35,454 nucleotides of DNA, taken from positions 1-35,454 of the forward strand of contig MEHG01000010.1 of assembly GCA_001940705.1 (NCBI GenBank). Direction: 5' to 3'. Made by a program: the position numbers and the translations under genes. Position 1 is the stretch's first letter; every line of letters starts with the position of its first letter. Of this stretch, positions 1-35,454 are shown one piece after another. The notes beneath the pieces were generated by a model. It was given only the letters and a program-made list of their open reading frames with translations. It did not search any database and had not been told where the DNA came from. Origin of the DNA: Candidatus Thorarchaeota archaeon AB_25 (GTDB taxonomy: Archaea > Asgardarchaeota > Thorarchaeia > Thorarchaeales > Thorarchaeaceae).

Positions 1-201
1 CCTCCGTCACCCGAAGTCTCTCCGCCTACTACTGTGGCCGTTCATAGGTGTGAAGTGGTCCTCGTCTGATATAGATTTCGTTTCGTGGTTAAACCAAGTT
101 AAATGAACAATCACACAGTTTGTTAAAACGGGTTTCAGAAAGCCCAATGCCAAACCTTTTTCTTCAGTTTATGCTGGCTCGGGGCTAGGAAGTAACGTTT
201 C

Positions 202-1467
202 ATGTCACAACTCACATTTCTAGGCTCTTGTCGTGAGATAGGTCGGTCTGGTTTCTTTATTGAACAGAACGAAGAGAGTGTCTTGGTCGATTATGGAGTG
301 AAGTTTACAGAGCCTCCCTCATTTCCTGATATGGTTCCCACAGGTGGATTGCAAGGTGTGGCGTTGACACACGCTCACTTGGATCATTCAGGAGGAATCC
401 CACGGATACTTGCTGGAAGTGAGGCATCATTATTTTGCACTCCCGCCACTCGTGATTTGAGTACCCTACTTCTTCGTGACATGTACAAGATCTCTCGAGG
501 TCCATTACCCTACACACGCAAAGATGTTGCTCTTGTAAAGCGACAATGCCAAGCAACTGCCTACGAAGAAACAGTTCCGTTAGGTCATCACTTTGAGATG
601 ACCCTCTTCAATGCAGGCCACATCCCTGGAAGTTCTATGGTTTCAGTCAGGGTGGATGGTAAGAGGATTCTATTCACAGGAGACTTCAATGCAACAGAAT
701 CTCAACTCACTCCTGGGGCAAGAAAGAACTTACCAAAACACGATATTGTTGTGACTGAGAGTACCTATGCCCGGAGAACCAATCCCAATCGAGAGCAGAT
801 TGAAGTTGCTCTTATGGACTCCGTGATCGAAACACTAGAACGAGGTGGGACGGTCCTGATCCCAGCTTTTGCAGTGGGTCGAAGTCAAGAGATAATGTGC
901 ATCCTTGAGAAAAATGGTCTTCCACAGAAATATCCCATTTACGTGGATGGAATGGCTCGAGGAGTTAATGATATTCTTGTGAAGCACCCAGAGTATCTTC
1001 AGAGTCCTCAAGCTTTCCAACGTGCAGTCAAGCGGGCTCATATTATTCACGATAATCGAGACCGTACAAACGCCGTCAAAAAGGGTGGAGTGATTGTATC
1101 CCCTGCAGGGATGCTAAAGGGTGGAGCATCACATCTCTATTTCAAGATGGTTCATGATGACCCAAAGAACTCCATTATTCTAGTGAGTTACCAAATTCCT
1201 GGTACTCCTGGAGCAGAACTCCTCGCAACCCGAAAAGTCACTGTTGGTGGTCGATTGTTTGAAGTGAGTGCTGATGTGCGTCAACACCATCTCTCATCAC
1301 ACTCTGACTCAAAGGGCATGTTGGATATGCTTTTGAAAATCCCAGGCGAACCAAAATTCTACATTATCCACGGCGAGTCAGAATCTTGTGACGCACTGGC
1401 TGAAAGACTAGAGAAACGAAAGCGTGTGGCTCATGTTCCAGAAATAAACGAGTCTGTTGAGATTTAA
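202..1467 (+). CDS. beta-CASP metallo-beta-lactamase RNase (archaeal CPSF-like, no KH domain)
   Basis: Cytosolic RNA-processing nuclease of the metallo-beta-lactamase/beta-CASP family. The 421-residue protein shows the zinc-ligand motif HAHLDH early on, then GHIPGS, FTGDF and TESTY. The beta-CASP cassette follows (VLIPAFAVGRSQE), and SSHSD and IIHGE near the C-terminus supply the RNA-type motif B and C histidines. It starts directly with the lactamase fold and lacks the N-terminal KH domains of aCPSF1, so it fits the shorter aCPSF2-like class; endo- versus exonuclease mode cannot be told from sequence. The ATG at 202 follows a TAGGAAG Shine-Dalgarno-like stretch 11 nt upstream. The gene converges on eL38, and the palindromic TTAA at 1464-1467 contains both stop codons. 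Confidence 0.92.
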   Translation: MSQLTFLGSCREIGRSGFFIEQNEESVLVDYGVKFTEPPSFPDMVPTGGLQGVALTHAHLDHSGGIPRILAGSEASLFCTPATRDLSTLLLRDMYKISRGPLPYTRKDVALVKRQCQATAYEETVPLGHHFEMTLFNAGHIPGSSMVSVRVDGKRILFTGDFNATESQLTPGARKNLPKHDIVVTESTYARRTNPNREQIEVALMDSVIETLERGGTVLIPAFAVGRSQEIMCILEKNGLPQKYPIYVDGMARGVNDILVKHPEYLQSPQAFQRAVKRAHIIHDNRDRTNAVKKGGVIVSPAGMLKGGASHLYFKMVHDDPKNSIILVSYQIPGTPGAELLATRKVTVGGRLFEVSADVRQHHLSSHSDSKGMLDMLLKIPGEPKFYIIHGESESCDALAERLEKRKRVAHVPEINESVEI

Positions 1468-1679
1468 GCCTCTTCAGCACCAGTTCGTGCTTCAACAACC
1501 TGACACTTAATCTGTTGGAGTAGCTCCTCTGCCTTCTGGGGCTCAACAATGAGTGTATATAGGTAGCTCCGAGTGCGGAGCTTCAGCTTGACCTGATCTT
1601 TGCCCCTCTTGACTCGGCATTCCTCTGCATCTTCACTCAACTCGAGGAACTTGTCGATATTATGGATCTGTTTTGGCAT
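1464..1679 (-). CDS. rpl38e: large ribosomal subunit protein eL38
   Basis: Small ribosomal protein of the large subunit. The ORF track gives 96 residues, but the real start is the internal ATG at 1679, giving 71 residues beginning MPKQIHNIDKFLEL. This matches the eL38 opening (MPxxIxxIxxFL), and the family core is also present: charged VKRGKDQVKLKLR, then SYLYTLIV, then QKAEEL. The extra upstream residues of the track ORF are untranslated leader. eL38 is known from eukaryotes and from TACK/Asgard archaea rather than from most euryarchaea, so it is also a lineage marker. The tail overlaps the beta-CASP gene by four bases. The leader contains a strong hairpin (see 1709-1755). Confidence 0.93.
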   Translation of the reverse strand: MPKQIHNIDKFLELSEDAEECRVKRGKDQVKLKLRTRSYLYTLIVEPQKAEELLQQIKCQVVEARTGAEEA

Positions 1680-1708
1680 TGCTAAGCACCATACTGATGT
1701 TGTGATGT

Positions 1709-1755
1709 GGTGGACCGGTCGAGATTCGAAGACGAATCGAACCTGTAGCTCCACC
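1709..1755 (-). promoter_or_regulatory. structured hairpin in the eL38 5' leader
   Basis: On the minus strand, GGTGGA and TCCACC form an outer 6-bp stem. CAGGT/ACCGG gives a 5-bp stem with one mismatch, and GATTCG-TCTT-CGAATC makes a perfect 6-bp terminal hairpin (plus-strand 1723-1738). The element ends about 30 nt before the eL38 ATG. Its 3' half (TTCGAATC followed by CCGGTCCACCA) resembles a tRNA T-arm and acceptor end with CCA, but the matching 5' half is absent. It could be a ribosomal-protein leader control element or a decayed tRNA; the sequence does not decide. Confidence 0.4.
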
Positions 1756-1814
1756 TGCTGATGGCACGGCTAATGTATGTGTTATAACTCTAACGCTATG
1801 ATAAGAGAAGAAAC

Positions 1815-1921
1815 TGGTGGGCCGGACGAGAGTTGAACTCGTGATATTCGCCGAATCCCATAGAGGTCCTGAGAACTCTATTTGTGAAGGCGACGTCATA
1901 ACCGGGCTAGACCACCGGCCC
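1815..1921 (-). tRNA. tRNA-Val(CAC) with intron and encoded CCA
   Basis: Read on the minus strand, the acceptor arms GGGCCGG (1915-1921) and CCGGCCC (1819-1825) pair perfectly, followed by discriminator A and genomic CCA (1815-1817). The D arm is GTCT-loop-TGAC, the anticodon stem TCGCC/GGCGA, and the T arm ACGAG-TTCAACT-CTCGT. The loop bases TTCACA place anticodon CAC at 34-36, giving valine. A 29-nt insertion sits between positions 37 and 38. The mature length without the intron is 78 nt. A TATA-like element lies about 30 bp upstream. Confidence 0.93.
1854..1882 (-). other. archaeal tRNA intron, canonical position 37/38
   Basis: The 29-nt intron contains its own 6-bp hairpin (ATAGAG/CTCTAT). 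The splice sites can be drawn as two 3-nt bulges (CAA and TTC) around a short central helix, TTC(A) against GGGA. The fourth central pair is an A-G mismatch, so this is a slightly relaxed bulge-helix-bulge. It should be removed by the tRNA splicing endonuclease. Confidence 0.8.
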
Positions 1922-1950
1922 ATTCCGAAATCGCATTGGATTACCAACTG

Positions 1951-1958
1951 TATTTAAG
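1951..1958 (-). promoter_or_regulatory. TATA-like box of tRNA-Val
   Basis: Minus-strand CTTAAATA lies about 30 bp upstream of the tRNA 5' end, the spacing expected for an archaeal TBP site with transcription starting a few bases before the mature end. Confidence 0.55.
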
Positions 1959-1999
1959 AGTGCTGGAGGTTCAATGCGACTCTGAATCTTTTCAGGTGA

Positions 2000-2074
2000 A
2001 TGGCACACAAAAAAAAGAAATTTCATCAAAAGATAAAGAAAAAGAAGAAATTGGGATTTTTTGAATTTAGGTGA
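2000..2074 (+). CDS. possible 24-residue lysine-rich mini-ORF
   Basis: ATG at 2000 opens 24 codons rich in Lys (start MAHKKKKFHQKIKKKKK) ending in AGG TGA. The stop region overlaps the Shine-Dalgarno of the next gene, which would allow coupling. AGGTGA directly abuts the ATG with no spacer, so initiation here is doubtful. The A-rich DNA could simply be an AT-rich leader. It is Lys-rich rather than Arg-rich, so it is not convincing as eL41. Recorded as a candidate only. Confidence 0.15.
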   Translation: MAHKKKKFHQKIKKKKKLGFFEFR

Positions 2075-2080
2075 GGAATT

Positions 2081-2530
2081 ATGGTTCTTGGAAAAATCTG
2101 TGCGTTCATATTAACTAAAGCAGAGTCCTACCGTAAAATGAAGATAGAAAAAGGGTTTACACGCGTTAGTATTGGAAAAGACTCTGTAATACGGGGAAAC
2201 GTCGAAATTGGGGAGGGAACAAATATCAATTCTGCCCATATTGTATCTGGTCCAAATTCAAAAGTTAGAATTGGTAATAATTGTCAAATCTCCTTCAATG
2301 TTCACATTAGAGCTCATTCGAAAAAAGTTAGTGATCTTCATTCCTATACAGATGAGGATATTGTTATCGGGGACAACGTGTGGATTGGTGTCAATGTTTT
2401 CATTAAACCAGGTATAACAATAGGCAATAATGCAGTAATCGGTGCAAATACTGTTGTAACAAAAGATGTTCCAGAGAAATCACTAGCTATTGGTGGTGAA
2501 ATGAGAATAATACCGATTACTAACAACTAA
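2081..2530 (+). CDS. hexapeptide-repeat (left-handed beta-helix) acyltransferase
   Basis: 149-residue protein built of [LIV]-G-x4 hexapeptide repeats (VSIGKDSVIRGNVEIGEGTN, then VIGDNVWIG, ITIGNNAVIGANTVV). This is the fold of the NodL/Maa/LacA and serine or sugar O-acetyltransferases. A His-containing loop (AHSKKVSDLH) before the VIGDNVWIG coil is where the catalytic histidine of this family sits. The substrate is likely a sugar or sugar nucleotide, but it cannot be assigned. A good Shine-Dalgarno (GGTGAGG) precedes the ATG at 2081. Composition is clearly more AT-rich than the neighbours, and it sits alone between informational genes beside a tRNA, suggesting horizontal acquisition (inference). 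Confidence 0.85.
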   Translation: MVLGKICAFILTKAESYRKMKIEKGFTRVSIGKDSVIRGNVEIGEGTNINSAHIVSGPNSKVRIGNNCQISFNVHIRAHSKKVSDLHSYTDEDIVIGDNVWIGVNVFIKPGITIGNNAVIGANTVVTKDVPEKSLAIGGEMRIIPITNN

Positions 2531-2538
2531 AGGAAAAA

Positions 2539-2697
2539 TTACTTCTTCTGACGCCTCTTTGGTCTGAGGTCTTTAGTCTTGCATTTTCTGCACTTCTTTG
2601 CCTTAAGTGGATTAGTTGCTCCACAGTTTCTGCAAATGGACTTGTATAGCAAGTAGTGCTGTGCTAGTCTACGTTTTTCGATGTCAGCCACTGGCAT
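2539..2697 (-). CDS. rpl40e: large ribosomal subunit protein eL40
   Basis: 52-codon gene missed by the ORF track because of its length. The protein begins MPVADIEKRRLAQHYLLYK and carries a C4 zinc ribbon (CRNC at 22-25, CRKC at 36-39). It ends in a basic tail (LRPKRRQKK), exactly the layout of archaeal eL40 without the ubiquitin fusion seen in eukaryotes. ATG at 2697 is preceded by a TTAAGG stretch. It is converging with the acetyltransferase, whose stop lies 8 bp away. Confidence 0.93.
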   Translation of the reverse strand: MPVADIEKRRLAQHYLLYKSICRNCGATNPLKAKKCRKCKTKDLRPKRRQKK

Positions 2698-2818
2698 CCT
2701 TAAGACCTCATATCAGTGAAGGCAAATAGAGTAGTTTCTAGTTAGCCCACTCGGCTTTCCAGCTGTGTTGTGTTTTAAAAGCTTGTGCTCTTTCCACAAA
2801 AAGATTCCATAGAATCCT

Positions 2819-3688
2819 TCACAAAGCTTCCTTTAGGAGCCTGGCAACATCACTCGGTTTGTCTGCTACTGCAACTCCTGCATCATTTAATGCCTTGATT
2901 TTCGCTGCTGCAGTCCCTGAACTTCCACTGATTATGGCACCAGCATGTCCCATACGTTTTCCGGGGGGTGCAGTCCTGCCTGCAATGAAGCCAACTACTG
3001 GAAGGTCGTATTCCTTCTTAATGTAGGCTGCAGCCCGTTCTTCAGCGTCACCACCAATCTCACCTACTAGGACAAGTGCTTTGGTGTCCTTATCCTCTTT
3101 GAACAGTTTGACAGCCTCAATTGTTGTCAGCCCCACGCATGGATCGCCTCCAAGACCAAGTGCGGTTGATATTCCAATACCTGCGTTGGTCATCCCAGCT
3201 GCAATCTCATAGGTCAATGTTCCACTACGAGACATGAGTCCAACATCACCATGTGAGAACACATGACCTGGCATGATTCCGACCTTCTGTTTTGCACCAG
3301 GAGTGATGATTCCTGGAGTGTTAGGACCAATCACTGTGATTCCTTTTGCCTTGGCCTCATGAATCACGCGAATCTCATCTTTAACAGGCACATGTTCGGT
3401 AATCAGGACTACTGGGTTTAGGTCCGCTGCAATGGCCTCAAGAGCGGCATCCCCGGCAAAGGGTGCTGGAACGAAGATGATTGACGCATTTGCACCTTGT
3501 TCGTCCTTTGCCTCAATAACGCTGTCATAAACTGGTACTCCATTCACAACCTCCCCAGATTTACCAGGTGTGACTCCAGCAACTATCTTTGTACCATACT
3601 CCAACATTGCTCCAGAATGGAATGTTCCCTGCCCACCAGTGATACCTTGCACTATGACCTTGGTGTCTTTGTCCACAAGAATTGCCAT
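2819..3688 (-). CDS. sucD: succinate-CoA ligase (ADP/GDP-forming) subunit alpha
   Basis: CoA-binding and phosphohistidine subunit of succinyl-CoA synthetase, interconverting succinyl-CoA and succinate with substrate-level NTP formation. The 289-residue protein shows the N-terminal CoA-binding Rossmann fold ([11 protein letters not shown]), GPNTPGI, and SRSGTLTYE. The active-site histidine lies in [10 protein letters not shown] (His248), the residue phosphorylated in the family. The ATG directly follows the sucC stop (TAGATG), with GGAGGT inside the end of sucC as Shine-Dalgarno. Translational coupling and 1:1 stoichiometry are likely. Confidence 0.97.
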
Positions 3689-4834
3689 CTATGCAACCTC
3701 CTTCACGAGATCAACTACCTTTGAGGCAGCATCTTCCATCGTCTTGAGGAACGGTATCCCTGCTTTGTTGAGTATCTCTTGCCCCTCTTCTTCGTTTGTC
3801 CCTACCATCCGAATCACCATGGGTGCAGTGATGTCCCCGTCGTTTCTTGCAGCCAGAATTCCCCTGGCAACATCGTCGCATCTAGTGATGCCTCCCATAA
3901 TGTTGACTAGGATTGCTTTCACCTTGGGATACATCAAAGCAATCTCTATGCCCTTCTCAACTCTCTCAGCATCCGCTCCACCTCCAAGATCGAGAAACGT
4001 ACTTGCTTCTCCTCCATAGAGTGATATTGCATCCAGTGTCGCCATTGTGAGACCTGCACCATTGCAAATACATGCGATATTTCCATCAAGTTCTACGTAT
4101 GCCATGTCATTCTCAGTGGCTAATTTCTCACGTTCATTTTGTTCAACAGGTTCGCGTTTGAGCCTCTCAATGATGGTTTTGTGTCTGTAGAGCGAGTTAT
4201 CATCGATATTCAACCTCGCGTCTGCAGCAAAGAATCTACCATCCTTTGTAAGAATTAGTGGATTAATCTCAGTTAGTTCAACATCATACGCCTCGACAAT
4301 CTTCCAGAGTTTCAAGAAGAAGCTACCTAGCTGATTGATTTGTTTGCCCTTGAATCCCATTGCTATTGCCATCTGGCGAGCTTCGAATGCTTGGAAACCA
4401 AGACTAGGATCGACATGCATCTTGATGATCTTCTCTGGACTCTCCTCTGCCAGTTCTTCGATTGACATTCCTCCGGCCGCACTACCGATTACGACGTACT
4501 TCCGCTCGTTCCGATCAATGGTTATTCCAGCATAGATTTCTTGCTTAATGTCCAATTTTTCTTCGATCAAGACGGCCTCAACTGGGAGGTCGTTGATACG
4601 CATCTTCAGGATTTCTTCTGCGTATTTCTCTGCTTCCTGTGGTGTATCAGCAAACTTTACACCACCGGCTTTTCCTCGTTTGCCTGCAAGAACCATCGCT
4701 TTTACGACAACAGGTTTTCCAACCTCAGTCGCACGTTCCTTTGCCTCTTTTGGAGTCATCGCAACGCCTCCAGGAGGAGTTAGCATCTTGAAGGCTCGGA
4801 AGATATCCTTGGCCTCATGTTCAAACAATTTCAT
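3689..4834 (-). CDS. sucC: succinate-CoA ligase subunit beta
   Basis: ATP-grasp and succinate-binding subunit partnering sucD. The 381-residue protein opens [15 protein letters not shown], the typical SucC start. The nucleotide-binding grasp segment is [19 protein letters not shown], the metal-binding region includes ELTEINPL, and the C-terminal flavodoxin-like domain has [13 protein letters not shown] and [13 protein letters not shown]. Family length is about 380-390, so it is complete. It is the first gene of a two-gene operon. The ATG at 4834 has a GGTGGTTG ribosome site. ADP versus GDP preference cannot be read confidently. Confidence 0.97.
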
Positions 4835-4905
4835 TGGTCAACCACCGCATAGGACTCAACAATGTCCGAGAACTGAGCCGCCACGAGTCTACTGACGTAA
4901 AAATG

Positions 4906-7107
4906 TTACCTCATGGACTCTAATAATAAATGCAGACTTTTTTCGAGCTTCTTACTCTCTTTTCGTGCACTATGTTTGGAATCTAGGAGTTTGAGGAGGA
5001 TTGAGTTTACATACTCCAGTTCCTCCAAGCAGTTCTCTACAATCCCCGGCATGTCATCTTCGCAGATGATGTTCTCAATACTCTTCGCTGGTAATTTACT
5101 CAATACGCGTTTTACTACTTCTTTGGGAATGGTGGTCCGTGTCAACACAACATTCCTCAGAATCGTCTTCAAATCGCTCTTTTCGTCAGCAATTGCCTTC
5201 ATCACTCGCTTAGCATCTTTTACAGGTACACCAAGAACTGCAACATCTTCTCCCAGTTCAGTGCAACGTACTCCGTCTTTATCACGGACAATTAATCGGT
5301 CTGCTTCTAGTTCATCGTACACTTCAAGTCCACGAAGTGCCTGCATTATCACACCTGCAGCATAGGGCTTGGTGTCCTCCTCATTGAGTGCATATCTTGC
5401 GAATTTCACCAAATGTTTACAGAGTCTATGTTTCCTTATGCCTTGGTATTTCCATGATTCACAAGAGCATGAAACGCCATCTTTTGCCCTCAGTGTAGTA
5501 TAATGCCAAATCTCTCTACTGCCACTGTGCACAAGACCCTCTATCTTATCTGGTCTGACCGATACAAGTTTCACACTTTTATCAGGTATTTCTCTTGCTC
5601 TTGAAAATGTGGATCTTGTAGACCTGAGTGTGAGTAGATTCTCCACTGCTGTTTCATCTTGACTTTCAGCCTGACGAATATCTGTTACAAGGCTACTGCT
5701 TCCCCAGAATGTACGGTCAATCACTGAGAAGGGGTCTTCTCCTCCCTTGGATTTTCCACATAGCTGTCGCAATACCAGGTCCTGAACATTCTCAGTTTCA
5801 TCCATTACGCTGTCTACTTCACCATGCCTTGGTTTTAGATTGCCTTCTGAATCCTCTTCGAAGTACTTAGCAATCACTCGAACTCTTTCAGACTCGTTAT
5901 CGACCACAACGATACCAAACGCCTCGTTGTCAACTCCCCTTCTTCCCGCTGCTTCAAGAACATCACTCAACTGCCACTCAGACAGCATTGTGACTGCATC
6001 CTCCTGAGAAGCCTCCTCGCCAAACTCTTGCATAAAGACTCCCATCAGGAAAACAACAGTCGCTCTCAATCCACTAGCAATGGCAAAGCGAGTTGGCATT
6101 ACAATGACTGGCAGAAGACCATCCTCCCAAGCCTCTGAGAGTTCTCTTCTCTGAATTATACCAACTCCTTCATGGATGAATGCAACTCCCTTGGAGATAG
6201 TTTGGCTCAGATTTATGGTGGTTTCACATTGAGGGTATTTCTCCTTGATGTCAAGTGAGAGAAGCCTGAGGTCATCTCTATGCTCGGGTGATAGTCTCAA
6301 GTCAAGAGCTGACGTTTTACTACCTGTTTCGATATCTGCTAGTTGGAGGGCCAATTCCTCGCAGGTGGCTATATTTGCGGCCAGTATCATCACTTGCCCC
6401 TGCCTATAGGTGACAAACTGGGTCTGGTCTGTAAGTGAGTCATCTGAATCTTCAAAGGTCATCACACTGAAAATCATCTTCACATCTACCTTAGGATCCT
6501 CCACAATCTCTGCACTCAACCATTTTCCAAGCTCCTCTTTATCCTCAAGAGGTGGGCAGATGGCTGCATATTGAATATCTCCTTGGCTCAAAAAAGTCAC
6601 AAGGGCTGTTTCTAGACGTGCTCCGATACCCGGTTGTCCAATCAGATCAAGACGATCAACCAACACATAGACTACTCCATCAAGAATATCCGGATTGACC
6701 CGTGAAGCGATGTCCAGTGAAGTATAGGTCGCAACTACAACTCTACCGGAGCCTGCATCTTCTCTTGTTGCAGCCCTTCTCCGAATCATTTCCGAAGCCT
6801 CGATACCTAGACGGTGGCATTTCTGGCTTAATGATCGAAATCGTTTCTCTGCTTGGTGCGGGTTAGGACAAAGTACCACTGCTCGTGCCCTATGGTCTGA
6901 AGCAACACGGTTGAGGAGCGCAATCTCGCCAATCATATACGCCTCATCATAGTCATATGTCATGAGAAGCTGGCTATTCCCTCTCATTATTCCTTGTTGA
7001 ACTGAAGCGGACTGGAATCTAGTGAGTGTGGCAAGTCCTTGCCGTCTGAGCAACTCCAACAGACGTGGGGCGACTTGTTGAAGTTCCAATTCCTTAAGAG
7101 TGCTCAA
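4906..7107 (-). CDS. Ski2/Hel308-like pseudo-helicase with SWIM zinc finger
   Basis: 733-residue cytosolic protein with the layout of a Ski2-like superfamily 2 helicase but eroded ATPase motifs. A Q-motif-like LTRFQSASVQQGIMRG is present, yet the Walker A position reads MTYDYDEAYM (about 49-58) with no GKT. The DExH box reads DRLD (151-154). In RecA2, IHEGVGIIQRRE echoes the family's HHAGL...R, MPTRFAIASG echoes T.LA.GvN, and GRRG echoes GRAGR. A SWIM zinc finger follows (Cys547, Cys549, Cys563, His565), then a winged-helix-like segment and a charged helical tail. It probably binds nucleic acid without translocating. It starts at TTG 7107, with GAAGGAG 9 nt upstream. Confidence 0.75.
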   Translation of the reverse strand: MSTLKELELQQVAPRLLELLRRQGLATLTRFQSASVQQGIMRGNSQLLMTYDYDEAYMIGEIALLNRVASDHRARAVVLCPNPHQAEKRFRSLSQKCHRLGIEASEMIRRRAATREDAGSGRVVVATYTSLDIASRVNPDILDGVVYVLVDRLDLIGQPGIGARLETALVTFLSQGDIQYAAICPPLEDKEELGKWLSAEIVEDPKVDVKMIFSVMTFEDSDDSLTDQTQFVTYRQGQVMILAANIATCEELALQLADIETGSKTSALDLRLSPEHRDDLRLLSLDIKEKYPQCETTINLSQTISKGVAFIHEGVGIIQRRELSEAWEDGLLPVIVMPTRFAIASGLRATVVFLMGVFMQEFGEEASQEDAVTMLSEWQLSDVLEAAGRRGVDNEAFGIVVVDNESERVRVIAKYFEEDSEGNLKPRHGEVDSVMDETENVQDLVLRQLCGKSKGGEDPFSVIDRTFWGSSSLVTDIRQAESQDETAVENLLTLRSTRSTFSRAREIPDKSVKLVSVRPDKIEGLVHSGSREIWHYTTLRAKDGVSCSCESWKYQGIRKHRLCKHLVKFARYALNEEDTKPYAAGVIMQALRGLEVYDELEADRLIVRDKDGVRCTELGEDVAVLGVPVKDAKRVMKAIADEKSDLKTILRNVVLTRTTIPKEVVKRVLSKLPAKSIENIICEDDMPGIVENCLEELEYVNSILLKLLDSKHSARKESKKLEKSLHLLLESMR

Positions 7108-7290
7108 CTAATCCCGCTCCTTCAAATGCGCATTGAATGATATGAGGATATAGTATATTATCCTATTAGTTTTATGTGTAACTGGTCAAAATACCGTGGA
7201 GCTTGTCCAAAAATGCACAACTCGTATACTCCTCCTATACTTCTCCAGAGCTTGTGTAACAGACTCTCCAATGACAATCTTACGTAGACA

Positions 7291-7298
7291 CATATAAA
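7291..7298 (+). promoter_or_regulatory. TATA-like box for the PAC2 gene
   Basis: CATATAAA lies about 75 bp upstream of the ATG at 7371 in the 263-bp divergent region with the helicase-like gene, predicting a leader of roughly 45 nt. A second AT-rich stretch near 7145-7165 (GGATATAGTATATTATCC) is the likely promoter area of the minus-strand gene. Confidence 0.45.
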
Positions 7299-7370
7299 GC
7301 CTCAAAAGCATCGGCCCAAAATTCTAACCAGTGAGAGGCTGAGAAATCAGTCATCTTTATTGAGGCTTGA

Positions 7371-8117
7371 ATGGTCATGGCTTTCGTAGCTACCACTGAT
7401 TCATCTTTCAAAATCATATTGAAGAAAGACTTCAAGGTCAAACCAGGATCGACTTTCATCTGTGGATTTCATGGTTTAGGTGAAGTAGGTTTCTTGAGCA
7501 CAGCCCATCTGACTCGAACCTTGGAGGCTGAACGTGTTGGTTTCATCAAGAGCGATATGCTCCCACTCTTCGTTTCAATGGAGAATGAACGTCTTGTTCT
7601 ACCATTTGAGCTCTATTCCTATGATAAGAAGAAGATGATATTTCTAGTTCCGCGTTTTCAACCACACCAGTCTGAACAATGGGGTTTCATCGATAAGCTA
7701 GCATGTTGGGTGGCTGAAAATAAGTTCAAAGAAGTACTGCTCCTTGGAGGGCTCGACGCATCTTTCAAGGAAGATGAAGAAGATATGCGATGTGTGCCAA
7801 CTTCCGCATATGGAGAATTGCTTGAAAAATGGAAAGTTCCTATCCTTGAAGAAGGTCTGTTCGTGGCTGGACCACTAGCACTGTTCCTTGCAGAGCTTGA
7901 GATGCAAGACGTTCCTGCGATTGGTTTACTCACATACGCAACCAGAGGCCGTCCTGACCCACGGTCTGCAGCAACTATGCTTGAAAAGATCAATGAAATC
8001 TATGGCGTAGGGGCAAATGTCGAGCAACTCCTCGAAGAGTCCCGAGAGATTGAACGGCTTGAGAAAATGAGGAAATCCATCGAGGATTCAGATCGCACAA
8101 GCGATATGTTTGTCTAA
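7371..8117 (+). CDS. PAC2-family proteasome assembly chaperone-like protein
   Basis: 248-residue cytosolic protein of the PAC2/PbaB family. It has an N-terminal beta-strand region with GFHGLGEVGFLSTAHL, the family's characteristic P-G-x-G-x-V-G-like loop. LLLGGLDA, a glycine-rich GLFVAGPLALFLAEL helix entry and IGLLTYATRGRPDP follow, with a charged C-terminal helix. Archaeal PbaA/PbaB homologues chaperone assembly of the 20S proteasome alpha ring. The extreme C-terminus reads DMFV, a Phe version of the HbYX (hydrophobic-Tyr-any) proteasome-docking tail. ATG at 7371 or 7377 are both possible. Its TAA overlaps the stop of the converging NIP7 gene (CTAA, 8114-8117). Confidence 0.82.
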   Translation: MVMAFVATTDSSFKIILKKDFKVKPGSTFICGFHGLGEVGFLSTAHLTRTLEAERVGFIKSDMLPLFVSMENERLVLPFELYSYDKKKMIFLVPRFQPHQSEQWGFIDKLACWVAENKFKEVLLLGGLDASFKEDEEDMRCVPTSAYGELLEKWKVPILEEGLFVAGPLALFLAELEMQDVPAIGLLTYATRGRPDPRSAATMLEKINEIYGVGANVEQLLEESREIERLEKMRKSIEDSDRTSDMFV

Positions 8118-8656
8118 CCCAAGCGTCTTATGAACCAACCAATATCTACAAGGTTCTTGGCAACAAGCTTGTCTGCTCCTAGTCGCTGCAGCTTAGATGC
8201 GTCTACTGATAGAGCTGCTATTCCCAGACACTCTTTATTCTCGTTAAGCACCAGTATCCTCTGACCTCTCACTAGAGAGGGATCTAATTCAAGCACGGAC
8301 TGTCTGATAATACTCCTACCGTAAGTGAACGCCTCTGCTCCTTGTCTTGACACAATGATGAAGCTATCAGTCATTTCAACCATGTCGCCGAGTATTTGTA
8401 GACTCAGTCTGAATCTTCCTTTCTCTACTGACCCAAGCTGCTTCCCGATGAATTGGATATCAAGACTCTCAGTAAGCTCTGTCAGACTAGACATCCACTT
8501 TGTTGGGATTGCATAGAATGTCCTGGTACTTCCCCGAGTCATCGTTACAGGTACACGATCCCCAAGGAGCCTCTTTGTCACCCCTGCCCCAAACTCAATG
8601 TCAATTTGCTCTATTATAGAGGTCCAATCTACTGGATCAACGAGTTCCATCTTCAT
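8114..8656 (-). CDS. NIP7-like PUA-domain ribosome biogenesis protein
   Basis: 180 residues with an N-terminal alpha/beta domain followed by a C-terminal PUA RNA-binding domain. The signature FTYGRSIIRQSV, then LVRGQRILVLNENKECLGIAAL, matches the PUA portion of NIP7, the 60S-subunit biogenesis factor with archaeal orthologues. It presumably binds rRNA or pre-ribosomes in the cytosol. The ATG at 8656 overlaps the stop of the upstream m5C methyltransferase (ATGA), so the pair is translationally coupled, a sensible pairing of rRNA-binding and rRNA or tRNA-modifying functions. Confidence 0.85.
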   Translation of the reverse strand: MKMELVDPVDWTSIIEQIDIEFGAGVTKRLLGDRVPVTMTRGSTRTFYAIPTKWMSSLTELTESLDIQFIGKQLGSVEKGRFRLSLQILGDMVEMTDSFIIVSRQGAEAFTYGRSIIRQSVLELDPSLVRGQRILVLNENKECLGIAALSVDASKLQRLGADKLVAKNLVDIGWFIRRLG

Positions 8657-9684
8657 GTTGTATTCACCTCTGTTTTCATCATCTTACAGATGAAGAACCC
8701 CTCAGTTCCGTGAAGATGAGGTAGAAATCGTCTTGCCAATTTCAATGATTCATGCAGCCTGATACCATAGGGTTCAGAATACCCCGGTGAACCAAACTCG
8801 GTTGATATTTCGACTATTTTCATCTCTGGATGTCGTTTCAATATATCATCAACAATGTACTCGTTCTCTTCTGGAGCAATGGAACATGTTGAATATACCA
8901 TTGTGCCACCATCAGCAAGAACATTGACTACGGCTTCCAGCATCTCATCCTCTCGTGTGGCACAAAATCTGATGTCAGCCATAGTCTTACTCGTCTTTCT
9001 GGTAGGGTCTAAGGGAATCAGTCCCTCTCCAGAGCAGGGGGCATCAAGCAGTATCTTATCAGGTTCGAAGGGTACGTTGTCGAGTTTTTTTGCATCACCA
9101 CGAAGGACCAGAGTGTTAGTAGCACCACAACGTACTATGTTGCTCTGAAGACTATTCATGCGCAGTCGGTCTTGTTCAACTGCAATGACCATCCCGGTGT
9201 TCTGCATCATCTGCGCAATGTGAGTTGTCTTCCCACCCGGTGCAGCTGCAAGATCTAGGACTATGTCCCCCGGTTTTGGGTCCAGTACACTAACAGCGGT
9301 CATTGACGGAACACCCTGAACGTAGTAGAATCCAAGCATGTGTTCAAGTAATGCCCCTGGAGAAGAGTGATTGAAGTCCGCATAGAAACAATCACTCAAC
9401 CACGGTATTTCTTCAAGTGTCACTCCCTTTTTCTGTAGACGGCCGAGGACAATACCCGCGGATGACTTCAGTGTGTTAATCCGTATTGCCGTTCTAATTG
9501 GCTGTTCACAGGCTTCAATGAAATTCAGAGTGTCCTCCTCACCCCATAGAGTGAGATAACGTTCAATCATATATTGGAGATATCCGTGCTCCTTGGCTAG
9601 TTCCTTTGCCCTTCGACGTAGTTCCTTTTTCGCCATTCTTGTATCCCCAATGATTGATTTCTCACTACTCGCCGATATCCTCAT
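8653..9684 (-). CDS. NSUN/RsmB-type RNA (cytosine-C5) methyltransferase
   Basis: SAM-dependent RNA m5C methyltransferase. An N-terminal helical RNA-binding domain is followed by the Rossmann fold: SAM motif I LDLAAAPGGKT, motif IV DAPCSGEG with Cys217, motif VI YSTCS with catalytic Cys267 (numbering from the longest ORF). Two cysteines in this arrangement are the hallmark of NSUN/Trm4/RsmB enzymes; the target (tRNA or rRNA) is not clear. The longest ORF starts at 9684 and overlaps the deaminase gene by 20 bp. An internal ATG at 9636 (MAKKELRRR) has a better-placed GGGGAT ribosome site and is my preferred start. Confidence 0.92.
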   Translation of the reverse strand: MRISASSEKSIIGDTRMAKKELRRRAKELAKEHGYLQYMIERYLTLWGEEDTLNFIEACEQPIRTAIRINTLKSSAGIVLGRLQKKGVTLEEIPWLSDCFYADFNHSSPGALLEHMLGFYYVQGVPSMTAVSVLDPKPGDIVLDLAAAPGGKTTHIAQMMQNTGMVIAVEQDRLRMNSLQSNIVRCGATNTLVLRGDAKKLDNVPFEPDKILLDAPCSGEGLIPLDPTRKTSKTMADIRFCATREDEMLEAVVNVLADGGTMVYSTCSIAPEENEYIVDDILKRHPEMKIVEISTEFGSPGYSEPYGIRLHESLKLARRFLPHLHGTEGFFICKMMKTEVNTT

Positions 9685-10117
9685 TCCAGAGGGCTGGATT
9701 ATCTCTGATGAATTTCTCCATCATCTCAATGCACTCAGGGTCGTTGAGTACCGTGACAACCACACCTCGGTTAAGGACATACTGCTCTGGTCCTTGGAAT
9801 GTCTTATTCTCCCCAACTATGACCTTCGGTATTCCATAGAGTAGGACCGCCCCACTGCACATATCACAGGGGGAGAGTGTTGAGAAGAGCACTGAATTTC
9901 GATAGTCCTTTGCGGTCAGTCTTCCTGCGTTCTCCAGACAGTCCATCTCTGCATGGAGAACGGCGCTACCCTTCTGCATGCGTTGATTGTGTCCCCTACC
10001 TACAATCTTGTCGTCGATAACTAGAACTGAGCCAATTGGAATTCCCTCCTCTGAGAGACCTTTCCTTGCCTCCTCTATTGCCGCAGACATGAACTTCCTG
10101 ATTTTCTCATCATCCAT
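9665..10117 (-). CDS. Fcy1-like cytosine/CMP deaminase-family zinc enzyme
   Basis: 150-residue zinc-dependent deaminase with HAE at 55-57 and PCDMC at 83-87 supplying the zinc ligands and catalytic glutamate. It resembles yeast cytosine deaminase Fcy1 (from memory) well beyond the motif: GRGHNQRMQKGSAVLHAE, LSPCDMCSGA, YGIPKVIVGEN, and even the terminal NEDIGE. Family length is about 150-160. The reaction is probably cytosine to uracil (pyrimidine salvage), though guanine or tRNA-adenosine deaminases share the fold. It lies between thrC and the methyltransferase on the same strand with 9 bp to thrC, so it is likely cotranscribed. Confidence 0.85.
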   Translation of the reverse strand: MDDEKIRKFMSAAIEEARKGLSEEGIPIGSVLVIDDKIVGRGHNQRMQKGSAVLHAEMDCLENAGRLTAKDYRNSVLFSTLSPCDMCSGAVLLYGIPKVIVGENKTFQGPEQYVLNRGVVVTVLNDPECIEMMEKFIRDNPALWNEDIGE

Positions 10118-10126
10118 ATCATTACC

Positions 10127-11392
10127 TCATTCATAGTTCTCCAGAGCCTTCTTGAGCGCCGCTGTTTCAGGAGGAATTAGTTGGACCTGAGGAGTTAGTC
10201 GATCAGGTGTCGCCAGGTCCTTGAAACCTGACCCAGTTATTGGAACTACAATCCTGTCGGATCTATCAATGGTGCCCTGCTCAACTAGGGCTCTAAGTCC
10301 TGCCAATGCTGCTACACCACTGGGTTCAGCAAATATTCCCTCTAGTTTGCCGAGTAGCACAAGAGCCTTTTCTATCTCATCATCCGGAACCGCTATCACT
10401 TCACCCTTTGCTAGCTTAAGATATTTGAGGGCTGCATCTCCATCCCATGGGAATGGGTCTGCGAGACCTCCTGCAACTGTTTCGTTAGAATCCCAAGGAG
10501 TGATTTCCAAAGGATTTTGATTCTCCTTGAACGCTCTCACAATTGGGGCGCAGCCTTCAGGTTGGACTACTACAGGTCTTGGGATGCTATCAATCAGTCC
10601 CATCTCTTTGAATTCCCAGAACCCTTTCATTGTACCCGCCATTAGCCCTCCGCTTCCCGTAGGGAATAGGATCCAATCTGGTGGATTCCACTGAGTCTGT
10701 TCAGCTATCTCATAACCTAGTGACTTAGTACCCTCGAATTGAAAACAATTGAAGGGTCCAAAGGAAGGTGATGGAGTCCAACCAAACTCGGCAACAGCTG
10801 CAAGTAACAGAGTGGTTGTTGGGTCGACACCTTCCTTGACTTTCTTAACTCTGAACACCTTGGCTCCAAGGGTTCTCAAGTGAATCAACTTCCCCTTTGG
10901 GGCATCTTCAGGAACAAAGACGACCGCCTGAAGTCCCGCTCGTGCTGCAAAGGTGGACATGGAGGCTGCTGCATTTCCAGAAGATGCAGCTGATACAGTC
11001 TTAGCCCCATCTTCCAGAGCTCTACTTACTCCCACACAGATTGGCCTGTCTTTGAAGGATCCAGAAGGATTGACCGTTTCAATCTTGATTGAGAGGTTTT
11101 TTAATTTCCATACGTCACCAAGCCTCTTGCTCTTGACTAGTGGTGTCCCTCCCTCTCCCAATGTCACTATGTTCTTTCTATGTTTTAGAGGCATCAATTC
11201 AAAGTACTTCCAGAGTCCAGGAATTCGTTTCTCGAGACTATCCTTCGTAATTGTTTCTTTGATCTTCTCTAGGTCAAACTCAAAGTCTATTCTTCCTCCA
11301 CATCCGTCGTTTGGAGGTACAGTGGACTCGTCATACACCTTACCACATTTCGCGCATTTGATAGTCTTGATTTTAGTCACTGTGACACCCAC
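10127..11392 (-). CDS. thrC: threonine synthase
   Basis: PLP-dependent enzyme converting O-phosphohomoserine to threonine. The 421-residue protein has an N-terminal zinc-ribbon-like start (CAKC), then the PLP lysine in SGSFKDRP (Lys114). ASSGNAAASM is the phosphate/substrate loop, and GSGGLMAG is the PLP phosphate-binding glycine loop. The only clear C-terminal partner of the CAKC pair is DGCGG, so the ribbon may be incomplete. The longest ORF begins at GTG 11392, but GAAGG directly abuts it. The GTG at 11380 (MTKIKTIKCAKC) sits properly downstream of GGGTGGGTG and is a likely alternative start. It heads a run of same-strand genes down to NIP7. Confidence 0.95.
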   Translation of the reverse strand: MGVTVTKIKTIKCAKCGKVYDESTVPPNDGCGGRIDFEFDLEKIKETITKDSLEKRIPGLWKYFELMPLKHRKNIVTLGEGGTPLVKSKRLGDVWKLKNLSIKIETVNPSGSFKDRPICVGVSRALEDGAKTVSAASSGNAAASMSTFAARAGLQAVVFVPEDAPKGKLIHLRTLGAKVFRVKKVKEGVDPTTTLLLAAVAEFGWTPSPSFGPFNCFQFEGTKSLGYEIAEQTQWNPPDWILFPTGSGGLMAGTMKGFWEFKEMGLIDSIPRPVVVQPEGCAPIVRAFKENQNPLEITPWDSNETVAGGLADPFPWDGDAALKYLKLAKGEVIAVPDDEIEKALVLLGKLEGIFAEPSGVAALAGLRALVEQGTIDRSDRIVVPITGSGFKDLATPDRLTPQVQLIPPETAALKKALENYE

Positions 11393-11507
11393 CCTTCAAG
11401 TTGGGTACATCGCCGTTATTTGGGTTATGGCTAATCTCCTGATGGAAACACCTAACAACCTGATACTCTGGTTATGCTCTTGGGTTGACTGAAAGAGGAT
11501 GATATGA

Positions 11508-12089
11508 ATGCTTGAGTCATTTGAGGTGGAGATTAAGGTCCCAATCGAGAGTTCTGAGGAGATGAAACAGAAGCTTCTTGATTTTGGAGCCAGCCAGTTA
11601 AACAGCGAGGTTCAGGTTGATATGTACTTTGACCATCCATGTCGGTCTTTCCAAGAAACTGATGAAGCTGTCAGAGTGAGGACAAGAAAACCCTTAGATG
11701 AAGCAGAATTGGAACTATCACATGCGCCAATTGAACTGACCTACAAGGGACCGAAAATTGACCTGAAAACAAAGACACGCTTAGAATATTCAGTTAATAT
11801 CAATGATGCCACCGCAATTACCGCGATACTAGAACATCTTGGATTCAAATCAGTAGCTACAGTCAGCAAAAAGAGGACATTCTTCAATCTTCGCGAGATT
11901 ACTATCAGTATTGATGATGTGGAACATGTTGGCTTGTTTCTAGAAATGGAGTCCATCGCACACGAGAAGAGTGAGATTGAATCAGCTAAGAGGATAATCT
12001 TTGATTTGTTAGATGAACTTGGTATTGACCAGGAGCAGTCAGTACGGGCGTCCTATTTGGAGCTATACTTGGACCGAAACAAACGCTGA
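11508..12089 (+). CDS. CYTH-domain protein (CyaB / triphosphatase family)
   Basis: 193-residue CYTH triphosphate-tunnel enzyme. The defining ExExK motif is at residues 6-10 (EVEIK). Alternating basic and acidic strands line the tunnel: VRVRTRK, ELTYKGPK, TRLEYSV, TFFNL, ISIDDV and LFLEMES. The archaeal CyaB-like subgroup hydrolyses triphosphate compounds or is class IV adenylate cyclase-like; the substrate cannot be fixed. ATG at 11508 is preceded by GAGG. It converges with the HD hydrolase with a 2-bp gap and is divergent from thrC. Confidence 0.87.
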   Translation: MLESFEVEIKVPIESSEEMKQKLLDFGASQLNSEVQVDMYFDHPCRSFQETDEAVRVRTRKPLDEAELELSHAPIELTYKGPKIDLKTKTRLEYSVNINDATAITAILEHLGFKSVATVSKKRTFFNLREITISIDDVEHVGLFLEMESIAHEKSEIESAKRIIFDLLDELGIDQEQSVRASYLELYLDRNKR

Positions 12090-12091
12090 TA

Positions 12092-12676
12092 CTATAATCG
12101 TATTTCTTCTCTCAATCGAAGTACGAAAGCTTCGAGTGTCTTATGACGTTCTTCAGCTATTTCTTTTGCTCCGTCTGTATACATGAGATCCCTTAACCTG
12201 AGTAGTTTTTCATCTGCATGTTTCAGAAACCCCTCAATTCCATCTCCCTTACTAGAAGCTTGTGCAATTGCACGGAAAACGCCTATCGTTCCCATTGCAT
12301 CAAGTTTGTCAACATCGCTCAGAATTTTTCCTTCAAGCGAGTTTGGTTCAATCCCCTCACTGAATCTATGAGTTCTGATAGTGTCTACCACTTTGTCAAC
12401 CTCAGCGTCATCAAAACCCACACGCCTCAGAATATCTTGACTCATCTCTCCTGACAATATAGAGTGTGAAACACCAGTTGTAGCCTCATCTTGACGCCCA
12501 ATGTCATGGAGAAGCGCTGCAGCTCCTAGTATCTTCAAGTCTGCATTAAGATCCATACCAATTCTGATGCATAATGCATACACTCTCTTGGTATGATCGT
12601 AGGTGTGTGCTCCTTTGCTATTCCCTGCTAGTTTTTCCTTCACAAATTCCTCAATCATCCGATGAGTCGACTCCAA
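12092..12676 (-). CDS. HD-domain metal-dependent phosphohydrolase
   Basis: 194-residue single-domain HD hydrolase. Metal ligands are visible as an upstream His (HTYDH), the HD pair in LLHDIGR (57-58), downstream histidines in GVSHS and TIRTHR, and a late Asp in LSDVDKLDA. This YedJ-like group acts on nucleotides or phosphorylated small molecules; the substrate is unknown. The longest ORF starts at TTG 12676. The in-frame ATG at 12658 (MIEEFVKEKLAG) matches the usual family start and is plausibly the true one, with GGAG 12 nt upstream. It is divergent from the large envelope operon. Confidence 0.85.
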   Translation of the reverse strand: MESTHRMIEEFVKEKLAGNSKGAHTYDHTKRVYALCIRIGMDLNADLKILGAAALLHDIGRQDEATTGVSHSILSGEMSQDILRRVGFDDAEVDKVVDTIRTHRFSEGIEPNSLEGKILSDVDKLDAMGTIGVFRAIAQASSKGDGIEGFLKHADEKLLRLRDLMYTDGAKEIAEERHKTLEAFVLRLREEIRL

Positions 12677-12843
12677 TATACAGACCTCATGTTTTGAACT
12701 CTAATTGTGCTTATCTTATAGCTTCAATTATGGAAGTTTACTGGTAGTGTATATTCAAGATACTTTCGATAAACGAAATTGAGTCCAGCTGAACAACCCT
12801 TTAATTGCTAGGAAAGGACGTTTGAGAGTGACTTGCATCCACC

Positions 12844-15800
12844 GTGAGTTACACGACACGCCAAATCTCCCAAATAGTGAACGAGAGGACTAGTCCAGTG
12901 AGCGCCGCAACGAAATCTTCCCGCAGAAGAATGGGTCTTACCACCCTCATAAGCGCAATCTTCATAGTCGCAAGTCTCGTTTGGGCAACATATAATTTTG
13001 TAATCGTTCAGTCCGGTTCTGTCCGTCAGTATGACCCACATTATGAATATGATGATATTGAACTCTGGCCATACAACATACCAGGTTGGGGCGGAGGAAG
13101 AACCAATTGGTTTGATAATTTCAACTACACAGATGGTCTTGTTGGTCAGCCACTTCCAGATGATCTTCTTGACCATTTAGATGACATCATATTTACGGTG
13201 GTACCGAGAGACCCACCCCAGTTATGGCGGGTCGGTGCGTATGACGATTATGATGGTTCAAACTGGGGCAAAATCAACGTTGGTACTTGGCCTGTGGACA
13301 CAGGTGCACAGCTGATAACATATGGTGAGGCGACCAACCCAGTTTACACTGTGATTTTTAACACCACCGCAGGTGCCACAGTTGGCTCAATTGAGCTACC
13401 TACGCTCTTTCCAGAGATACGCGTGATTGAGGATTCTTTCACCGTATGGAGCTTCTATCCAGATGGTACACCATATCGTGATCCTGGCCGGCTCTTGGAC
13501 TATGATTTAGAAACTGACGAGTATGGTACACTTCTCTTTACACCATTCATTCAGGGATCTACTGGTGAAGAAGTCGTAGTTTCATTTGACCTCACTTTCG
13601 AAACTCAGGACATAGATAATGTCATTGCCAATGCACTACCCGGTAGCGGTGCTGTGGGAATGGATGACTACCTCGGTTTGCCTACATTAACTCCAGAAGT
13701 AATCGCCAACATTAGTCAATTTTCAGGCGTTGGAAGTAATGCATATGAAACGGCTATGGCTGTTCAACTATACTTCCAAAGCACCTTCAATCTCACAATT
13801 AATCCTACAGCATTAGGCGACCGACCAGAAGGTCAAGAAGTCACTGATTGGTTCCTCGAACGTGGTGGCGGACTTCCGATGGACTTTGCCACTGCGTATT
13901 GTGTGTTCATACGGCATCTCGGTATTCCTGCTCGTTTGGCGATGGGTTATGCAGTCGGTGACCCCGACCCAATAGATGACTTTAGAACGATCAAAGTCAG
14001 ACATATGGCCTTCTGGACCGAGGTCTTTATTCCAATGTCAGGAGCCACTCAAGGTGAGTGGATTCAAGTCGTTCCTGCAGTGTTGCCTGATGATTCAGGT
14101 GGTGGTGAGGATCCTACCAACGTACCAACACCTGATGTTCAACTCAGAGTTTGGCCCACAAATGGACAACCGTGGGCACAGATTGGAACTCCCTTTGAGT
14201 TGAGCGCTGAAATCACTGTGGATGGAGTTCCTGTCACAACTCCTGAGCCTATCATCTTCCATGATGAAACTGACAATGAGTTCATAGGTGTCCAAACAAT
14301 TGGACAGGCACCTGACAACCCCATTGCAAATATCACATACGTATTTCCTGCACATGCTTCTGTAGACTATCATATTATGGCTGCAACTTGGCAGGCAGGG
14401 ACACTCTCGATCACGAATCGAACGTCAATCTATGCTGTAGGAACACCAGATCCTTATGCATATCCATCACCTCCCGCTGGCATTGATGGGTTTGTCTTGA
14501 GTGAAACGAGGGATCTAAATGTCAGTCAAGGCTTAGACACCCACATTGCATTTTGGGAGGACACAGTCCATGTCTATGGAACAATGAAAGTGGGTGGAGT
14601 CCCCGTTAACAGTACAAATCATGATAACAGGAATATCGGTATCTACTGGGATAATTCATTCATGGGAAATGCATCCATTGACCAGTATGGCTATTATGAA
14701 TTAGACATCTATGTCGATCCAATGGACCTTTCAAGAATGATTGTGGGAAATCACGAAGTCTGGTCGTGGTACTTGGGAGATTGGGATCAATATGGTATTC
14801 CCCGATTGAATGAAGCACGTTCGAGTGACAACTCCACTGCTACGGTTTGGGGTCGAGTGGGATTCGATTTGAACGTATACCCAGTCAATATTGCTGCTGG
14901 AGGAAGAGTCTACTATGATGGTTTCGTTTATCTCCTAAACGGTACAGCCTTACGAACGAGCCAGTTTGTAGGGGCTTTCTTTCATACGCAGGCTAATGCT
15001 ACACGCCCATTGAACTCCACAGGAGGTTTCCAGTGGAGCTACGATATACCTGTGACCCAACCTGATGGTATATATTTTGCACGGGTTAACTGGACTTCTC
15101 CGTGGCCACTCATCGCAGGTAACTGGAGCATTTCTGTTCCAGTGGATGTTGGTTCCAGTGGGACGCACCTCTCAATCTCTCCATTACCAGATCCTCTCTA
15201 CGTAGCTTGGAATATCACAATCAGCGGATACTTGACCCATGCATCTAATGCCACTGGTATAGGTGGTCGTTGGGTTGATATCTATTGGAATAATGGATCG
15301 GAATTTCTCTTAGGATCAGTACTCACGGCTTCTGATGGTTATTACGAGTTCAACTACACAGTTCTTGTTTCTGATGAAGGTCCAATTGAATACTGGTCAA
15401 GCTTTACATCAATGGAACCAACTCTAGCAAGTTCAGAATCAGTTCACCGTTTTACAAGTGTGAAGAAATATGATGTATCTCTGGACCCAATCTTTGTTAC
15501 TCCTGACCCTGTGTATCTTCTTCAACCAGTTGATATTCAGGGAACGCTACAGCTCTCAGAGTTTGGAATTCCATTACCCAATGAATGGGTTGATTTCTGG
15601 TTACAGAACAGCACAGGTGTCTTCTATATTGGAGGTGTGATGACAAACTCCACTGGTGGCTATCTCTATCAGTATACAATCCCTATAGGTCAGACTACTG
15701 AAACAGTGTACATCTGGGCAAACTACACTTCGCCTTACTATACAGTCTATGATAAGGAGTCAATTCATGAACCTCTAGATATTCAAGCCACAGGCACTCT

Positions 15801-18800
15801 CATTTCGATTCAGGAAGACTTCATATTCTATTATGTGAATGAAACCATTTTCCTATACGGAAATCTACAGTTTGCGAACGGTACCCCGATTCCCTCTCAG
15901 TTGGTTGATATCTATTGGATTAACTCAACTGGTACCTTCCATTTCCAGAAGATGACTGATGCATTTGGGGATTACCAGATGTTCTACAACTGTACTCCAA
16001 CGCAAGATGAGCCTGAAACAATATCTGTGGATGTTTATTGGACTTCTTGGACTCCAATCTACGATGATGCCTCCAGTTCGCTAGCGCCTCAGATACAGCT
16101 ACAGAGATATGACCTTGAGATTACGCTCACAGTTCCGACCCAGCTCTATGTAGATGAACTAGACTTCGATGTTGAGGGAGTGCTCTCATATACTGGTGGT
16201 GCTCCACCCCTCTCGAATGAGTGGGTCGACATCTACTACTCGAATGGTACTCATTGGCTATTGATTGATAGTCAATTGACTAACTCCACAGGAGGATTTC
16301 TATCGCTACTCTCTTTTGCGACCTATGATGAAGGGATAGTTGATTTTGCAGCATTCCACGCAAGCTCTGACCCGTTGAGAAACAATGCTTTAGAATACTT
16401 TAGTATCAATCGAGTGAAGTACACAATTACTCTCGATGTTACTATCAATCCCAATCCGGTCATGCAAAACGAAACTCTCACTGTTCATGTTCATGCTTAC
16501 TTTACACACAATGGAACTAATCTCTCAGGTGCCACAATATCATTATTCTGGAATAATGGCACACTACCGCTTCCTTGGCTTGGTGATGTTATAACAAATA
16601 GTACTGGTCAGGACGACTTAATCTACTCAGGAATGGACTGGGACACTGTCAGAACGGGTATTGAGGTCTATGGTATCTACGGAAACACAGTCTTCATTGC
16701 ATCAGTTGAGTCAGCCCATAACATTCTCACACTGAACCAATGGCAGACTGCGTTCGCAGGTGTCAACCTCCCTGTGGTATTATACAGGATTGGTGAGACT
16801 GTGGTGGTGACTGGGGATCTAGAAATCTGGAAACCTTCATTTCCAAGTGTTCCATACGCTAGTGCAACGGTTGAACTGACACTGTTTGGAACTACAAGGA
16901 CAACTGATGTGACAACCTCAGACGGGTCGTTTACCCTGAGTTGGGATATACCTGGGACAATCGCTCCAGGGTTCTATGACTTGTTTGTTGAATTCAATTC
17001 GCCATATCCATGGATAGCAGACTCAGCATCCGCATTGCCACAGATACAGGTCGTTGCACCTGGATATCTATGGCCTGAGTTCTCAGTTACGCCTACAACA
17101 GTCTATTTGGACCAGATATTGAACATAACAGGTAGAGTGACCTGGGACAATGGAACACCATACGCGAGTTCCCCAGTTGACCTCTACTGGGGCGATTATT
17201 TTGGTGCATACGATTGGTTTGTTCTGAACTTCAATACAGACTCTAGTGGTAGGTTTACGTATCTCTATCCAATCCCTGATGATATGGGTCTTCTTGGTCC
17301 TCGAGAGGTCTGGGCATACATCGATCAAGTTGGCTATGCTACTTCTGGTGAGTCACCTCGCATTCCAATCACCATAGCCATTTACACTATTAATCTCTCA
17401 GCTTCCGTAGATCTCACAATCATCTACCTGGAAGACAGTCTGACCTTTTCAGGGACTCTGCAGTTCACAAATAGTACTCCCATGGTCGACTATGATATTG
17501 AGATCTGGTGGGGTGGAAATCTTCTCACTACAGAAACAACCATTGGTGGGGGCGCGTTCATCTACATTCTTTCAGTGACCTATAGCTATGATGCTGATGT
17601 CTACACAGGATATGCATTATTCAGACCACCATCGATTGCTTTTGGTGATCTCGATACACCTGAACCCTTCAGTGATGTTACTGTGATTGAGCGTGTAGAT
17701 GTTTCTATGGACCTAGAGCCCTCTGATACCATTGTTAGCAGAGGTGAAACACTCGTCATTACGGGTGATGTAATCAACGATGGCGTGTTACCAGCAGATG
17801 GAGTTACAGTCGAGGCACTTGTAAATGGAATTCCAACAGGCGCGATGGCTGTTACGGCTGGAAATGGCCGCTATTCAATCTCATGGGTGGTTCCCGGATT
17901 CCAACCCCGTGGTTCTTACAACATCAGTGTGCATGTGATTTCATCATTCCATGAGATGTTCGCTGGACCATCAAATTGGTTTATAGATGTCTACATAGGT
18001 TCTGACGTTTTTGTACAAACAGATCTAGTATCTATAATGCCCGGAGAAAGTTTCTCAGTATATATTGAGCTTCAAGACGATGATAGCAATAATCTCCATG
18101 GTGAGTGGGTCCGGTTATTCATCGGCTCGATACGCCTTACAGATATTCAACTCACTGACGCAAGTGGAATGACATTTGATTTGGTAGTGCCCTTATCCTG
18201 GGATGGTGGAAGTGCACTCTTCAATATCACTGCACGTTATGCTGGTATGTCCTTTGTCGATCCCAGTATTGCTATGTCCATTAACCAGATCCATATCTTC
18301 ACTGACGTCGTCTTCATCTCAATTCCAGACAGGGTGGATCCCGGTCAGGACTTCAACATAGAGTCAACATTCCGCGATCCAGAGGGCAACCCCATTATGT
18401 TTCGTACCGTGTGGCTGGATTACAATGGTACAGATCGGTATCCCTACTTCATAGATGCAGATGGGGGATTCACACATCCTGTAGCTGCACAGACCGATGG
18501 GACGATAATTCAGTACACACTTACACTCGTTTCATTTGAAATTGATAATATACAATCTAATGAGTTCACAATTAATATTCAAACACAAGGTGGTAATCCA
18601 TTGCAAGGAACAGATTTACTCATAGCAGGTATCTTACTTATAGGTGCAGTCGTCGCCGTTCTGGCGTACCTGTACATAGTAAGGGGAATGTTCCGCGGTC
18701 CTGTTGTTTCGAGAGGATTTGACATCCCAGCAAAATTGCGAAACATCAAGAAACTCGCAGATGCAGGAAAGTATGGTGCTTCCATCACATTAGCTTACCG

Positions 18801-19047
18801 TACTTTTGAGCAGATGTGCGGCGCAAAGATGGGTTCAGAAAGAACTCACTCTGAAACCGCCCGTGAGTATCTTGATAGGGTCCTAGAAACAATTTCCCTC
18901 GATAGTGGGACTGTTGAACAATTTGTGCAGACATACGAAGAGGCTCGCTTTTCACATCATGAAATGACACGTGAGAGGTATGAAGAGGCCGTTCGTATCT
19001 TCACTGACCTATATCCCAGAATCGATTCAGCTGCCCCAGTAGAGTAA
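12844..19047 (+). CDS. giant membrane-anchored surface protein: transglutaminase-like domain, Ig-like repeats, DUF4129-like tail
   Basis: 2067 residues. There is a basic N-terminus, TM about 32-55, and a large exported region ending at a second TM (about 1925-1947). A cytosolic tail of about 110 residues (TLAYRTFEQMCG ... YEEARFSHHEM) resembles DUF4129. Residues about 280-412 align with transglutaminase-like domains (WFLERGGGLPMDFATAY, RHLGIPARLAMGYAVG, FWTEVFIP), but the Cys position is Pro345, the His position Ala389 and the Asp position Val410. About 14 Ig-like modules of roughly 100 residues follow, many with WVDIYW.NGT and TNSTGG motifs and many N-x-S/T sequons. It starts at GTG 12844 with no clear ribosome site. 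This gene begins the MoxR/DUF58 operon. Confidence 0.82.
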   Translation: MSYTTRQISQIVNERTSPVSAATKSSRRRMGLTTLISAIFIVASLVWATYNFVIVQSGSVRQYDPHYEYDDIELWPYNIPGWGGGRTNWFDNFNYTDGLVGQPLPDDLLDHLDDIIFTVVPRDPPQLWRVGAYDDYDGSNWGKINVGTWPVDTGAQLITYGEATNPVYTVIFNTTAGATVGSIELPTLFPEIRVIEDSFTVWSFYPDGTPYRDPGRLLDYDLETDEYGTLLFTPFIQGSTGEEVVVSFDLTFETQDIDNVIANALPGSGAVGMDDYLGLPTLTPEVIANISQFSGVGSNAYETAMAVQLYFQSTFNLTINPTALGDRPEGQEVTDWFLERGGGLPMDFATAYCVFIRHLGIPARLAMGYAVGDPDPIDDFRTIKVRHMAFWTEVFIPMSGATQGEWIQVVPAVLPDDSGGGEDPTNVPTPDVQLRVWPTNGQPWAQIGTPFELSAEITVDGVPVTTPEPIIFHDETDNEFIGVQTIGQAPDNPIANITYVFPAHASVDYHIMAATWQAGTLSITNRTSIYAVGTPDPYAYPSPPAGIDGFVLSETRDLNVSQGLDTHIAFWEDTVHVYGTMKVGGVPVNSTNHDNRNIGIYWDNSFMGNASIDQYGYYELDIYVDPMDLSRMIVGNHEVWSWYLGDWDQYGIPRLNEARSSDNSTATVWGRVGFDLNVYPVNIAAGGRVYYDGFVYLLNGTALRTSQFVGAFFHTQANATRPLNSTGGFQWSYDIPVTQPDGIYFARVNWTSPWPLIAGNWSISVPVDVGSSGTHLSISPLPDPLYVAWNITISGYLTHASNATGIGGRWVDIYWNNGSEFLLGSVLTASDGYYEFNYTVLVSDEGPIEYWSSFTSMEPTLASSESVHRFTSVKKYDVSLDPIFVTPDPVYLLQPVDIQGTLQLSEFGIPLPNEWVDFWLQNSTGVFYIGGVMTNSTGGYLYQYTIPIGQTTETVYIWANYTSPYYTVYDKESIHEPLDIQATGTLISIQEDFIFYYVNETIFLYGNLQFANGTPIPSQLVDIYWINSTGTFHFQKMTDAFGDYQMFYNCTPTQDEPETISVDVYWTSWTPIYDDASSSLAPQIQLQRYDLEITLTVPTQLYVDELDFDVEGVLSYTGGAPPLSNEWVDIYYSNGTHWLLIDSQLTNSTGGFLSLLSFATYDEGIVDFAAFHASSDPLRNNALEYFSINRVKYTITLDVTINPNPVMQNETLTVHVHAYFTHNGTNLSGATISLFWNNGTLPLPWLGDVITNSTGQDDLIYSGMDWDTVRTGIEVYGIYGNTVFIASVESAHNILTLNQWQTAFAGVNLPVVLYRIGETVVVTGDLEIWKPSFPSVPYASATVELTLFGTTRTTDVTTSDGSFTLSWDIPGTIAPGFYDLFVEFNSPYPWIADSASALPQIQVVAPGYLWPEFSVTPTTVYLDQILNITGRVTWDNGTPYASSPVDLYWGDYFGAYDWFVLNFNTDSSGRFTYLYPIPDDMGLLGPREVWAYIDQVGYATSGESPRIPITIAIYTINLSASVDLTIIYLEDSLTFSGTLQFTNSTPMVDYDIEIWWGGNLLTTETTIGGGAFIYILSVTYSYDADVYTGYALFRPPSIAFGDLDTPEPFSDVTVIERVDVSMDLEPSDTIVSRGETLVITGDVINDGVLPADGVTVEALVNGIPTGAMAVTAGNGRYSISWVVPGFQPRGSYNISVHVISSFHEMFAGPSNWFIDVYIGSDVFVQTDLVSIMPGESFSVYIELQDDDSNNLHGEWVRLFIGSIRLTDIQLTDASGMTFDLVVPLSWDGGSALFNITARYAGMSFVDPSIAMSINQIHIFTDVVFISIPDRVDPGQDFNIESTFRDPEGNPIMFRTVWLDYNGTDRYPYFIDADGGFTHPVAAQTDGTIIQYTLTLVSFEIDNIQSNEFTINIQTQGGNPLQGTDLLIAGILLIGAVVAVLAYLYIVRGMFRGPVVSRGFDIPAKLRNIKKLADAGKYGASITLAYRTFEQMCGAKMGSERTHSETAREYLDRVLETISLDSGTVEQFVQTYEEARFSHHEMTRERYEEAVRIFTDLYPRIDSAAPVE

Positions 19048-19065
19048 GATAACGGAGAGATACGA

Positions 19066-20451
19066 ATGGGCTGGAAAGAGATCCTGCAAGTGATCCTATT
19101 CATCTTAGCATGGATTCCAGTGGGTATTCTAGCTGGAAGTACATTGATTGGAGTAGAGTCAAGCTACGCCTATGACTTCTCCATATACAACGATCAATAT
19201 GATGGTCTCAGCCAGTTCTCGAACAACATTGAAAGTAACGGTCGAGATGTCATGTCGATCCAAGCTAGCATGAGCGTGGCATCGAGATACAACGGGTCTG
19301 CTGTAATTGTTATCATGGGGCCTGTTAGAGACTTTAGTCTGGATGCAGCGCTTGTCATATTTACTCATTTGATGGCAGGTGGTGGTGTACTCATCGCTGA
19401 CGACTTTGGGTCCGCGAACTCATCACTTGCATTACTGAACTTTCTCTTCAACGAGTTCATCGGGTCCAATCAAACAGCAGGTCTCTTATCGTTCTTAGAT
19501 GGAGTTCTTTTCGATTTAGATTCGTATGATTTAGAAAAAGAGCCAAGACTGCCTATCATCAGAGACTTCAGAGTAGGTGGTGATGGTGGGGCACTAACAG
19601 CAGGAGTTAGCGAACTACACCTCAACTGGGCCTCAGCAATCAATCCTTATTGCTTACTTGGTCAATCTGGTATTGCTTGGACAACGCCACGGTCATGGTG
19701 TGAAACAGACATTACGAATGACACTCCAGCGGTGGACCCCTGGGAATTAGCTGGAACCCTTCCTGTTGCTGGCGCAATTGATTTGGGGGCTGGTGGTGGG
19801 AAACTGGTCGCGGTCAGTGATCCCAGTATATTCAATAATGACATGTGGAGTAGGTTCTCTGGGAATCGTCGGTTTGGCGACAACATAATTGACTGGCTCA
19901 CAGATGGTAATACGTCCCAACCCGTTCTATTCTGCGAACAGCTTCTTGAGATTCCATGGTGGGAGAGTGAATTCTTCTTCGGACTATACTTAGGCAGGGT
20001 CCTATGGCTCTCATCATTGCCTATTTTGTCAGCAGCCTATCCCCTCATCACTACTCTGGGAATCAAAAAATACCTCCCTGACATAAAGAAACCCGATGTC
20101 AAGAGTGTTTCAGATGTATTTTTGAGACGGGGCCAGACGTATTTCAGCGAACGGATGACTTACTACCGGTCAGAGGGGAACTATACAAGAGTAGTAAAAA
20201 TGTTGTACCGCCGTTTGAGACGGGGATTACGAAAAACACAGCAATGGACTGAATATGATTCCAAGAAAGTGTGGGAAACAATGCATTACAAAGATCCGAA
20301 ACTAAAGGAGAATGAGTTCTTCAGAATTATTGCTCGTATTGAGGAGATCTCTGCAAATCCAAATATCAAGATTAAGGAGAATGAGATGATGGAGCTCTTC
20401 TTCTTCATGCGTAACATCCAATCACATATGATAGACACAAGAAAGAGGTAG
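19066..20451 (+). CDS. DUF4350-type membrane protein
   Basis: 461 residues. TM at about 7-29, then an exported region with a DUF4350-like Rossmannoid core: VIVIMGPVRDFSLDA, LMAGGGVLIADDFG, GGKLVAVSDPSIF, a GATase-like fold seen beside MoxR/DUF58 genes. A second TM lies at about 303-330 (GRVLWLSSLPILSAAYPLI), followed by a basic cytosolic helical tail of about 120 residues. No catalytic residues can be assigned. It begins 18 bp after the giant gene with GGAGAG before the ATG. The AGAGG at its 3' end serves as ribosome site for MoxR. It probably forms part of a membrane complex with its operon partners. Confidence 0.8.
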   Translation: MGWKEILQVILFILAWIPVGILAGSTLIGVESSYAYDFSIYNDQYDGLSQFSNNIESNGRDVMSIQASMSVASRYNGSAVIVIMGPVRDFSLDAALVIFTHLMAGGGVLIADDFGSANSSLALLNFLFNEFIGSNQTAGLLSFLDGVLFDLDSYDLEKEPRLPIIRDFRVGGDGGALTAGVSELHLNWASAINPYCLLGQSGIAWTTPRSWCETDITNDTPAVDPWELAGTLPVAGAIDLGAGGGKLVAVSDPSIFNNDMWSRFSGNRRFGDNIIDWLTDGNTSQPVLFCEQLLEIPWWESEFFFGLYLGRVLWLSSLPILSAAYPLITTLGIKKYLPDIKKPDVKSVSDVFLRRGQTYFSERMTYYRSEGNYTRVVKMLYRRLRRGLRKTQQWTEYDSKKVWETMHYKDPKLKENEFFRIIARIEEISANPNIKIKENEMMELFFFMRNIQSHMIDTRKR

Positions 20452-20458
20452 AACAAAA

Positions 20459-21448
20459 TTGACAACAGAAGAAACGAACGACACTGTGGCTATAGACACC
20501 TCGGCGACTATGTCAATAGACGAGGTTCATAGTAACGCGAGTGATATCATTCGAGAATGCAGCCGCATTATCGTTGGGAAAGAGGACATCCTACGTGATG
20601 TCCTAATCGCTTTCCTCTCTAACGGTCATGTTGTACTTGAAGGAGTACCTGGCATCGCGAAAACCTACATGGCTCGAACATTCGCTTCTATTTTGGGCTG
20701 TGCATTCAAAAGAATACAGCTCACTGTGGACACACTTCCAGCTGACTTGTTGGGAAGTAATGTGTTCAATCAGCGAACAGGCGAGTTCTGGTTCCGTAAA
20801 GGTCCAGTTTTTTCAAACCTTGTACTGGCTGACGAGATTAACAGATGTCCTCCCAAGTCACAGAGCGCATTACTCGAGGTAATGGAAGAACGACAGGTAT
20901 CAATTGAGGGTGTAACCCGTAAGCTCCCGAAACCGTTTCTGATTATCGCTACTCAGAACCCGGTAGAACAGGAGGGTACGTACCCCCTACCAGAAGCACA
21001 ACTTGACAGATTCATGTTCCGTCTGATACTGGGCTATCCTACTGATGAAGATGAAGCTGAAATTGTCAGGAGGAAACATCTTGGTGAAGCAACTGACCTG
21101 AATGTTCTAGCAGATCCTGCCGCGATGGTAAGGATGCAGAACACATGCAGAACCGTGTTCATCGAAGAAGATGTCATCAACTACATACGTGACATCGTTG
21201 TTCGCACACGAAATGACCCACAAATCCTGCTTGGAGGTTCCCCACGAGCATCACTAGTGCTCATGAACTCATCAAAAGCCCGTGCTGCAATGCTTGGTAG
21301 AGACTACGTCATCCCTGAGGATGTTCGCCGGCTCACAGTGCAAGCTCTGAATCACAGACTCATCCTAAAACCTGAGGCTGAGCTTGAAGGATTGACGGTG
21401 GAACGTGTCGTAACCAAGATACTTGGGGAAACTGATTGTCCGAAATGA
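20459..21448 (+). CDS. moxR: MoxR-family AAA+ ATPase
   Basis: 329-residue cytosolic AAA+ chaperone-like ATPase. Walker A is GVPGIAKT (62-69), Walker B is LVLADEINR, sensor 1 is ATQNPVEQEGTYPLPEAQLDRF, and a C-terminal lid carries GGSPRASLVLM. MoxR proteins act with vWA-domain partners to mature or activate protein complexes, and DUF58/vWA is encoded next. It starts at TTG 20459, seven bases after the DUF4350 stop, using AGAGGTAG as Shine-Dalgarno. Operon membership is clear. Confidence 0.95.
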   Translation: MTTEETNDTVAIDTSATMSIDEVHSNASDIIRECSRIIVGKEDILRDVLIAFLSNGHVVLEGVPGIAKTYMARTFASILGCAFKRIQLTVDTLPADLLGSNVFNQRTGEFWFRKGPVFSNLVLADEINRCPPKSQSALLEVMEERQVSIEGVTRKLPKPFLIIATQNPVEQEGTYPLPEAQLDRFMFRLILGYPTDEDEAEIVRRKHLGEATDLNVLADPAAMVRMQNTCRTVFIEEDVINYIRDIVVRTRNDPQILLGGSPRASLVLMNSSKARAAMLGRDYVIPEDVRRLTVQALNHRLILKPEAELEGLTVERVVTKILGETDCPK

Positions 21449-21487
21449 AAATTGTCTATGCCATAAGCTAGATGGGGAAGATACGAA

Positions 21488-22810
21488 TTGATAACGCAGA
21501 GAGGCTTCGTGGTAGTGTTCGCAGGAGTCTTACTACTAACTAGTGGGTTCTCCTTCATTAACTTCTACCTCGTCCTCCTAGGTGTCTATTGTGTGATTGG
21601 TCTAGTAGTCACGTTGCCTCTCTTTGCGTTGACCGCCAATCTAGCTGGTATTGAAGTTGATCGTCAGATCGACAAAGTGAAAGTGTTCTCGGGAGATTTT
21701 CTACGGGTACGCGTTACAATCCGGAATACGTCTAGACGTCATTTTGACTTTATAGAGGTCCATGACCAATATCCAGAAACCTGGATATTGGCAATTGGTG
21801 AGAACTTCATCGCATCCAGGATTGAGCCTGGGAGCAGTATGACCTTCTCGTACATTCTACAAGCACGAATGCGTGGTCGTTACTATCTTGGACCAACCGA
21901 GGTTATCATGCGGGATAGACTTGGTCTGCACTACTACAAGAGAACCCTGAAGGAACACACCGAGGTACTCGTCTATCCGACATGGAAAGACGTTCGTCGT
22001 ATGGAGTCCTTCGCAAAGCAACGACAGCTTGGTCTCATGTTTGGTGCCCACCGTACCAAGACAGTGGGAATGGGTACTGATTTCGCAGGTTTCAGAGAAT
22101 ATGTTCCCGGTGATGAGTTCCGGTCCATTGATTGGAAATCGAGCGCAAAACGAGGTGACATGGTAGTCAAGCAGTGGGAACAAGAGAAGAATGTGCAGAT
22201 TGTTTGCATGGTGGATACTAGTGGAAGTATGGGGAACGGCTATCCTGAAAACACGAAACTCGAGTACGCAATTCGAGCAGCAGTCCTCCTCACTCACATG
22301 GGCCTTGAGAGGAAAGACTTGGTTGGTACCTGCGTCTTTAGTGACATTGTACATGGATATGTTCCTCCTGGAACCCGACCCAACCATATGTATGACGTTC
22401 TTGAAGTCCTAGCAATGGCTGAACCTAAAGGATGGAGTGACTACGAAACTGCTATTGCACATGTAGTAACACAGAGTAAGAAACGCTCGCTTGTCATCTG
22501 GATGACCGATCTTGAAGAGAGTCCTGCACCACTTCTCAATGCCATGAAGACCTTGGTGGCAAACGGTCACAAAGCTCTTATAATCAGTCCATTCGGTCCA
22601 TGGTTTGAAGCACCAGTTGGTCAATTTGGACCAGTTGAGAAGGTACTATCAGAAGCTGTATCTGAAGAGCTCTGGGAACGTAGAAACAAGATAGCCAGAG
22701 CACTATCCCGATTTGGAATTGATGTGATCAATGTTGGTCCAGAGGATTTCCTGGCCGTTATCATGAAGACTTACGAACAAGCAAAGCAACGGGGGGTGGC
22801 TACGTTTTGA
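21488..22810 (+). CDS. DUF58 protein with vWA-type MIDAS
   Basis: 440 residues. Two N-terminal TM segments (about 7-24 and 27-50) are followed by a beta-rich region. The DUF58 hallmark FREYVPGDEFRSIDWKSSA comes next, then a vWA-like domain with an intact metal site DTSGS (243-247) and later WMTDLEES. It is the expected partner of MoxR, in which the ATPase and MIDAS protein remodel a client. It starts at TTG 21488 preceded by GGGGAAGA. The stop TGA overlaps the TTG start of the next gene. Confidence 0.92.
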   Translation: MITQRGFVVVFAGVLLLTSGFSFINFYLVLLGVYCVIGLVVTLPLFALTANLAGIEVDRQIDKVKVFSGDFLRVRVTIRNTSRRHFDFIEVHDQYPETWILAIGENFIASRIEPGSSMTFSYILQARMRGRYYLGPTEVIMRDRLGLHYYKRTLKEHTEVLVYPTWKDVRRMESFAKQRQLGLMFGAHRTKTVGMGTDFAGFREYVPGDEFRSIDWKSSAKRGDMVVKQWEQEKNVQIVCMVDTSGSMGNGYPENTKLEYAIRAAVLLTHMGLERKDLVGTCVFSDIVHGYVPPGTRPNHMYDVLEVLAMAEPKGWSDYETAIAHVVTQSKKRSLVIWMTDLEESPAPLLNAMKTLVANGHKALIISPFGPWFEAPVGQFGPVEKVLSEAVSEELWERRNKIARALSRFGIDVINVGPEDFLAVIMKTYEQAKQRGVATF

Positions 22811-24195
22811 AAGTTGTCACATGGATTCTTCGGATTGCATCCGTCGCAACTTTCGCGGCCATGGCTTTCCTAGTCTATACCATTCTTGATCCAAATGACT
22901 TCTGGCATTGGGATGCTCCATACACTTTCGTAGTGACTGTATTCCGTTTGCTCTCTTTGATTGTCTTCTTCCTTGCATCAACAATGGCGAGTGGTCTTGC
23001 CAGCGCATTTGCAGGTGGAGTTTTGCCTGACAATCTGGTTGTGGGTCTCTACAACACACTTGTCCTCAAGACTTGGTATATGCAACCCTATGGATTATCA
23101 GATCCCTTAGCAAACGTACAACAAGTCTGGGCATCTTTTCAGTCCAATTTAATTAACGTACTTTTTGATCTCTGGGACAATACATTTCTATTTCTCTACT
23201 TCCTATGTGCTGGAATCGGTATAGCCCTATTTCTCCAATCACTTGTGAGGATGGATCACAAGTTTGTTGGCGGTGCCTTCCTCGCAATCCAAGCAATAGT
23301 CATTCTCGCTGCTTACAGAGCCCTTATTGTTCCAGACATTAGTCCTTTCCCTGTCGAGTTTGTTGATTTTCTTTTGGCAAGAGCGCAAATCCTTGCTCTC
23401 GCTTCCTTTGCGTATCTCGAAGTAAGCTATCAGATGATCTACAGTTATTCGGTTGGGAAACCGGTCGAAGATAGAGAAGAGACCCTCAAGAAACAGCTGT
23501 TGGCACTACGTCAAGCGACAAGGAAACAAGATGCAATTGAACGTGGTGAGAAGGTAAGCACAACTGGCATGAGTCGCTCAACAGGTGCAACTGCATTTTC
23601 ATTCCTCAGAGAGGCAATGGAACGAAAAGTAATGGGAAGTCAATCGGCGCTTGAGAGTTTGGATGCTGTATCAGATGTCCGTAGACTACAGATATACGTT
23701 GATGAATTACTTCAGAGTGACTCAAGAGCAAGAGATGAACTGACAGCAAAAGCCGCTGCTCCTTCATCCTCCTATGTTATTGGTTCCACAATTACTGGTT
23801 CAGCAATACGGTTCCTCACTGTTGTGGCGGTGTCATTCCTCCTGATGAGTCCCAATGTGGTTAGGATGATCCTCAATCTACCAATCGGTATAGAAAATAG
23901 CGTTGAGATGATTCAGCCTGAGATTGTCATCTTGTTTCTTGTACCAGTAGTTGGACTCTTCCCTTTTGCTGCTGCAGTCATCAGTTGGATTGGGAGACGA
24001 GAGGTTGTTGAGAAAGAGAAGCTCACAAAGGAAGAGAAGGAAGCTCAAAAGCAGAGGAAGAAGGAACTGGCCAGAAAACGGAAGGAAGCTGAAGAAGCCC
24101 GCAAAGCTCGTGCGAAAGCTAGGAAGAAGCGAAAGGATGATGAGGTAGAAGTGGACGAATGGGACAAGGCTCTTGAAGACTCCTTCAAACGATAG
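22807..24195 (+). CDS. multispanning membrane protein with charged coiled-coil tail
   Basis: 462 residues, family not recognised. About four TM segments lie in the first 200 residues (TWILRIASVATFAAMAFLVY, a second around residue 40, FLYFLCAGIGIALFL, AFLAIQAIVILAAY). There are further hydrophobic stretches near 195-215 and 340-365, and FLVPVVGLFPFAAAVISWI near 380. A strongly charged Lys/Glu/Arg helix (KEEKEAQKQRKKELARKRKE) ends in a DUF-free acidic tail. It starts at TTG 22807, overlapping the DUF58 stop (TTGA), with GGGGGGTGG as ribosome site. As the last operon gene, it probably is a scaffold or membrane partner for the MoxR machinery (inference). Confidence 0.75.
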   Translation: MKVVTWILRIASVATFAAMAFLVYTILDPNDFWHWDAPYTFVVTVFRLLSLIVFFLASTMASGLASAFAGGVLPDNLVVGLYNTLVLKTWYMQPYGLSDPLANVQQVWASFQSNLINVLFDLWDNTFLFLYFLCAGIGIALFLQSLVRMDHKFVGGAFLAIQAIVILAAYRALIVPDISPFPVEFVDFLLARAQILALASFAYLEVSYQMIYSYSVGKPVEDREETLKKQLLALRQATRKQDAIERGEKVSTTGMSRSTGATAFSFLREAMERKVMGSQSALESLDAVSDVRRLQIYVDELLQSDSRARDELTAKAAAPSSSYVIGSTITGSAIRFLTVVAVSFLLMSPNVVRMILNLPIGIENSVEMIQPEIVILFLVPVVGLFPFAAAVISWIGRREVVEKEKLTKEEKEAQKQRKKELARKRKEAEEARKARAKARKKRKDDEVEVDEWDKALEDSFKR

Positions 24196-24200
24196 AGCCC

Positions 24201-24217
24201 TTGGTAGAAATTACCAA
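24201..24217 (+). terminator. hairpin just after the MoxR operon
   Basis: TTGGTA-gaaat-TACCAA is a perfect 6-bp stem starting 6 bp after the last stop codon of the operon. No T-run follows, so it is not a classic terminator; it may protect the mRNA 3' end or be chance. Confidence 0.25.
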
Positions 24218-24316
24218 TGTCAAGGAGTGTCGTTCTGACCCATGGTGACCTTGATGGAATAACTTCTGGAATCCAAGATTTCTCCAACTGCTCGCAGACA
24301 ATGTTGACAAACATAG

Positions 24317-26866
24317 CTAGATGAAGATGAATGCACTCAATATGACAAATATTACTGTCACAACAGCTTCTCCAGCCACAACACCGCTTAGGATTCTGCT
24401 TGTTTTACTATAGCCTGCATCATAGACTTCAACCTGTTGCGGTAGATGATCTATGAGGGGTGCTGGTTTTTGGATTTGCTTGGTTCTGTAGCTAATGTAT
24501 CCACCAATGAGAATTGTGACTGAAGTAGCAGGTGGAATAAGCACTCCAACGACAAGGCTGATTGGACTCAGACCGCGTTTACTCAGCTCTCGACCAGTTA
24601 GGAATCCACCTGTTCCCCAAGCCAGGAGATATAGAAATGCAAGTGCTGGGTGAATGTTTGTAAACTCACTCAGTCCTGGTAATTTGAAATCGCCTATTCC
24701 TTGAAGACTAAGCACAAGGAACCCAAAGAGCTGCGCTGCTGGACTTGGGAAGTCTACGCCCCCAAAACCATACGTACTGAATATCTGGAAGGTTATGAAG
24801 GAACCAACAGTGGTCCCAAGCATAGTTCCGATAAAGACTGCTTTTAGAATATCTCTTCCACGAACACCGGTCATTCTCCCTAGCTTTAGGTGAATAAGTA
24901 GCGCAATCGCGGCATCTTGGATGGCACCAAGCATTCCCATGAACGTGGTGATGGCAGAAAAGGTCACCCTGAAGAAGAGAATCGCTGGTATAGCAATAAT
25001 GTCTGAGATGTACCCTGCAAGCATTCCTGTTTCACTTACTGCTCTGGCTGTGAAGTACGCCGATACCAATGATAATGGGGTACCAAAGATGATTAGAAGC
25101 CAGTGAATCTCAAGGGGCGAAGTTGAACTCTGCATGAATGGTTTGATGAACCAAAACACAACTAATCCAACTATCATGAAGAGTCCCATCGACACAAATG
25201 CAATCCATACCGGTATTTCTCCCCTCTTAGAACGCATGAATTCTCTAGGATTATCTATGATTTGTCGAACATCTTCTTTGAACGTTTCAATGGAGAATAG
25301 CTCTTCCTTTACTCTCAACATTCTTGATAGTTCATCACTCTTATGTGGAGTTTCTACAACTATCGCACCATCTTCATCTTGGGGTTTTATCTTCTCTTGG
25401 ACTTCCTCTGGAGTTAGATTCCGATCCTCCTTTGTCCCAACTACATCCGCAAGAATCACTGTGACAAAGACACCCAGAGCGAGATACAAGATTTCAGGTC
25501 TCTTGAGATGCGTAGTATAAATGATGGTTCCATCCGCCCCCTCTATAATTATCCAGATCAGAATCGAAATTATACTCCCCAGAACCATAACAAGCGATCG
25601 CTTCCATCCCACAAAGAAACCGATGCCTGCAATCATAGGTGAGTTACTCAAGCCAATCCAATCTGGAATTACAGTCACTGCAGGGATTACTGGTGCCAAA
25701 GCATATGGTACTGTACTTAGAGTTGAACCTCCAACACTCTCTGCGACCTTGGTTGCGCCTACCCAAGCACCTGATGCGGCAAGTCCCATACCTACTGCTT
25801 TTCTTGACTCTGGGTCGCTACCAATGGAGTTTATACACTCAGCTTGAGGCTGCACACGAGGCCAGGGCTCATGTTCGAATCTCTTTCTAAATGGAGCGAG
25901 TAGGACAATTCCAAAGACTGCACTGATACCCGTTGTGAACATGATGAAAAAGAGGGTCAATGCAGGGTCATAAGCGACATGACTTGCATTGAAGATTGGA
26001 TTATCTAAATCGAAAATTGCTATTGCTGGATACGTGAGTAGGACACCTATTGCGACTATAGACGATGAGTTCGCAATGGTCACCGCAATGGTATTTTCTT
26101 CTCTAGTATATCTTCCCTTCATGCCAAGAAAGATAGCTCCCAGCATCTCAGCTCCCACTAGGAACACGATGCCAATCTTCAGGGCGAGGTATATTCCCAT
26201 GAATGTCATTACTACGCCAACAATCAGACCCGTTCCCATAGCTCGCTTAGTCAAAGGGAACTTTGGTTCAGCTCGAACAATCCCATAGAGGACACAACTA
26301 GCAAGAGCCCAGATGACAATTTCAGAGAAGAACCCTAGGAAGATGCTTAGAGAGAAACAAGATATAATCAATGCACTGATTGCAGCTAGTTCCGTCTTGT
26401 TGGGCGGACGTTTGCTAAGAGACATGTAGAGCAGCAGGACATGGATGACTAGTCCCATCCAAACATCGGGTTGCAATGCCCTACCCTGAACTATCAGATA
26501 AAGTACAAAGAAAAGACCTGCTGAATATAAGCCGCCAAGCAGTGCCTTTGTTGGATGAAGCTCGACCCTTACAGTCATGGCAACATAAATGGCAATCCCG
26601 CCGACTGCTACCACTACCATATCTGAGAAGATTCCCAACAATATACTGAGTGGGTAATAGCTGACTGCAAGGAGAATCATTATTCCAATTTCTTTTCTAT
26701 TGAGTGGGGCTCTGAACAATGAGATATAGAGTAACGCCAACTCTACAACAAGAGTAATGATGACATCTGAATGTGCATAACGACCTGTGATCATGGCCAA
26801 TGTGACCAGGATTAGACCCACAGTGTACGTGGCTCCAAGAAATGTGGTCCGGTCTATCCTCATCAC
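24317..26866 (-). CDS. OPT-superfamily oligopeptide/metallophore transporter with duplicated N-terminal extension
   Basis: 849 residues, strongly hydrophobic. The OPT core begins around residue 205 (TKRAMGTGLIVGVVMTFMGIYLALKIG). It continues with EENTIAVTIANSSS, SGAWVGATKV, a long cytosolic charged loop (about 475-540), then ARAVSETGMLAGYISDIIAI and KAVFIGTMLGTTVGSF, typical of the OPT/YSL superfamily. The family normally starts at the core; here two tandem about-100-residue membrane units precede it, clearly homologous to one another (GRYAHSDVIITLVVELALLY and GRALQPDVWMGLVIHVLLLY). The substrate could be peptides or metal chelates. GGAGAC precedes ATG 26866; a TATA box and dyad lie upstream. 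Confidence 0.85.
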   Translation of the reverse strand: MMRIDRTTFLGATYTVGLILVTLAMITGRYAHSDVIITLVVELALLYISLFRAPLNRKEIGIMILLAVSYYPLSILLGIFSDMVVVAVGGIAIYVAMTVRVELHPTKALLGGLYSAGLFFVLYLIVQGRALQPDVWMGLVIHVLLLYMSLSKRPPNKTELAAISALIISCFSLSIFLGFFSEIVIWALASCVLYGIVRAEPKFPLTKRAMGTGLIVGVVMTFMGIYLALKIGIVFLVGAEMLGAIFLGMKGRYTREENTIAVTIANSSSIVAIGVLLTYPAIAIFDLDNPIFNASHVAYDPALTLFFIMFTTGISAVFGIVLLAPFRKRFEHEPWPRVQPQAECINSIGSDPESRKAVGMGLAASGAWVGATKVAESVGGSTLSTVPYALAPVIPAVTVIPDWIGLSNSPMIAGIGFFVGWKRSLVMVLGSIISILIWIIIEGADGTIIYTTHLKRPEILYLALGVFVTVILADVVGTKEDRNLTPEEVQEKIKPQDEDGAIVVETPHKSDELSRMLRVKEELFSIETFKEDVRQIIDNPREFMRSKRGEIPVWIAFVSMGLFMIVGLVVFWFIKPFMQSSTSPLEIHWLLIIFGTPLSLVSAYFTARAVSETGMLAGYISDIIAIPAILFFRVTFSAITTFMGMLGAIQDAAIALLIHLKLGRMTGVRGRDILKAVFIGTMLGTTVGSFITFQIFSTYGFGGVDFPSPAAQLFGFLVLSLQGIGDFKLPGLSEFTNIHPALAFLYLLAWGTGGFLTGRELSKRGLSPISLVVGVLIPPATSVTILIGGYISYRTKQIQKPAPLIDHLPQQVEVYDAGYSKTSRILSGVVAGEAVVTVIFVILSAFIFI

Positions 26867-26910
26867 AGGTGTTGTCTCCGAGTAGTTGGTAATCTAAGAT
26901 ATCCATGCTC

Positions 26911-26933
26911 TCTAGAGAAAGAACCTTTCTAGA
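26911..26933. promoter_or_regulatory. dyad-symmetric operator candidate upstream of the OPT gene
   Basis: TCTAGAGAAAG and CTTTCTAGA form inverted arms (one extra G) around a 3-bp centre. The dyad sits between the TATA-like box at 26939-26946 and the OPT start, overlapping the predicted transcription start, where a repressor would block initiation. No regulator is identified. Confidence 0.4.
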
Positions 26934-26938
26934 CCCAC

Positions 26939-26946
26939 TATTTAAC
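26939..26946 (-). promoter_or_regulatory. TATA-like box for the OPT gene
   Basis: Minus-strand GTTAAATA lies about 75 bp upstream of the OPT ATG, predicting a leader of nearly 50 nt that starts inside the dyad described above. Confidence 0.45.
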
Positions 26947-26949
26947 TAC

Positions 26950-27273
26950 CTATGTCACATTCATGAGTTTGTTTGTGAGTTCTTCCGCACTCATTCCCAC
27001 AATTAACATGGTCTTCTCTCTAGATTTATGACCTGCAACTAGACTGATTTCAGATGTGGAAATATTCAACAATTTTGAGAGTTTCTTGAGTAACTCTGAA
27101 TTAGCTTTTCCTTCTCTTGCTGGACCTCTTAAGTTGACAAGTATAGCCTCAGGAGTGATATGCGCAAGGAAATTCTTCTCCTTTGAATTTGGGCGCACAA
27201 TGATCCGAAGCAAAGTGCCTCTCGCTGTTTCCCAAATTGCATTGACCATGGGTTCCAAATTGTACGTGTCCAT
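26950..27273 (-). CDS. DUF167 (YggU-family) protein
   Basis: 107 residues with the DUF167 pattern: LRIIVRPNSKEKNF, ILVNLRGPAREGKANSELLKKLSKLL, ISLVAGHKSREKTMLIVG. The fold is a small conserved alpha/beta domain found in all three domains of life; no reaction is established. The ATG at 27273 lacks a clear ribosome site, and the ATG at 27249 (MVNAIWETARG) is an alternative. Its 3' end lies close to the OPT promoter, and it is divergent from the profilin-like genes. Confidence 0.85.
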   Translation of the reverse strand: MDTYNLEPMVNAIWETARGTLLRIIVRPNSKEKNFLAHITPEAILVNLRGPAREGKANSELLKKLSKLLNISTSEISLVAGHKSREKTMLIVGMSAEELTNKLMNVT

Positions 27274-27376
27274 AAGAGTCTGTTCAAAGTCATGCCATCG
27301 AGGCCATCAAGGATTTGTTTATTTGGAGAGGCGACGCCGAGTTTCATTAGACCGTGATTGTACGGGGTGAATTAAG

Positions 27377-27763
27377 ATGAGCGATCCTGTAATGGATGCA
27401 TATACGCAAGCATACAATAGTTCAGGAAATATGGTCCAAGCCTTTGGTGTGATATCCGAGTCCGGACAAGTCCTTTGGCAGAGCAATAATTGGGACTTGA
27501 CCGCTGATGCATCAACCTTGATGTCTGCAGTAAAGTCTCGTGCAAGTAGCGTTATTCAGAATCAAGTTAAGTATTCAACAATGCGTTCTACTCCAGAGAG
27601 TCTAGTTGCTCGAAATGTCCAAGGGAGCGGAATTCTGATTCTTACCAAGATTGACACAACAAGCGATAGATGGGTAGTAGCGTGGGCTGATGCTCAGGCT
27701 CAGCCAGACGGAGTCTATGTAGATGTAGACCGAGCTGCAAAGACACTCAGAGGTAAGATTTAG
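27377..27763 (+). CDS. profilin-like small protein 1
   Basis: 128 residues, not a certain family match. The order is an N-terminal helix, then FGVISESGQVLWQSNNWDL, a helix (ADASTLMSAVKS), VKYSTMRSTP, strands (GILILTKIDTTSDRWVVAWADA) and a C-terminal helix (DVDRAAKTLRGKI). That order and the G-x-V-x-W-x-S-x-N-[WF] hairpin match the profilin fold, and Asgard archaea encode actin-regulating profilins. Roadblock/longin domains share the topology and are the main alternative. ATG at 27377 follows GGGGTGA. The next gene is a paralogue, so the pair is likely one transcript. Confidence 0.55.
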   Translation: MSDPVMDAYTQAYNSSGNMVQAFGVISESGQVLWQSNNWDLTADASTLMSAVKSRASSVIQNQVKYSTMRSTPESLVARNVQGSGILILTKIDTTSDRWVVAWADAQAQPDGVYVDVDRAAKTLRGKI

Positions 27764-27847
27764 TATTTTCTGAATGAAATTGTGCTAGGGGAAAACTTCA
27801 ACACAGTTCTCTCCTCATACATTTCTTTGTAGATATGGTGGTCTATT

Positions 27848-28222
27848 TTGACATTAGTAATCGGACACGAATGGAATCTACTCTTTGCGAACAATCCAAA
27901 GATTCATGCATTCGCAGTTACCAAAGACGGAGCAGTTGTTTGGCAGACCGATAACTGGAATCTAGTTGAAGACATTGATGAGATTCTGAAAGCAGCTGAC
28001 AAAGACCAACCAAAAGTGAATACTGGAGGAGTGACATACAAACGAGTGGCTTCTTCAGATGACTCTTATATTGCAACTGCTGACGATAACAAAGGTCATC
28101 TCATTCTAGTACTAATCGATGAACATAGCTGGGCCATCGCTTTTGCAGCGCCATCATCTGTTCCCGAGCTCACAATAATCGATGTTAGAAGGACAGCTAT
28201 TAAGCTGAGAGAACATGTGTAA
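27848..28222 (+). CDS. profilin-like small protein 2 (tandem paralogue)
   Basis: 124 residues, paralogous to the preceding gene: AFAVTKDGAVVWQTDNWNL against AFGVISESGQVLWQSNNWDL. The rest reads like eukaryotic and plant profilins: an EDIDEILKAAD helix, GGVTYKRVASSD (profilin GGxKYxxI position), GHLILVLIDEHSWAIAF strands, and a C-terminal DVRRTAIKLREHV helix, where profilins have their final helix. It would bind actin-like monomers, phospholipid or polyproline if a true profilin. It starts at TTG 27848 with GGTGGTC upstream, 84 bp after gene 1. A roadblock-like identity is not excluded. Confidence 0.6.
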   Translation: MTLVIGHEWNLLFANNPKIHAFAVTKDGAVVWQTDNWNLVEDIDEILKAADKDQPKVNTGGVTYKRVASSDDSYIATADDNKGHLILVLIDEHSWAIAFAAPSSVPELTIIDVRRTAIKLREHV

Positions 28223-28255
28223 AACATCTGCACTCCTTACTTTCTCATTAGGAGT

Positions 28256-29053
28256 TTATTCTTCAGGGAATAAGATCTCTCTGATTCTATAAATGGCATC
28301 CATGTACTCTTTTGAACCAACGGAGTAGTAATCTAGGAGCATTTCATACATTGAAAGGCTCTCTTTGGTTGCGATGTCTAGATTGACCATTTCAGCAATC
28401 TTAGTTCTCCACTCATACTGCATCTGAGCTCTCTTCACGCTCAGTTCTAGAAGTTCTTCGCGTTTTTCTTTGGAGATTTTTAGATTGAAGGTTTCAAGCA
28501 TTTTGTCCGTGTAGCCTTCTAGTTTCTCCCGGATACGTTTCTCCTCAGTCCCCCATGCTCCTGTCGTCAGCATGAATCCCTTCGCTGTTCTGCGGTAGTA
28601 ATCGGTACTCCGTTTACCCTTGGTAACGGTGCCATATCTGATGACATAACCGTACTCAATCAGCTTTGGCAGATGATGATACACTTGATTCTTGGTGATC
28701 TCTTCACCATTCATGCAACACTCGGGTGAATTTTTCACAATCTCAATAACAGACAGCACATTGCGTTTCACAACTTTTTCTCGAATTATTGTGTCACCAG
28801 TTTCCTCATCAGTCGTTCTTGTGGTCAGAGTGTCCTCCACACCCTTACGCAGAGTTTGCAAAATATTGTAACGAACAGCCTCATCAAGGACATCAGCTGT
28901 TTCTTCATTCGTAATAAAAACAATCTCTTTCTGGGGTTCTTTACCCTCTTTTGTTAAGACAATTCCCTCGAGGCTGTCTGTCATTTCCGTTGTGACATTG
29001 TCGTCGCCCATGTTAGTATTCACCAATGCATTTTCGATCCGTCGATTCATCAA
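28256..29053 (-). CDS. winged-helix (ArsR/HTH_20-like) transcriptional regulator
   Basis: 265 residues. An acidic N-terminus is followed by VLDEAVRYNILQTLRKGVEDTLTT, then a longer-than-usual linker, then NQVYHHLPKLIEYGYVIRYG as recognition helix and wing (YYRRTAKGF), as in ArsR-type or MarR-like archaeal winged-helix regulators. The C-terminal half is a charged helical region, likely a dimerisation segment. The track start at 29053 is TTG followed by ATG at 29050; ATG 29011 (MGDDNVTTEM) has the best Shine-Dalgarno (TTGGTGAA). A TATA-like box lies at 29109-29116. It is divergent from the tiny-peptide operon, so it may regulate that operon. Confidence 0.75.
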   Translation of the reverse strand: MMNRRIENALVNTNMGDDNVTTEMTDSLEGIVLTKEGKEPQKEIVFITNEETADVLDEAVRYNILQTLRKGVEDTLTTRTTDEETGDTIIREKVVKRNVLSVIEIVKNSPECCMNGEEITKNQVYHHLPKLIEYGYVIRYGTVTKGKRSTDYYRRTAKGFMLTTGAWGTEEKRIREKLEGYTDKMLETFNLKISKEKREELLELSVKRAQMQYEWRTKIAEMVNLDIATKESLSMYEMLLDYYSVGSKEYMDAIYRIREILFPEE

Positions 29054-29108
29054 GCGACTCGGATTGCCCGGGAATCGTTCGTACTGAATTTTTCTCGCGA
29101 ATTTTGGA

Positions 29109-29116
29109 ATTTAAAA
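29109..29116 (-). promoter_or_regulatory. TATA-like box for the winged-helix regulator
   Basis: Minus-strand TTTTAAAT is about 60 bp upstream of ATG 29050. The surrounding divergent region (29054-29342, 289 bp) also holds a TATATAAATA at 29246-29255 and no other gene that I can support. Confidence 0.4.
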
Positions 29117-29301
29117 CCCGCTAGGAGCGTGTTTAAACGCCTCCCATCTATATTATCTTGGACAAACTAATTATTTAAGTTTGCTGGTGGTGGCGAACCA
29201 TTCAATATGAAAGGGTTTGTTAAGTAATGATATTCAGTCTATTCATATATAAATAGTCTATCTGAGCAACAACAAAAACAATAATGGTTGGTGTAGCAAA
29301 C

Positions 29302-29309
29302 CTTATATG
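29302..29309 (+). promoter_or_regulatory. TATA-like box for the tiny-peptide operon
   Basis: CTTATATG lies about 35-40 bp upstream of the ATG at 29343, predicting a start site with a leader of about 10 nt, consistent with a short archaeal leader. Confidence 0.45.
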
Positions 29310-29342
29310 CAATTATGGTGTGTGCTGACCTAGTGATAAACG

Positions 29343-29450
29343 ATGTATCGCATGAAGATGACTAACAGCAACCGTGAGAAGTTGGACAACAAGATTGCGA
29401 AGGTTTACAAAACTGAGGCTATCGGGTACGCATACGCATACCGGAGGTAA
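29343..29450 (+). CDS. tiny peptide ORF 1 (35 residues)
   Basis: Too short for the ORF track. It starts MYRMKMTNSNREKLDNK and ends TEAIGYAYAYRR. It is basic and hydrophilic, without TM or signal peptide. No known family is recognised. It has a TATA box at proper distance and AGTGAT upstream of the ATG. The final codons CGG AGG TAA provide a full GGAGGT Shine-Dalgarno for ORF 2 six bases further on, so it should be coupled. ORF 2 ends in a related motif. Function unknown: possible structural peptide, regulator, toxin or antitoxin are all speculation. Confidence 0.5.
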   Translation: MYRMKMTNSNREKLDNKIAKVYKTEAIGYAYAYRR

Positions 29451-29456
29451 AGTATC

Positions 29457-29546
29457 ATGGCACTAGCAAAAACAACTAAGAGGAAGTTTAAGCCTAAGGC
29501 GAAAATCTCTACTGACGCTATCACCCATTCCTACACATACAGGTAG
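29457..29546 (+). CDS. tiny peptide ORF 2 (29 residues)
   Basis: Starts MALAKTTKRKFKPKAK, a strongly basic half, and ends TDAITHSYTYR. The ending parallels ORF 1 (T-E/D-A-I-x2-[AS/YS]-Y-x-Y-R), suggesting common descent or a shared recognition tail. GGAGGT lies 8 nt upstream of the ATG. The last codons AGG TAG again place a Shine-Dalgarno-like AGGTAGATC before ORF 3. The family is not recognised. Confidence 0.5.
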   Translation: MALAKTTKRKFKPKAKISTDAITHSYTYR

Positions 29547-29552
29547 ATCACA

Positions 29553-29669
29553 ATGTCACGAAATGATGAAACCATTTGCTCTGACCTAGGGGAAGGGAGC
29601 CGTCCAGTGAGCGCTTCTAAGCAAGGCGATATTACAGTTGAAGATGTGCTCATGTGGGAAGCCACCTGA
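29553..29669 (+). CDS. tiny peptide ORF 3 (38 residues)
   Basis: Starts MSRNDETICSDLGEG and ends DVLMWEAT. It is acidic in contrast to the basic ORFs 1 and 2, lacks the Tyr-Arg tail, and contains one cysteine. ATG is 6 bp after the ORF 2 stop with AGGT in range. A T-rich stretch (ATTATTTTTACATC) about 10-25 bp after the stop could terminate transcription. No homologue is recognised; confidence is lower than for ORFs 1-2 because it lacks a shared motif. Confidence 0.4.
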   Translation: MSRNDETICSDLGEGSRPVSASKQGDITVEDVLMWEAT

Positions 29670-29787
29670 GCGCTTCATTATTTTTACATCTAGTTTGAAT
29701 CTCATTTTCAACGAGCAATATAACATCAATAGAACCTCTACCACCTTTCTCCTAACAGTGTCGATTTTAGTCGTAGGATATGTTGTC

Positions 29788-30618
29788 CTAAGACATCCTG
29801 TTTTGGATTATTGCCTCTACACCTGAAAGAACAGTCTTCACAACCTGCCACTGGATCAGTACTACAAGCCGGCTTCGAATGTGCAAAGCCCAAGGTTGTG
29901 ATGTGTCGTCACCTGGGAGGAATACACCAATGCTCTCTCTACCATCAACATTCATGATGAGCATCCGGGTTGGCTCAAACTCTTCTGGAGAAATCGGTGG
30001 TGATTGAAAGACCTCCTTGAAACTCTCCATCAATAGATCTTTACTGGGCATAGCAATTGTCACAGTCAGATAGTGTTCAAGACCGGGCACCTCCTGAGAC
30101 CCTGGTGTTGTGGTGAATAACTCAATCGCAACACCTCGACTTTTTGCTGCACTGAAGGCGCCTCTGAGATGACCTAGCAAGGTAGGAGATGCTGATGCGA
30201 TGTACACATACTCTTGAGCACTTTCAATGGCCGTTCGTAACCCCACGATGACCTGTTCCATACCCTGTACAGCCCAAGCGAACTCCTTAGCCTCTTTCCC
30301 CCTCAGAGACTGAATCCCTTTCAACATTTTCCTTGCACTGGTTGCTGAGCTCTTGACTTTCTCCTCAAGGTGGTCCAAGGCTGCATCCACTGGTGCTGGA
30401 TCAAAGAGTGTGGGATCACTCCCTGTGACCTTCTTGATGATGCCCCGCTTCTCTAGAAGACCAAGGGTTTCATACACCTTGCTCCTGGGAATCCCTGAGT
30501 CCTCAGCAATAATGCTGGCTGATGACTTTCCAAGTCGGACGAGAGAATGATACGCCTTTGCCTCGTTCTTAGTGAGACCCAGACTTGTGAGGTCTCCAAC
30601 AATTGTGTCCTGAGCCAT
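29788..30618 (-). CDS. TrmB-family transcriptional regulator
   Basis: 276 residues. The N-terminal winged helix is typical of TrmB: LTSLGLTKNEAKAYHSLVRLG, ASIIAEDSGIPRSKVYETLGLLEKRGII. A coiled linker follows (HLEEKVKSSATSARKML). The C-terminal effector domain is PLD-like (EYVYIASASPTLLGHLRGAFSAAKSRGVAIELF). Archaeal TrmB proteins usually sense sugars, but many are of unknown ligand, as here. ATG 30618 is preceded by GGGATAAG. The promoter has a TATA-like box and a perfect inverted repeat just upstream. Confidence 0.9.
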   Translation of the reverse strand: MAQDTIVGDLTSLGLTKNEAKAYHSLVRLGKSSASIIAEDSGIPRSKVYETLGLLEKRGIIKKVTGSDPTLFDPAPVDAALDHLEEKVKSSATSARKMLKGIQSLRGKEAKEFAWAVQGMEQVIVGLRTAIESAQEYVYIASASPTLLGHLRGAFSAAKSRGVAIELFTTTPGSQEVPGLEHYLTVTIAMPSKDLLMESFKEVFQSPPISPEEFEPTRMLIMNVDGRESIGVFLPGDDTSQPWALHIRSRLVVLIQWQVVKTVLSGVEAIIQNRMS

Positions 30619-30651
30619 TCTTATCCCGGATTACATGTATGAGTTCCAGAA

Positions 30652-30659
30652 TTTTAAAT
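30652..30659 (-). promoter_or_regulatory. TATA-like box for the TrmB gene
   Basis: Minus-strand ATTTAAAA about 35 bp before the ATG at 30618 predicts a leader of about 10 nt that still includes the GGGAT ribosome site. Confidence 0.5.
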
Positions 30660-30663
30660 CTCT

Positions 30664-30682
30664 TGTCACTTTAGGAGTGACA
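30664..30682. promoter_or_regulatory. perfect 7-bp inverted repeat beside the TrmB promoter
   Basis: TGTCACT-ttagg-AGTGACA. It abuts the TATA box of the TrmB gene on its upstream side, where an activator or autoregulator could bind. It is also just past the stop of the small winged-helix gene (30692), so an mRNA 3' hairpin is the alternative. It is the best dyad in this region. Confidence 0.5.
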
Positions 30683-30691
30683 GGTTTTGTT

Positions 30692-30967
30692 CTAGTCTGC
30701 GTCGATATCTTCGCCCTCGAGAATACGTTCAACCTCATAGAGTCTATTGACAATGGCAACACCCTTGTCAGTCAGTGAAAGATATGGGGAATTGTTGTCG
30801 CCCCGCAAGTCATAGACAAGCTCATCCTCGAGGAGTCTTTTCTTTATCTCAATGAATTCATCATCTGAGGATGTCTTGGTCTTCAGGTCTCTCACAAATC
30901 GGTCTCCCCACATCAGCTCAAAGAGGATCTCTCGTACATCTGAGCGGGTCAAGAACTCCAATGACAT
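30692..30967 (-). CDS. small winged-helix-like protein
   Basis: 91 residues: RSDVREILFELMWGDRFVRDLKTKTSSDDEFIEIKKRLLEDELV, then YLSLTDKGVAIVNRLYEVE. The helix-turn-helix then 'L-T-x-K-G' wing pattern is that of single-domain archaeal winged-helix transcription factors. The ligand and sites are unknown. ATG 30967 has GAGGG as ribosome site. It is divergent from the ABC exporter with a 97-bp spacer and is the probable local regulator (inference). Confidence 0.7.
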   Translation of the reverse strand: MSLEFLTRSDVREILFELMWGDRFVRDLKTKTSSDDEFIEIKKRLLEDELVYDLRGDNNSPYLSLTDKGVAIVNRLYEVERILEGEDIDAD

Positions 30968-31016
30968 GATGCCCTCAATGACTCATGTCGTCATAAAGAA
31001 GTATGCTGTGTTACTC

Positions 31017-31040
31017 CTCAAGTGACACAGAACTCAAGTG
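31017..31040. repeat. direct repeat in divergent promoter
   Basis: CTCAAGTG occurs twice, start to start 16 bp apart, in the 97-bp region between the winged-helix gene and the ABC exporter. It may be a tandem binding site on about one and a half helical turns. Confidence 0.3.
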
Positions 31041-31064
31041 CTCCAGAGTTCCTATCAAACATAG

Positions 31065-32036
31065 GTGATTCAACTGACCTCGATGGTTGAAGTCTCTAAT
31101 CTCACGCATATCTACAAGGGTGGCCAAAAGGCTCTGGATAAGCTCTCTTTCTCGGTCGAAAAGGGAGAGATCATAGGTCTCTTGGGTCCAAACGGGGCTG
31201 GAAAATCGACTGCTGTCAAACTGATTACTGGAATACTGAAACCCACCTCTGGAAGTGTTAAGGTCGCGGGGCATGAGGTGTCAGACAACCTTGATGCCAT
31301 ACGCAAACTCATTGGGTTTATGCCACAAGAAACTGCACTCTACCAAGACCTAACAGCTTACGAGGCTCTGGAATATCATGCTGAATTGTATGGAGTCCCT
31401 AAGGAAGAGGTGAAAGACCGGATTGCGAAGATGCTTGAACTAGCTGGGCTTACTCATCGCAAGAATGACCTTGTGAAGACATACTCTGGAGGGATGAAAC
31501 GTCGGCTTGCACTCGTTCGCTCAATACTTCACGACTCGGAACTTCTAATCTTGGATGAGATGTCACTTGGAGTGGATGTTCAGAGCCGGAACCTGATTTG
31601 GAACCAGGTTCGTAAGCTGAAGGATGAGGGTCGTACTGTAATCTTTTGCACGAACTACATGGATGAGGCTGAGGCATTGGCTAATCGGGTGATTGTGATT
31701 GATAATGGAGCCCTTGTTGCCTCTGGAACTCCTGGTGATTTGAAACATGAGCATGTTGGTAACTATCTAATCGAGGTCTTGATTGAGGGAATGGAGTCAA
31801 CTCATGGTCCCGATTGGTTGACTGAGAAGGTCAAACTCGATGTGGAGAAGGTTTCTGACCCACTTAATGGAGGTCCGCGTACAGCATGGATTCGAAGCCT
31901 GGAAGGACATTCCGACCTACCACTTGTCATAGGTCGTCTTTCTGAGAGTGGTCTTGTTGTGAAACAAGCGTCAATGAGAGAACCTTCTCTTGGTGATGTG
32001 TTTTTGGCAATTACAGGTTCTACATTGAGGGATTAG
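31065..32036 (+). CDS. ABC-2 exporter ATP-binding subunit
   Basis: 323 residues. Walker A is GPNGAGKST, the Q-loop region MPQETALY, the signature YSGGMKRRLAL, Walker B LLILDEMSLGVDV, and the tail has EPSLGDVFLAITG, typical of drug/Na+ exporter ATPases (CcmA/NatA group). Two departures are seen: the usual LDEPT..LD reads LDEMS.GVD, and the H-loop His is Asn (FCTNYMDEAEAL). The track start is GTG 31065; the in-frame ATG at 31083 (MVEVSNLTHIY) fits the family better and has GGTGATT upstream. Its stop is 1 bp before the first permease. The substrate is unknown. Confidence 0.93.
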   Translation: MIQLTSMVEVSNLTHIYKGGQKALDKLSFSVEKGEIIGLLGPNGAGKSTAVKLITGILKPTSGSVKVAGHEVSDNLDAIRKLIGFMPQETALYQDLTAYEALEYHAELYGVPKEEVKDRIAKMLELAGLTHRKNDLVKTYSGGMKRRLALVRSILHDSELLILDEMSLGVDVQSRNLIWNQVRKLKDEGRTVIFCTNYMDEAEALANRVIVIDNGALVASGTPGDLKHEHVGNYLIEVLIEGMESTHGPDWLTEKVKLDVEKVSDPLNGGPRTAWIRSLEGHSDLPLVIGRLSESGLVVKQASMREPSLGDVFLAITGSTLRD

Positions 32037-32037
32037 G

Positions 32038-33171
32038 ATGCTGCGGGCGATAGCTGCGATAGTGAAGAAAGACTTGAAGCAGGCGAAACGAGACCCCAAG
32101 TTTCTTGGTCCTAGCCTGATAATTCCCTTTGTTTTCCTCCTTGTCTACACGATTATGTGGACCTCTCTGGGTGGTGGCGAGTCCTTTGCATGTGGTCTAG
32201 TTGTTGAAGACCTCTCTCCAGAAGCCAACGATATGGCCAACATCCTTGAGAATATGGTTTCTACAACGAATCACACATGGTTTAGCATTGAACGTTATGA
32301 TCCTGAAACAGCTGATGAGTTGTATAGGAACGGTGAATTGATTGCATACATTCTGATTCCGGAAGGATTTGGGACTAACATATCCTTAGGGCAAAATGCA
32401 ACAGCTGTTATGTTCATCAACAATGTGAATGATGATGTTGTCAAGAATTACGTTCACAGATTCGAGGCTGCAGTACTACTGTACAACCAAGGGGCAGTGT
32501 ATCCAGACTTTGATCAATCAAATGCTCCGATTGCGATCGAAGAGTCATTCAGCCTTGCAGCAACACCGTCAAATCTAGAGTACATGGCTGCAGTTGCGAT
32601 TCTCCTCTCACTCATAGCATGTTCACTTGCCAGTCAAGCAATGTTAACAGCCACCGAGTTTGAAACAGGTGCCCTGCAAGATACTCTGAATTCACCAACG
32701 CCAAGATTAGCGTTAGTCATTGGCCGGATCATAGCTGCTATTCCAAGATCCTTTTCCGCGATTTTGATCTCTGCCCCCGTCATATGTTTCAGTATGAATA
32801 TTTTTCCGGTTGGAAATCTCCTCATCCTGTTTGGTATTCTCCTTCTAACGATTCTTGCACTAGTTCCAATTGGTGAGCTGATTGGAATGAAGATTCGTAA
32901 CCGTGAACAAGCCTTATTGGCGGCAGTTCTAATCACGGTGGCTAGTTTCATATTAGGAGGAGGAATGGCTCCTATCGGACTCTCCCCTGCGTCAATTCGG
33001 ATAATCATGGGGATTCTGCCCACAACCCATTCATTTGCTCTTTGGTCTCGTGTTTTCTTTCTTGACACAATGCTAGGTCTCACAACCAGTGCTCTATACC
33101 TCCTGGGAACTTGGATTTTGATGTCTGCTGTTGTCACGCATCTGATGAAGAAGGAGGTTGAACACTCATGA
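32038..33171 (+). CDS. ABC-2 family permease subunit 1
   Basis: 377 residues in ABC-2 layout. A cytosolic start (KKDLKQAKRDPKFLG) is followed by TM1 (about 26-44), and an extracytoplasmic domain (about 50-175, SFACGLVVEDLSPEAND). Five to six TM segments then run to the end. It pairs with the next permease to form a heterodimeric exporter driven by the ATPase. GGGATTAGG serves as ribosome site; its stop overlaps the next ATG (ATGA). Confidence 0.9.
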   Translation: MLRAIAAIVKKDLKQAKRDPKFLGPSLIIPFVFLLVYTIMWTSLGGGESFACGLVVEDLSPEANDMANILENMVSTTNHTWFSIERYDPETADELYRNGELIAYILIPEGFGTNISLGQNATAVMFINNVNDDVVKNYVHRFEAAVLLYNQGAVYPDFDQSNAPIAIEESFSLAATPSNLEYMAAVAILLSLIACSLASQAMLTATEFETGALQDTLNSPTPRLALVIGRIIAAIPRSFSAILISAPVICFSMNIFPVGNLLILFGILLLTILALVPIGELIGMKIRNREQALLAAVLITVASFILGGGMAPIGLSPASIRIIMGILPTTHSFALWSRVFFLDTMLGLTTSALYLLGTWILMSAVVTHLMKKEVEHS

Positions 33172-34346
33172 ACTTCTCAGTCAGAGTTGTCAAAGCGAGC
33201 TTGGTCAAAGAACTCCGGGTATGGAGGCGAAATCCCCAAAAACTGGTATTGGTGATACTCCTACCACTCATGTTTTTCGTTGGGTTTAGCATGCTTATGG
33301 GTGGAGTTTATTTTGGGTCTGGAGTTGAGACCGCTGTTGTTTTGAACGAGCAGAATCCAGGAGTCTATACAGACGGACTGCTAGAGATCTTGGGTGAGGA
33401 CGACCCAATTCCACCGAGACTGGACCCAATCATGATGGATGCAGAGACCGCAGACAGACTCTTTCAGAATGGGGAGATCCTCCTTGTGATTACTATACCT
33501 GAGGGATTTGAGGATGCAGTAGCCAACAATGAATCAGTGTCGATTCATGTGCAAGTCGCAAACATCCATGAGGATCTCACAAAGAACCTCAGAATGCCAG
33601 TCATTAGAAAGTTGGATATTTTCTACCAATCCTATCTTCTTAATGACTCACTTGTCGATTTCGAGATGTTGGATCTCAGACCATTCACACCACCAAGGTT
33701 GGCATATATGGCATGGACAATCTCAGTTTACTCTGTGATGTTTGGAGCTATATTTGCAGCAGGCTCTGCAATGACACAAGAGTTTGAACAAGACACAATG
33801 GACGAACTCATCTTATCCAATCAGTCACCAAATGCAATCTACATTGGAAAGATGTTCAGTGGAGTTGTGATCAGCTTTGCAGCAATTCCATTCCTGTTCA
33901 TCCTTAGCTACATACTGTTTGGTGTCTGGCCAAATGGAGATTTTCTAACTTTCATGTCACTGGCTTTTCTATTAGCTCTCTTCAGTTCGGGCATCGGTAT
34001 CATTGCTGGAGCTATCTTCAGAAACTCAGTCTTCGTGGTTCCAGTTGCAGCTCTTGGAGCAATATTCTACTGGATAGTTGCTGGTGGGATTGCTCCATTG
34101 GGTCTAGTTGGTGCAACCTTTGGGACGTTTAACGAGTATCTACCTGTTTCTAATGTCTACCGATCACTCATCAGGATGTTCGTAGAGGGTACCTACACTT
34201 CTCTCATTATCGACTTGACGGTGATTAGCATATTTGCTGTAGCGTTCCTAATCATCTCACCACTCATAGCTGATAGATTGACAGAGGTGGATTTTGGTCA
34301 GAAACTCGAAGAGGTGAAGAAACGCCGAGCTAAGCGAGCTCAATGA
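33168..34346 (+). CDS. ABC-2 family permease subunit 2
   Basis: 392 residues with the same architecture as subunit 1: VKELRVWRRNPQKLVLVILLPLMFFVGF as cytosolic start and TM1, then an external domain with LFQNGEILLVITIPEGFE, paralogous to LYRNGELIAYILIPEGFG in subunit 1. Five or six C-terminal TM segments and a basic tail (EEVKKRRAKRAQ) follow. GGAGGTTG inside subunit 1 is the ribosome site. The 3' end overlaps the converging MFS gene by 17 bp. Confidence 0.9.
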   Translation: MNFSVRVVKASLVKELRVWRRNPQKLVLVILLPLMFFVGFSMLMGGVYFGSGVETAVVLNEQNPGVYTDGLLEILGEDDPIPPRLDPIMMDAETADRLFQNGEILLVITIPEGFEDAVANNESVSIHVQVANIHEDLTKNLRMPVIRKLDIFYQSYLLNDSLVDFEMLDLRPFTPPRLAYMAWTISVYSVMFGAIFAAGSAMTQEFEQDTMDELILSNQSPNAIYIGKMFSGVVISFAAIPFLFILSYILFGVWPNGDFLTFMSLAFLLALFSSGIGIIAGAIFRNSVFVVPVAALGAIFYWIVAGGIAPLGLVGATFGTFNEYLPVSNVYRSLIRMFVEGTYTSLIIDLTVISIFAVAFLIISPLIADRLTEVDFGQKLEEVKKRRAKRAQ

Positions 34347-35448
34347 CCGATTCATCAACGGGTTCGCTTCTCCTATATCGACCGTTCAACCAGAATAGAC
34401 CGTAAGCGATGAGGGACATGATTGCAGCATATATCATGATTGGAGCATATCCCGGCCAGATCGTGTAAATCACTGCTGCAATGATGGGTCCTACAGCTCC
34501 TGAGAGTGACAACATCGAAGTTAGAAGTCCTGAAGCAGTGGAACGTTCCTTGTTGTTTTCAGTGACAAACTTCAATGCACCAACATAGAGCGTCGCCCAA
34601 GCGAATCCTAGTAATACCTGCGCGGGTAGTATCTCTATGATGTTTCGAGCAAATGGAAACCAGATGAAGGTGATTGCTGATGTTATCAACCCAATGGAAA
34701 CTAGCTTTTTACTATCCAATCGGTCTGTAATGGTCACCATACACACAACCTGGGCAAGAGCGTTAGTGGCCTGTACAACTGCAATTGAGAAGGGATCACC
34801 TCCCAGGTCAAATAGGAATAGTGGCCATAGGGTCCAGATTGCAAATGCGCTACTATGACGAAGGAAGACCGCCAAGTAGATGGAAGCATTTCGCTTGAAT
34901 GTTTCCACAGGGAACCATGGAACCTTCACAACCTCTCTTGGGACATCGGGTAATGTAAGAGCTGATCCAAAGGCAATGGCTAGGAACAGTGTGGCCATGA
35001 GGAACGCGTAGTAGATGTTGAAACCCGCAGCATATCCAGCAAAGAGGGTTCCAATGCCCCATCCTGCCGCGCCCCAGGTCGCAAAACGTCCCATCTTCAT
35101 CTTGGACTCGTAAGCATAAGCTGCTAGAGCACCTGGATAGATTCCAACACAGAAACCATTCAAAATCCGGACAATAAACAGGGTCTCAAAACTCGATGAT
35201 AGTAAAAGTAAACCAAAGGTGAGGGTGGCTAATAGTAGTCCCAACTTGATGATGATCCTTCGTCCATAGATATCACCAGCTCTTCCGAATATGTATGATG
35301 CGAGGAATGAAGCTGTAGCATACCCTCCAACAATGACAGTCACAAGAATCTCTGAGATACCAAGATGTTCTCTCGCAAGGAGTGGAACATATGTAAAGGC
35401 GGAAAGCATGGCTGCTCCTGCCATTATTTGGATTGTCTCAGTCTTCAA
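34330..35448 (-). CDS. MFS transporter (start may lie beyond the window)
   Basis: At least 372 residues with about ten to twelve TM segments. The MFS motif A loop GRAGDIYGRRIIIKLG is between TM2 and TM3, and a later domain has TDRLDSKKLVSIGL as the second-half counterpart. The apparent start is TTG 35448, six bases from the window edge, and the frame remains open to the edge, so the N-terminus may be longer. The substrate is not assignable. It converges on the ABC exporter with a 17-bp 3' overlap. Confidence 0.88.
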   Translation of the reverse strand: MKTETIQIMAGAAMLSAFTYVPLLAREHLGISEILVTVIVGGYATASFLASYIFGRAGDIYGRRIIIKLGLLLATLTFGLLLLSSSFETLFIVRILNGFCVGIYPGALAAYAYESKMKMGRFATWGAAGWGIGTLFAGYAAGFNIYYAFLMATLFLAIAFGSALTLPDVPREVVKVPWFPVETFKRNASIYLAVFLRHSSAFAIWTLWPLFLFDLGGDPFSIAVVQATNALAQVVCMVTITDRLDSKKLVSIGLITSAITFIWFPFARNIIEILPAQVLLGFAWATLYVGALKFVTENNKERSTASGLLTSMLSLSGAVGPIIAAVIYTIWPGYAPIMIYAAIMSLIAYGLFWLNGRYRRSEPVDESVIELA

Positions 35449-35454
35449 GAAAGG

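Follow-up and report, generated by a model that had tools for sequence, protein, structure and literature searches.

The locus examined here raises the question of whether a protein built like a Ski2-type helicase can be kept by selection without its ATPase site, and of what such a protein would then do. The gene lies in the window—the whole 35,454-nucleotide stretch of DNA from Candidatus Thorarchaeota archaeon AB_25—at positions 4906..7107 of the minus strand, as are all of its features named below, and an earlier note on this DNA had read it as a Ski2-like pseudo-helicase with a SWIM zinc finger. The open reading frame encodes 733 aa from a TTG start and is free of internal stops; the call is backed by Hel308 model and PDB matches, AlphaFold, and Foldseek.

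The Ski2/Hel308 plan that the earlier note had described is borne out by profile models, sequence matches, and predicted structure. NCBIfam Hel308-type models match aa 8-421 (E 1.3e-22 to 2e-12), with a best score of about 72 bits that falls far short of the equivalog cut-off of 1200 for the Hel308 family. The PDB sequence match is to Hel308/Hjm 2zj2 (E 4e-17), a relationship that extends over aa 10-421. The AlphaFold model has a Hel308-like fold (pLDDT 81.5, pTM 0.80); Foldseek matches it over the full length to Hel308/Hjm 2zj5 (E 3.7e-24, TM 0.66/0.71) and also returns Mtr4 and Brr2. The predicted protein retains two RecA-like domains and the C-terminal helical architecture: a RecA1-like domain (aa 10-205, 6493..7080) seen in the AlphaFold model and in the alignment to L035, an intact relative from another Asgard group; a RecA2-like domain (aa 206-430, 5818..6492) seen in the Hel308 models, the PDB sequence match, and the AlphaFold model; and a C-terminal helical region (aa 580-733, 4909..5370), present in the AlphaFold model and aligned to Hel308 domain 4, the ratchet, of active relatives. 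In L035 the C-terminal region matches Helicase_dom4_arc, and profile homology to the pseudo-helicase extends through it.

The ATP site is a different matter. A residue census of 35 near-full-length orthologues, aligned, provided the survey of Walker positions that had been proposed as a check, and the losses claimed from the single sequence were confirmed: there is no GKT at the former Walker A, or motif I (aa 50-57, TYDYDEAY; 6937..6960; motif tables, census, and P-loop scan), and the former Walker B, or DExH motif II (aa 151-158, DRLDLIGQ; 6634..6657; motif tables and census), reads DRLD at aa 151-154. The Walker A lysine position is occupied by Ala in 32 orthologues and by Gly in three, and the preceding P-loop glycine has become Glu55 in 35/35; Asp52 is equally invariant, and Tyr53 and Tyr57 are nearly so. 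In motif II the glutamate is replaced by Arg152 and the H/Q by Asp154, each in 35/35, leaving no DExH box, while the former motif III, or SAT (aa 184-186, CPP; 6550..6558; motif table), has Pro185 at the alanine position in every orthologue. The GRRG remnant reported for RecA2 was found as AGRRG (aa 387-391) within the former motif VI (aa 385-393, EAAGRRGVD; 5929..5955; motif table and census). Here the first arginine of GRAGR is lost, giving way to Ser, Ala, or Gly, and the second stays Arg or Lys (Arg389 is R in 30/35 and K in 5/35). Relatives in the same alignment retain GKT/GKS, DExH/Q, GRAGR, and mostly SAT.

The pseudo-helicase aligns with L035 over aa 7-175 without a gap, which indicates that the former P-loop was replaced in place, not displaced. 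A P-loop pattern scan found none anywhere in 33 of the 35 orthologues, and the chance matches in the other two lie at other, unconserved positions. A P-loop moved to another loop, which the earlier note had named as a possible refutation, is ruled out by the alignment and the scan together; no conserved one was found. The former motifs are also more conserved than average, with window entropies in the lowest 8% for motif I, the lowest 6% for motif II, and the lowest 2% for the strongly conserved former motif V (aa 338-351, PTRFAIASGLRATV; 6055..6096; conservation windows). Judged from the alignment, the residues that would bind and hydrolyze ATP are gone in every orthologue aligned. An invariant charged set (Asp52, Glu55, Arg152, Asp154) replaces the predicted ATP site—at the level of sequence, this is replacement under constraint, not random decay.

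The SWIM zinc finger (aa 544-569, CxC(x13)CxH; 5401..5478; Pfam, conservation windows, and census) is intact, with its ligands exactly as first named: Cys547, Cys549, Cys563, and His565 are each invariant in 35/35 orthologues, and the finger is the most conserved window of the protein (lowest 0.1% by entropy). Its Pfam scores are low; the protein from the window reaches 16.5 bits against PF04434, under the gathering score of 19.6, and 34/35 orthologues match the model weakly (E up to 0.1), with the ligands kept in all. The surrounding region is basic (pI 9.5 for aa 505-580).

Orthologues were detected by profile search in 45 of the 47 genomes of the family to which the window belongs (Thorarchaeota). 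Beyond the family, the same profile found none in 181 genomes of the phylum, where scores fall off sharply: nine of these genomes give weaker matches (106-299 bits, whereas full-length orthologues exceed 1000), and the matches inspected have intact motifs. Among family genomes at least 90% complete with at most 5% contamination, the pseudo-helicase is present in 13/13, once as a fragment, and the active SWIM-bearing paralogue in 12/13. A contig scan recovered 37 pseudo-helicase loci, almost all from Thorarchaeota; the two labelled Lokiarchaeota match family members (G027, G032) by contig coordinates. A search for viral relatives found none. By the NG86 method, dN/dS is 0.067-0.111 in five pairs (dS 0.25-0.84) and 0.054-0.071 in more distant pairs, for which dS is near-saturated; the active paralogue gives similar values (0.047-0.088). 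These ratios show that the predicted gene is under strong purifying selection. The earlier note had concluded as much from the open frame; its conclusion holds (dN/dS about 0.07-0.11), but the open frame as sole argument was weak. The pseudo-helicase reading—a putative helicase fold that lacks ATPase motifs and is under purifying selection—is strongly supported by the losses common to all orthologues (35/35 in the census), the invariant replacements, the selection, and the gapless alignment of the dead site onto the Walker positions of active relatives.

The origin of the protein was addressed with a tree built with the motif columns excluded. SWIM-bearing proteins form one clade separate from canonical Hel308 (support 100/100), and the pseudo-helicase groups with them, which rules out an ordinary canonical Hel308 paralogue. 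Pseudo-helicases themselves form a single clade (100/100), and the stem leading to it is very long, at 3.4 changes per column; the best tree joins them to L035 (84/76), and a union with the active Thorarchaeota paralogues is not rejected (p-AU 0.32). Profile comparison with hhalign gives E 1.6e-72 over 708 columns for the L035 (other-Asgard) set and E 5e-41 over 654 columns for the Thorarchaeota paralogues. As far as sequence can tell, the pseudo-helicase is a Thorarchaeota-wide derivative of a SWIM-Hel308 sister branch of Hel308, and the other Asgard members of that branch mostly look active. These relatives (the own-genome paralogue L002, L035, and L038-L043) have the same architecture with the SWIM finger at the same place, and differ in keeping the motifs that the pseudo-helicase has lost. 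Archaeal Hel308/Hjm (Ski2-like SF2; PDB 2zj5, 2p6r, 2va8) likewise shares the two RecA-like domains and the whole-length fold; in contrast, the pseudo-helicase lacks Walker A, DExH, and SAT, has a partial motif VI, and carries the added SWIM finger.

Several related helicases are of separate interest. Two SWIM-Hel308 proteins of one family (f3; L036, L040) keep GKT and DEFQ, with SAT changed to SDI and the motif VI arginines lost (GKAGN), possibly a second, independent loss of helicase activity. A canonical Hel308 (L071, G054:C120) has an intein-like insertion at motif V that starts CLAPDTKI and ends VHN. In family f13, Ski2-like helicase genes are greatly expanded in genomes G057 and G217 (loci L141-L163), each with 9 to 11 matches; some of the encoded proteins have open frames of about 1300 aa.

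The active Thorarchaeota paralogue has surroundings of its own. It lies away from the pseudo-helicase locus (L172:531-18395 on G000:C1 in the same genome, also L173-L179), in a conserved gene cluster that also encodes a Rad51/RadA homologue, a Rad51-like ATPase, an XPD/DinG-type helicase, an XPG-type nuclease, a KaiC-like ATPase, and several proteins without a Pfam match (550, 784, and 694 aa). The cluster has the look of a recombination or repair system not described before. Elsewhere among the Asgard families, RadA-like genes lie close to some of the active relatives as well (L166, L167, L171), with a FEN1-like gene in L166.

We think it probable, on balance, that the protein is a catalytically dead SWIM-Hel308 paralogue fixed in Thorarchaeia, acting as an ATP-independent scaffold or cofactor, with the recombination machinery as the partner that we favor. 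Acidic residues in the phosphate-binding loop would repel phosphate and, with Arg152 at the position of the catalytic base, would block ATP binding; replacements of the Glu55/Arg152 type may lock the former ATP site, perhaps through salt bridges. Without ATP, the protein would then bind nucleic acid and other proteins, using its basic SWIM region together with the conserved segment of motif V and the helical C-terminal part. The least certain step is the partner, which would be the recombination machinery containing the active SWIM-Hel308 paralogue, engaged in trans. Counted against the binding scaffold is the acidity of the whole protein (pI 5.3), and counted against the partner is the position of the gene outside the recombination cluster. 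In several genomes that carry the pseudo-helicase, among them G023 at 93% completeness, the search detected no active SWIM paralogue, and an obligate pairing is conjectural. The role first proposed, as a regulator or as part of an exosome or repair complex, seems plausible; the genomic context holds nothing specific to the exosome and, via the active SWIM paralogue, hints weakly at recombination or repair.

The closest functional precedent for the scaffold we favor is the C-terminal Ski2-like cassette of Brr2, which is inactive yet essential, is kept by selection, and serves as an interaction platform that regulates the active cassette (PMC8220420). The Brr2 cassette still binds nucleotide (PMC8220420), so that losing hydrolysis does not entail losing binding, and each has to be claimed on its own. 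It is also fused to its active partner in cis, whereas the pseudo-helicase stands free and has an acidic P-loop. A second likeness is to Shu2/SWS1, which shares the SWIM zinc finger, is not a helicase, and works with Rad51 paralogues; the active relatives of the pseudo-helicase adjoin Rad51-like genes. Lys568 stands at the position where SWS1 proteins carry the conserved Ala after CxH.

The alternative that survives best, although we consider it unlikely, is a scaffold on the RNA side that binds RNA in a processing, ribosome-assembly, or decay complex, comparable to Utp25 or to a dead Mtr4/Ski2. The conserved neighborhood of the pseudo-helicase hints weakly in this direction with genes for an NSUN/RsmB-type RNA methyltransferase, a UPF0113/PUA protein, a deaminase, and a beta-CASP RNase, and the Foldseek matches to Mtr4 and Brr2 agree with it. 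Utp25 offers a precedent: it is a pseudohelicase that has the helicase fold but can dispense with the motifs (PMC9539457). It is of the DEAD-box type, eukaryotic, and active in ribosome biogenesis, unlike the Thorarchaeota protein. We know of no SWIM finger in Utp25. Two observations weaken the RNA reading: the nearest relatives are Hel308-type, with active SWIM relatives beside Rad51, XPD, and XPG genes, and the metabolic genes sucCD and thrC lie within the same block, making the neighborhood a mixed one. More doubtful is the bolder proposal that Thorarchaeia converted a SWIM-Hel308 recombination helicase into an ATP-independent component, with the former ATPase site reshaped into a new conserved site of function (Asp52/Glu55/Arg152/Asp154), and that this component belongs, together with the active SWIM helicase, to an Asgard recombination system not yet described.

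The adjacency of sucCD suggests another role, which we rate as less likely again: a regulator that, as the product of the first gene of a pseudo-helicase-sucC-sucD operon, binds DNA or RNA and tunes succinyl-CoA synthetase or its own expression. The pseudo-helicase gene is directly upstream of co-directional sucC (3689..4834, minus strand) and of sucD (2819..3688, minus strand), the next gene in the probable operon, in 37/37 loci compared; its gap to sucC is 51-84 nt in 30 of them and 155-167 nt in seven. By comparison, the spacing to the divergent PAC2-family gene conserved in the family (7371..8117, plus strand) varies from 194 to 1094 nt. The TTG start codon (7105-7107) is kept in 27/32 orthologues (loci L073-L108), and the downstream sucC starts with ATG. 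However, the wider gene block is conserved across the family, which makes the adjacency weak functional evidence; no regulatory domain is recognized, and at 733 aa the protein would be large for a regulator of this kind. Homologues of sucC were located in some genomes outside the family, and no sucCD was seen beside active SWIM-Hel308 relatives in the neighborhoods read.

It is improbable that the reworked site binds a metal or other ligand, or forms an unusual nucleotide pocket, in a protein that is still an enzyme or sensor. The four invariant charged residues, the near-invariant Tyr53 and Tyr57, and the above-average conservation of the former motifs speak for it; a structural salt-bridge network fits the same pattern, and no known catalytic constellation is recognized. 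Decay of an active helicase gene into a pseudogene, to which the loss of every ATPase motif might point, has practically no likelihood left and is refuted, as is an assembly error, by the purifying selection (dN/dS about 0.1 or lower), the identical losses and replacements in all orthologues, the open frames, and the synteny at 37 loci.

In the literature searched, we found no account of a Ski2-like pseudo-helicase that stands alone as a protein and is fixed in a single archaeal lineage; to our knowledge, pseudo-helicases that are free-standing and fixed in a lineage have seldom been documented in archaea. With a close active family and an invariant replaced site, the protein lends itself to a clear-cut test of how helicases turn into scaffolds without enzymatic activity, comparable to the Brr2 cassette, in a host group close to eukaryote ancestry. 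The finding also leads to an Asgard SWIM-Hel308 family linked to Rad51-type genes, of which the literature search found no description, although a 2024 paper on Ski2-like helicases of archaea may mention it.

Two minor observations concern the window itself. The conserved TTG start of the pseudo-helicase may reflect selection for low translation. Further along, positions 12844-24195 encode, from translations read by eye, a 2067-aa secreted protein with transglutaminase-like and Ig-like repeat regions, with MoxR-like and DUF58-like genes downstream.
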